DNA of 64,000 nucleotides, from NCBI RefSeq assembly GCF_027887165.1, contig NC_077229.1, positions 110,624,994 through 110,688,993 on the forward strand, written 5' to 3'. The position numbers and the translations under genes are program-made. This document shows positions 1 through 64,000 of the stretch, piece after piece. Under the pieces are notes generated by a model. That model was not told the DNA's origin and ran no database searches. It saw only the letters and a program-made list of their open reading frames with translations. The stretch comes from Monodelphis domestica. Taxonomy: Eukaryota; Chordata; Mammalia; Didelphimorphia; Didelphidae. Each line of letters begins with the position of its first letter. Positions within the stretch are counted from its first letter, which is position 1.

Positions 1-110
1 CACCTCTGAGCCATAGTTTCCTCATCTGTCAAATGAAAGGGTTGAACTAAATTATTTCTGTGGTCTCTTAAAGCTGTAGATCTATAGGCATGGGGCTCCT
101 ACCTTTGAAG
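1..110 (+). repeat. 3' part of a MIR-type SINE with CR1/L3-like tail
   Basis: The segment opens with the 'TTTCCTCATCTGT' stretch typical of the central region of MIR/CORE-SINEs and runs into a 'ggttgaactaaa...' tail like the 3' ends of marsupial SINEs that share a CR1/L3 end. It is cut by the window edge. Positions 111-520 hold nothing I can identify. Confidence 0.5.
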
Positions 111-524
111 AGGAGCTAAGGGACTTTGCAAATGGTCACTAGGATTTCACTTTCCAAGCTTCCTTGAACCCCAAAACTAAGTCTTGGTACTAGACCATCT
201 TACCCATTAATCCTGCTTGGTTCTCTGAGTTCAAAGATGCAGTGAGCCTGATATTTATTTACTCACCCTCTCTTATGCTTTTCCTAACACTATTCCCTTT
301 CTTAGAAACTACTTACCTCCTTCCCTTCTAACACCATATAACAAACAAAATGGTGAGTCTCTTAAGTTAACATCCTGCCAACACATACTGGAACAAGATT
401 ACTCTACCCTTGACATCCAAGCAAATGTAAATTTGGTTTCTATCAAGAATATATTTTTTCAGCTTGTTTTGTGGTCAGTACGTTCAATTTCGTTAGTTTT
501 ACCAAACATATTAAGCACATAGGT

Positions 525-527
525 GCA

Positions 528-560
<33 letters not shown>
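525..560. repeat. (GC)n(CA)n microsatellite
   Basis: A run of alternating GC passes directly into a run of CA. Alternating purine-pyrimidine sequence of this kind can adopt Z-DNA. It has no gene context here. Confidence 0.9.
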
Positions 561-1194
561 AAGGTGCTGGGAAACGACAGAAACAAAAAGTAGCCTTTGT
601 TATCAAGGACCTTAAAGTCTACTAGGAGACACAAGAAGAAAACAGAGAAGTAAATGCAAGATAGTTTTGAGGAATGAGAAAAGACCCAGCAACCTGACAG
701 TTCAGAGAATCAGGAAGAGGTGGGCTTTGGGATAGATGATGAAAACTGACTCTTCTGGAAATGGGTGGCAACCCCAAACTTCACTGATTTCCTCCTCCCC
801 ATCAAGCCTGGAGGACCCTCCACGCTGTCAATAGGAACAAAGGCAAGATTGATGAGAGCCCAAAGGATTTGTTTTTTTGGCCTGGGACAAGTATCACACA
901 ATAATTTGTCAATGTTTTGTATTCTCTTATCTGTGAAATGTGTTTCACAGTTTGTTACTTGACAAATAAGGAAACACAAAGAAGAGTCAAAGGAAAAGAG
1001 CTCATCAAAGAAATATTTGATCAAAAAAGAAGACAGGTGAGAGTAAGGGAGAATAGCTGAAATAGTCTACTTGCTCCTCTAGTAAACTCAGGATGGCAGC
1101 CCCCTACACACACACGCACATACACACACACACACACATGTGTACCCCAGGTAAGCTTTCTTCATTAAATTTAGAAGACTATGTGGACAAGAGG

Positions 1195-1345
1195 TAGAAG
1201 CAACTAGATCACTGGAACTGGAGCCAGGAAAACCAGAGTTCAAACCCTGGATAAGTCACTTGACCCCTCTGAAGCTCAGTTTCTTCATCTTTAAAGCAGG
1301 GGCAATAATACCAGTAGCATTTATCCCATACAAAGTTATGAAGCT
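1195..1345 (+). repeat. MIR-type SINE
   Basis: The core words 'gttcaaaccctgg', 'aagtcacttgacc' and 'agtttcttcatct' appear in the order of a sense MIR, followed by a diverged AT-rich tail. Confidence 0.7.
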
Positions 1346-1370
1346 GAAATGAAAAATTTTCAAAATGAGG

Positions 1371-1605
1371 CAGCTGGGTGGCACAGAGTCAGGAAGATCT
1401 GAGTTCAAATCCAGCCTCATACACTAGCTATTTTACCATGGGCAAGTCACTTTACCCTGTCTATCTCAGTTTCCTCGTCTATAAAATGAATTTGAAAAGG
1501 AAATGGCAAACCAATCTTTGCCAAGTATCTTTGCCAAGAAAACCCCAAAAGGGGTTGTGAAGAGTTGTACACAAATATAAATAACTAAACCACAACAAAT
1601 AACAA
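1371..1605 (+). repeat. MAR1-type SINE, near full length
   Basis: The tRNA-like head ('ggcagctgggtggcacag'), core ('ttcaaatccagcctc', 'gggcaagtcact') and long 3' part ('ggcaaacc', 'ctttgccaagaaaacccc', ending in an ACAAC-rich tail) all appear in order. A short internal duplication of 'tctttgccaa' marks this copy. Confidence 0.8.
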
Positions 1606-1884
1606 TCTTTAACAATGAAAAGCTTTTCAAATCTGGACTCAGACACTTCCTAGATGTGTGACCCTAGACAAGTCATTTAACCCCATTTGTCTAGCCCTTA
1701 TCCATCTATATTAGAGTTGTTACAAAGATAGAAGGTAAGGGTAAAAAAAAAAGAATATATTTGGAAAAGCTGTCATTGTGTTAATCAATCAACAAACATT
1801 TGTTAAGGGCCAGTTCACCTAACACTCATACCTGAGAAGTGCTATCCAGACTCCACTCAAAGGAGTTCAATAAAATAGAACTCA

Positions 1885-2045
1885 TTGCCTTCGGAGGCAG
1901 CCCATTCCTATTTGGACCCATTCAAGGTTAGGAAATTCCTCCAGACGTTGCATCCTAATTGCCCTTGGACCGGAATGGAAGCTACTATATCCTCTGCCCT
2001 CTTCTGCTCAAAACACATTAGAGCCAAATTTGGTATCTGTCCAGT
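1885..2045 (-). repeat. CR1/L3 LINE fragment, antisense
   Basis: The 'ggaggcagcccattcc' word followed by a TTAGGAA-like block and 'ctctgccctcttctgctc' is the reverse complement of the 3' part of a CR1/L3 element (the conserved segment before the 3' UTR). It is short and old. Confidence 0.65.
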
Positions 2046-2246
2046 TGGCCTCCCTAAACCACTGGATTAGATTCTTTTTTTCCATGCCCGACTCACTCCT
2101 AGCCTTTCAGGCAGCTGGGTTTATTGGAGCATCCCTGACTAATTAGAGCACTCTAAATAATAAATAAGTGATGCAAATTACTAAACCCAATATTCCCCAT
2201 CACTTCTCAACTAGAATCCTTCACGTAGACAGAGAGCTCACCTCCA

Positions 2247-2250
<4 letters not shown>

Positions 2251-2289
<39 letters not shown>
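2251..2289. repeat. (CA)n microsatellite
   Basis: About 19 uninterrupted CA units. A shorter CA tract lies at 1106-1140. Confidence 0.95.
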
Positions 2290-2293
<4 letters not shown>

Positions 2294-3227
2294 CCATTCT
2301 TTATGAAGAACGGTAACTTTTTCTAGGAATATAAAACTTTAGAATTTTCAAAGATATTCAACAACGTTCTTTCACTTGAGCCTCATAAAGTCCCAGAGAA
2401 AAAGTCAAGGCAGAGATTATTACATTCATTTGACAGATGAGGAAATTGAGGCCTGTAATTGATTAGGATGGATGTCCTCTACAAGCCATGGAGGACTAGG
2501 GATAGCTAGCCCACCTCACTTAGAATAGAGAGTGGGGGAGAAGGCCCTGTAGATATCCAACAGAGAAGGAATCTATGTTCCTGACATCACGTTACTTCCC
2601 ATCTACTTCCTATCCTCTAGGAATTATAGAATCTGAGAAATTCAGAGTTTGGAGATCATCTCATTTCTGGTTCAGTCCCTCATTATCTCTCTTCAAGGCC
2701 ACAACACAGCCCTTCTAATTGGACTCCAAGTTTCCAATTACTGCCCTCTCTTATCTATCACCTACAACGATGCTGAACTCTTCAAAATCATAAAGAGTAA
2801 TTCTTGTACGGAGGGTGAATTCAGGTGGGTGTAAGCTTAGAAAATGCAAAAAAAAAAAAGAACGTGAGTGAAGAAGGTGGTCATGGAAATTGAGAAAGAT
2901 TGGGGTGCCCGGGTTATTCAAAAGAGGCAGGAGTCAAAGTAAATAAGACTGTGAACCACATACTTAACTTATTAGAGAGGATGCAAAGTACATAGAAGTC
3001 CACCAGTGCCCAAAGCAAAGAGCAGGAGAGAATAAAGGAGAAGCGTTGATTGCTGGGTGGTAATCACAGGAGGAGGGTTTGAAAGCATCTGTGAAGAGCA
3101 AGGAATAAACTCCTGGCTTTGAATGCCAGAGAGTGTGAGAAAAAGAGCTGTTAACCTCAGGAAGATTTGTCTTTAGGTTTTAGTCAGCACCATAACATGG
3201 AAAGAACGTGGAAGAAAGAGAGTTGGG

Positions 3228-3395
3228 ATCATAGATTTCAAGCTTGAAGTCACCGTTAGAGGCCATTAAATCCAATCCCCTCATTTCACAAATGAGGAAA
3301 CAAATACAGAAAAGTTAAGGGCTTAGCCTAAACTCAGACAACTAGTAAAATGGGTCCAAGTCAGGTGCCTTTATTTTAAACCCTTCCACTTTCCC
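3228..3395 (-). repeat. MIR-type SINE, antisense
   Basis: The antisense core is visible ('cctcatttcacaaatgaggaaac', 'aagttaagggcttagcc'), preceded by the CR1/L3-type tail in reverse ('gatcatagatttcaagc'). Confidence 0.65.
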
Positions 3396-3542
3396 ACTTT
3401 ACCACAATAGAGGGGGTATCCAGAGGATGCTGCAGAAATGGAGGAGAGAGGAAGAGAGGTTGGGGCTGAGTTTACAACTGAGGAAAAGAGAAGAGAGGCT
3501 GATCTACCCCTGACACTAAACCTAGATACCTTCATCATGATT

Positions 3543-3691
3543 CTTTTTTTTAAACTCTTACCTTCCATCTTGGAGTCAATACTGGGTATTGGTTCTAAGG
3601 CAGAAGAGTGATCAGGGCTAGGCAATGGGGGTCAAGTGACTTGCCCAGGGTCACACAGCTAGGAAGTGTCTGAGGCCAGATTTGAACTTCA
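3543..3691 (-). repeat. Short marsupial tRNA-derived SINE, antisense, head missing
   Basis: The reverse complement of the family tail ('aaactcttaccttccatctt') leads into 'gcccagggtcacacagctagg' and 'ctgaggccagatttgaac', then stops before the tRNA head. A MIR-type SINE, also antisense, follows at about 3698-3955. Confidence 0.85.
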
Positions 3692-4202
3692 TCATCTAAT
3701 AAGAGCTAGAATTTATATAGTGACCACTACAATGATAAGTACTTTTATAAATGTTTCATTTGATCCTCACAATAGCCCTTATAGGTATGTGCTATTATTA
3801 CCTTCATTTTGTATAGAAAGAAACTGAGGAAAACAGAAGTTGAGGGACTTTCCCAAAGTCACACAGCTTTTAAGTATCTGAGGCTGGACTTGAAATCAGA
3901 TCTTTCTGACTTTAGGGTGAACATTTCATTCCCTGAGCCACCTAAGGCATCCCACAAGGCAATGAGACACAGGCTAGCCAGCCTACTAAAGCTGCAGAGC
4001 ACCCAGCTCCTGGTAGGAATGCTGCTAGGGAGAGGGATACGATGGCCACACACACTGAAGGATGGACCAGAGGCTAAGCAAAGGAACTGGTGAGGAAGAC
4101 TAGTGGGTCAGCTGGTGCTGCTGGGGAATATAGGAAGGAAGTTCCCCTGCAGAAATGAATTTCATCTTCTGGGATGTCCGGATCCAGAGAACAGCCCTGC
4201 CT

Positions 4203-4985
4203 AGTCACCCAAGTCTGGCTGGTTCTATCGCAAGAAGAAATCTGTTCATCTCATTACTCTGCTTAAGAGCCTGTGGAGGGTTCTTATCAGCTCTAGGATA
4301 AAGTACAAATCTGTCTTCTTGGTACTTAAATCCCCTCACTGTCTTACTGCGACATGTCATTCTAAGCATACTGTACTCCTTCAAATATTTTATATCCAAC
4401 TGAAATGACTTAAATGGAGTACTACTCCAAACTTAGCACAAGATCTCTAGCCTCCATATCTTTGCATAGGTTGCTCATATACCCCCAAAAGGCAATCCCT
4501 CTTCAGTTCCACATAAAATCCCTAGCTTGATTCAGCTCATTTGCCATCTTCTCTAGAGAAACCTTGCAGCAAGATGGCATAGTAGATAGAATGCCAGACG
4601 TGGAGTCAGGAAGACCAGAGTTCAAATCCAGCCTCTAACACTTACTAGCTATGTGACTCTGGATCTTACTTAACCTTGTATGCCACAGTACCTCATATAT
4701 GTTGGAGAAAGAATTGGCAAGTCACCCCAGGATCTCTGCCAAGAGAACCCCAAATGGGACCACAAAGAGTCAGTCACAAAATGAAAAATGACAAAATTAG
4801 GAAACCTTCCCTATTCTCCAGTCATTGCTGGTGCTTTCTTCTCAAATTATCACACATATACCTTTGACTTTGAAAGTTGTTCCTGGGCTCACAGAGCATC
4901 AGCTCCTCACATGCAGAGAGGTTTTGGTTTGGTTTGGTATGGGAGGGTGCCAACACTTTGTATTTCTAGCGCCTAGGACAGTACA
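4203..4985 (+). repeat. L2 LINE 3' fragment, split by a SINE
   Basis: Diverged sense L2 sequence: 'aggataaagtacaaa' and 'cttcttggtacttaaa' before the SINE, and 'ttgtatttctagcgcctaggacagt' after it. The two halves are separated by the MAR1-type SINE at 4566-4800 and rejoin across its duplicated target site. Confidence 0.6.
4566..4800 (+). repeat. MAR1-type SINE inserted in L2
   Basis: Full-length sense copy from the head ('gcagcaagatggcatagtag') to 'gagtcagtcacaaaatgaaaaatgac'. It is flanked by the direct repeat GAAACCTT (4558-4565 and 4801-4808), the target-site duplication of its insertion into the surrounding L2. Confidence 0.85.
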
Positions 4986-5008
4986 AAGGATGTACAAAGC
5001 TGTGTCAG

Positions 5009-5321
5009 AAGTCACATCCAAACCCAGAGTCTTCCTTATTCCATGTCTAATACTCCATCCTTTGCACATTCTATATTTTTAATGAATGAATAAATTATTG
5101 TATGAATGAAGTACACAGAGAAGAGATTATTTATACCATTATACAAAAAAAGGAAAACTGAGTAAAGATGGCAGCTGCCATGGCCTGGATTTCCCTTCTC
5201 TGTTTCAATCCTTCTCTCACAGATGGGTTTCCAATCTTCCATTAGTGCAGAGAAGAACCTACTGGCCCTAAACATTACCTGAGGACTGAGTAACTTAGAG
5301 TAGGCCTGGATGGAGCAGGTT
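5009..5321 (+). repeat. Left arm of an inverted duplication (pairs with 6549-6854)
   Basis: This 313-bp stretch is the reverse complement of 6549-6854 at roughly 85% identity by eye. Landmarks in both arms are 'cttattccatgtctaa', 'gattatttataccattata', 'gatggcagctgcca' and 'cttagagtaggcctggatgga'. It includes the end of an antisense MIR fragment, so the copied unit is a genomic segment rather than a single transposon. Confidence 0.85.
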
Positions 5322-6548
5322 TTGGCAGTACAAAGTAAAGATATGTTGGGTTGAATTAAATTAGACTGAATAAATTTAACAATCCCTTATAAGCTCATAG
5401 AATGACAAAGCCAGGTAGTGGGGCAAGACAGGGAAGCAAAAGGGGGCAGAATTATTCATCAACCACTTGTCTACTTCTGTAAACCAATCTTCTCTCTGCT
5501 TCTGTTTGTGCTCAGTTTTTCCATGCTGATTCTCAATTATTACCATTAATACCTCATTCCTATTCCCAGTCTGATAGCTTCAACTACTCCCTGACTTTGT
5601 GGCAGGAGGATCCCAATCTCCCAGCTACACTTAGGATAAGTCCGGAATCAGTCATGGCCCCACTTCCTCCTCTTTCATTTCCTCAAGTGGTTTCTTTAAA
5701 AGCATTCTTTTAGAAATGGCCACAACATAAAAATCCCTGGAAACCGGGGAACAGGGGGGTAAGGAGGACATACGTACTCAATTGCATCTATTCCCCAGTC
5801 CACCAAGTCTCTATGACAACGCCAAGAGTAGAGAATGAGAAGGGAAGCAGTCTATATTCTGACTAAACTAAGGCCTGCCATACAGGCCTCATCCAAGCTC
5901 AGCCACTTTGGGATCTTATATTAGTTGTATTTGTATGTGTATTAAGTTGGCTAGCCCAAGACTAAATCTGAAATCTCTGTCTCTTTCACTGATGACTGGA
6001 TGGGGGTTTCTCTCAACCATAGCTCTGGTTTCTGACTCATTCTGTCAACAGTAACCCTCTTGGAAAGGAATCAGAGATTCCAGGATAGGACTTGAATCCA
6101 TTGCCCTAGTAGTAATGGCCATTGGTTTAGTGGCCTGGTCTTTGTCATTCGATTTACCCAATATGGAAATGATTATCAGAGACCTTTTGGGTTTGTACAA
6201 ACCAGGAGTAGAATGTGTTTGTCTTAATAAATCTTTTCAAAGGTCAATGGCTTTCCTGGGGTAACCATCTGGCTCCATGGTGAAAATATCAGCTATTTAG
6301 GGGGTGAGAAGCAGAGGATAAAATGGTCATCCCCATCCCCAGAGAAAGGAATGCCCTTCTGCCTCAATCAGATGGTCAATAGACTTCAAAAATGGTGCCA
6401 GGTCAGGCCCACAATAAAATGGCAAAGTTCACAAAGTTTGTTCTCAAACCAGCATCCTTGGCTTTATTCACCTATGCTCCTCACTCTCTATATTCTTTAT
6501 CCCATGGTATCTTTTAGTACCTAGGACCCTCACCCAGTCATCACCATA
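5322..6548. other. Spacer between inverted arms, no gene or repeat recognised
   Basis: About 1.2 kb of apparently unique, AT-rich sequence. No open frame longer than 60 codons has coding character, and I recognise no SINE, LINE or hAT landmark. Confidence 0.5.
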
Positions 6549-6854
6549 ACCTCCTCCATCCAGGCCTACTCTAAGTTACTCAGTCCTCAGATAATGTTTA
6601 GGGCCAGTAGGTTGGAAGATTGGAAACCCATCTGTGAGAAAAGGATTGAAACAGAGAAGGGAAATCCATCCCTTGGCAGCTGCCATCTTTACTCCATCTG
6701 GGCCTCAGTTTCCCCTTTTATTGTATAATGGTATAAATAATCCCTTCTCTGTGTACTTCATGTAATAATTTATTCACTCATTAAAAACAGAGAATGTGTA
6801 GAAGATAGAGTTTAGACATGGAATAAGGAAGATTCTGGATTTGGATGTGACTTT
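6549..6854 (-). repeat. Right arm of the inverted duplication
   Basis: Reverse-complement partner of 5009-5321. Its outer end merges with a sense MIR-type SINE at about 6793-7010 ('agctgtgtgactttgag', 'cctcagtttcttctataaaatgg'). Confidence 0.85.
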
Positions 6855-7324
6855 TCATACTTAGCTGTGTGACTTTGAGTAAGACATTAACCTCTCTGGC
6901 CTCAGTTTCTTCTATAAAATGGAAATAATGGTTATAGTAGCCACTTTGCAGGGTTGGGAGGCTCAAATGAGATAAGGTATACAAAGTACAAACTTCAGAT
7001 GTGAATTATTATCATCTCCATCATTGTACTTACTGTCATTAGGTTATTAGCGACCTAGAGTATATAAAAGTCTGTGTAGGGGATTGGGCTAGAGAAGAGA
7101 TTTAGATGAATCGAAGTCCCAGATCTCAGAGTAAAGTCTAGTGGAAGGAGAAGGCACAAACCAAACATCTTTAATGCATAACATTACATGACAAATTCTT
7201 CAGAGAGGTGCAAAACAAAATGTGATGTCCAAAGAGGAAGGCCATTACTTGCATGTGCTTGTGTGTAATTATTTCTTTGGTTATGTGTTGGGGAGGGAGG
7301 AAGGGAATCAGATAAGACAGATAA

Positions 7325-7530
7325 TGTGAAGTTCTAACTCTATACAGTCTGTCCCCCATCTCTGGAATGCTCTCCCTCCTAACTCTATCTCTTTGAATCC
7401 CCAATTTCCTTCAAAACACCACCCAAATGCCACCTTCTACAGGAAACCTTCCTTGATTTCTCCCAGCTGCTAGTGCTTCCTCAAAACAATCATCTTGCAT
7501 TTATTTTGTATATACATAGTTTGTATATGT
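7325..7530 (+). repeat. L2 LINE 3' fragment
   Basis: The words 'catctctggaatgctctccctcc', 'caccttctacaggaaaccttcc' and 'cttgcatttattttgtata' in this order are the sense L2 3' region. An AT-rich (TATG)n-like stretch follows to about 7622. Confidence 0.8.
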
Positions 7531-8444
7531 ATATGTGCATATGTATATATTACTATACACATACACACACATGCATTGTATGTATGTATGACATAGGCAT
7601 ACATATATATATGCATATATGTAACCGGTTGTCATGAATAAAGCAGGATATGTAAAATTATGGAGATCTGGGTTCAAATTCTTCTTCACACACTTACCAG
7701 ATTCATGACATTACCTAATTCACATTACCTAAACTCTCCAGGCCTCAGTATCCTTCTGTAAAATAAAGAAGCTGGACTCAGTGGCCTTTTTGGTCCCCTC
7801 TAGCTATAACTCTAATGGTTGTGTGAATAAGGGAATGGCCAAAAGCAAAGGAAATCTGAAAGTTGAAGAAGATGCTCCAGGAGGGGCAAATGGAACATTC
7901 AGATGGGAGAGTTCCAAGTTCAAGCAGTTGGAGCCAGAGAGAGAAATTTCTGTTCTTCTTATCTAGGACTCGAAGGGAGCTGGATGGGAGAAATACTCAT
8001 CTGAAACCCCTTTGCCTGAACTGAACTGAAGGAAGTTCTTCATGCCCAACTGAAGACAACTTTTGGAAGAGAGACTATATTTTTCTCTTGGGGGAAATTC
8101 AACCATATTCCCTGGAGAGAGTTTTGATCAAGTCCTCAAAAGTTGCCATAGGAAGAAGATAGTAGGGACCTTCCTCTTTCCCTCTGCCCTCTCTCTTCAT
8201 TCAAAATAAATGAGATACTTTGAATTATAACAGAATTGATTCAGAGTGTATGTAATAGGAGGGGGATTTTCAATTGATCAAAAGGAGAAAGCTGTGAGGA
8301 GTAGACTCACCTCACCTCTGGTCTGAACTGCTGGACTCCATGATGAACTGCTTAACTCAAGAGAAGAAAGAGGAAGTGTCACACAAAACCCAGTCCCCTA
8401 AACAGGTGTTCTCTGGTCCCTTCCTTTTAACTTCCCCTCTCTAT

Positions 8445-8610
8445 TACAGTTGTTCACTCCTCTTTTTGTATATAATTGCATATGTAGACATCATTTTCTT
8501 CAACAGAATATAAGCATCTTGAGAACAGAAATGGTTTCATTTTTGTCTTTGTATCTCCAACACCAAGCTTGTTGATGCATTGATTCGCTGATCAACTGCA
8601 GAAGTGGAAT
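8445..8610 (+). repeat. L2 LINE 3' end
   Basis: 'agaatataagcatcttgagaac' and 'tttgtctttgtatctccaacacc' are the terminal part of L2 in sense orientation. Confidence 0.75.
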
Positions 8611-8822
8611 TTTATTCAGGTCTTAAAGATGAGAAGATGGAGGTGGGAGGGGCAGGCCCAGGGTCTAAACCCATTTGACTAGAGTGAAGAGTGTAGAGTG
8701 AGATGTAATATGAGATCAAACAGGGAAAACATAGCCTGGTACCTGATTGAATGGTTCTTCAATGGCAGGGAACAGAATCTGAACTTGATTCTATTTAGTC
8801 AGTAGGATTGTCCTAAGAATCT

Positions 8823-8935
8823 TGTTGTTATTGTTGTTCAGTCATTTCAGTCATGTCTGACTCTCCACGATCCCATCCAGGTTTTCTTGGCAGAGATACT
8901 AGAGGGGTTGCCATTTTCTTCTCCACTACTGAGAA
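8823..8935 (-). repeat. MAR1-type SINE 3' half, antisense
   Basis: It starts with the inverted ACAAC tail ('ttgttgttcagtcatttcag') and continues through 'cttggcagagatac' to 'gccattttcttctcca'. The head is missing. Confidence 0.85.
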
Positions 8936-9428
8936 TAGACGATATAATAAAATACAAAAATACTCTGCAAACTTTACAAGGATATAGAGATATCTAGAGT
9001 TATTCTTGTTGTTGCTGTTGTCATGTATATATAGGCACTGTGTACATATTTAGAACTAACATAAATATAAATACTCAGTCCCATTTGACACCCAAATCCA
9101 GTGTTCCATCTATTATGCTGCACTGCCTTCCATGGGTCCATAGATGTTCATAGGTTATGTTTGTATATCTGTCTATGTGTATATATTTGTATTTTGTGTA
9201 TGTGCTCACCTGGGGCTGGAGAAATGGATTTATTAACCTCTTAGATCCCTTTCAACACTACTATCCACTTCAACTCTTTTTAGGGTTTTATGGTTCTGTG
9301 CTCCCCATAGATATGAGCTCTTTACACCCTCTACTGTTGCTCTCAGAACAACCCAATGTCTGCTGTTCACCATTTCTCTTTTTAATGGGGAAAAATAATG
9401 AAAGCCTCAACAAAAGATGATCCTAGGC

Positions 9429-10050
9429 CAATGATAGTGAATGTTTTAGAGACAGTGCCAGGCCCCACTCCCCAGACTAAGTGCCATACCCAACCCCCCC
9501 AAGACTGAGTGCTGTACCCCACCATCCCACCACCTCACCCCCTAGCTTCTCCCTTGCTTAACCCAGACAGGGAAGAGAGGAAGCATTCCTATTGGGCTAT
9601 TGGGAAGAGGGGCATGTGATAAGAGGCACATGTGGAGACGGGAGGAGAGTGGCCAGAGTGCTCCACTCCCCTCCAGCTATGTGCCACACTGTGAGCTATG
9701 CTCATTTCCAACCTAGCTCCTCTCTAACCCCACCACCAGAATCATCTTCACCACTGACTCAACATACTGTCACTTTTACTGTACCCTCATGCAGCATGTG
9801 AGCCACCCTCTGCCCCCCAGCACCTTACCCCAGACAGGAGAGTGAGGAAGCACTCCCATTGGGATGATGGACAAAGGGGTGGGTGAAGTGAGGAATGTCC
9901 TCAATCTCATGGAGAGGGGGAGGGGAACATCTCCACCCCAAGTTCCTCTGGCTTTCTAGTAATGAACTCTAGCAGTGTGACTGCAGGCTTGCCCATGGAG
10001 AGGGCTCTACATGCTCTTTTGGTACATGCGCCATAGGTTCACCATCGCTA
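9429..10050 (+). mobile_element. Non-autonomous hAT (Charlie-type) element, complete copy 1
   Basis: A 622-bp GC-rich element with imperfect terminal inverted repeats (5' CAATGATAGTGAA, 3' TTCACCATCGCTA). The flanking direct repeats TCCTAGGC (9421-9428) and TCCTAGGA (10051-10058) match at 7 of 8 positions, as expected for the 8-bp hAT target duplication. The interior is C-rich ('gccaggccccactcccc', 'cattgggctattgg') and encodes no transposase. The same element recurs at 22887-23477, at 58920-59388 in reverse, and partly at 55659-55839. Confidence 0.85.
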
Positions 10051-10929
10051 TCCTAGGAAAAGCCAACCCTATAAAGAGACAATACATAGGTGCTTCACTT
10101 AAGAAAAATGTCAAAGTTTGAAAGTTCCCTAAGGCCACAAAAGACTTAATCGTTCATTCAAGAACTTTAGAATTATTCATTCAACCAAAGCATTTTTAAG
10201 TGTTTAAGCATTGTGCTAGATACTGGGAATACAAAAAACAAGCAAAAAGAAAAATTGTCCCTGCCTGCTTACATTTCACTGGAGAAACCAACACATAAAA
10301 ATGAAGATGAAATGGGAGGGGATGGAGAGGTAGGAAGTGTATACTGGGGCCATGTGTATTGGGGCCATGATGGAGAAGTCTGGAGCAGTACATGATGGCA
10401 AGAAATTATAGAACCAGAAAGGACCTTAGAGATCTAATATAACTCCTTTCATTTTATAAATTAAAAAAACCTAGACTAGAGAGGTTATAATTTGACAAAG
10501 TCACATAGGTAATGCTATTACAAGTTGTCTGGTTGAAAATGCCTGATGCCTTGGGAGGGGTGATACATAAAGTAGATATCTGTTACTGACAACACAATGG
10601 ATGGATTTCTCAGTCTTGGTTACCCAACATGTTCCTGAGGGGTGGGTGATCAATCATTCTAGATGAGAAGAGAAGAGAGGAAGAGATTTGGACCTCGGAC
10701 ACTTACAGGCTGAAGAAGACAGATGGTGTAGAAGCCTCTGAATAGGACTGCAGGAGACAAAGGATAAATATTGAATAGTGGTAAGGCTTCTGATCTATGG
10801 GGTTCTGCTCCAAGCTCTGCCATTGGTTCAGTAGGTTTCCTCAGTTAAGTCATTTTCATTCTCTAGGCCTTGGTTTCTTCTCTCTTTTTTTTTTAAGTGA
10901 GAGACTTAGAGACTGATTTTGTTTTGTTT

Positions 10930-11132
10930 GTTTTGTTTTAAACTCTTACCTTCTGTTTTAAATTTTGTTGCTAAGTATTGGTTTCAAGACAGAACATTAG
11001 TAAGGGATAGGGATTTGGGGTTACATGACTTAATCAGGGTCACACAGCTAGGAAGTGTCTGAAGTCAAATTTGAACCCAGGACTTCCCATCTCCAGGTCT
11101 GATTATCTAATAAGTCACCTAACTGCCCCCTG
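10930..11132 (-). repeat. Short marsupial tRNA-derived SINE, antisense, full length
   Basis: It runs from the inverted tail ('aaactcttaccttctg') to the inverted head ('cacctaactgcccc'). It sits inside a sense MIR-type SINE whose head is at about 10785-10900 and whose CR1/L3-like tail resumes at about 11133-11175. Confidence 0.9.
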
Positions 11133-11179
11133 GGAACTGATTATTATCTACTGTCCTTTCCAATTCTATCATTTTATAT

Positions 11180-11872
11180 TCCAAGGTCCTTTCACCTCTA
11201 ACTTTCTGTGTTCTCTGTTGTAACATTCTATATTCTCAAATACCCTCTAGTTCTGACTGCCTGGAATTCTATGTATTTTTATAAGTATGGGCGAGGGAGT
11301 ACACATTAGAAGCATGAGGAAGACCAGGTTGGGATAATCAGTTCTGCCTGAAGGAGGTAAAAATGGAAGACCAAATCATTTTTGACTCTCCTACCCCCTA
11401 GACAATCCCCCACTACAAAATATTCTGCACCAAACACCTGAATATTTGTTACCCACCACCATAGGTTTCTATCACAGACATTTAAAACTATAATGATACC
11501 AAGTAGGTTATAGGAGAGACTTGTCTCTCCACAAGCTTAAATAATATCAAGAACTCTCCACAATCGAATAAAATCCCAACCATCCCACTCTCTGAATGTG
11601 ATTTAAAAACCTCCTAAAGGAGAAAGAAATCCAGAAAGGAAAACAATGTCCTTCATGGACATTTTCCTTCTTAGGTCCTAAGTTTGCCTAATTTCCCAGA
11701 ATTCCCAGTAGGCTAAGCCCCAAAAAGAAAGAAACAGTCAGTGAGCTGATGTCAATGTAATGACAAGATAGGCTATTATGTAACTCTGTGATTCACTCTC
11801 CTGCTGAAGTTCTGGAGTATACAAGAGGATAGAGCCTTCCAGGACAACTGAGGACCAAGAGGACCCCACGAC
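11180..11872. other. About 700 bp with no identified feature
   Basis: AT-rich sequence without a convincing open frame. I recognise no repeat landmark here until the hAT-like segment that follows. Confidence 0.4.
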
Positions 11873-11881
11873 AGGGTATAA

Positions 11882-12079
11882 AGCTCTATCAAACTAAAAT
11901 AGAAATGGGGGAATCAACAAACTCTACCTAAAGGTCCCTGAGGGCAGAAAAACATTAAAATTATCTGTGTTTTATTGTTTTTTTTAAATAAAATATTTAA
12001 AGTATTTCTCAGTTAGATTTTAATCTGATTCAGGCTACACTCAGGAATGTTGACACGAACTGCATGTTTGACACCTCTG
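11882..12079 (+). mobile_element. Short non-autonomous hAT element
   Basis: The 3' end '...ggaatgttgacacg...gtttgacacctctg' and the 5' 'ctatcaaactaaaatagaaatggggg' match a small marsupial hAT MITE with CAGNGGTGTCAAAC-type ends. The middle 'ttatctgtgttttattgttttt' also fits. The flanking 8-mers match only weakly, so the exact borders are uncertain. Confidence 0.6.
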
Positions 12080-12089
12080 AGGTTAAGGA

Positions 12090-13052
12090 TTTCCAGGAGG
12101 TATCAGTTTTCACTTTGACTCACATGGTCTAAGCGTGAGCCCATTTTTCACTATTCTCTGTATGTACTTGTAAGAGGATTTGCTCCCAGTTTAGGGGAAT
12201 AGTATCTATACTACCTTAGTACATGCATTTCTAAAAATTAATGATGTCTGGTTAATCGATGATAATCAGTAAGGAAACACACCAATGGGGGCTCATGAGC
12301 TAGAAACCTACCACCAGTTCTTTAAGATCCCTTAGCATTCTGAAGAGAAAGCTAGTAACTTCCCTCTAGGGGCCTAACCCGCCAGCTCCTATCTGTTCTC
12401 TGCCCTAGAAAGGAAGGTGACATGGGAGTTCAAAGCCTAGGGATCATGGTCAAGAGGATACTTCCCTCCCTTGACCCTTCATTCCTATTCAGTGACTGTT
12501 GTAAATAACACCCAGAAACTGGGTTATCCTTCACAGCTCTCTCCCCAAAGGAACACTCTAGGGACAGGATGCATTCTTCCCCTACTTCCAGGATGCCTCC
12601 ATCCCCTTTTCTATTTCCTGACAAGAGTACTGACCTCCAGCACCCAAACACTGGACTACTCCCAGGCAATAGGGAAAAGGAGAGGCTGGTTTTTTTTTCC
12701 TTCACATTAATCCTGAACCCCTTGACAAGAAATGGCTAGGTGGGAGAGTGCTGAAACCCCTCTACCCCTTGGCTCCATACCCCTTGTGATTATAGCAGCT
12801 TTCTAGCCAGACAACTAGGGAGTAAGGATGCCAGGCTCCCACCAAACCCAAGATGCTCGTCCCTAGCCAGACCATGCTAACTCTGTGTACAGCTTTTCTA
12901 GGTATATGCATTTTAAACCCACACTGCCACATTTATGTCCCCGCTCCAGTCAGATTCTTTCTTTAACATCTCTATATACTCTGCTTGGTTTTGCTTTAAA
13001 AAACTTCCTGATAAATAAACTTATTCAAATGGGAAAAAAATTAAAATAAAAT
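12090..13052. other. About 950 bp without a supported gene
   Basis: Two overlapping frames of 79 and 91 codons on opposite strands near 12430-12710 have no recognisable protein similarity. The right end ('aaacttcctgataaataaac', 12999-13019) has the look of a polyadenylation region. It may be the decayed end of a retroelement. Confidence 0.3.
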
Positions 13053-13065
13053 AAAACTTCCTGAG

Positions 13066-13274
13066 GGGGGCAGCTAGGTAGCTCAGTATATTGAAAGCCA
13101 GGACTAGAGACCAGAGGTCCTAGGTTCAAATCTGGCACTTCCTAGCTGTGTGACCCTGGGCAAGTCACTTAACCCCCATTGCTTAGCCCTTAACACTTTT
13201 CTGCCTTGGAACCAATACACAGTATTGATTCCAAGACAGAAAGTAAAAATATTAAAATAAATAAATAAAATAAA
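13066..13274 (+). repeat. Short marsupial tRNA-derived SINE with perfect target duplication
   Basis: Complete copy from 'ggggcagctaggtagctcag' to the tail and an (AAAT)n run. It is flanked by a perfect 13-bp repeat AAAACTTCCTGAG (13053-13065 and 13275-13287), which marks LINE-driven insertion. Confidence 0.93.
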
Positions 13275-14639
13275 AAAACTTCCTGAGACCCCCTCAGTCC
13301 TGTCTGGCCTCTCCCTGAGAGTGAGAGGAACATTGGCTCCTTTTCCAAAAGCTGAGGAAAGATGGGGAGGATTGGGAAAGAAAATGAGCTCTTGCTCATA
13401 TGTTAAAGGATACATAATGTTGGGGTAGGAGGGAAAAGCAGAAGAGGGTAGTGGGACAAAAGTTGGGTCACCTTAGGCAAAATTGTCTGTCCTTTGATTT
13501 CTCAAAGACATTTTCTTAAATGAATCCACCCTCTCACCACCCTGCACTTTAATGAGAATCACTCCATTTCCTTATGTCTATCTCTGTTTGTGTCCTTGTC
13601 CCAACAGGAATAAAAGTGATCAAGGTGATCTTACTAAGTGGAAAAAGCCCTTACCATTGAACATCAACACAACCAACCAAACCTGCTTTAAAAACTATTT
13701 ACATTTTAATTAATTTCAATGCATAAATTATCATGAGAATTTTTCAGTCACTTCCTTTAAGTCCTCATTAGGATTCTTTGTCCAATCATTCTTATTCATT
13801 TTCCTACTTTTATGTTCACAGTTTCTCTCTAATCCATTCTTTTTTTCACTTTTCTTTATTTCACAAACATCTTTCCAGATTTGTTTTCTTCATACTTGTC
13901 CATCTTTGCAGCAATATTCCATTACCTTAATATACTGTAATTTATTCAACCATCCCCCTACTGTGCAATATTTAAGTTGTGTTCCAGGGGTTATTTTTGT
14001 AATTGCTTATGATACTGATAAGAAAATCTTTGAACACATAGTTTATTGTCAGTTTTTGTTAACAAAACCATGCTTACCCTTCTCACTAGGTCTCTGTCTC
14101 CATATTCTTGTCTTATTACTGTCTCTCACTTTCTCTGTTTTCCTCAGTGTCTCCATTCTCAGTCTCTATGGTTTTATCTGATTTTTTCAATGAGTTGGAT
14201 AAAAACATAGGTGGCATGTATTTGTAGTTTCCAGGTAACCCGAAGCCAGGAGGTACAGATGATACATTAATGAACAGTCAGGATCCAAAAAGATTTTACT
14301 TGGCTTGAACTCTGGGCCATATCGAATAAGCTAAAATTTAATGGGCACATAATAAAAATCTTTAGATATACTGACTGTGATCCTGGGCAAATTACTTGAC
14401 CTCTCGTCACTTTAGGCAACCTCTCTGAAATTATAACGTGGAGAGAAGGTTGTGTCTCCATTGGTAAAAGCTGACTTATCAAAGGGTTTCTTATAGTACG
14501 TGATCTATGCCAATGAAATAAATAGCAGTCTTTAACCCTACAATAAAATCTTACAATTAATTCCAAAAAACTTCAAAAGTACACTCTAGAGAAGGTATGG
14601 CTAGATAAACATTTGTTTGAAAAAAAATTTGGAGATATT

Positions 14640-15100
14640 AAAGAATTAGAAGCTTAATAGAAATTAACAGTGTGATGTGGCATATAAGAAAGTCAAAATG
14701 ATTTTAGACTACATTAGGATTAGGTTGATGATAGGGTTTCTGTATGCTGCCCTGGTCAGAGCACAACTAGAGTATTCTATACAGTCCCAGTTGCCATATA
14801 TAAGAAAGGTATCAGCATGCTGGAGAGCACCCAGAGGACAACTAAGATGGCATGAGGTCTAGAGATAGTGTTCTACAAAGAACAGTTGAAGGAACTGGTG
14901 ATCTGTTAGCCCAGAGAAGACATAGAGGGAAAAATCATCTTCATCAATTTAAAGGATCATTATGTGGATGATGGATTAGACTGGCTCTGCTTAGCCCTAG
15001 AAGGCAGAAGAAAGAACATTAGGTTGAAGTGGCAAAGAATTTGTTCATCCCAATGTAAGGAAAAAAATGAGTTCAACTCCTAATGAGTTGAAGCATAATC
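14640..15100 (+). repeat. CR1/L3 LINE 3' fragment, sense
   Basis: The translation around 14740-14860 reads ALVRAQLEYSIQ, and 'gaggacaactaagatgg' and 'ggaactggtgatctg...agccc' follow. This is the conserved C-terminal end of CR1/L3 ORF2 running into its 3' UTR ('ctggctctgcttagccctagaaggcagaa'). Confidence 0.7.
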
Positions 15101-15411
15101 AGAAGTGATGTCTCTTTCCTCAGCCCTTAATAGCATTTTTTTTTGTATTTCTAAACTACTAATTCCATGACACCAGGGTTGCATTCCTCCCAGAACCTAG
15201 CATAGGACACTGCTCACAATAGGCACTTATTCAATGTTCCATAATATTGTTTTGTTGTATCAGAGCCATATAGTAAACTGGGAGTGATCTAGGTTGAAAT
15301 CTTATCTTTTAATCATATTTAACTGTGTGACTATAGGCAAGTCACAAACTCTTTTAGATTTAGTCTCCTCACCTATAAAGCAGAGTACTCAAATAATTAG
15401 TACTCAAAGTA

Positions 15412-15620
15412 GGGGGCAGCTAGATGACTTAGTAGATTGAGAGCCAGGCCCAGAGATAGGAGGTCCTGGGTTCAAATCTGATCTCAGACAATTCCTAGCT
15501 GTGTGACCCTGGGCAAGTCACTTAACCTTCATTGCCTAGCTCTTACTGCTCTTCTGCCTTGGAACCAATACACAATATTATTCTAAAATGGAAAAGAATG
15601 GTATTTTTTTAATTTAAAAA
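15412..15620 (+). repeat. Short marsupial tRNA-derived SINE
   Basis: Nearly complete sense copy: 'gggggcagctagatgactta', 'ggaggtcctgggttcaaatc', 'gtgaccctgggcaagtcac', then a degraded tail. Confidence 0.9.
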
Positions 15621-16094
15621 ATAATACCCAGAAAATACTTACCTCGTGGCATTATTATGTGGATAAAATGAGTAAGTGTGTTGTCCAGGTCTTTGACAGC
15701 ATTAAATCCCCATATAAATATGAGCTACATAAACATCTGATTTGTTACTGTAATTATTCTCAATTTTGTCCTTGACATAGTTAATTTATGCCCACCTTAT
15801 CTTTCTATCAGTTTAATTCCCTGAGGGTCAGGGACCCTGTTTCATTTATCTTCTTATGCCCTCTCCCCCCTACTGAATGGAAGCCCTTGAACATAGTAGG
15901 GACTTAAAGGATAGAATAAGATAACGAATGTAAAGGACTTTGTTAATCTTAAAGACACAGAAATGTCAGCTATTCAGCATCATTGTGGTAGTGAGTAGTC
16001 CTAGTCAAATTAAAAGCTTCATTGAAATTGACCTTTTGGCTATGGCTCCAGATTGCCATCTGTCAAAGGACCCATTATGATTAATAATAACTGA

Positions 16095-16330
16095 CTTTTA
16101 CATAGCACTTACCAGACACTGTGCTAAGCACATTACACTTTTCTCCTATCATCCTTGCAAGAATGCTGGAAGGGAGGGGCTATAATCATCCTTATTTTAC
16201 AGATGAGGAAATTCCCAGCAGAAAGAGATGAAGTGACTTGCCCAGAGTCACATAGCTAGCAACTATCTGAAGTCATATTTGAAATAAGACCCTCCCGATT
16301 CCAGGACTAGTGCTGCATCTGCAAGGCCAC
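16095..16330 (-). repeat. MIR-type SINE, antisense, near full length
   Basis: It carries the tail ('catagcacttaccagacactgtgctaag'), the core ('ttattttacagatgaggaaa', 'tgacttgcccagagtcacatagct') and part of the head in antisense order. A sense SINE fragment at about 16470-16569 abuts the L1 that follows. Confidence 0.85.
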
Positions 16331-16569
16331 TCGCAATGTCTTATATTTCACCAACATTTCCAGTCCAATCTCATCCTATCCTATCTATCCCTAGTGGCCA
16401 AGCTCCTATCTCAACCCCTATCCCAGAACCATTTTTCCTCTCTCTCACTGTTCCATCCAGAAGCAGTGGCATGAAGTAGATGGAAGGTAGGAGTTGAAGT
16501 CAGAAAGTTCTGTGGTTGAATTTTGCCTCATCTATTTACTAGCTGTGTGGCCCTGGATGAGTCATCTAA

Positions 16570-18606
16570 CTAGAGTATTTTTCCAGGATTAAAAAAATCA
16601 TGTTCTTTCCCTCCCCTCCTCTCAACCCCCTCCCATAGCCGACGCACAATTCCATTGGGTTTTATGTGTCATTGGTCAAGACTTATTTCCATGTTATTGA
16701 TATTTGCACTATGGTGATCATTTGGGGTCTATAACCCCACTCACATCCCCATTGGCCCATGTGATCAAGCAATTGTTTTTCTTCTGTGTTTCTGCTCCCA
16801 TAGATCTTCCTCTGAATCTGGATACTGTTCTTTCTCATAAGTCCTTCAGAATTATTCTGGGTCATTTCATTGCTACTCATAGAGAAGTCCATTATATTCG
16901 ATTGTACAATAGTGTATCAGTCTCTGTGTACAATGTTCTCCTGGTTCTGCTTCTTTTACTCTGCATCAGTTCCTAGAGGTCATTCCAGTTCACATGGAAT
17001 TCCTCCAGTTCATTGTTTCTTTGAGCACAATAGTATTCCATCACCAACAGATACCACAATTTGTTCAGCCATTCCCGAATCAAAGGGCATCCCCTCATTT
17101 TCTAATTTTTTGCCACCACAAACTTCACAGCTATGAATATTCTTGTACAAGTCTTTTTCCTTATCTCTTTGGGCTACAAACCCAGCAGTGCTATGGCTGG
17201 ATCAAAGGGTAGGCAATCTTTTAGCGCCCTTTGGGCATAGTTCCAAATTGCCTTCCAGAATGGTTGGATCAATTCACAAATCCATCAGCAATGCAGTAAT
17301 GTCCCAACTTTGCCACATCCCCTCCAACATTCATTACTTTCCTTTGATGTCATGTTAGCCAATCTGCTAGGTGTGAGGTGGTACCTCATAGTTGTTTTGA
17401 TTTGCATTTCTCTGATTATAAGAGAATTAGAACATTTTTTCATGTGTTTATTGATAGTTTTGATTTCTTTATCTGAAAATTGCCTATTCATGTCCCTTGC
17501 CCATTTATTGATTGGGGAATGGCTTGGGGTTTTTTTGGTAGAATTGATTTAGCTCTTTATAAATTTGAGTAATTAGACCTTTGTCAGAGTTTTTTGTTAT
17601 AAAGATTTTTCCCAATTTGTTGCTTCCCTTCTAATTTTAGTTGCATTGGTTTTGATTATACAAAACCTTTTTAATTTAATGTAATCAAAAATATTTATTT
17701 TACATTTTATAATTTTTTCTAACTCTTGCTTCATCTTAAAATCTTTCTTTCCCAAAGATCTGACAAGTATACTATTCTATGTTCACCTAATTTACTTATA
17801 GTTTCCTTCTTTATATTCAAGTAATTCACCCATTCTGAGTTTATCTTGGTGTAGGATGTGAGATATTGATCTAAACCTAATCTCTCCCATACTGTTTTCC
17901 AATTTTCCCAATAGTTTTTGTCAACTAGTGGATTTTTGTCCCCAAATCTGGGATCTTTGTGTTTATCATAGACTGTCTTGCTGAGGCCACTTACCCCAAG
18001 TCTATTCCACTGATCCTCACTTCTGTCTCTTAGCCAGTACCATATTGTTTTGATGACCACCACTTCTTTATAGTACAGTTTGAGGTCTGGTACTTATTGC
18101 CCACCTTCCTTCACATTTTTTTTCAATATTTCCCTGGATCTCCTTGATCTTTTGTTCTAGCTCATCCTACCCACAAGCAATTAATGTTTTTTCCCAATTA
18201 TTTAGATCTACTTTTAATTATGTGGATAATGTTTTGTAGTTGTGTTCAAATAGTTCTTGTGTTTGTCTTGGCAGATAGATTCCTAAGTATTTTATATTGT
18301 CTAGGATGATTTTAAATGGAATTTCTCTTTCTAACTCTTGCTACTGAAATGTGTTGGAAATATATAGAAATTCTGATGACTTATGTGGGTTTATTTTGTG
18401 ACCTGCAACTTTTCTAAAGTTGTTGATTACTTCCACTAGATTTTTGGTGGATTCTCTAGGATTCTTTAAGTAGACCATCATATCATCTGCAAAGAGTGAT
18501 AGCTTGGGCACCTCATTACCTATTTTAATACCTTCAATTTCTTTTTCTTCTCTAATTGCTACTGCTAGTGTTTCTAGTACAATGTTAAATAAAAGCGGTG
18601 ATAATG
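16570..18606 (-). mobile_element. L1 3' segment (ORF2 from the FADD motif onward, plus 3' UTR), part of a twin-primed L1
   Basis: Read on the minus strand this begins at [20 protein letters not shown], passes the reverse-transcriptase active site ([13 protein letters not shown]), continues through the ORF2 C-terminus and ends in an L1 3' UTR near 'ggaaaaatactcta'. Many stops interrupt the frame, so the copy is dead. The + strand segment 18607-20306 is the directly preceding part of the same element in opposite orientation. Confidence 0.85.
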
Positions 18607-20306
18607 TAAAGTAAAAGTAAAAATAGTTTTGTTTAAAAGAGATAGGGAAGGTAATTACATTCTGATAAAAGACAGTATAGACAATGAGGAAATATCAGTA
18701 ATCAACATGTATGCACCAAATTGTATAGCATCCAAATTTCTAAAGGAGAAACTAGTGGAGTTAAAGGAGGAAATACATAGTAAAACTATACTAGTGGGAG
18801 ACCTGAACCTTCCTCTATCAGATCCAAATAAATCAAACCAAAAAATAAATAAGAAATACTTAAGAGATGTGAATGAAATCTTAGAAAAATCAGAGTTAAT
18901 AGATATGTGGAGAAAAATAAATAGGAACAAAAAGGAATACACCTTCTTTTCAGCAGCACATGGTACATTCACAAAGATTGACCATGTACTAGGACATAAA
19001 AACATGGCAAACAAGTGTAAAAAAGCATAACTAATAAATGCAACCTTTTCAGATCAGAATGCTATAAAAGTAATAATTAGTAAGGGTACATGGAAAGCCA
19101 AATCAAAAATTAGAAATTAAATAATGATTCTCCAAAACCAGTTAGTTAAATAACAAATCATAGAAACAATTAATAATTTCATTGAAGAAAATGACAATGA
19201 TGAGACATCCTTTCAAAATCTATGGATCGCAGCCAAAGCAGTACTCGGGGGAAATTTATATCCTTGAGTTCATGTATTAACAAATTAATGAGGGAAGAAG
19301 TCAATGAATTGGGCATGCAAATCAAAAAACTTGAAAGGGAACAAATTAAAAATCCCCAGTTGAAAACTAAATTAGAGATCCCCAAAATTAAAGGAAAAAT
19401 TAATAAAATCAAAAGTGAAAGAACTATTGAATTAACAAATAAGACTAGAAACTGGTATTTTCAAAAAACAAATAAAAAAGACAAAGTATTGGTCAATTTA
19501 ATAAAAAAAAAAACAGGAAAGAAAATCAAATTAATAGCATCAAAGATGAAAAAAGGGAGCCCTCACCTCTAATGAAGAGGAATTAAAAACCATTTTGCCC
19601 AATTATATGGCAATAAATATGGCAGCCTAGGGGATATGGATGAATATTTACAAAAATATAAATTGCCTAGACTAACAGAGGAAGGAATAGAATAATTAAA
19701 TAATCCCATATCAGAAAAAGAAATTGAACAAGTCATCAAAGAACTCTGTAGGGCCTGATAGATTCACAAGTGAATTCTATCAAAAATCAACGAACAACTA
19801 ATCCCAATACTATACAAACTATTTGACATAATTTGCAAAGAAGGAGTTCTACCAAATTCCTTTTATGGCACAAATATGGTACTGATTCCAAAGCCAGGCA
19901 GGTCAAAAACAGAGAAAGAAAACTATAGACCAATCTCTTTAATGAACATAGATGCAAAAATCTTAAATAGAATACTAGCAAAAAGACTCCAGCAAGTGAT
20001 CATGAGAGTCATTCATTATGATCAGGAATGCAAGGTTTAATATTAGGAAAATCATCCACATAATTGACCATATATATCAATAAGCAAACCAACAAAAATC
20101 ACATGATTATCTCAACAGATGCAGGAAAAGCCTTTAACAAAATACAGCACTCATTCCTATTGGAAACACTAGAAAGCATAGGAATAGAAGGGCTGTTCCT
20201 AAGAATAATAAACAGCATTTATCTAAAACCATCAGTAAACATCATCTGCAATGGGGATAGATTAAGAGCATTCCCAGTAAGATCAGGAGTGAAACAAGGA
20301 TTCCCA
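18607..20306 (+). mobile_element. L1 ORF2 segment (endonuclease to RT motif before FADD), inverted part of the twin-primed L1
   Basis: The endonuclease part is clear at 18629-19030 (INMYAPN, LVGDLNLPLSD, GTFTKIDHVLGHK). Linker and RT blocks follow ([16 protein letters not shown] near 19920, STDAGKAFNKIQHSF near 20110, VRSGVKQGFP near 20290). It stops exactly where the neighbouring minus-strand segment begins in the protein (QG-P/PLSPLLF). Stops and frame breaks are frequent, so it encodes nothing functional. Confidence 0.85.
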
Positions 20307-21600
20307 GACTCCACATTAAAACCTGAACTGATAGGATAGTTCTTTGTCCTAACCAGGCAGCTTTGACCACAATCTCAAACTGAGCTCTAACCTCATGAAT
20401 TGTCTTAAAAACAAGTATTGAGTCACATGAAGGACTGAGTAGGAAAAATATGAATAAATGCTCAGCACTTACTCAGAGACTATTCATGATCTAAGAACAC
20501 CCAGACACCCTCTAAAAGGACAACAGGTATGATTCCCCCACAAGGTCTTAGCAATAGCTTCCCTTGTAAGAAAAAAAAAAAAACATTTCCCCTGAGCCAC
20601 CAGAACAAAAAATTTACACCCCAGAGCTGTATCCACCTCTGAGTTTACTGGCTTCAAACCTGGCTACAGAGCCGTGGGCTGGATCACCTCTGGCAAAAGC
20701 TAGCTCTCTGTTGCTAAGAAAAGATACTGAACTCCCAAGCAGTCATGACGCATAGAAATTGTTGATTGCAATGATTTTGTCTGTGGCAGGTCACTCAAGC
20801 TCACAACAGGAACAGAAAGGATTATTCTCTTTCTTGAAAGGGCTGAGAGTTCCAAAGGAGAAGGGCCCAGGAGCCCAAGATTCTGTGGAAGGGACACTGT
20901 CCATCAATTTCACAATTTCCCCCAGTAGAGCCAGCCATTCATCTGTGCTAACTCCTTCAGTTAATGACACCAATCTATCCACTGCACCATCTAGCTGCTA
21001 TTCTCTAAGAGGATGGAAGGACATGAAGAAACCTGAGGGGGTCCAGATATGGGAGCAATTTTTGGGGTGAGCTAAGAATAGCTGATCTTCCAAGATGATA
21101 GAGATGGGGTTTTAGGGAGAATGGTTACCTGAGAAAAGAGAGTAGATTAAGGCTGGACCTTGAAAAAAAGCTAATCATAGAATTCTATCTTCTCTGATGC
21201 ATCATTGTAGAATGGAGGACACCCTGAATTCTCACAGATTATGTCAGCAGAATACTAGTTCTGACTATACCTACAAAACTGCAAAGGTTTCAAGTATAGC
21301 AAAGATTTTGGATCCATTGTCTAGGATCTAAGCAGAATTAGACTCAAGAGTGGCTCTTCAGTAGAGGGCTGGCCAGTTGATAATTCTTTTATTTTTTTCA
21401 GCCACAATCAATCAATAGGACCATCCCCTAAGGTTTTAGGGAGAGTAACAAGTATGGCAATGGAAGGAATTCCCATGCTCATGAAATTATAAATCCCTGC
21501 AGTATTGCAATTAGAATCCCAGTGCTGGAAGGAACTTCAAGGGCCATTATATGCTCAAGCAAATAAGCTTTTTATGTAAGTTATTGTACTAAATGATGGG
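20307..21600. other. About 1.3 kb without a recognised gene
   Basis: AT-rich with an A-run at 20570-20583. Frames of 65-103 codons near 20700-21070 show no recognisable domain. A MIR-type tail word ('atgggg-atacaag') occurs near 21595-21650. Confidence 0.4.
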
Positions 21601-21689
21601 GATACAAGAACAAAAAAATGGGCTTGTCCTCAGGGAACTTATATTCTACCGGATCCCATCCAGGATATCTCACTGTCAGTCATTTCCCT

Positions 21690-22180
21690 GCTTTAAAAAT
21701 CCCTCTTAATGGGGAACACATTGCTTCTCAGAGGCAACTGATTGTTCCATGGAAAGAAAACTTTGAATAGTAAGATATTTTTCTATATGTCAGACTAAAA
21801 TTCAGTGTCCCTGTATTTCCTCCACCCAAGTTATTCTGCCTTCTGGGGACATGCCTAACTCATCTAATAACAGCCCCAGGAGAACCCTTCAGAGATTTAA
21901 AAATGTTGATCCTGCAATCTTCTTCCCTTGGAGTCTTCTCCAGGCTAAACATTCCTAGATCCATCTTTGGATAGAACAGGACTTTCAAGACCCTTGTCAT
22001 CCTATTTTCCTCCTTTGGACACAAAAAAGGAGACAAGCTTTAAAAGGATTAACAAAATCCTACTTCCTAGTACATCCAGATTCAGTATGATTTGTCAAAA
22101 CATGGTGTCCTGGACTGAAAATTTCTCTATGTTGTTAGATCAGAGTAGAGTGTGCAGAATCATTTCCTCCTTTGTTCTAG
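21690..22180 (-). repeat. CR1/L3 LINE fragment, antisense
   Basis: It contains 'cagaggcaactgattgttcc', 'cttctggggacatgcc', 'gtcttctccaggctaaacattcc' and 'atggtgtcctggactg', the antisense 3' region of CR1/L3 in order. A (TC)n-rich tract (22189-22265) follows. Confidence 0.75.
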
Positions 22181-22188
22181 ACACTATC

Positions 22189-22265
22189 TCTGTGTCTCTA
22201 GCTCTGTCTCTCTGTTTCTGTCTCTGTCTCACCTTCCCTCTCTCTCTCCCTCTCTCTTTCTCTCT
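22189..22265. repeat. (TC)n-rich simple repeat
   Basis: Pyrimidine-rich tract of mixed CT, CTGT and CCCT units on the + strand. Confidence 0.9.
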
Positions 22266-22886
22266 TTTATCTTTTCTTCCCTGCAAGGACAAAATCAAAT
22301 ACCTTCCTACAAATAAAGGAAGGCTTACCTCCATTTCTTAAAAATGTGTTAACCTTCCTTTTGACTTTATCCTTCATGACAATTGTGGTTAACTATTGCA
22401 TTGCTAACCTATGGGTTTCATTACTCAGATGGAGCTGAGAGTGGCCAAAAGGGAATTTCTGGTACAGGAGAGAAAGATTTTAATAACTGCAGTATTTTGA
22501 CAGAGCATGATTTTTTTTTTCTATCTGGAGACTTGGAACTGAAGAAAAGTGAATCTCTAATTCATTTTTTTTACAATTTCCCAAGACAGAAGGGACAGAT
22601 ACCATGATTTCTATCTAGGCAATGAGTTAGTTGATCTGGTTGAGATGTGAGATGGGGGACCTGTGACTGGTAATGGAGATTCAGTCTTTGCCATTTAACT
22701 TCCTATTGTTTTCCTCAATCAGTCTGGAAGGAAATCCATTCCTCTAAGATGAGAAGGAGGAGCCAAGGGAATGTCTGAAGAGAAAACAGAGCTTGGAGCC
22801 AAAGAAGTGAATGGGAAGAGTAGCTTGACCCATACAAGGGTAGGGATGTGTTTAAAAAGCAGTAACAAAATCCCATTCCCTAGTAC

Positions 22887-23477
22887 CAGGATGGTGAACC
22901 TTTTGGAGATAGGGTGCCTGGACCCCACTCCCAAGAGACTGAATGCCGTGTCCAATTCCCCCCCACCTCACTCCCCAGGGACCCCTTACCCCAGACAAGG
23001 GAGGGAAGAAGTGTTGCCACTGGGCTGTTGAGCAAAGGAATGGGTGATGAGAGGCACCTGTGTAGAGGGAGAGGAGAATGGCCCCAGCTCTCTGCTCCCC
23101 TCTAGCTATGGGTCACCCTGTGATGTATGCTCCCTTCCAACTTAAGCCCCTCTCCAATCTCACTATGGGAATCACCTTCACTACAGACACAACAAGCTTC
23201 CATCTACACCAAACCCTCATGTAGCATGTAGGCCCCCACTCAGCACATTACCCCAGACAGGGAAGGTAGGAAGTGCTCCCATTGAACTGATGGACAGAGA
23301 GGCCAGTAAAGTGAAGAATTTCCTCAGGCACAAGGAGAGGGGAAGGGGAACTGCTCTGCCTCTAGTGCCTCTGGATGGCTATCTAGTAACAAACTCTAGC
23401 GAATGACAGCAGGAATGCCCACAAAGAGGCCTCTGAGTGCCCTTTTTGGCACACATGCCATAGGTTCATCATCACTG
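22887..23477 (+). mobile_element. Non-autonomous hAT element, complete copy 2
   Basis: It starts CAGGATGGTGAACC and ends GGTTCATCATCACTG. The flanks CCCTAGTA (22878-22885) and TCCTAGCA (23478-23485) agree at 6 of 8 positions, both differences being transitions. The internal order of C-rich blocks is the same as at 9429-10050. It lies within antisense CR1/L3-derived DNA. Confidence 0.83.
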
Positions 23478-23649
23478 TCCTAGCACTTCCTAATGATAGA
23501 ACACCTTACTAGATAAATCACTGTTACATGCCTTAAACCTAACAAGACTAAGGGTAAATCTTTAAGTTGACATCCATCCACTGATCTTTGGCTGTATTTG
23601 GCTACTTTGACATCTACTTGGCAGTTCTATCATTAGAACTAAGAAATTC

Positions 23650-24110
23650 AGCCAACATTTCACAAACATCTCATTGCTCTGGACACAGAAGATATACTAG
23701 GTCTCAATTCTCCATTTTGCCCACAAAAATAGCATAAGCAACTTTGTCAAATGCATGCTAACATCCAACTATACCACATCTGGGCTACTCCTATGATCAA
23801 CCAGTCTATTTAATTTGGTGAGATTGTGAGCCAAGAAAACCACTGTGGTATTCCACTGGTACATGGACTCTCCAAGTGGTGACCCCAACACAATCAACCA
23901 GAGCCATGTTAGCCTACATGATGCTTTGTCATCACTAAATTTTCTTAAATCATTCAAAGATGAACATACTGCTCCATTACCAATGTTATCCAAAAAAAAG
24001 TCAAAAAATCCCATTTCATCCCCATGGGACCTTGTATTCTATCTACCTTATTTCAAATCTTCTTCACTCTTTTCTAAAGGAAAAGGCCTAAAAATGAATT
24101 AACAAATAAA
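23650..24110 (-). repeat. CR1/L3 LINE ORF2 fragment, antisense
   Basis: 'ctttgtcaaatgcatgctaacatccaa', 'accagtctatttaatttggtgag' and 'gccaagaaaacc' are antisense to a conserved RT-proximal block of CR1/L3 ORF2 (translated roughly KAFDKVA... upstream). It may be a deeper part of the same element as 21690-22180. Confidence 0.55.
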
Positions 24111-24164
24111 TATGGTTCTTTCCCTTTTAAATCTGAATCTCCATTGTGGAGAGAAAGCAGAATT

Positions 24165-24560
24165 TGAAGGCTTGCCTAAAACAAGCTGAACATCCCACCT
24201 GTCTTGAATACCTCCAATAATGGGAAATTCACTATCTTGTGAAACGATTCATCCTCTACAGAACATTTCTTGATTATTAGAGAGTTCTTTATATTGATCC
24301 AAAATCTCTCCTTGTAATTTCTTTCAAATGAACCATTTGGGGACCACACAAAACAGCTCCCTCTGCCTTCTGATAGCCCATCAAATATTTGAAAATAGCA
24401 TTCAAGAGTGCCTGAGTCTTCTCTTCTTTGTGTTCAATACGCCATGTTTCCTCCACTTGCCTTCTCAGGACATGGTTGTGAATCCTCTTCCCCATCCATC
24501 CAACCCTACTTTGAACAGCTTGTCAATGTCCCTAAAATTCTCCTTCCCCCCCTTCAGGAA
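24165..24560 (-). repeat. CR1/L3 LINE 3' fragment, antisense
   Basis: It contains 'gataatgggaaattcac', 'ctgccttctgatagccc...caaatatttga' and 'agtcttctcttctttgtg', the antisense CR1/L3 3' region again, as a separate copy from 21690-22180. Confidence 0.7.
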
Positions 24561-24935
24561 ATGGTCAATCCCACAGGGCCAATTCATGGGTCACTGGTTA
24601 AATGCTGATTTCCTCATGGGTTGATGGTACCTCTACAGAACTCCATGGAGAATGGGATATACTGATAATTGAGTAACAATTTAATCTACTTAGTCACTAA
24701 CTCCTCTCCCATTAGCTCCAATTAGTGCATCAGAGGGAACTAATGGGTATGCTAAGGACTAACTGCCTCCCAGGTTACTCAGCACTTTTATGTGTGGACA
24801 GTAAGGGTGGTATTTGAGGGTGTTTTCCTTTCACTTTAATTTGTGTGCATCAAAGCCCAAACTAGGGAAGACAGACTATTCTTCCCTGAGGCAACTGGAA
24901 TTTAAAGGCCCTTGCCAACAGGTAGAAATAAGAGA

Positions 24936-25089
24936 ACTGGGGGCAGCTGGGTGGCTCAGTGGATTGAGAGTCAGGCCTAGAGACGGGAGGTCCTAGGTTC
25001 AAATTTTACCTCAGACACTTCCCAGCTGTATGACCCTGGGCAAGTCACTTGACCCCCATTGCCTAAAAAGAAAAGAAAAGAAAAGAAAA
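24936..25089 (+). repeat. Short marsupial SINE lacking its usual tail, with (AAAAG)n
   Basis: It is a well-preserved head and core that stops after 'ccccattgcct' and ends in an (AAAAG)n run. It lacks the normal 3' tail, yet perfect 11-bp flanks GAAATAAGAGA (24925-24935 and 25090-25100) show that the tail-less form was itself inserted. Confidence 0.92.
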
Positions 25090-25100
25090 GAAATAAGAGA

Positions 25101-26235
25101 GCTTGCTTACAAACGAGAATAACAAGTTAAAATAAGAATCAGCTAGATCATTAGCTTTCTCATCCACCTTGGCCCCAGCAACCACATCCCAGATTACTCC
25201 TCCCCAGAGTGGGTCTCCTCTGGACCTCCCAAACAGTGGCTTCTTGATGTGACTGGGTCTTTGCCTCTTCCCTTCTCCATTCCCTCCATAGGGAGATATT
25301 CTCGGGTCTTTTTTCTGCATGGTGTCCTAGTATTCAAGATTTTCTACCCTACCCTAACAAATATTTTAAAAACTTAGCCTGAGAATTACTTGGAGCACAT
25401 GAGGGAGCATTTGCCCTGGCTACCAGAATTTTTAGGGTTCTGGGTTGAATCCTAACTCTCCCATCAACCCCAAAACCCAACTGCTCCCTCAGGCCAGGGA
25501 CTCCTTATGGGCAGAGAGGCTTTGTCTCCCTTATGATGATTCCAGAATTCCCTGAGACCAAGGACTAAGTCCTATCCCCCACACCCCAAAATGCCCAAGG
25601 GAAAGGGAAGTATAGGATCCTTGATTAGAACTTATCCATCTTCCTCCCTCCATCTCCCCTAACCTGATCATTTCTGGAGGGAAATGAAGTTTTTAAAAGC
25701 TATAATGATTGAGCCATTTTCCAGTCATTTCCCTTACAGTCCAACAGATATGAAAAACAAGGGACAGCCACTTCTCTGTATAATTTCCTTATCTGTAAAA
25801 ATAGGCATAATATTTGCTCTTCAAGTCTCATAGTGTTGTTGAAGAGACAGTGACATAGAAATGGGACTTAACAGAATTAAATTAGGAGAGACAAACAGAG
25901 ACAGTGTGCGCCTTTAGAGGGAAAAAAAATGAGAAATCAGAGGAATTTGAGCACAAAAGGAACTAAATTGATGATGTGCTAAACCTAGAAGGCAAGAGGC
26001 CAGAGCTGAATTAAAATGCTCCTATTTTTAAGCTTTTACAAAATCAATCCTGGGAAGTGGGTGATGCAAATATATTGTCTCCATTTTATAGACTGAGGCT
26101 CAGAAAAGTCATAGGATTTGCCAAGGATCACAGAGCTGCTATCCCACCTCTTCTACTTATTACATGTGAGACCTTTGGCACGTGAATTCCCTTTGCTAAA
26201 TCCTGGCTTTCCCTGTAAAAGAAGGGGACCTTATT
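25101..26235. other. About 1.1 kb without a recognised gene
   Basis: An 85-codon minus-strand frame (25063-25320) is partly SINE-derived and otherwise unrecognised. An antisense MIR-type core ('ccattttatagactgaggctcagaaaa') lies near 26080-26140. Confidence 0.4.
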
Positions 26236-26239
26236 AACT

Positions 26240-27020
26240 AGTCTAATATTGGAAAGGCTGTCTGTCATGTGGAAGAGGCATTCAACTCATTCTGTCTGGC
26301 CCCAGAGGAGAGAGCCAGGAACGATGGTTGGAGTTTGGAAAGAGGTCAGTGTAGCCTTGACATCAGGGGAAAAACTCCCTAGCAGTGGTCTCAGAATGGC
26401 CTCGGAGTGGTCTCAGAGCAGAACAGGCTTCGGAATTTTCCCTGGTGACCAATCATTTAGATTTAAGTCGAAACACTAAAATTATCCTTACACTAGGGAG
26501 TCCCTAGGGTTTCCCCCTCCTGGGAGGTCTTCAGGAAGAACCTTCTTGATGACTATTTGTTGTGAAAGAATTCCCTTTGCATATGGGTTGGACTAGACAG
26601 CTTCTGAGGTCACCTTCAGCTCTCAAATTCTTTGGCCTCTAAGGTCACTTTTAGCTCTAAATTGAATGATTTGAACCATGATAGCAGATGCAAAGGATGG
26701 GACAAGAAAGTTTTCGATCCAAACCAATGCAAAGATCGTGGTATACCGTTCCAAGAGAAGAATTATTTCTTGGAGGTTAGAGGGAAGAGAGGCAGAGAAG
26801 AAGTTCAGGAGAATAAATTTTGGTTCAACGTAAGGAAAAACTTGATAAAACTCAGAGTAGTTCCTCAATAAGACAGGCTGCCTCAGGTGATAATGAACTC
26901 CTTGTCATTGGAAAATGATCAGACAGAAGCTGGAAATACTGTCCAGAGACTTCCTGCAGCTGTGATGGAGGATGGTGGGGAGAAAGAGGAGTTGGAGTAG
27001 ATTTTTAAAGTCTTTACCAT
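26240..27020 (+). repeat. CR1/L3 LINE 3' region, sense, two overlapping pieces
   Basis: 'ggctgtctgtcatgtggaagaggcattcaactcattctgtctggcccc' starts one piece, and 'gggttggactagacagcttctgaggtcacc' (26586-26616) is a CR1/L3 terminus. A second piece at 26690-27020 has 'aacgtaaggaaaaacttgataa' and 'gacaggctgcctcaggtgataatgaactcc'. Open frames on both strands here derive from the repeat. Confidence 0.65.
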
Positions 27021-27399
27021 TCATGCCACCATGCACTGTGTCCATGGTGCCATGGAATGACATGGTTAGTCTGCACTTCCAGATAAGAGTGCCAGCCAGA
27101 CCAGTCTGATCTCAACGACAAAGAAGCATTTGAGAGGCAACATGCAGTTTAGAAACAGAGAACCGGGGTTCAAGTTCTGGATTTGCTGCACGTCTCTTTT
27201 CCTGGCCTCAATTTCCCTATCTGTAAAAGGAAATAGATCAAATGTTCTCCAAGGTCCTTTGCAGCTCCATCATTCTACGCTACCAATTCCCTTCCACTTT
27301 GATATTCTAAATTCTATGTTTCTCTACATTCCAAGGCCCCATCCACCTGTCATAATCTATGTTCTCACATCCCTCTAAAGTTCTGAAATCTAAAAAGAG

Positions 27400-27964
27400 C
27401 TCCAGGACACATAGGAAGAAAAAATATTTATTCATTTTCCAGAAGACACTAGAGGGAGACAGGCAATGCCCATGCTACACGATGCTCTGGCTTAGACCAG
27501 TGGGGCCCTGGCCCCTTTCCCATCTGGAAGTCCTGGGGTAGGGAATTTATTGGGCCCCGGGGCTGGGGCCAGGAGGACCACTCCAGGATGTGGGGCGGCA
27601 CCACCGCCCGAGCTGGCATAGCTCAAAGCCAGCTGCTCCAGTCGCCGCTTTCGTAGGAAGGCTTGTGCAGTGGCATGGAGAGGACGGAGCAAGGCAGGTG
27701 GGGGTGCCCCAGGCCGCAGGAGGAAGTCAAAGCCTGTCCTGTCCTGGGGGTCATAGAAGAGGGGACCCCGGGCAGGGTCAGGTCCAGGTGGCCAGGCGTA
27801 AGGGAAGGGCAGTGTAAAGTCCTCAGTCAGCACCCGGATGGCGAAGTCATCCTCCTTGCCCAGGGCCCGGTAAGCCCGACCAATGCCACGGAAGTGAGCC
27901 TCCCAGAGCTGGGCATCACCACCATAAATGTCCGGGAACGGGGGCTCTTGGGGGGCAGCAGGAC
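27400..27964 (-). CDS. GGN: Terminal coding exon and 3' UTR of a host gene, probably gametogenetin-like
   Basis: The minus strand holds an uninterrupted 157-codon frame, 27964 to the stop at 27492, with GC content well above its surroundings. It starts right after a splice acceptor (ccctcag, 27970-27965) in phase 1 and is followed by an AATAAA signal at 27432-27427, so the transcript should end near 27400. The protein has a compact domain (PDIYGGDAQLWEAHFRGIG, then DDFAIRVLTEDFTLPFPYAW, PLFYDPQDRTGFDFLLRPG and LLRPLHATAQAFLRKRRLEQ) followed by a Gly/Pro-rich end. From memory this matches the C-terminal region of gametogenetin, a testis germ-cell protein reported to bind FANCL. That naming is my recollection, about even odds. 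That it is a real terminal exon is much surer. No PSMD8- or SPRED3-like neighbours, expected from the human locus, were seen. Confidence 0.75.
27427..27432 (-). promoter_or_regulatory. AATAAA polyadenylation signal of the terminal exon
   Basis: TTTATT on the + strand is AATAAA on the minus strand, 60 bases downstream of the stop codon at 27492. It is a canonical signal in the right place for the exon above. Confidence 0.75.
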
Positions 27965-28061
27965 CTGAGGGAAGCATGGGTGGAGACTGGAGGGTCGGCC
28001 AGGAAGGGGAAAGCTATTGATTCTTAAAACCTCATCCCCATTACAGAATGTTAGACTTTTG

Positions 28062-28250
28062 TAGGATTCAGAGCTGGAAGGGACCTTAGAGATCATCATG
28101 CCCAACCCTCTCATTTTACAAAAAAGGAAACCAAGGGCCAAAAGGGGGAAGTGACTTACCCAAGGTCACACAGTTAGTAGCAGAGCCAAGATTCACACCT
28201 CGGTCCTCTGACTCCAAATTCAGGGCTCTTTTCACTACCCCATCCAAGTG
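28062..28250 (-). repeat. MIR-type SINE, antisense, in the presumed intron
   Basis: It contains 'gaccttagagatcatcatgcccaaccctctcattttaca', 'gacttacccaaggtcacacag' and 'cctcggtcctctgactccaa', an antisense core with a CR1/L3-type tail. Confidence 0.8.
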
Positions 28251-28624
28251 CTCTCCCATCCAGGACTTCATTTGATCCTTGCTGCAAGGGCTGCAGGACA
28301 GAGATTATTATCCCCATCTTACAGATGGGGAAACTGAAGCAGTTGACTGAAATGGGAGAGGAGTTGGAGAGGCAGTATGGTACCCAGGAAAGAGCATATA
28401 ACTAGGAGCTGAGAGACCTGAGTTCAAATCCAGCTCTGCCACTAGCAAGTCTCCTCACCCTAGTTTCATCATCTGTAAGATTGGGGGCGGGGGAATGATA
28501 GCTGCCCTGCTCAGTTCATGGGAATGTTGCCCAGAAGAAATTAGGTTCAAATAAAGTACCACATTTCTTTACTGCGTGTTTCTAAAATGCTTTCCTCAGA
28601 GTAACCTAGAAGTAGGAAGGCCAA

Positions 28625-28868
28625 GCATTATTTGTCATTCAATGGTTTCAGTTGGGTCTGACTTTCTGTGGCCCCATTTGGGATTTTCTTGGCAGAGATA
28701 CTGGAATGGTCTGCCATTTCCTTATCCAGCTCATTTTACAGATGAGGAAACTGAGGTAAACAGAGTTAAGTGACTTTCCTAGGATCAGGCACCTAGAAAG
28801 TATCTAAGGCAGGATTTGAACTCAGGAAGATGAGTCTTCCTGCCTCCAGGACCAACATTCTATCCACT
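28625..28868 (-). repeat. MAR1-type SINE, antisense, full length
   Basis: It runs from 'tcattcaatggtttcagttggg' through 'cttggcagagatactggaatgg' and 'cattttacagatgaggaaactgagg' to 'attctatccactattgcc'. The minisatellite at 28872 starts directly at its inverted head. Confidence 0.88.
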
Positions 28869-28871
28869 ATT

Positions 28872-29310
28872 GCCCTAAAACATAGAATCAGCATCCCCAT
28901 TTTATAAATAAGAAAGCTGAGACTGAAAAGGCTGAAACGGCTTCTAGCTGCCTAAAACATAGAATCAGCATCCCCATTTAATAGATGACAAAATTGAGGC
29001 TGAAAAGGCTGAAACGGCTTCGAGCTGCCTAAAACATAGAATCAGCATCCCCATTTAATAGATGAGAAAGCTGAGGCTGAAAAGGCTGAAACAGCTTCTA
29101 GCTGCCTTAAACATAGAATCAGCATCCCCACTTAATAGATGGCAAAATTAAGGCTGAAACAGCTTCGAGCTGCCTAAAACATAGAATCAGCATCCCCATT
29201 TTATAGATGACAAAATTGAGGCTGAAAAGGCTGAAACGGCTTCTAGCTGCCTAAAACATAGAATCAGCATCCCCATTTAATAGATGACAAACTTGAGGCT
29301 GAAAAGGCTT
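28872..29310. repeat. 77-bp minisatellite, about 5.6 copies
   Basis: The unit runs from GCCTAAAACATAGAATCAGC through 'atccccattt(a/t)atagatga' and 'gaggctgaaaaggctgaaac' to 'ggcttcgagct'. Copies are very similar. The fourth lacks an internal 9-bp 'gaaaaggct' block. The unit contains a piece resembling an antisense SINE core ('cccatttaatagatga'). It lies in the presumed intron of the minus-strand gene. Confidence 0.93.
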
Positions 29311-29442
29311 TCCCATGGCTTCCCACAGCTAGGAAGTGTGAGAGCCTAGACTTGAACAGGGATCCCCTGATTCCGCGGCCAGGGCTCTGAGCACCTCTCC
29401 TTACATAGCTGGAAGAGCTCTGCTAGCGTCTAGCAGCCTTAC

Positions 29443-29620
29443 CAGATGACCCACGTCCCACCTCCACACCCTCCAAGGACCCCCTCTCTCTTCCCCCAGG
29501 GCCGCCCCCTCTGCTCTCCTTCCGGTCCCCCCCCCAGGGTGGTGACCCCCCGGGGAGGAGGTGGGCTGAGGTCCTGACCACCCCAGCGTCGTCCCTGGCC
29601 TGACCTTGCTACCACCAAGC
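29443..29620 (-). CDS. Candidate internal exon upstream of the terminal exon (frame problem)
   Basis: A 178-bp GC-rich block on the minus strand is bounded by a good acceptor (tctctctgatcccag) and a strong donor (TCTG|GTAAGG). At the donor, the phase TCA TCT G joins the terminal exon's GT CCT to give ...GSSGPAAPQEPP. From the acceptor one frame is open throughout and proline/glycine-rich (QDLSPPPPRG). The two ends are one base out of register, however, and a run of nine G lies between them. Either the run is miscounted in the assembly, or the true 5' border differs, or this is not coding. Confidence 0.35.
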
Positions 29621-29624
29621 CTGG

Positions 29625-29790
29625 GATCAGAGAGAATCAGGAAGAGGTCACCTCATCCAACCCGAAATGCGAGCGCTGAATCCCAGAGAGGTGGAGTTAC
29701 TTACTACACCCGTAGTAAGAGTTCAGAGCCAGAATTCAAACCCCTGTCTTCTGATTCCAAATCCAGTGCTCTTTCCACTATCCCACAGGG
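29625..29790 (-). repeat. MIR-type SINE, antisense, abutting the candidate exon
   Basis: 'cagagaggtggagttactta', 'gttcagagccagaattcaaac' and 'tccagtgctctttccactatccca' are an antisense MIR core and head. Confidence 0.7.
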
Positions 29791-29879
29791 ACGTTGTCTC
29801 CAGAAGGCCCTTGGAAATGCAGATGTGCTCCTTGGAAGGGGAGGGAGGGCCTGAGCGGGGAGAGAAGTCTAAAGGAGCC

Positions 29880-30310
29880 CCGCTAGTCGTCTCCTATTAG
29901 CGCATCAGGGCGGGCGGCTCTATCTGATGAGGACCAGTGGGAAGGCACAGCGAGCCTGGTCTTTGGGAGATAGGATGCTCACTTTGCCGTCCGCACAACT
30001 CTGTCCAGAGCCGGATCTGCGTCTCTCCTCCTCTCTCCTCTCTCCCTGTCGCTAACTGGCTGGGGGCCTTTCGGAGAGACGCCTGCCCTCGGCGGCCCTC
30101 CGACACACGAGCCAACTGGTGGTCTCTAAAGTCCCTGCCCATTCGGATGTTCCGTGACGCCGTGGTCCATCCCCTGCCCACCCGCTCCCAACGTGCCACG
30201 CGCCCACCCTTCCTAAAGACCTGTCACACCGGGAGTGGCGGGAGGTGGGGGCAGCCGGCCAGGGCCAGGGTCTCCAGAACAGGGAGAGGCCATGTAGACA
30301 GGCAGAAGCC
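29880..30310. promoter_or_regulatory. CpG-enriched patch, possible promoter or 5' exon region
   Basis: CpG dinucleotides are far denser here than elsewhere in the window (around 30050-30250: 'ttcggagagacgcc', 'ctcggcggccctccgacacacgag', 'cgtgacgccgtgg', 'cacgcgcccacc'). Open frames of 149 codons on + and 100 on minus exist but have no recognisable domain and fit a GC effect. A short proline-rich minus frame starts with ATG at 30293. No TATA box is evident. Confidence 0.3.
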
Positions 30311-30444
30311 TCTTGGGGCTGGGGTGCTTGGGGGGAGTCCCTGTTTACCTGGGCACCCTGGAGACCAGAGTGGAAGGGGATTCTGAGCCAAAGACAAGAG
30401 AGAACTTCCCAGTTAAAGAGGTATTCCCCGAGCTGAGAGAAAAG

Positions 30445-30540
30445 CCCTGCTTAATGCTTCTCCAGATCCTCCCAGCCTTCAAGGCTCAACTCTTCCAGGA
30501 AGCCTTCCTTGTCCTCCCCTGCTCCGAGCCCATGGATTGA
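30445..30540 (+). repeat. L2 LINE 3' fragment
   Basis: 'ccagccttcaaggctcaactcttccaggaagccttccttgtcctcccc' is a well-preserved L2 block. An antisense MIR-type SINE follows at about 30556-30720, and a sense one at about 30885-31060. Confidence 0.75.
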
Positions 30541-31083
30541 GGCAGGAATCAGATCTAGAGCTGGGCCAGACTTCAGAGGACAACAAGTCTAAAACTCTCA
30601 TTTTACAGCTGAGGAAACTGAGGCCCAGGGGGTAAAATGACTGGCCTGGAGTCCCAGAGCTGGTGTCCAAAGCAGGATTTAATTCCTTATCCTCAGACTC
30701 CAAATAAAGACCCAAGTGCTTAGGGCCCTCACATGGCCCTTGATTGACATTTTGTCCTGCCAGAAGAACACAGACCATCATTGAGCCTGGACTTAAAGCC
30801 TGTCCAGCTTAGTGGGACCTGCTGGAGCTTATTCTCTATGGACATGATCCTCAAAAGTCCAGGTTCCCCCAGAGCATTTCCACTGGAAAGGGTACTGCTT
30901 TGGGAATCAGAAGACCTGAGTTCCAATCCCAATCTATGTGACCTTAAACAAGTCTCTTCCCTTCTCTCTCTGGATCTCAGGTTCCTTATCTACAAAGAAG
31001 GGATTCAAATGGACAACCCCTGAGGTTTCTTCTACCTCCAAACCAAAACCCTTGGGATCCTTTGGTTTCAAAGAGCTGCTCTG

Positions 31084-31169
31084 AGCACTGAGAAGTTAAG
31101 AGACTTACCCAGGACCACACAGTCAGAGCACTGAGAAGTCAAGGGACTTACCCAGGACCACACAGTCAG
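31084..31169. repeat. 43-bp tandem duplication inside a SINE core
   Basis: Two near-identical units (AGCACTGAGAAG..., starting at 31084 and 31127) each end in 'ggaccacacagtcag'. They duplicate part of an antisense MIR-type core. Confidence 0.9.
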
Positions 31170-32136
31170 TAGCAGAAAGATGGAACTTTGAATCAAGCTT
31201 TCCCTCTCCCATTTAACTAACATTACAATAGCAAAACCTCACATTTCTCTAAAGAATTACATGTAGAAAGGACTTTCCTTAGGAAAACCCAAAGATAATG
31301 ATCCCCCTATGAAGAAATGAAAGTCAGATATGATCTGCCTGGGGTCAAACTGCTGGGACTCCTCCCAGGGCTTCAAAATCCAAGCCCAAGGTTCTTTCCA
31401 GCACAGCAGAAGGCCTCAAATCATGCTAATTGTTCCTCCATGCTTCCCCAGCTACACTGGCAGCTTCTCACTTCATAATCCCTTGTCTTGCCTGCTGACC
31501 GCCTCTGGGTTATTTTTAAAGTCTCATTTCCAGAGAGTGGAAGAGAAAAGCCTTGTATTATTAGTAATTTTTTTTGGCGGTGAAAAATTATGAAACCAAC
31601 ATGGGAAGGGAGGGAGGAGCCACACGCTCTCTCTCAGGTAGATCAGGCTATTAGTCATGCTAGGATTATCCATCTCCCTCCCCCCCCTTCCCCCACAACC
31701 CCTACCAAGCTGAAAAGGAGTCAATAGACCTTTATATGTATTTCTAAAGACACGTCTTATTTACCTGCCTGGTTATTCCCGATTTGGACAGATGGGAGCT
31801 GACTGCAAAAGAGCTAGAAAAGAAGACCAGAGAATTTCAGGGGTAGAAGGGCCCTTCACTGAGCACAATTCCTCCCTTTTATGAGAGCCCAGAGAGACTC
31901 AGATCACAAGCTAGTTTTAGGTGTAAAGCCAAGACCCAAACAAAGCCAGGTGTCCTGGATCAATTTAACTTAACAAACATTTTTGGGGCTCCACTGGGTG
32001 GAGAGCCCAGCTCCCAGAATTGCAGATTAATACAAAGGCGAGAGAAGCCATGGTCACGGAGGAGAGGAAGCTCACAGTTTTGTAGATGATGGGGACTGAG
32101 AAAAAGACATTGGATTTACTGACTTAGAAAGTTTGG

Positions 32137-32343
32137 ACAACTGGTAGAGCATCAGGCTTAGAGTCAGGAAAAAATGGGTTCAAATTTGACCTCAGACAGT
32201 TACTAGCTATGTGACCCCAGGCAAGTCATTTACCCCTAATTTCCTCAGCTTGTTCATCTGTAACATGAGTTAGAAAAGGACATGGCAAACCACTCCAGTA
32301 TCTTTGCTAAGAAAACCCCAAATGGGAACAAATGAACAACATC
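32137..32343 (+). repeat. MAR1-type SINE, near full length
   Basis: The head ('actggtagagcatcagg'), core ('gggttcaaatttgacctcagac', 'gcaagtcattta') and tail ('ggcaaaccactccagtatctttgc', 'aatgaacaac') are all in order. 32344-33175 holds no recognised gene. A 62-codon + frame at 32700-32888 is unrecognised. Confidence 0.85.
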
Positions 32344-33179
32344 AAATTTAAGATAGTAAGAAGATCAACTGAAAGAAGTGCAACTGTTTACCTTCGATCC
32401 CTTTTTCCTGATTCTGAAAAAGAAGAAGCAATAGGAGAATTGAATAGTTTAACTTTGTAAATGGTATTATGGAAAAGGTTTTGATTTCTCCATCATAACT
32501 TTTAATACCAGAAAGATGAAGTCTTTACAAAGGATGAAGGGCAACTCACAAAGGAGAAGAAATACAATTAGCATGAAGTTCAGTGACCTTTCTGATCAAA
32601 AGGGCTTTCAGTGGAATTCTAAGGGAGAGGGAAAAGAAAAGCCACTAAAGTGGAAAAGCCAATAACGTAAAGGACAACTGACTGAGATGATTACGGAGAA
32701 TGAGACGGGCTCTCTGCATTAAGGACCAAGACAAAGAAATGTCAAGTTCTCAAGAGTACATCGAAGAAGAGAACATGGAAGAGAATATATATTTTTTTTA
32801 CAAACTACCTGATGTGATTAAAAGAACTTTACACTGCAAAATTATTCAAGATGAACTTACTTCCAAACCAAATATCCATAGAAAGTGACAGGAAATACAG
32901 AAGAAAAAAAGAACAGTCAACATTCACCATTACCTAGGCATCAATAAATGCTAGAGATGAGGAGTAGAACCTTGGGAATGTGTGGTTTTGCCATCACTAG
33001 AGGTCTTCATTTATCTGAAATGGAGTAGAGGAAACTCTTTTTCCAGGAAAAGGTGGGACTAGATGGCCTCTCAGCATCCTTCTAGCTCTGGGAAATTAAG
33101 ATTCTGTGACCTTAGCTCACAGACTGATGAAGTTTGAAACCATATTAGATCCAAATACTCTGGTACCCTTAGAATAATG

Positions 33180-33765
33180 ACACTCCATCTGCCATATTTG
33201 TGTCTTTGCACTTTCTGTCCTCTGTGTCTCAAATCCTCCTCACCTCCACCTCCTAGCATCCCCAACTTCCTTCAAGACTCAGCTCAAGGAGGCAGCTATG
33301 TGGCTCAGTGGTTTAAGAGTGTATGTTTTGGAATGGCTATCAACTCTGGGAGATTACATCTCCCAGCACTCTCTACTTAGAGATGGGAGGTCCTAGGTTC
33401 AAATCTGGCCTCAGATACTTCCTAGCTGTGTGACCCTGGGCAAGTCACTTAACACCCATTTCCTAGCCCTTACCACTCTTCTGCCTTGGAACTAATACGC
33501 AGTATTGATTCTAAGACGGAAGGTAAGGGTTTAAAATAAAATTTTAAAAACTCAGCTCAAATCCAACTTTTGAAAGGCCTTTCTAGACCCTCAGCTACTA
33601 GTACCTCCCTTTCTGGAATGACTTCCCATCTACTCTGTATGTTTCTTGAATGTAGCTCTTTATTTGCATGTTGTAATCTTCTTAAGATGGAAACATTATA
33701 TCCTCAATACTTAGTACAATGCTTGGCACAAAGTAAGTGTTTAATAGATAGGTACTTGTTGAAGG
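33180..33765 (+). repeat. L2 LINE 3' end split by a SINE
   Basis: Left part: 'tttgtgtctttgcactttctgtcc...tcctagcatccccaacttccttcaagactcagctc'. Right part: 'ctttctggaatgac...' to 'cttagtacaatgcttggcacaaagtaagtg'. They are separated by the SINE at 33288-33549 and its target duplication. Confidence 0.85.
33288..33549 (+). repeat. Short marsupial SINE with foreign block near its head
   Basis: A normal head, then about 60 bp (33313-33378) that does not belong to the family, then the normal body and tail. The perfect flanks ACTCAGCTCAA (33277-33287 and 33550-33560) bound the whole unit, so the extra block was either carried in or gained later. It contains a perfect 9-bp-stem palindrome at 33346-33366. 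Confidence 0.88.
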
Positions 33766-33884
33766 TTTTTTGACTAATGAGACATCAGGGCCAAGAGGGA
33801 CTCCCTAGATCATCTAGTGTCGCATGACCACTCCCAAGGACCCTCACAAGTCATGGTGCTGAACTCCAAACTCTTGTGACAGAA

Positions 33885-33960
33885 GCTCACTACCTCCCGA
33901 GGCAGTCATCACTATGGGACCACTCTAATTGTTAAGACATTTTTCAATTCCCTTAAACAA
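33885..33960 (-). repeat. CR1/L3 fragment, antisense
   Basis: 'gaagctcactacctcccgaggcagtcatcac...ccactctaattgttaagacattttt' is the antisense 3' block. 33961-34370 is otherwise unassigned. Confidence 0.6.
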
Positions 33961-34714
33961 ACATTCATTAAATGCCAACTTGAAACCAAAGCACTGCGCT
34001 CCAGGCTGGAGACAAAAAGATAGATATGACCCAGGTCAAAGGAATCTCTCCCACCTCAGCATTCCCCTAAGACTCTGCCTGGGTCTTCCTTTTCACTTGT
34101 CTCTCTCCCTCCTAGCATAGTTGTATGAGTATTAAAGGATAAGCTCCAAGAGCCAAGATCTAGGCTTCAATCAGCCATTCATCATGCCTTCACTCTCATC
34201 TAAGCTTCTGTTCTCAGCCTTGGAATCCAATCCTGGTGGTGGGGATGGGAGGAAAGGAAGGAGGTTGGAGGGAGATAGAAGAAGGAGATCTAGCCCTAGA
34301 TCTCTGAAAACTCAAAATATGGAAAGGGAGACTGAATACCCATTCATGCATGATGTGGTTAAAAAGAGCATTTGAGGTCGAGACCTGGGTTCCAATCTTG
34401 ACTGAACTTTGTGATCATAGGCAAGTTACTGTACTTCTAAGCCTCAGTTTCCTCATCTCCATCAGAAAAAGGTATTCAGACTTGGCAAAGGAATCATCTT
34501 GTTAACAGATTAACACTTTTGATGAATCATCATCTATAAATATATCCTGGCTGGAAATCAGTTTGTCAGAGGCCAATCCCTCCTCCTCTATAGGATTATT
34601 ATAAATAAAGCCCTTCATAATCCTGAAAGCACCATTCAAAGGTAAACTACTATTCTGTTATAAGAATAAGCTATTGTCATTTCTGGGGTTGTTAGGTGAA
34701 CTCTGTGAAATGAG

Positions 34715-34898
34715 GGCTTGCCTCAGAGTCAGGAACACCTGAGTTCAAATTCAACCTCAGACACTCACTGTGTGACCCTGAGCAAGTCATTTAAATTCCA
34801 CCTTCCTCAGTTTCCTCATATGTAAAATGGGTATAATATTAGTACATATCTCCCAAAGTTATCATTTGAGATAATATTTGTAAAGCACTTAGTAGTCG
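34715..34898 (+). repeat. MIR-type SINE, left part, interrupted by the LTR structure
   Basis: 'gagtcaggaacacctgagttcaaattcaacctcagac', 'gtgtgaccctgagcaagtcat' and 'tcctcatatgtaaaatggg' lead to 'gtaaagcacttagtag'. The element resumes after the inserted structure as a TAG-repeat run and 'tagacatttaataaaaatttgttcccttcc' (35464-35570). Confidence 0.8.
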
Positions 34899-35463
34899 TG
34901 TCAACATGGAATCTAGAAACCCCAAACTTATAGCCTAGTAAGATCTGATGAACCCCAAGTTTTAGGACTAGCTTGTAAATTGGAGACCCTAAAGTTTGTT
35001 CCCTGTTGATGAGGTGGATGAGAATCCACCCTGAAGGGAATCTCAGGCTAGCAGTTTCAGACTGAATAATGGACCCCAAGGTAAATGACAATCTCCATCA
35101 GGTGGAGCCAAGCCCAAGTTAAGTGACTCTTTAGCACAGTAGGCAGCAAGTCAGTCTCGTAAACTGAAGGTCCTGGAGTTCAATCCTCGAAAGGAGAGTG
35201 TGATACAGTGGGAGAGGACTCTGGAGATGAGAGGAGTCACTTAGCTTGAGCGTGGCTCCACCTGATGGAGATTGTCTTTTACCTTGGGGTCCATTATTCA
35301 GTCTGAAACTGCTAGCCTGAGATTCCCTTCAGGGTGGATTCTCATGAGAACAGGGAACAAGGACAACTTTTGGGGTCTCCAACTTACAAGCTAGTCCTAA
35401 AATTGGGGGTTCATCAGATCTTACTAGGCTACAAGTTTGGGGTTTCTAGATTTCATGTTGACA
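34899..35463. mobile_element. Inverted LTR pair flanking a tRNA-like sequence (LTR fossil)
   Basis: A 565-bp hairpin-like unit with perfect 10-bp ends (TGTCAACATG...CATGTTGACA). The right arm 35199-35463, read on the minus strand, is a 265-bp LTR-like sequence with TG...CA ends. The left arm 34899-35129 is the inverted copy of its first ~230 bp, about nine in ten positions identical by eye. A tRNA-Met-like sequence fills the centre. Flanks GTCG and GTAG suggest a 4-bp target duplication inside a MIR-type SINE. No viral genes are present. It is an old, non-coding fossil. Confidence 0.8.
35125..35198 (+). tRNA. tRNA-Met-like sequence captured between LTR arms (pseudo-tRNA)
   Basis: The 74 bp align from end to end with vertebrate elongator tRNA-Met at roughly four in five positions as I recall it. 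They carry an A-box-like block (TAGCACAGTAGG), the anticodon arm (GTCAGTCTCGTAAACTGAAGG) and a B-box match (GTTCAATCC). The anticodon position reads CGT rather than CAT, and acceptor-stem pairing is imperfect, so it is unlikely to be a working tRNA gene. It abuts the right LTR at 35199 and shares GACTC (35125-35129) with the end of the left arm. Confidence 0.75.
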
Positions 35464-35473
35464 GTAGTAATAG

Positions 35474-35531
<58 letters not shown>
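35464..35531. repeat. (TAG)n microsatellite
   Basis: About 20 TAG units next to the LTR structure. They grew from the 'tagtag' of the interrupted MIR-type SINE. Confidence 0.93.
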
Positions 35532-35599
35532 ACATTTAATAAAAATTTGTTCCCTTCTCCTTCCTGCCAGAAGATAGCATTAGAATCCTGTTCCTGTTC

Positions 35600-37120
35600 C
35601 TTAACAGCTGTAGGGCCTAGGGAAAATCTCTTGATTTCTCTGGGCTTCAATCCTCTTCTATAAAAGGAAAGAGCTCAAGTAGGTGACCTCCGAGGTCCCT
35701 TCTCTGTATTCCATTTTGTTCACTGTCTCACCTCCTTGATATTCTCTTCTCTCTTTTTTGTTCTCCTCTTGCCTATCTGTCTGCTCCTTCTCTGTCGCCT
35801 TTGCAAAAATCCTCATCAGGATCTCACCTTCCAGCTACTAGTGCCCCACGGGGTTCTGTCCTGAGCCCTCTCTATTTCCCCCATCAAGGAGTCCAGCTGT
35901 GACCCTCCCCCTCCCGGTCACCCATCCCCCCTCCTTCCTCAGCCTCAGAATCAAACTTCTGAAAGATTAATGGACTGTTTGAGGTGCACCCTAATCTCCT
36001 CTCCCTGCCTTGGGGGGGAGGAAGGAGAATGGGCTGGGGTACAGTGGGGAAAGAGGCTGGATATACCCTCAAACAGGAGGGCTTGCCGAAAGATCTTACA
36101 GATGCAAGAGGCCAATCCCCTCGTTTATGTAAGGGGAAACCGAGGATCCAAAGGGGATGTGACTTTGCCCAAGGTCACAGCAAGGTAGTGGCAGGAGAGG
36201 AATAAACACTGGTGGCTGGATACTAGCCTACAGCCCAATCCACTGCTGTCCCACACAGACCCTATTCTAGTCAGTCAGTGGGGCGTGGGGTGAGGAGGCT
36301 GTACTGGGGACCACTGAAGGGCAGGGACTGGCTCAGAGCTGGGACTCTCCTCTGAAACAGCCACATGTAAACTTGTAGCGCCAGCCCCCTCCTCCTCCTG
36401 TGCCCTTGGCTTTCCCTCTGTCTTTTCAGAGTGAGGAGAGTGCAGAAACCACAGGATATCTGTAAAGAGAAGCCTCGACCAGCACCATTTGTTTGGTCCC
36501 GGCCGGCTTCTGCAGGCGCCACTATCCCACCCTCTCCCAGGCTTCTCATCTCCACTTAATCTGCGCCAGCTCTGATCCCTCTGAAGGCTGCCAGTGACAT
36601 CTACCGGAGGCTGGGGAGATGAGCCTGGCTCCTGTCCCCTCAGGCTGCTTCCTTCCCAAGCCCCAGCTGTCAGCAGTCGCCGGATGGCAGCCCCAGAAAG
36701 CAACATTGGGACAAAAAGAGAGACATGACAGAGCTGAAGGAGCCATCAAAGACAGAACATAGCACATCAGAGCTGGGAAAAGCTTCAACAGGCTATAGAA
36801 TATAACACCTGGAAAGGACCTAGAGCCTACAAAGTCCAACCTTAGATGTCTTCTGATACAACCCCTCTAATGGGAGACGTTAGGGAGCAATCGCCCAGAG
36901 ATGAGCATTAACCTGCCTAAGGTCACACAGGAAAACAACGAGCAATCCAGAATGAAAATGGAGGCTTTAACGGACATTTGGCAGCCACCAGAGGCTTGAA
37001 AGGAAGCAGGAACTTTCCTCCACTGCCAAAATATTTTACCCTGAGATTTGTCAGAGTACCAGAAATTCTATTTGAAATTCATTCCCTTAAGTTTATGTCT
37101 TCCATTAAAATTCAAGGACA
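35600..37120. other. Mostly unique region with a GC-rich block, no supported gene
   Basis: 35870-36080 and 36270-36720 are GC-richer than their surroundings. The longest frame is 143 codons on the minus strand (36275-36706), starting MLLSGAAIRRLLTAG. It has no recognised domain, and overlapping frames are equally open, so I do not call it a gene. An antisense MIR-type fragment lies near 36100-36180. Confidence 0.4.
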
Positions 37121-37122
37121 AG

Positions 37123-37259
37123 AGGGAGCAGCTAGATAGCTCAGTGGATTAAGAACCAGACCCAGAGATGGGAGGTCCTGTGATCAAATTTGGCCCCAGA
37201 CACTTCCTAGCTGTGTGACCCTGGGCAAGTCATTTAACCCCCATTGCCTAGCCCTTACC
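37123..37259 (+). repeat. Short marsupial tRNA-derived SINE, 3' truncated
   Basis: The head and core are well preserved ('gagcagctagatagctcagtgg', 'cttcctagctgtgtgaccctggg'). It stops at 'gcccttacca' where the inverted repeat at 37271 begins. Confidence 0.9.
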
Positions 37260-37270
37260 AATACATAGTT

Positions 37271-37405
37271 CCAATATGAGCTCTTGTCATGGACCTTGAG
37301 GAGTCCTGAGAACTCTGGGGCAAAATGATAGACTCTGTGTGTGTGTGTGTTTGGGGGGGATAGTGTATCTGGTCTATTGCTATAGCCTCCTCTAAAATGC
37401 ACCCT
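37271..37405 (+). repeat. Left arm of a second inverted repeat, contains (GT)n
   Basis: 'ccaatatgagctcttgtca', 'ggagtcc', 'gatagactctgtgtg' and 'gtatctggtctattgctatag' recur in reverse complement and in the same order at 37679-37830. Identity is roughly 70-75% by eye. Confidence 0.7.
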
Positions 37406-37678
37406 AAAAATATCTCTAGGGTGGAAGGTTCGGGGTTTTAAAAAAACATTCAAGAACAAGAGATAAGCAAAAGAGACAAGTGTGGCAACGTACCACAGCC
37501 ACTGCAAGTTTGTGAGGTTTGGGCTCTGTCTATGACCAGAATTGGGGATCCACTTGAATCCAGGGTCAAGGTTCAGGCAGGATCCTGGGTCAGGACTCAA
37601 ATTCCCACTTGGTCTAGGAGCCAGGTTTGGGTTTCAAGAGAGACGGAGTCCAGGGGCCAGAATCCAGTCCAAAAACAA

Positions 37679-37830
37679 GGTGAGTTTTATGGAGAGGTTG
37701 TTGTAATGGACTGGATACAAGAACACCACACACACACACACACACACACAGTCTATGAATCTGTCCTTTTGTCTCAGTGTTTTTGGGACTCCACAAGGCT
37801 CGTGGTACTCTGACAAGAGCTCAGATTGGA
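37679..37830 (-). repeat. Right arm of the second inverted repeat, contains (CA)n
   Basis: Reverse-complement partner of 37271-37405, including the (CA)n at 37728-37750 opposite the (GT)n at 37329-37350. The spacer of about 270 bp is rich in 'ggtca' and 'ggtttggg' words and is not recognised. Confidence 0.7.
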
Positions 37831-38936
37831 GGCTGGAGACCTGCATCTCTTAGAGGGATTTTCTCCCTGTGAGGATGTCCCATCACCATAGCAACAGTGA
37901 AATTCCCCTCAGCTTTCTCTGTGCCCATTGCAGCACTTTCTGTGTCTTCTCCTGCCTCCGTAAAAAGATCCAGCTCCTGTCAGATCCCCTGGGATTCCCC
38001 CAGGGACTGAGACCCCTGGGTGTTTTCCCTTCTTGCCCTCACTTCTTCATGGAGGAGGATCGAGACTTACCACAGCTATCCCTGGAGAGAAGGAGATTTG
38101 GGGAAAGCTCCCAGCAAACAAATCTGGTATCTGCATTGCATTTAACACTTTGAACACTTTCAGAAATCCCCCCAAATCCCTGAAGAAGAGGCAGGGCCTG
38201 GGGCCATTGTTTCCATTTCACAGGTAGGAGAACTGAGGCCAAGAGAGGGGGAAATGGTCACAGCTTGCCCCAGGCTCCTGGGTCAAATTAATATCAAAGC
38301 TGAGCCTAGAAAGCAGGCATCCTGACTCATCTTTTTCCTTTCACATAAACCCTTTGCAGCTTCTCTTGGTTTTCTACTTCAGGCACTCCCTTGTTTTTCC
38401 AGGCTCCTCATGTCACCAGTTTAATCATTTGACATGCCTGATTAACAACCAGGAGAAGCAGCCTGGCATAGGAATTAGAAGCCCAGCCCTAGAGTCAGAA
38501 AAGCCTGAGTTCAAGTCCTGGCTAGGATACACACTAGTTGTGAGATCCTGAGAAAATCACTCCTCAGTGTTCCACTCCACTCTGTAAGATTAAAAATTAT
38601 AGAAAAATTGAAGGTCCACAACATCTCATACCATATACCGAGATAAGCTCACAATGGAGAAATGATTTCGACATAAAGATGATATCATAACTAAATTAGG
38701 AGAGCCTAGAAAAACATAAATGCCAGATTTATGGATAAGAGAAGAGTTTATGACCAAATAAGAAATAGAAAAAGATTACCAAAAATAAAATGGATAATTT
38801 TGATTGCATGAAATTAAAAAGCTTTTACACAAAGAAAACTAAAGCAGTGAAAATTGGAAGGAAAACAGGAAGCTGGGGGAAATATTTGCAGCAATTTTCT
38901 CTGATAAAGGCCCCATTTCTCAAATATATGGGGAAC

Positions 38937-39117
38937 TGGGGAAGCTAGGGGGCCCAGTGGATAGAGAACTAGGCCTAGAGATGGAAGATCCTGGGTTCAA
39001 ATCTAGGGTTAGACACTTCCTTACTATGTACTCTGGGCAAGTCACTTAATCCCCACTGCTTTTCTGCCTTAGAGTCAATATTTAGAATCAATTCTAAAAC
39101 AGAAGGTAAGGGTTAAA
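38937..39117 (+). repeat. Short marsupial SINE in L1
   Basis: 'gctagggggcccagtggatagagaactaggcc', 'gatcctgggttcaaatc' and 'aattctaaaacagaaggtaagggtt' show a complete sense copy. The L1 continues on both sides. Confidence 0.9.
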
Positions 39118-39625
39118 AATATAGAGACATATATATCATAGATAGAGAAATAGGGAACTGAGCCAAATCTATAAAAATAAAAGCCATTCTCCAGCTGATA
39201 AATGGTCAAAAGATATGAACAGGCAGTTTTTAGAAGAAGAAATCAAAGCTATAAATAGTCGCATGAAAATGCTCAATATCATTACTGATTAGAGAAATGC
39301 AAATTGAAACAACATTGAGATATAACCTCATACCTATCAGACTGGCTAACATGACAGAAAAGGAAAATGACAAATGCTACAAGGGATGTGCAAAAATTGG
39401 GAAGATAATGCACAGTTGTGAACTAGTCCAACCATTCTGGAGAACAATTTGGAACTATGCCCAAAAGATTACAATAAAAATGTGCATTCTCTTAGATTTG
39501 GCAATACTAATACTAGGTCTATATCCCAAAAAGATAAAAGAAAAGGAGAAAGGATCTATTTGTACAAAAATATTTATAGCAGATCTTTTTGTGGTGGAAA
39601 AGAATTTAAAATTGAGGGAATTGGT

Positions 39626-39839
39626 GGGGGGGAGCTAAGGGGTTCAGTGGATTGCGAGCCAAGCCTGGAGACTGGAGGTCCTAGGTCAAAATCTGACTGC
39701 AGACCCTTCCTAGTTGTGTGACCCTGGGCAAGTCACCTAATCCCCATTGCCTAGCTCTTACTACTCTTCTGCCTTGGGCCTAATACTTAGTATTGATTCT
39801 AAGACAAAAGGTAAGTGTTTAAAAAAAAAGAAAAAAGAA
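39626..39839 (+). repeat. Short marsupial SINE in L1
   Basis: Complete sense copy from 'gggggagctaaggggttcag' to the tail and an A-run. The L1 resumes at 'aaggggatgtccatcaattag'. Confidence 0.9.
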
Positions 39840-39930
39840 ATCAAGGGGATGTCCATCAATTAGGAATTGACTGAACAAATTGTGGTATATGATTGTGATG
39901 GTATAAGATTCTGCTTTAAGAAATGATTAA

Positions 39931-40139
39931 AGGAGGGGAGATGAGGGGCTCAGTGGATTGTGAGCTAAGTCTAGAGACAGGAGGTCCTAGGTTCAAATCC
40001 GACCTCAGACACTTCCCAGTTGTGTGACCCTGGGCAAGTTACTTGACCCCCATTGCCTAGCCCTTACCATAACTCTTCTGCCTTAGAACCAATGCACAGT
40101 ATTGATTCAAAGGCAGAAGGTAAGGGTTTAAAAAAAAAA
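39931..40139 (+). repeat. Short marsupial SINE in L1, perfect target duplication
   Basis: Complete copy flanked by AAGAAATGATTAA (39918-39930 and 40140-40152), 13 of 13 identical. Confidence 0.93.
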
Positions 40140-40152
40140 AAGAAATGATTAA

Positions 40153-40365
40153 GGAAAGGGAAGTTAGGTGGTCCAGTGGATAGAAACAGGAGAAGTTTCC
40201 AGAAACAGGAAGTCCTGGGTTCAAAACTGATCACAAACCATTTCTAGCTGTGTGGCCTTGGTCAAGTCACTTAACCCCCCAATTGACTAACCCTTACCAC
40301 ACTTGTTCCTTGGAGTCTATATGCTATATGAGTTTTAAGATAAGACAGTAAGAGTTTTTTAAAAA
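40153..40365 (+). repeat. Older short marsupial SINE directly beside the previous one
   Basis: Diverged copy ('gaagttaggtggtccagtgg', 'gtcctgggttcaaaactg', 'ttaagataagacagtaagag'). The L1 resumes at 'agatgatgaaggagacagtttc', so this copy was inserted at almost the same L1 base as its neighbour. Confidence 0.85.
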
Positions 40366-41259
40366 GAAAGATGATGAAGGAGACAGTTTCAGAAAGACCT
40401 GGGAAGACTTATATGAACTCAGGCAAAGTAAAGTGAATAGAACTAAAGAGAACATTTTATTGGTTTAACAGGAAATTTTATAATCCACTGTGAAAGACTT
40501 AGCTACTCTGATCAAGACAATGATCCAAGATAATTCCAAAGAACACATAATGAAAAATGTCATCCACCTCCAGAGAAAACTCTGAATGCAAATGATTGAG
40601 CCATGCTCTTTTTGCTTTCTTTATTTTTCTTGGGGTCTTTTGTCCATGTTTTCTTGTGGAAAATATAGAAATATCTTTTGGATGACTTCACATGTATGAT
40701 CAGTATCAAATTGAAAGGCAGAGAGAGACTTTGGAACTCAATATTGAAAAATAAATGTTAAAAAAATTTAATGTAATTGGGAAATATTTAATGAAATAAC
40801 TAAAAATCTATCAAAAAGAAAAAATTATAGGTCTGCATCTGTATGGGATTCCCCCATTGTAACCACAACACTATAAAAATAAAATTTTTAAAAAGTTTTT
40901 GTGAGTATAAGCCAACTCCTTTGAGTTATACATCCAGGCAAGAACTAAACAAACATAATAAGATTAGGACAAAGACTTTGGGAGAGTCAAGAAGACACCC
41001 AGTATGGAAAAGGCATGCATTTAGGGTTCAAGCCATGAGTTTGTAATTGACAGCTAGAAAGGACTTCAGAACTCTTTCAACCTCACCCTCTCCTCATCTT
41101 ACAGATGGTGTCTTGTACAGGGTCACAATAACAGAAGCAGCACATCTGGGATTTAAACCCAGCCTTGATGCTGAATCCCTAACAGCTGTTATAATTGAAA
41201 GAGAATTTAGAGATCACAAAGGCAAACTTCATGTCACATATAATGATAATAATGACAGC

Positions 41260-41510
41260 AATAATAGCTAGCATTTATAGGTAGCACTTTGCAAAGCATT
41301 GTACAAGTATTATGTCATTTTATTCTCATAACACTGGGAGCTAGGTGCTATTATTATCCCCATTTTTTAGGTGAAGAAAATGAGGCAGACAGAGGTTAAG
41401 TGACTTTCTCACGGTCACACACTAGTAAGTATCTGAGGTTGGATTTGAACATGAGTCTTCCTGATTCCAATTCTAATGCTCTATCCACTTCGGCACCTAT
41501 CTTCCTGGGA
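41260..41510 (-). repeat. MIR-type SINE, antisense, full length
   Basis: It contains 'gctagcatttataggtagcactttgcaaagcatt', 'attattatccccatttt' and 'ttaagtgactttctcacggtcacac', then the inverted head 'atgctctatccacttcggcacc'. A sense MIR-type copy lies at about 41955-42200, followed by an (ATT)-rich tract. Confidence 0.85.
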
Positions 41511-42401
41511 ATAAAGATCTTGGGCTTGGAAAAAAAAAAGGGGGGGGCATAGGCACGGGGGCGAGGAAGTAGGTAGAATGGAATTTTACATTTCAACTCA
41601 TCTCCTCCAAAAAGTTTTCTTGAACAAATTGCATTCTTCTCTGAGCATTCTTGTTTACTGAATCACTAGCAGCACTTACATTTACAATCTGAATTATACA
41701 CTCTTACCTTTATAAATGCACTTCCTTAGCAATCACATCACAGAACCACAGAGCATTCGGGCTGAAAGCATCTTTACAGTCATCTACTCCTACTCTCCCA
41801 TTCCATTGATGAGAAAATTGAGGACCAGTGAAAGGACTATCCCCCAAATCACATAAGTAGGTATAAGAGCCTAGACTCAGACTCTAGCTCCCAATCCCCA
41901 CTTTCATGCCTTTGTTCTCAAATTTCCTTTGTGTGAATTTTATCTCATTGAACCTGGAGACAGGAATATCTGAGTTCAAATCCTACCTTAGACACTTAAT
42001 AGCTATGTGAACCTGAATATGTCACTTAACTTCTGTCTGTCTCAGTTTCCTAATCTATAAAATGGGAATAATAACAATTCTACCTCCCAAGGTTATGTGA
42101 AGATCAAATGAGATAATCTATATGCTTTACAAAACTTAATGCTGAACAACTGCTAGTTATTATCATGATCACTATTAGTATTATCATTGTTGTTATTATA
42201 ATTATTATAATCACCTCAGCCAGATGGGAAACTTTCTGAGAAAAGGGGCTTTTGTCTATGTTTTCCTTTACCTCCAAGGTACCTAGCATCGAACTGGACA
42301 AATAAATGATATATAAATGTTTATTAAATAGTATGGAATAAAATGGACTCAATTTATTTTAAGTATCTACCATGTATATGACCCAGTACGTGGCAATTTG
42401 G

Positions 42402-42655
42402 TGATGCTGTTCAGTCAGGGCTTACTCTTTGTGACCCCATTTAGGGTTTCCTTAGCAGATATACTAGAATGTTTTGCCATTTCCCTCTCCAACTCATTTT
42501 ACAGATGAGGAAACGGAGGCAAGCAGGGTTAAGTGACATGCCCAGAGTCACACAGCTAATAAATGTCTGAGGCCAGATTTGAACTCAGGAAAACAAATCT
42601 TCCTGACCTCCAGGCAAAGTGCTCATTCTACTGCTCTTACCACCAAGGTATTCTA
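42402..42655 (-). repeat. MAR1-type SINE, antisense, full length
   Basis: It runs from 'gatgctgttcagtcagggc' through 'gccatttccctctccaactcattttacagatgagg' to 'tcattctactgctcttaccacc'. Confidence 0.88.
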
Positions 42656-43559
42656 CCAAGCAATAGGAAAGGTATAAAAATGAATAAGGGGCAAGCTCTG
42701 AATGAGCATCTATCAAGCTATGAACTATGCACATTAAAATAGCTCACACTTCTATCATGTTTTAAGGCTTGCACCTGGATTCATCTTGGGTTACATACTT
42801 ATTAATTGTCAAGACTAATATCTCTTCACTCCAGGTTCTTTCCTTCTCCTAATCTACCATGCCCACTGCCTCGCCACAATTATTTGGATTTTACAGATGA
42901 AGAAGAGGCCCTGGGATTCTACAGACAGGTCACTGAACTTGAAAATCCAGTACTTGAATTCATCACTTGGTCGTGCTGCCCACAGGCTGTCGTGACCTTG
43001 AGCAAGGAAGCCACTCTCAAGTGCAAAACCTCAATTTCTCCATTAGTGAAATGGGGAAAATAATCCTTAGACTACCTCCCTCTCAAGATGTTATGATTTA
43101 AAGCAGCCAGCATGATTCAGTAGAAAGAACATCAAGTCAGGAAACAGGGACTCTAGGTTCAGGTCCCAGTTCAGACACTTATGACCAGGTCAACCTTGGG
43201 CAAATCTCTCAATTTCACTAGGTCTCTGTTTCCTTGACTGTAAAAAGAGGGGATTCGACTAGAAAACTTCCAAGGTTCTTTCTGGATTTAAAATTTTATA
43301 CTTTTATGGATTTAAAATTTTACAGACATGTAAGTTATTACTATAATTAATTGACTTATCCTTTATCTCATGGTAACAAAGTATGAATTGGAGAGCTGAG
43401 TCTTCTGATTGCAGGTTTGTTCTGAAATATTGACATGATCCTACATGTAAACATGATTAATCTCATCCTAAAAGAAGCCCTCATTATATCCTAACATCCC
43501 CTACAGCTGTCATACTATATCTCTTCTCCTGAGCTAAACTCTTTGAAAAAAAACTTGAT

Positions 43560-44225
43560 GCCTCTAGTTCCTATTAGCTGACTCTTCTAAAACCTCTATA
43601 ATCTGGCTTCCCATTCTATGATTTAAATACTCAAATGATCTCCCAATTATCAAATTGAATGACTTTTTCTCAGTCCTTATCTTTGAACCCTCTCTACAAC
43701 CTTTGACACGTTCTCCTCTATGATAATCTCTCCTTTTTTGGTTTTTTTATAACACTAGTCTCTCCTGGTTCTCCTCCTACCTATCTAACAACTCCTTCTT
43801 GGTCTTCTTTACTTCATTTTCCTCCAGGTCTCAGTCACTGAATATGTTTTCCAAGGCTCTTTCCAATCCCCTCTTTTCTTTTCTACTTATGACCTCTCTT
43901 TAGATGATCTCATCAGTTCCCATAGGTTAAATTATCATCTCTGTGCTAATGATTGCCAAATCTACTTATTTAACCTTAGTATCTCTCCTGAATTCTAGTC
44001 TAACATCACTAACTGCCTGTTGACCATTTCAAATGGAGTTCCCAGAGGCATCTCCAACCCAATATTTCTGAAAAACAACTCATTATCTTTCCTCCCCAAA
44101 GCCTCCTCTCTTTGGATTTCTATATTTGTGTCAAGGGCACCACTATCTCACCATGAACCAGGCCTATAATCTCGGTGCCATCCTCATCTCCTTGCTCTCA
44201 CTCACTCTACCTAATTAATAATTTG
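43560..44225 (+). repeat. L2 LINE, ORF2-proximal to 3' region, sense
   Basis: 'gatgatctcatcagttcccataggttaaattatcatctctgtgctaatgattgccaaatc' and 'aactgcctgttgacc' followed by 'ggcatctccaac' are characteristic L2 blocks. An antisense SINE tail fragment (44233-44331) truncates it. Confidence 0.8.
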
Positions 44226-44504
44226 TCAATTTTTTAAGCTTTACCTTATATCTTAGTATCAATTCTAAGATAGAAGAGTGGCAAAGGCTAGGCAACAGGG
44301 GTTAAGTGATTTGGCTATAGTCACATAGAAAGGAAATTAATTTGTCAAATCATGTCATCTTTCCTTATTTTCATAAAGTCTCTCATAAACCTTTCTGACA
44401 CGGAAAACTCAGCCTCTTTCCTGCTTGGTTGCTTGCAAGTGAGGAGGGCATAATTGCTGCAAACCTTTGGGTGGGGAAAGTGAAAAAGACAGATGCAGGG
44501 AGGT

Positions 44505-44510
44505 AGAGAT

Positions 44511-44605
<95 letters not shown>

Positions 44606-44785
44606 GACAGAGAGAGACAGAGAGACAGAGAGAGAGACAGAGAGACAGAGACAGAGAGACAGAGGCAGAGACAGAGAGACAGAGAGAGAAACAGAGACAG
44701 AGACAGAGACAGAGAGACAGAGAGAGACAAAGAGAGGCAGAAGAGAGAGGCAGAGAGAGATAGAGACAGAGAGACAGAGTCAAAA
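44505..44785. repeat. Long (GA)n/(CAGA)n tract
   Basis: About 280 bp of almost pure purine with C: (GA)n, then about 12 ACAG units (44561-44607), then mixed GAGACA units. Frames of more than 100 codons over it, on both strands, are artefacts of the repeat. Confidence 0.97.
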
Positions 44786-45428
44786 GCCTATTTTCCCAAG
44801 CTAAGTTGACATGAAACTATGAACACATGTTTCTGCTGTTACTTCATTCCCAATTGTGTCTATTCTTTACTGTCTTATGTAAAGGAAAATTGGAAATACT
44901 GGGCTGGGACCTTGTCCAGGAAGAGAGTCTATACTAGAGTTTCTTGGTGAAACTGAGGAAATAAAAACCAAATGATCTGCCTGACCCAACTCAGTAATGG
45001 ATCCACACAGAGATGTTCATCAACTATACTGTATTCTATTATGAACTTGGTAGAGTGAATCCTTTGTAGGAAGCATTTGATTTTAGTCTATTTCCTAGGG
45101 ATTGAGGTGACATCAGGGATGGGGATAGGGAGAGGAGATGTGGGTACTTATGTTCTTGCTTTATCTTCGCATTAAATAATCCTTTCTAGAAGTGAATTGA
45201 TGTTAATTGGCTAAAAGATATTGGAGTTCCAATCACTGGTGATTAGTATTGGGAAGGAAACATCAGAAGAAAAAAAAGACAAAAGCTGATAACATTAAAA
45301 GAATACCCTCAGCTTCACAGGGGTACCTCTAGATCCCTGAGGAAAATATGTAGTCTTGCTCTAGGGACCCACCTTGCCAATGAGAGTTGGAAATGAGATA
45401 AAGACCTCTAGAGTTTATAAATACTAAA

Positions 45429-45956
45429 ATAAAGGTTTGTCCATCAACTGGAGAATGCCTGAACAAGTTGTGGTATTTGATTATAATGGAATACTATTGT
45501 GCCATAAGAAATTCCAAACAAGATGATTACAAAAAAGTGGGAAAGACTAATATAAAATGATGCAAAGTGAAGTGAGCAAAAGAGGAGAACATTGAACACA
45601 GTAATACCAATAATGTACAATGACCAACTGTGAATGACTTAACTATTATCAGCAATACAAAGATTCAGGACAATTCCATCAGCTATCTACTGGCATAGAA
45701 GGAAATTGTGGAGGCTGAGAAAAGATTTAAGAATACCATTCTTCACTTTCTTTCCTACAGTGTAAGTAGAATGTGTCTTGTTTCACAGCATGACAGATAT
45801 GAAAATATGTATTGTATGATATGATGTATACAATCTATATAATATTATCTATCATCTTGGGAAGGGGGAAAGAATATGAATCACAAAAATGTCAGAAAAT
45901 TATTATTAGAAGTTGTAGTGACGTGTAAAAAATAAGAAATGAAAAAACTTTTTAGA
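45429..45956 (+). mobile_element. L1 3' UTR fragment
   Basis: Sense L1 3' end ('gtccatcaactggagaatgcctgaacaagttgtgg', 'tgatgcaaagtgaagtgagc', 'tatgaaaatatgtattgtatga'). Its A-rich end leads straight into the GA/CAGA tract that follows. Confidence 0.85.
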
Positions 45957-46069
45957 AAGATAATGAAAGAGAGAGAAAGATAACGAGAGAGAGAGAGAGA
46001 GAAAGAGAGAGAGACAGAGACAGAGTCAGAGACACAGAGAGAGAGAGATAGAGAAAGAGAGAGAGAGAC

Positions 46070-46100
<31 letters not shown>

Positions 46101-46141
46101 CAGAGACAGAGAGACAGAGAGAGACAGAGAGAGAGAGAGAG
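45957..46141. repeat. (GA)n/(CAGA)n tract following the L1 tail
   Basis: Same composition as the tract at 44505, beginning at the A-rich end of an L1. Such tracts commonly grow from retroelement tails. Confidence 0.95.
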
Positions 46142-46339
46142 AACAATGAAATCATATAATCCCAAGGCTGGAAGGATCTCAGAGACTGACTCAAAACACG
46201 GAATTGAAGCAAGTGACTGCTTTATGGTATTCCAAAAAGTGATTGGCCTCTCTGCTTATAGTCACTGTGAATACCTACATAAAAAGTTCTTTCCATTGCA
46301 GGACAGTCTGAGCCAATCAAATTCAGTACTACAATTTTA

Positions 46340-46590
46340 TCAATTTTACCTTCATAATATCTCTCTTATCTGTGCATTTCTTTCCATCTATTCAGCTGCC
46401 AAACCTAATTCATTGACCTTATCACCTAAAGTATTGCAACAGCCTTCCAAATGGGCTCAAGGGCTCCAGTCTCTTTCCTCTCCAATTTTCCTCCACAAAG
46501 AAGTCAAAATAATCTTTCTAAAACACAAATACTCTCCTCAGTCCTAAATTCAAAAACCTTCAATTGCTCCCTATCACCTTGAGGCAAGGA
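46340..46590 (+). repeat. L2 LINE fragment, sense
   Basis: 'aagtattgcaacagccttccaaatgg', 'aaaataatctttctaaaacac' and 'cttcaattgctccctatcaccttgagg' are L2 blocks. Confidence 0.75.
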
Positions 46591-46599
46591 TATGTACTA

Positions 46600-48000
46600 T
46601 AAATATTTAACAATCAATTCTTTAGGTGGGGGGAATGTATGCATGATACATTTTATATTAAGTATTGTTAGCATTTTCTTCATACTTCCTTAAGTTGAAA
46701 TGATGAACCAAACAATAGATCAAGTCCAGAATTAAAGAATTTATTGATTTTCAAAGTTAAGTACTCACATCAAAAATTTAACAATAAACCCTCTAGAGGC
46801 AGTTCAAGCTTATTCAGGCACTCCTCTGTGTGTCTAGAATAAAATATGACTCCTGATAATAAAGATACTACAAAACCTATTTGAAATCTGCCTTTCTAGA
46901 TTTAATTTACATTATGTACATGGCCTTCATGTACATTATGTACATGGCCTTTGAGAGCTGAGCCAGCAGTCTCTCAGAGGGTAGGGTCATTCTCTCTAGG
47001 TGTAGCAGTTGGTCAAATAATGGATGAGAGGTGCTGCATGCTCAATCCTATGTGTGTAGGCATCACACAGTGCTCTACCATGGTACAGAGGTTGGTTTAT
47101 TTTATAGGTTCAGTGAGTACATACCTTTCTGGCACATAATCATTTCTCAAAATACATGTTTCCATAGAACCTAACAACAGATGTGAAGCCTAAGGAGATA
47201 GTCAATGAAACATTGTTGCTATGACAGAAATAGATGAATGACATAAACAGGGTGATCTGGAGGTTAGTTCTCCCTGATCTATGGGATGACCAGTTAGGAG
47301 AATAATTGTTACTTTTGGTCAGCTTTCACAATCAATCACAATTATTTAGGAGATGGGTAACAAAACATTTCATAGCTAGGTACAGGGTTAGAGGATAATT
47401 TAATGAAAGACCAGATTTGGGGTCTTCCTCAATTTACAAGTTCTATTTTTCTTGTGTTATTTTAAAGCACCTGGCAATTTTGCTTGGTTTTAGTTCACAA
47501 ACAGATTCAGTAGTGTCCTGTAGATCTGGGTTTGAAGGTGATTGATGTTCTTGGCTCGCCTGGCTTGTAATGGGAATGCATGTAACTCTGTGGAGAGGGA
47601 AAGGAGGGGAGTAATGGGTAATGATCTTTAGGGTTTAATTCTGTGAATGTAGTCTTTTGGGATAACAATCTGGGGGGATTAAGGTGGGATATATGTATGT
47701 TAACCCTATAAGTATTTGCTCTCATATTATTTCTCCTGTATTGGGGAGAGAACAATAACCATAACAATTCCATTAGTAAGGGAAGTTAGAGAAAGAAGTC
47801 AGACAGAGAGGGGGTTCAGTGGCTGCCTTATTTTTCCAGAAAGTTGCTCTACAACTCTGGAACTCATGCATGACCACATCAGATGGTGTGGGCTTGATGG
47901 CTTCCCACACACTGCAAATAGAATTATAAGCTATTCTCATATGTTATAGTCACTATAATTCATATTCACTGTCCCCATGGTAAGAACAAATTGTTTCCTC
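46600..48000. other. About 1.4 kb of unclassified, possibly LTR-derived DNA
   Basis: No coding frame. Read on the minus strand it contains 'cctataaaataaacc' and later two AATAAA-type signals, an order seen in LTRs, but I could not find paired ends or a target duplication. A 24-bp-period duplication (TACATTATGTACATGGCCT) occurs at 46908-46950. Confidence 0.3.
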
Positions 48001-48581
48001 ATCACCACCTCTTAGAATGTTTTTCTTCGTTTAAGTCGCTAGTTCAAATACCAACTCCTCCATGAAGCCTTCCCTGATTCCCATAGTGGATAATGACCTT
48101 TTTTGACCTCAAAGAATTAACCCAGAATTCAAGCCATAGAATCAATCAATTAATCCAGACACCTACTGTATACTAGACGCTGTTGCAGAAGTTGTGAATA
48201 CAAGAACAAAGAATGAAACAATCTCAGCTGAATTATATTGTAATTTTGTAAATTACTTTACTAAAGTATACTTAGTAAAATATATATATATATAATTATA
48301 AGATACATATATTTACAAAGTAGTTAAATCCTAGGGAGTTTGAGAGGAAGGGGTTTCTCATTTGGGAGTTCAAAAAAGGTTTCCTACAAAAGATGGTGCT
48401 TGAACTATATCTTAAAGGAAGAGATAAATTCTCTGATGCAGAAGTAAGGGAGAAGTGCATTCCAAACAAGTGGAACCAGCAAGACAAAGTCACAAAGATA
48501 GAGTATCATACCCAAGGAATAGTGAGAAAGTCAAAATGGCTAGTCTGCAGTTTTAGAGGGGGAATAATGTTCACTGGGAAC

Positions 48582-48834
48582 CATTAGGTAGCATAGTGGA
48601 GAGATCACTAGGCTTGGAATCAAGAAGAAACATCTTCGAGTTCTAGGTCAGGGTAAGACACTTACTGGCTGTATGATCCTGAGCAAGTCACTTATCCCTA
48701 TTTGCCTCAGTTTCCTCATCTATAACATGAGCCAGAGAAGGAAATGACAAACCATTATAGTATCTTTGCCAAGAGAACCCCAAATGGAGTCATGAAGAAT
48801 CAGACAGGACTGAAAAACTACTGAACACAGCAAT
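48582..48834 (+). repeat. MAR1-type SINE, full length
   Basis: The head ('accattaggtagcatagtgg'), core and tail ('gagccagagaaggaaatgacaaacc', 'ggactgaaaaactactgaacac') are all present. Confidence 0.9.
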
Positions 48835-49315
48835 AATGTCCATTAAACCTAAAAGAGGCTTGGGACAGATTGTGTTGGACTTGAGAAACAAATCAGAAAA
48901 ATTTATATTTACCCCAGAGGCAATAGGAAGCTGCTTGAGTTTTTCAAATAGGGGAGTCATATCATCACATCTGCACTTTGGTACCCTTGGATAGAAATGA
49001 GTGATGAGAGACTTGAGGCAGGGGTAATAGTTAGAAGCCCTTTAGAATAATCTAGACTAAAGGTTAAAAGAGCCTTAAATGAGGTGACAGTGATGTGAGT
49101 GGAGAAGGGATCAAATGCTAGAGATGTTGTGAAGGTAGAAATGGCAAGACTTGGCAATCATTTGATATGTGGGATGAGGGAAGATAAAAATTCTGGGATA
49201 AAGCTGAGGTTAACAATTTGGAAAACTAGGATGATGGTGATTTCAATAGAATTCCCAGAAGGGTTGCCAAAAGACATGAGTAGTAGAGAAAAATTTGGGA
49301 ATAGAAATGGGTGAT

Positions 49316-52165
49316 ACAAAATAATTGTTAAAATTGATCACAGAAACAAGACATATTTCAAAAGTTTATCGAGGAAAATTGTTCTTATGTCCTAGAACCA
49401 GACATGAAAATAGAAACTGAAAGAATCCACCAATCACTTCTTCTGAGATATGCAAAATGAAAACTCCTACTTACAACTGAATTCCAAAGCTCCCTGATCA
49501 AAGAGAAAATATTGCAAGCAGCTAGAAAGAAACAAATAAAATATTATGGAAACAATCAGAATCACACTAAATTCAGCAGCTTTCACATTTAAGGAGCAGA
49601 GGACTTGGAATATGATATTCTGAAAGAAAAAGGAGACAGAATTGGAGGCCTTGGACTCAAATATGGGCTCAGACACTTCCTTAACTGTGTGACCTTGGGT
49701 AAATCACAATCCCAATTGCCTAGTCCTTACTACTCTTCTACCTTGGGACTGATACTTATGATCAATTCTAAGACACAAGGTAAGGGTATAAAAAACAACT
49801 AACTATAATCCTTCAGAGAAAAAAAAAGGTATATTTAATGAAATAGAGGGCTTTCAAGCATTCCTCAAGAAAAGATCAAAACCCAATATAATATTGGTAT
49901 TCATATACAAGACTCAAGGTAGGCATAAAAAGGTACACATGAAGGAGAAAATCATAAAAGCCTCAATGGAATTAAACTGTTTACATTCCTATATGGGAAG
50001 ATTTGATACATATCCTAAGAATGTTATCATTATCAGAGTTGTTAAAAGGAGTCTATGTAAAATGAGGGAATATATGTGAGAAGGGAGAAGGGACAGGAAG
50101 AATGAAGAAAATTATTTCATGTAAAAGAGGCACGTAAGGAAGAGCTTTTTACAGTAGAGAAAGCAGGGGTGGGGATGGCAGGCAATGTTTGAACCTCACA
50201 CTCAAAAGAATTGGTTCAAAGAAAGGATACACACACAAACACACATAGAGACAGAAGGGGGGGGTGGCACAGTTGAATCTATACACAGGAGCGAAATAGT
50301 AGGGAAATGAGATAAGAGAAAGGGGGGGAGGTAGTAATAAAAGAGAGGGATGATTAAGGGAGGTAGTGGTCAAAAGCAAAACAGACTTTTGAGGAGAGCC
50401 AGAGTAAAAAGAAAGAGAAGCATAAATGGAAGAAAATAGGATAGAGGAAAAGACATAATAATAATAACTATGAATGTAAATGTGAATGGAATAAACTCAT
50501 CCATAAAACAGAAACAGATGGCAGAATGGATTAGAAACTATAATTCAATAATATGTTGTTTACAAAAAACAGAAAGACACAAACACAGAGTTAAAATGAG
50601 AGATTGGATCAGAATTTTCAGCTGAATTTAAAAAAAAAGAAAAGAAAAAAGCAGGGATAGCAATCATGATCTGACAAAATGAAAGCAACATTGGACCTAA
50701 TTAAAAGAGATAATCAGGGAAAATATATTTTGCTAAACAGTACCATAGGCAATGGTGTAATATAAAAAAATTACAAGAAGCCTCTTTGATATAAGCCTCA
50801 TTTCTCAAATACATAGGAAACTGAGTCAAATTCATTAAAGTAAGAACCATTCCCCAAATGATAAGTGGTCAAAGAATATGAATAGGCATTGCATTTCAGA
50901 AGAAAAAATCAAAACTACACATAGTCATATGAAAAAATATTCTAAATCACTATTGATTAGAATTTTCAGATACCACCTCACTCCTATCAAGTTGGTTAAT
51001 AGGACAGTAAAGGAAAGTGACAAATGCTGGAAGGGATATGGAAAAATGAACGCACTAATGCACTGTTAACAGAACAGTGAAACTGGTCTAGTCATTCTGG
51101 AGAATAATTTGTAACTAATGTAAAAAATAGACTCGAATACAGGACTACAATCCCCACAAGCCTTTGCTCCACTTCCCCAGAATGCCTTGTAATCTCACCT
51201 GGGCCGAGATTGAGAAGGTATTTTAACTGATTCAAAGGCTTTTGAGGGGTTGGACTTCCGTTTTGGGGCAGACCTGGTTTTTTTTTCATAATGTAGGTGA
51301 GGTTGTGTCTAGGCCTCTCTATGGCCTGGACACGTATCTCTTATCCTGTATTTTCTTTAATCCTTAATCTTCAATAAACCTCTAAAAAAATATAATACTC
51401 CTTGCAGAGAGAAACTAATTTCTACCTGCCTCAGTCTCCCCAGTCTCCCTAAATTTTAATCTTTACACTATGTCCAAAGGCCTATAAAGCTACATACATA
51501 CCCTTTGACCTAGAAATAGCTCTACTAAGTCTGTATCCCAAAGAGATAAAAGGAAAAAAAGAAAAGAACCTATATGTACAAAAAACATTTATAGCAGGTC
51601 TTTTTATGGTGGCAAAAAATTGGAAATTGAGAGGATACCCCTCAGTTGAGGAATGATTGAACAAACTGTGGCATATGATAGTGATGGAATATTAGTATGC
51701 TTTAAGAGGGAATGAGGAAGGTGTTTTCAGAAAAACTTTGAAAGTCCTATAAGAACTGACACAGTGAAATGAGTAGAACCAGGAGATCATTGTACATAGA
51801 TAGCAACTGCAGTATTGTAATAATGATCAACTATGAAAGATTTAGCTACTCTGATCAATACAATGGTCCAAGACAATTCCAGTTTCATGATAATGAAAAT
51901 GCTTTCCACCTCCAGAATGAGAATTGATGAACTCAGAGCAAATTGAAATATAGGGGTTTTTTTAACTGTCATTATTTTTCTTGCTTTTATTTTTCTTTTT
52001 GAAGCATGGCTAGTATGGAAATATGTTTTGCATGATTTCACAAATATAATTGATATATTGTTTGTCTTCTCAGTGGGTATGGGAAGGACTAAAGGGAAAG
52101 AGAGAATCTGGAACTCAATTTTTTTTAAAGATTTGAAATAAATAAATGTTATTTTTAACTTTAAG
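49316..52165 (+). mobile_element. L1, internally deleted, with a SINE and a solo LTR inserted
   Basis: Sense L1 from the ORF1 C-terminal region ('catttaaggagcagaggacttggaatatgatattc') through a long inter-ORF stretch to the ORF2 endonuclease start (VNGINSSIKQKQMAEWI near 50480, then 'gcagggatagcaatcatgat'). Near 50765 it jumps to the ORF2 C-terminal region, so most of RT is missing. The 3' UTR ends near 52165. A short SINE (49630-49793) and an LTR (51119-51467) are inserted. Confidence 0.82.
51119..51467 (+). mobile_element. Solo LTR of an endogenous retrovirus (fossil)
   Basis: A 349-bp unit with ends TGTAAA...TTTACA, which are inverted copies of each other. It is flanked by CTAA and CTAT (4-bp target duplication, one mismatch) in the L1 text. 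It has an AATAAA signal near 51373 and promoter-like blocks GACTACAATCCCC and CCCCAGAATGCC resembling ZNF143-type sites. The 4-bp duplication fits a class I (gamma-like) element. No internal genes remain. It is younger than the host L1. Confidence 0.8.
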
Positions 52166-52169
52166 GAAA

Positions 52170-54040
52170 GAAAGGATGAAAGCAAAAACAAATTCCTAGA
52201 GAGAATGTTCAAATTATTTAAGTTTTCAGGCACTGCCAAATATATTAAAAGTACCCATTTATTTACCAAAGAATTAATAGGCTAGCTTCAAATTGTTCTT
52301 ATCTATTTGTTAAATCAACTACCCTAAGGACCTAATCTGCTCTACTTTGTTACTCTAGTTCTAACTACTGCATGTGTTGGAAAGTAATAAAGTGCTGAAA
52401 ATTTTAAAAGAGAGAAGGAAGGTGATTGTGGATTGCTGGAGAAGGCAACAGTGAAGAAGAGCACATGACTATCTTTTTGTCAGAGATGTGGACAGAGGAG
52501 AAAAGAGTGGGAGATCATGTCAAAGGATTTTGAAAGGGAGAGGATAGGAAGCTCCTATCAAATGGTTTCAGTTTTCTCAGTAATAAGGCAAGGCCCTTGA
52601 TTAATTAAGGGTTGCAAGGTGGAAGATTATGGAGAAGGGGAACTTGACAAGGGAAGAGAGGGACTTGGAAGAGCTTCTGTGAGGAATGAGGTAGGAAGAA
52701 ATAAAAGAGCTGTCTTGCTACAGCGAAGATCCATTTGATTTTGGATAACATTAATTTGTAACGTGTTTAATTAGCAGAGTTGTGAGACTGTCTCCAGCTG
52801 TGTTCAACACCTATTGAGTAGGAAAGATGGAAATAGATAGTGGGATTATCTAGGTTTACATATGACAGCAGAGAGTGTAGAATTAAAATGGCTAACTCTG
52901 AGAGTAGGGATGGAAGAACATGAAATCAGAGTAGGTATAATGGTCTGAGAAAGTCCTGAAAGTTAGAGGGATTAGCCTAAATGAGGCAGAAAAACAGGTT
53001 TAGGATGGGTGAGCCATAGGGAGAGGTAGAATGATTGGAGGCTATTGTTAGATTGGGAAGTGACAGAGTTTCTCATGAGGTGGATGATGATGAGATAGAG
53101 TGTAACCATCTCTATCCATGGTTGAGGTAGAATAAAGGAAGGTTATAGTAAGGCTGAAGAATTAAGAGGCTAGGGAGTAGCTAAGTCATGAATTTTAATG
53201 TAATTTTTGTGCTATGGACCCCTTTATGCCAGTCTAATGAAGTCTATGAGTCCCTTCTGAGAATACTACTTTAAATTCAAAAAATATATAAAATTACAAA
53301 GGAAATCCAATCTTAATGAAAACAAAGGCAAAATTTTTTCAGGGTCATGAATCCACTGAAATCTATCCCCATAAAAAGAACCCTGATCTAAATGTATATT
53401 AGGGAACCTTAGTTTAAGGGCAAGAATTGAGAAGAAAAATATGACAACCTAGGTACTCAACTCCTTGAAAAAGAGGACAGTATGACCTGGGGAACGACAT
53501 ATATTACAGCTACCAACATTCAGAATAGGTGGGAAATTTTTGAGTGTATTTCATAAGAGGAAAGGTTGTTGAGTAAAAAAGGTAAAAGGAGAGTCTTGAA
53601 ATGATGATGGGGAACAAGGAGCATTCTCACTCTTCCTGAAGGACCAGTATATTTGACAAGCTGGAGAGAGTAGGCACACTTAGCATTGGAGAGGAGAGTT
53701 GGGCATGCAGTGATGTCAAAAAGAAGCCAGGTGTTAGTAAGGAATAATAAATGGAAAATATGCGACCAAAAGAGTCCAGAATGAGGGGGAGTTCGTTACA
53801 TATGGAATAGGGAATAGATAATTATGGAATGGGAATTCCAGAAGGAGTAGGAAGGATTGGAGTGAGACTTGGGTGCAGTGGGGTTGAGGAGGTTGGGTAT
53901 AAGAGAATAGGAAGAGGGAGCTAGGGCAATTTTCTCCTAACTAGCCAGATAGATGAGTACAGATGGCTTCTGAGGTTCCTTTGAGCTCTAAATATGTGAT
54001 CCCATTATCATCAACAGCAATTAAGGATAACAATACCTGT
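52170..54040. other. About 1.9 kb, no gene recognised
   Basis: A-rich, with no frame of coding character. Only the hAT-like fragment at 53189-53395 is recognisable. Confidence 0.4.
53189..53395 (+). mobile_element. Short hAT-type DNA transposon fragment
   Basis: 'tgctatggacccctttatgccagtctaatgaagtctatgagtcccttctgag' and the end 'aaaaagaaccctg' match a small hAT element with 'gggttctt' ends. A relative with inverted ends is at 63421-63640. Confidence 0.55.
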
Positions 54041-54284
54041 AGTACTAATGTGCCATGGTTGTTGGGAATGTCGAATTAGAGGGAAACAAAAAAACAAGTC
54101 AGGGAGAAAAATAAGAGAGTCCACTGAAGTAGAGAGAGTAATTCCCTGTTACTGTCCAGGGCACCACAATTCTGCCAGTCACCTAAGCCACCAACCTAGC
54201 TGTCACCTTCAGCCTCTCATTCTCGCTCCCCATATATTGTATGCCTACAAAATCAGGACTTTCTACCAGCACCATGCCAGGAAA

Positions 54285-54862
54285 CTGAAATACTTCCATT
54301 TGAATTGTCCTAGTAAGATTCTGAAGAATGCCTGGCAAGATAAGGTGCCAGACACTGAGGTCCTTTCTTGAGCTGAACTGTCAAACATCCAGACTCTACT
54401 ACAGAAGGCACAATTCCAATGGGCTGACCACATTGTTTAAATGCCAAACATACATTGGCCTAAAAGACTATTTTACAGAAAACTCACACAAGGCAAGTGC
54501 TCACATGCAGGTCAGAGGTAGTGCTGCAAGGACATTCTCAAGGTCTCTCTGATGAACTTTAGTATTGATTGTGAAACATTGGAGACTCTTGCCCAGAACT
54601 GTCCTGCATGGTGTGCCTGCATCAAAAAAGGCACTGTCCTCAGTGAGCAAAGCAGAATTTCAGTAGCTCAAAAGAAACATGAAATGGACAAATTTAGATA
54701 TCTCCATCCTAAAAGTTCATGCAGAGTATTTGTGCCTCACCTGTGGTAGAACTTTCCAAGCTCAAATTGATCTGATCAGCCAGTTGAATACACTGTAAAC
54801 TGACCCAGACATGGTGATGTCATTTTGTACCTCTTCAAGAACAAAGGACAACCAATCCAATC
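54285..54862 (+). repeat. Old LINE ORF2 C-terminal fragment with zinc-finger-like end
   Basis: Frames in this stretch give KILKNAWQDKVPDTEVLS, then LETLAQNCPAWCACIKKG and, at 54737-54790, CLTCGRTFQAQIDLISQL. This order (WQDKIPDTEVL, ETWE..A.DR..WR, C-x2-C finger) is the C-terminus of a widespread animal non-LTR retrotransposon ORF2. Stops and frame shifts show it is dead. The 3' end 'ggtgatgtcattttgtacctcttcaagaacaaagga' looks like its 3' UTR. Confidence 0.65.
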
Positions 54863-54884
54863 TGTTACCTAGGCCTGTCATTTC

Positions 54885-55580
54885 TACTTTGGCAATATCA
54901 TTCATGTATCTCCCCTTCTCTGTCCCATCCACCAAACTTGTATAGGACCTCAGTACTTCTTGCCTGAACTATTAAAATAACTTTCTAGTTGGTCTCCCTG
55001 CCTCGAGTCTCTCCCTACTCCAGTTCATTCACCATTCAGCTGATAAAATGTTCTTCCTAAAGCTTAGGTCTGACCATGTCATACAAACACACACACCTAC
55101 TCCCTGTTACCTCCAGCATCATATTGCTTTAGATGTTCTGTTTGGCTTTTAAAGCCCTTTGCAACATCATTCTTCCCGGTTTTTCCAGCTTTTACTTCCA
55201 TAAATGTGCTCAACCATCCAGTGACAATGGCCTTCCTGCTACTCCTTCATCTTCCACCTCCTTGCCTTTGCACTGGCTATCCCTCATACCTCATGCCTCA
55301 CACCCACCTCCTGGCTTCCTTACAGAAACACCCCAAACTGCACCTTCTCCGAAAGGCCTTTCCAGGTTCCTCTTCAGGCAGTTCTATCTTCCCTTGGAGA
55401 TTACCACCAATTTTCAATATATATCTTGTATGTACATAGATATTTACATGATACCTCTGCCACTCACTCATTAAACTGTAAGCTCCTTGAAGGTAGGAAC
55501 TACTTTCTATGTAGCTATGGACTTTCATAAAGTCCTTGGAATTTAGAAATCATTTAATATATGCTTGCTGACTATTTTTT
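54885..55580 (+). repeat. L2 LINE 3' region, about 700 bp, sense
   Basis: Long and nearly continuous: 'ggtctccctgcctcgagtctctccc', 'ttcttcctaaagcttaggtctgaccatgtca', 'gcctttgcactggctatcc', 'aaactgtaagctccttgaaggtaggaac'. Confidence 0.9.
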
Positions 55581-55658
55581 TTACTTGATTGTCAAGATGA
55601 TTAAAGATGGCCAGTAATTAGAGAAGCTCACCTTGTAGAGACCTGGTGCTCAAACTTC

Positions 55659-55839
55659 AACCCTCATGCTATATGTGAGCCTCCCCGCCCTACCCCAGAT
55701 AGCAGAGGGAGGAAGCACTCCCATTGGGCTACTGGGCAGAGGAGTGGGTCATGTGAGAAATGTCCTCAGGTGTGCAGGGAGAAGGGGAAGGGAGCAGCCC
55801 TCTCCAGCACACATGTGTGATAGGTTCACCAAAATGGCT
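55659..55839 (+). mobile_element. Non-autonomous hAT element, 3' part (copy 3)
   Basis: 'caaccctcatgctatatgtgagcc', 'ccattgggctactgggcagaggagtggg' and 'gataggttcacc' match the 3' third of 9429-10050. The 5' two thirds are absent. Confidence 0.8.
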
Positions 55840-56111
55840 CTTAGGGGTACAAAAGAAGCAGCTAGCCTGGGCTCCTTTAAAGATGGAGTGATGGAGAGTG
55901 ATGGGAAGATATACTCCTAGATAACAGAGTGCTGGTGGATACCTGGTCCTGGGTCTGGATTTGGCCAAAACCTACTGAATGCGGGTGATCCTGTTGCTCT
56001 CCGATATGTGACTGGTGGAAGGTGAAGAGGAATAAGGTGGTGGACAGTGGATCCTCCAGGAAATAAAAGATGCAAGTCACAGAATCAGAATACTTAATAA
56101 ATAAGACTATT

Positions 56112-56344
56112 TTATTGTTAGTCAGGCCCAATTCTCCATGACCCCATTTAGGGTTTTCTTGACATAGATACCAGAGTGGTTTACCATTTCCTTCTCCAGT
56201 TCATTTTACAAATAAGGAAATTGAGGCAAACAGAGCTAAGCGACTTGCCTTGAAGGGTCATAAAGTATATGAGGCTGGATGTAAATTCAAGTTTTCCTGA
56301 CTCCAGGTCTAGCATTCCATACACAGTGCCACCTGATTGCCCTA
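56112..56344 (-). repeat. MAR1-type SINE, antisense, full length
   Basis: 'gttagtcaggcccaattctccatgaccccatttagggttttcttgacatag' to 'attccatacacagtgccacctgattgcc'. Confidence 0.88.
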
Positions 56345-58000
56345 CAGGGAATGTAGAGATGACCCATTCCAACCTCTACTCAAAAGTAGTCATTGAGATC
56401 TTATATGGAACTTGAATTCTCTTGTATTGACTTATTAGTTTGCATTTTGGTTTCCCCCATTCTAAGCAGAATGTAAACTTATTGCGAGTAAGTATAATTT
56501 TGTTTTTGCCTTTGATTCTCCAGGGCCTAGCCAAGGGAAATATCATGGAGCTCCAAAAGTGGGAAAACGTGACCACTTCTGGATAAAGATCTAAACATGA
56601 ATAAGAAAGACATATGCAGAAGTAAGTATAATTAAAGGTTAAGTGTGACTGGGGTAAAGACAAGACCCCAACAAAAGGCTCTGAGATTCTCTTCAGCTGA
56701 GAGTGATCAGGGAATGAGGCCATTGCTCAAGTGGCACCTAAGCAGGGTCTTGAAGAGATTTCAGAGAGACAAAGTGTGGAAAGAAATGTATGTTTTGTAA
56801 CAAACCAAAATCATCTTCCCTCTGACTTCCACCTACCCATCAATTCTAAAATCAGAAACCCTCCCCCTAGATAGAGGTTGTTCTGATGGCTTTCTGAAGG
56901 AGGCAGAAGCAACTTTATCAGTCTCTGCCTAAGAGGAAATGTGGCATGGTGGATAGGGAGTGGATCTTGGAGTTAAGAAGATCTGAGTTCAAATGCTTTC
57001 CCCATATGCTGACCATGTGATCATAGGTAAGCCACTAACTCCCTAAGCTTCTTAATTTTTATAAGAAGGGGCCAATTTGCTCGGTAGAAGGAAATTCCTT
57101 GTTCATCAGTTCTTTATGCCAATGAAATCAAAGATTCAGTCCTAGTTCTTACGTCTCTCCCTAAATCACTTTGAAAGGCTAAGATAGGTAGAATAAGCAA
57201 TTCATTTTTCAAAACCTCTTTCTTTCACTCTAAGATTTCTCTAAGGAGGCCCTGCATTTTTGCCTGTGGTGAGAGAGTTGGAGTTTCTTTGTTTTTGAGC
57301 AAAGAAGCTGCCTGGTCCATCCAGCCTCCAGCATCCATCCCCCTACTCTCATCATGCCTTTTGATCCTGCTGCTAATCCCTCTCTGATCCTTTTGTCCCA
57401 GACCTTCCTCCTTCCACTGAGACAACTTTGGACTGATTTCTCCTCAACCTGGCTAGACCACAGGGAGTACATGGCCATGTCATTCAGAGAATATTCATCT
57501 GCAGTTCTGTACATCTGGAAAGCAGCCCTCTGAGTTCAACGTTTTATCAAATATTAAGAAGCCAAACAGTGATGCAAGACATGAGCTGAGATTTTTGCAT
57601 GGGGAGGGAGAGGAGAAAAGGGGGGAGAATCATCAGTTTTGTTTCCCAGCAGTCTCTTCATTCCTGGTTCTTTCATAGGAATGCCATGATTGGCAATTAC
57701 AAGGTGACCTCAAGGGCATTGTGTGGTGTAATTGACTTTTTCTCATTATGGCTCCAAACAGGAGCCTATCAGTAGTGAAATACATATACACTGATAGAAT
57801 TTGTGAATATAACTCAGTCTTCTATCACCCTTGGCCCAGAGTTCAGTTGTCACCTCTAAGGAGTGAGAAGTATTTCACTATAAATTCTTTTCTCAGCTAA
57901 GGATGGATGATCATTAGACAGTGCTTTGAAGTCTCCCTTCCTCTCTTTTTACCTTCTGTAATACTGATCTTTTCTGTGTCACACAAAATATTATACTATT
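56345..58000. other. About 1.6 kb, no gene recognised
   Basis: A sense MIR-type fragment is at about 56935-57050. Overlapping minus-strand frames of 66 and 94 codons near 57225-57514 have no recognisable domain. Confidence 0.4.
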
Positions 58001-58009
58001 TAAGTCAGT

Positions 58010-58300
58010 TAAGTGCATATAGGTTAAGGCTCTGAAGTGAGGAAAGCTTGAGTTCAAGTCCAGCCTCAGACATTTACCTGGCTGTATGACTAGGCAAGTA
58101 ACTTAACCTCAATTTCCTCAATGGGGATAATAAGAGTACCTACCTCTCAGGGCTATTATGAGGATCAAATGAAATATTTATGAAGCATTTAGCTCAATGC
58201 CTGACATATCCTGCCTTCCTTCCTTCCTTTGTTCCTTCCTTCTTTCTTTCCTTCCTTTCTTCCATGCTTCCTTCCTTCCTTTCCTTTTTTCTGAGTCTCT
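58010..58300 (+). repeat. MIR-type SINE followed by (CTTC)n
   Basis: 'gaggaaagcttgagttcaagtccagcctcagaca' to 'tgaagcatttagctcaatgcctgacatat' is a sense MIR. It is followed by a CTTC/CTTT microsatellite at 58210-58290. An antisense MIR-type copy is at about 58395-58590. Confidence 0.85.
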
Positions 58301-58919
58301 GAAGCCACTCCCAAAATACCAAAAAGAAATAATAGTCACTGAGGAGATTCAACAGCAATAATAGTTATTACAAATAAGAGATTGCATTTATGTTCATAGG
58401 ATAATAAATAGGGAGTTGAAAGGGACTTTAGGAGCCATTAAGTCTAATGCCCTCATTTTACAAATTAAAAAAAAAAACTGAAGCCTATAGAGATTAAGTA
58501 ACTTGTCCAGAGTTTCACCTTTGATAAGTGTCTAAGGCAGGATTTGAACCTCGGTATTCCTGACTCCAAGTCCAATCATTTAGTAAGCAGCTATCATGGG
58601 CAGAATATTGTTCAGGATGCTTGATTGAGATCCAAAATATAGATAAGACACAATCCTTGCTTTACTTATACTCTCATGGAAGATATGACTTGTATAATAC
58701 ATTACATGGTAACTAAATTATACAACATTACATTGTAATTACTTCAAAAGAGGGTAAACTAAGTATCTTGCACAATCCTAGAGAACATTACCAGCAAGAG
58801 GATGTAGGGAAGATTTTCTGAAGGGAGAAGCATTTGAATTGCACTTTAAAGAATGAGAAGGAATTCAATAAATGAAAAAGAAGAGAGGGGATATTCCCAA
58901 ATGTTATGATACTCTGTAA

Positions 58920-59388
58920 CATTGAAAGTGAACCTATGGCATGGGTGCCAAAGATGGCACACAGAGAGCTCTCTGTGGGCATGTGGCCACCCTCCCCAAC
59001 CCCTAGAGTTCATTACCAGAAAGGCAGAGGGATTTAGGCCAGGCTGCTCCCTTTCTCCCTCCCCCTCTTTTCCTGACAACATTTTTTCACATCCCCTACC
59101 CCTCTACACAGCAGCCCAATGGAAACACACAGGGGGTAAGGTGGGCAGCTCACAGGCAGCAGAGTTGGAGGGGAGCTGAGTTCCTGAGCCTTTCCCCTCC
59201 CTTTCTCTACATTCATTGATGACATTCCTCACTTCACTCACCCCTCTACCCAGCAGCCCAATGGGAGTGCATTCTCTCTCCCATGTGGGGAGAGGAGGAA
59301 GTAGGGTGGGCCCAGCACTCAGTTCGAGGACAGGGCATGGCGCAAGTTCTCATGAAGCACTCCATATCTAAAAGGTTCACCATCACTG
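58920..59388 (-). mobile_element. Non-autonomous hAT element, complete copy 4 (reverse)
   Basis: A 469-bp unit with ends CATTGAAAGTGAACC and GGTTCACCATCACTG. The flanks CTCTGTAA (58912-58919) and CTCTATAA (59389-59396) match at 7 of 8 positions. The interior is the reverse complement of the C-rich blocks of 9429-10050, somewhat shortened. Confidence 0.85.
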
Positions 59389-59400
59389 CTCTATAAGCTT

Positions 59401-59650
59401 TATTTGCAGGCAGCAAGATAGTACATTAGATAGAATACCAGGCCTGGAGTCAGGAAGACCTGAGTTCAAATATGACCTTAGAAACTTCCTAGCTGTGTGA
59501 CTTTGGGCAAGTCACTTAACCTGGTTTACCTCTGTTTTCTCATCTGTAAAATAAGTTGAAGAAAGAAATGTTAAATAATTACAGTATCTTTGCCAAGAAG
59601 ACATCAAAATTGTCACAGTCAGACATGACTAAAAAATGACTAAACAACAA
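59401..59650 (+). repeat. MAR1-type SINE, full length
   Basis: 'gcaggcagcaagatagtacattag' to 'cagacatgactaaaaaatgactaaacaac'. It begins five bases after the hAT target duplication. Confidence 0.9.
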
Positions 59651-60099
59651 AAGACAGAAAAGTCACTATTATTATTCCAGTTTTGCAGATGAATAATCTG
59701 AAGTTGACATGCTATGAAACTTTCACCAAATGTCTTATGGCTTTAGATCAAACAAAGTTGAAGAACTATTCAGAAATGTAATGGGATGCTTGCTGAAGAA
59801 GGGTTCAATTCCCCAGCTAGAAGTACTCAGATGAAAGCTATATAGGGTTAATTGTCAGGGACATTATTGAGAAGATTGCTGCCTCCTTACAAGTTGGCCT
59901 GGATGATACAAGACAGCATGGTGCCTTGGGAAGGGTGCTAAACTTTGGCATAATGGGATCTAAGTTCAGATCCCAAAGCTGGCCCTCACTGCCAATGAAA
60001 CTGTGGATTAGTCACAGTATTCTGAGACCTCTGTTTCCTTATCTATAGAATTAAGGGGTTGGACTATACAACCTTGAGGTTTACATCCAACTCCCATAT

Positions 60100-62450
60100 C
60101 TGTGATCTTCTGAGGTTAGGGTACCTACTTGCTCCAATTTGTTATGAACCTATGATAGTTTTCTCATAGAACCAAAGATGGACAGAGTTAAAAGGGGTTT
60201 TAACTCTACTAGAATCACAATGCCTGACTCACAAACTAGCTGTGTGACTTTGGACAAATCATTTCCACTCTCACTTTTTAAAAAATGATAAATTCAGACT
60301 TAATGATCTCTATAGTCTCTTCTAGCTTTAATAGACTAATGTTCTCTCTTGTTGTCTGAATTCCCATATCCCCAGCCTGCCCACCTTCAGAGCTGCTTGA
60401 GTGATGTGTTCTCAGTTCCCTGATTTCCCTGACTGCCTCTATCCCATTACCAATCAGTATTCAGGCATTTGGTTGCCTATCACTTCCATCCCAACTTCCC
60501 AAGAGGCTGAAGTTTCATTATTCATTAATTAATTCAACAAATATTTGTTTAAATGGAAAGCAGTGTGGTTTGGTTCAAAAGGTATGGAATCAGAAGGCCT
60601 GAGTTTAATCCCTAACTCTTCATTTACTACTCCTGTGTGATCTTGGGCAAGGTATAGCTGGGCCTCATTTTCTTCATCAGTAAAAGGATTGGACTTAGCC
60701 AACTTCTAAGGTTCCTTTCCAGCTCTAAATCCTATGATCTGTTAGTTTTCTCTTCTACAACCAAAACATCCCAAGGACTTTTAACCATTCTTCATATTGG
60801 AGGACCCCACCATCAGCAATCCCTTCAGAATTAACCCTTGCTAAGAAAGAAATGAAGATTAGGTAGGCAAAGTGTCTGATTAATGTCTACCATAAAGACC
60901 TTTGAGATCTTGATGAAGAATTGTAACCAACTAATCTTTAGGCCTATAAAGCACTAGAATTACATTGCTGTGTCAGGATATATTGGCAACATCAAAGAAA
61001 TAATGATATAGATTTTTTAAAGAAAAAAAACTCTTGAAAGTGATCTGAAAAATCTCTTTCTCAGAAAGGGACCTAGTCCATTCATGCAAAAGCTATCCCT
61101 ACTCTGGATCAACCCCTCTTCTTGCTGATACCTACTACCTCTTTTCTGGAATACTCTCCTTCACCCATATCTGGAATCCTCCTTGCTGAAAACTTCTATC
61201 TTCCATGAAAGTTCATTTATTGGTGCATCCCTACCTATGACCTCAGAGACAGGAAGCCAATCAGATACTCCCAAGTAAGATTCTCCAGGCCTCCCCTATA
61301 AAACACCTGGCCTCAGCTTTCCCATCTCAGTGTGACCATATTGTGTGGGACCATCCAGATGTCCCCACAGAAGAACTGGAGGAGTAACTAGGAAGAGACC
61401 CCTGCCTAACCTGGGTGATGTATCCTTGGTTCTACTTCCCTTCTCCCCTTCCCACTCATTCTTGACCCCAAAGTTTACTTGCCTTGCTGTGTGGGTAGTA
61501 AAAATACACCCTTAAAAAGGTCATTATCATCCCTACTATTATTGGACCAGTTTGTCTCTTAAAGACTCCCTAAAGCAGTCACACAGTGACCAAAATACAC
61601 TGGAAGAAAAGGAAAGCAAATGCAAAGATGACCCTAGAGTGTTGTAAAGGACCTCTTCAGAAGATCAGAGTTTTAGAGGTGTAAGGGACTTAAGAGATCA
61701 TCTAAATTCAACTACCTCATTTTCTCAATATGGAAACTGAGGCTCATAGAGTTCGTGGCTGTACCCAGATTCACAGGGCTAGAAACTAGAAAAAGCAAGA
61801 CCTTTGACTTGAAATCCAGCACTCTAAATTGAGGTCCCACTGGTAGGAAGGAGCAGGGATGGATTTTGATTCCAGACTCCCTAACTTTAAATCCAGTAGC
61901 CTTTCCCATTGTGCCCCCGTTACTCCCTGCCAATAGAACTTTTTCTTGGCTTAGAAAAAAAATAAAATAAAACAAGTGGGTTGGGGTTAGGTGATAATTA
62001 AAATCCACTGGCTGCACGTAACACTCCAGACATTCAGGTGCAAAAATGCTGAATGATGCAGCCTGTTGTTGGGGTGCCAAATAGTTGAACCAGTTTTAGG
62101 GGAGACTTTGTGTGCTCTGTGCCCATTTATCATTATTCCTATGTTTCTGCTGCCCTCTTCTGTCTGGACTTGAAATTTCCTCTTCCAAAAAGAAGATTTT
62201 TGACCCATGTAGAATTTATGAATCATTCATTGAGCTTGGCTTTTTTGTTTCCTGGAGCTCCAGCTCAGCACCTAACCCTGTGTTAGCTATGTTGAAAGAG
62301 GAGAACATGAGGAAGAAGTCACAGGCCTTACTTCACCTTGGAGAGTTCATGCAATTCAATCTGCAATTTTTTAACCTAGCAGTTAGATGTCATAAGTGGA
62401 CAAAATACCCAAGAAAGGCCCAGGTTTGAATCCTGCCTCATAGACTAAGA
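60100..62450. other. About 2.3 kb, no gene; scattered MIR and L2-like pieces
   Basis: MIR-type fragments lie near 60215-60345, 60560-60740 and 61660-61900. An L2-like piece is near 61130-61210. A TATAAAA with downstream 'tctcagtgtgacc' near 61299-61335 is discussed as a weak LTR candidate. Confidence 0.4.
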
Positions 62451-62459
62451 TGTGTGACT

Positions 62460-62873
62460 ATATACAAGTAATTTTTTAACCCATACCTTCTGTCTTAATA
62501 TCAATTCTTTTTTTAAACCCTTATCTTCCATCTTAGAATCAGATTCTGTGTATTGGTTCCAAGACAGAGAGTGTTAAAGGTTAGGCAATGGGGATTAAGT
62601 AACTTGCCCAGGGTCACACAGCTAGGAAGTGTCTGAGATCATATCTAAACCTATGGCCTCCTGTCTCCAGGCCTGACTATCAATCCACTGAACCACCCAA
62701 TTGCCCCTATTAATATCAATTCTAAGACAGAATGGCTAGACAATTAGGGTTAAGTGACTTGCCCAGGATCACACAAGTAGGCACTTTCTGAGGCCAATTT
62801 TGAGCTCAGGTCTTCCCAGCTCCATATCTACTGCTCTATCCATGGTGCTACCTAGATAGCTACCCCCATTGGC
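62460..62873 (-). repeat. Short marsupial SINE, antisense, split by another copy
   Basis: The outer copy starts with the inverted tail at 62474 ('taacccataccttctgtctt'), is interrupted at 62508 and resumes at 62710, ending near 'gtgctacctagatagctacccc'. Confidence 0.88.
62509..62709 (-). repeat. Short marsupial SINE nested in a SINE of the same family
   Basis: Complete antisense copy flanked by a perfect 14-bp duplication TTAATATCAATTCT (62495-62508 and 62710-62723). The duplicated sequence is part of the host SINE's own tail. Confidence 0.93.
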
Positions 62874-63420
62874 AAGTAATTTAGCCTCTAAGTGACTCAG
62901 TTTCTCTATATACAAAAAAAGGGGTTTACACCCAATGATCTCTAAGTTCACTTTCAGATCTAAATCTCTGATCTGTGAATCAATTGTAAAAGTACTAGAG
63001 GAGTACATGATTGTAGATAAGGTAAGGCCCGTACCCACATGAATAGGTCCCAGTTAGTTTGGACAGTGACAATTAAGGGTAATGGACAGGCCTCTGGATT
63101 TTGTACACTTTCCAGGCTGGCATTCAATTTCTAGCCACAAACCAACTATTTGTGACCTTGGACCTTTGAATCCCCAGCATTCATTGCTTTTCAAGGCTCA
63201 AATACCCTCTCACAGAAATAAACAAATTTCAACAAGGATCTGTTAAACACTTTCCCATCCTTGGTCATCATTACCCTAAGGCAAAAACCAAAAGAATGCT
63301 TCCTGAAGCGTTCAAAGAGCATATATTCTAGTGGGCCAGAACAAATATGTATTTCCAGATAAGTGAATACAAACCTGTATTTCCAGATAAAATTGGATGG
63401 GAGGAAAATACTAGTAATAG

Positions 63421-63640
63421 GGGGTTCTTAACCCGGGGACCATGGCTAAATTTCAGAAGTTCTGTGAGCTTGGATGGGGAAAATAATTACACCTTTTCTT
63501 TCACCAATCATACAATGAAATTTTGCATTTCCTTCCATTATGATTGTAGGAAATATGAATTTAGAGAAGGGATTCATGGGTTTCAGCAGATTGCCTAAGG
63601 GGAAAGGGGTCAACTACACCAAAAAGTTTAAGAACTTTTC
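63421..63640 (+). mobile_element. Short hAT-type DNA transposon, near complete
   Basis: It begins 'gggggttcttaacccgggg' and ends 'aaagtttaagaactttt', an imperfect inverted pair (GTTCTTAA / TTAAGAAC). Size and ends fit a small non-autonomous hAT element. The 83-codon frame across it is not a gene. Confidence 0.55.
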
Positions 63641-64000
63641 CAAAAAGGGGACCAAGAAAGTCCTCAATTGTAGGATGGTGATATCTAAGCTATGATTTGA
63701 AGGCAGATGGGGAATGGATGGATGCATGGATGAAAGAAGGGTATTCGACTTCCTGTACAAAGTCTGGATAATAAATATATTTCAAGTTTAGCTAAAAAAT
63801 ATTTTATAAGGGGAATTATGTATAGTCAACCAATTTGGAAAGAGATTGGAGCTAGGATGTGAATGGCTTTAAATGCCAGACAGAAGGATTCTAGAGGAAA
63901 ATTAGGGAGTTATTGAAGCTTCTAGAATAAGCTAGTCTCTGCTAATTTTACAGATACCCATTTGTCAACGGTGTGGAGAACAGAGATGGAAGAAAGGAAA

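Follow-up and report, generated by a model that had tools for sequence, protein, structure and literature searches.

A 565-nt hairpin around a tRNA-Met-like centre in Monodelphis domestica, possibly a product of aberrant reverse transcription

RESULTS

Two inverted arms enclose a tRNA-like centre

The stretch of Monodelphis domestica DNA analysed here (64,000 nt in all, referred to as the window) is repeat-rich, with a G+C content of 41%. At positions 34899-35463 it contains a 565-nt hairpin, in which two inverted arms are arranged around a centre that resembles elongator tRNA-Met. The parts of this element and its immediate surroundings are as follows.

34701-34892, + strand: MIR-like (CORE-SINE type) repeat left of the element
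34895-34898, + strand: possible 4-bp target duplication, left copy (GTCG; weak, 3/4 match to the right copy)
34899-35129, + strand: left inverted arm (231 nt), with outer end TGTCAACATG and inner end GACTC
35125-35198 (approximate), + strand: elongator tRNA-Met-like centre, its first 5 nt common to the left arm
35199-35233, + strand: single-copy stretch between the tRNA and the right arm (the inner LTR end in the earlier reading)
35234-35463, - strand: right inverted arm (230 nt), with outer end ...CATGTTGACA
35463-35531: (GTA)n microsatellite, 22.7 copies
35464-35467, + strand: possible 4-bp target duplication, right copy (GTAG), formed by the first bases of the (GTA)n run

MIR-like repeats are scattered across the window, and one pair of them, at 41309-42117, is itself inverted (77% alike over 165 columns, with about 490 nt between the copies). 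Elsewhere in the window lie a minisatellite at 28874-29309 (77-nt unit, 5.8 copies; period of 145 nt within 29005-29304) and an open frame at 18605-19030 (+ strand) that matches Pfam PF03372 (endonuclease/exonuclease/phosphatase; E = 2.1e-5; 24.8 bits, cut-off 24.5) and is probably a LINE fragment. Pfam found no retroviral domain in the 20 open frames scanned, out of the 30 in the window with at least 110 aa.

Both arms have the same outer end, TGTCAACATG, and their agreement, followed inward, stops at GACTC. Alignment thus confirmed the inverted arrangement, the identical outer ends and the break point described in a first-pass annotation of this DNA. When one arm is aligned with the inverted other, 13 of the 224 aligned sites are mismatched and there are 13 gap columns in addition, so that the difference of about 10% given earlier is reached only with the gap columns counted, whereas by substitution it is 13/224. 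Without a scrambled patch in the alignment, 10 substitutions remain in 204 sites, 7 of them transitions, which corresponds to a divergence of about 5%. Uneven homogenisation of the arms was rejected, with similar differences in the outer and inner portions (6/94 vs 4/110, P = 0.52).

The scrambled patch places 35008-35030 of the left arm opposite 35339-35350 of the right arm. On the left, GGTGGAT (35013-35019) is the reverse complement of ATCCACC, which follows after a 4-nt gap (35024-35030), and the right arm forms a perfect palindrome, TTCTCATGAGAA, at this place. The patch looks like a small template-switch mutation.

Folded as a single RNA strand, as the first-pass annotation had suggested, the 565 nt reach -417.9 kcal/mol, compared with a mean of -171.6 (sd 6.6) for 100 dinucleotide shuffles (z = -37). 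None of the 100 shuffles folded as well, which rules out a chance hairpin.

BLAST at E values up to 1 returned the element alone when the window was searched for a second copy of the arm. In a local alignment of 35250-35463 to the window, the best tile scored 59, compared with 46-53 for six plain shuffles, but 13 of 30 Markov shuffles reached or passed that score, and on this ground we recognise no further arm-related sequence there. Exact scans of viral contigs with two core strings of the arm gave 0 matches, as did a scan of genome contigs with the first string; these collections, which hold viruses and prokaryotes, are little informative here.

The centre matches elongator tRNA-Met, with a decayed 3' end

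Scored against 24 human tRNAs, the centre reached 81-86 with three elongator Met sequences and 46 with the next isotype, while the best tRNA-Met score elsewhere in the window was 33. The earlier description of a tRNA-Met-like sequence between the arms is therefore confirmed (86 vs 46), and another tRNA isotype is ruled out among these human sequences. A MIR-type head is ruled out as well, since the tRNA-Met match is far above any elsewhere in the window. The strong sequence match did not extend to recognition at the gene level: ARAGORN, run with the bacterial code, reported 0 tRNA genes at the centre, and Rfam gave 0 matches at its gathering threshold. With a loose threshold, the Rfam tRNA model scored 14.8 bits (E = 7; gathering 29), as one of five sub-threshold matches. 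The centre is tRNA-Met-like by sequence and is not a recognisable tRNA gene. An A-box-like motif, TAGCACAG, lies at 35132 and a B-box-like motif, GTTCAATC, at 35178.

Relative to human elongator tRNA-Met, 15 of tRNA positions 1-73 differ and there is one extra base. The changes are distributed unequally. Within the core (positions 8-63), 7 of 56 positions differ, 4 of these 7 in CpG sites, which leaves 3/48 at non-CpG positions; in contrast, 6 of the 10 positions 64-73 on the acceptor side differ, and CCA is absent after position 73. The contrast between 6/10 and 3/48 gives a Fisher P of 0.0004, or 0.009 with a gapped alternative alignment. Only 4 of the 7 acceptor-stem pairs are possible, and the other 3 cannot form. 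The earlier reading of the 74-bp centre as a full-length primer is supported only in part: the core is well kept, and the 3' end, where a captured primer should match best, matches worst. A caution against over-weighting this end comes from acceptor pair 6-67, which is kept through a change on both sides, from C-G to T-A: the element may derive from a variant tRNA that already had T-A at 6-67, in which case the count for 64-73 would drop to 5/10.

At the other end, the local tRNA match begins at tRNA position 3 and, over roughly 5 nt, gives way to the left arm by way of the shared GACTC. Such a 5' end argues for the copying of an RNA. The tRNA is oriented, relative to the LTR direction that the first-pass annotation inferred for the arms, as a primer joined to minus-strand DNA would be, in support of what had been proposed.

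The tRNA core and the arms can share one age

If the arms and the centre arose in a single event, the divergence of the tRNA from its parent is expected to be about half of that between the arms. The non-CpG positions of the core (3/48) are compatible with half of the arm rate (10/204; P = 0.11), and the core and the arms can therefore be of the same age. Over all 73 tRNA positions, 11 of 65 non-CpG positions differ, which is more than the arms allow (P = 5e-7); this misfit is due to both tRNA ends. A single event could thus account for the core but not for the 3' end.

CpG depletion was dropped as a further sign of age. The observed/expected ratio over 1-64000 is 0.108 (288 CpG vs 2666 expected), and 139 of 276 tiles of 231 nt contain no CpG at all, so that depletion of the whole window makes this measure useless for dating the element.

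LTR assignment of the arm is not supported

The right arm together with the single-copy stretch had been described as a 265-bp unit with TG...CA ends. At the outer end, TGTCAACA is present in both arms, but the opposite end falls in single-copy sequence and is defined only by where the tRNA is judged to stop. Since 35199-35233 occurs once, the TG at 35199 is not independently fixed. An 11-nt agreement of 35199-35233 with the head of a MIR consensus was noticed post hoc. For this stretch, 0 of 500 shuffles were as good, compared with 6 of 500 for the longer 35194-35245, which matched the rest of the window no better than its own shuffles did; the agreement is possibly due to chance.

The models of 11 LTR clades reported in PMC3601003 provide a reference for the termini and internal signals. 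The termini TGT...ACA match the class III ERV motif given there, and TGTCAAC misfits the general LTR terminus TGTTRNR. The same source describes AATAAA as well conserved in all Metaviridae and retroviruses that it investigated and the TATA box as a less conserved motif, with TATATA filling both roles in HML viruses. In the element, AATAAA, ATTAAA, TATAAA and TATATA each occur 0 times on either strand. AATAAT is read in both arms, the nearest AATAAA lies outside the element at 35538, and a single TATAA is present, in antisense in the left arm only. Nor does a TGG-type primer-binding site occur at the junction.

Altogether, filing the arm as an LTR is not supported, because polyadenylation and TATA signals and a TGG primer-binding site are missing and the inner end is unfixed. 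The missing signals lower the claim that the arm is an LTR; they do not lower the claim that the element was made by reverse transcription.

The flanks are consistent with insertion as a unit

The MIR-like repeat to the left scored 100 against a MIR consensus, compared with a maximum of 39 in 500 shuffles. Most window copies similar to it end at or before 34862, and one, 65% alike, reaches 34892. A weak paralogous MIR copy at 58036-58192 (65% alike) continues beyond the matching point with other sequence. To the right, the flank at 35531-35600 matched itself alone within the window; the MIR-like repeat may resume on this side of the element.

The 4-bp target duplication suggested earlier, GTCG/GTAG, agrees at 3 of 4 positions, but 337 of 3055 pairs of 4-mers drawn from the two flanks agree at 3/4 or better. 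The outer ends are also not fully sharp: repeat detection carries the arms a further 12 nt outward on either side, with pairing at 7 of 12 positions, although GTA/TAG steps, present in the two flanks, are partly self-complementary. We regard insertion as a unit as likely and not proved, given that the 3/4 duplication adjoins the (GTA)n run, that some pairing goes on beyond the termini and that the MIR-like repeat is seen only to the left.

DISCUSSION

A hairpin made by reverse transcriptase is the tentatively favoured origin

We tentatively favour, at a probability of about 0.36, the reading that a reverse transcriptase made the element as a one-off DNA, which was then inserted in one piece. 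The enzyme would have copied at least 231 nt of an LTR-like sequence and passed onto a methionine tRNA somewhere near the tRNA 3' side. It would then have copied the tRNA to its 5' end, where the template was exhausted, and the new 3' end may have folded back through the short match GACTC/GAGTC. Copying of the same sequence in reverse to the outer end would yield a palindrome with identical termini, which may have been inserted beside the SINE-like repeat, perhaps with a 4-bp duplication. The arms, the tRNA-Met match and its orientation, the break at GACTC and the equal outer ends are observed features, from which we infer the identity of the enzyme, the order of steps, the action of an integrase and insertion as a unit; the arm as an LTR and the tRNA as a covalently attached primer are putative elements of the reading.

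Several results support this origin. The tRNA-Met match leads by a wide margin, the tRNA 5' end and the break in the arm, where an RNA template would end, are no more than about 5 nt apart, and the core and the arms can share one age. In addition, TAG steps are found in both flanks on the same strand, the TGT...ACA termini fit the class III ERV motif (PMC3601003), and read-through of the primer tRNA has been described in vitro (PMC10986323). Weighing against it are the decayed acceptor positions 64-73, the absent CCA and the 3 of 7 acceptor pairs that are impossible; the divergence of all 73 tRNA positions in excess of the arm rate; the misfit of TGTCAAC to TGTTRNR together with the missing polyadenylation and TATA signals and primer-binding site; the need for a fold-back hairpin, which has one duplex end, to be opened and copied before two ends are available for integration; and a window in which no second copy is seen.

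A more specific version, namely failed retroviral reverse transcription, is quite doubtful. It supposes that plus-strand synthesis copied the primer tRNA past the modified stop base to the 5' end and folded back, and that the palindromic LTR-tRNA-LTR product was integrated via two identical U3 ends. A whole captured primer must show the tRNA 3' end and CCA at the joint, because DNA synthesis starts there. For the 3' end observed here, two readings remain: a template switch into the acceptor or T stem, or a tRNA-like part that is older and belongs to a repeat.

The closest parallels cover parts of this scheme. According to the methods of PMC10986323, an enzyme in vitro extends plus-strand cDNA by copying into the primer tRNA attached to it, and the product was amplified. 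As is proposed for our element, plus-strand DNA enters an attached tRNA and the tRNA and LTR come to lie in one DNA; those products were made in vitro with tRNA(Lys-3), whereas the locus described here is chromosomal, has no CCA and carries an inverted second arm. The palindromic junctions of 2-LTR circles that are cut by foamy-virus integrase (PMC1180852) parallel the proposed scheme in that an integrase recognises inverted LTR ends. They differ in being a 20-nt bipartite palindrome at joined ends, with no 230-nt arms mentioned, and the main text of that paper does not mention a tRNA.

Cassandra elements of plants carry 5S RNA sequence inside their LTRs. On this reading, they resemble the present element in that a Pol III RNA gene sequence has been taken into an LTR-type element, and differ from it in being a large plant family with direct LTRs and a different RNA. 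Among the hits listed in searches of open-licence PMC papers, none, judged by title and the first part of the abstract, describes a comparable locus.

A long-TIR transposon is nearly as likely

Although we favour reverse transcription, it is nearly as likely that the element is a non-autonomous DNA transposon (of the MITE or foldback type) with TIRs of about 230 bp and a tRNA-derived loop, that is, one family member, mobilised by a transposase through the TGTCAACATG ends. The long, near-perfect inverted repeats, the equal outer termini and the possible 4-bp duplication are all consistent with such an origin, as are the missing polyadenylation and TATA signals and the greater change at the tRNA ends than in the arms. 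At 565 bp, the element is too short to hold an integrase-like transposase gene. The closest known counterparts would be the Ginger transposons described in PMC2836005, which have 4-bp duplications and termini of the form TGTNR, shared with most Gypsy elements and fitted by TGTCA at both outer ends here, and among which Ginger1 has TIRs of up to 270 bp. Ginger elements nevertheless span several kb and encode a transposase, and the description of them in that source mentions no tRNA loop. Their targets also differ, with CCGG/CCGT for Ginger1 and a preference for RTATAY in Ginger2, compared with GTCG/GTAG here, and the mammalian record given there is a derived host gene, Gin-1. In addition, a transposon leaves unexplained why the loop starts at the 5' end of the tRNA. 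The two origins may be compatible, if one reverse-transcription event founded a family.

Chromosomal repair and retroposition are less probable

It is unlikely that the hairpin formed without reverse transcription, through chromosomal fold-back repair or template switching that inverted and duplicated an LTR-like or other repeat beside a tRNA pseudogene. Fold-back at a 5-nt match such as GACTC is also typical of DNA repair, the inverted 7-nt repeat within the left arm (35013-35019, 35024-35030) suggests later switching at the locus, and a SINE is seen only to the left of the element. Extension of the inverted repeat by 12 nt into the flanks would fit such an event, but good pairing ends at one and the same terminus in the two arms, and the outer 7/12 falls in GTA/TAG steps.

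More improbable still is a retroposon with a tRNA-Met head (a SINE, or a tailless tRNA retropseudogene with other sequence) that was mobilised by a LINE and folded back during copying: the A- and B-box-like motifs and an acceptor 3' strand decayed as in SINE heads agree with it, but there is no poly(A), the element ending in ...CATGTTGACA, the TTTT at 35277 is expected to stop a Pol III transcript within the right arm, and no second tRNA-Met head occurs in the window. Tailless tRNA retropseudogenes, which are reverse-transcribed from tRNA, truncated at the 3' end, free of poly(A) and mobilised by L1, have been reported in therians (PMC5322556), and to that extent they resemble the centre; the portions of that report drawn on here describe no inverted arms. 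The heads of CORE-SINEs are too changed to reveal their parent tRNA (PMC3403934), unlike the centre.

Implications

If aberrant reverse transcription followed by integration produced the element, the genome would preserve a record of a primer tRNA copied to its 5' end, a copying step otherwise met in vitro (PMC10986323), and of the integration of a molecule whose termini are alike. If two identical U3 ends were integrated, an integrase can join two like ends. If instead the element belongs to a family, it would represent a mammalian inverted-repeat element that carries a tRNA and is a possible source of long hairpin RNA.
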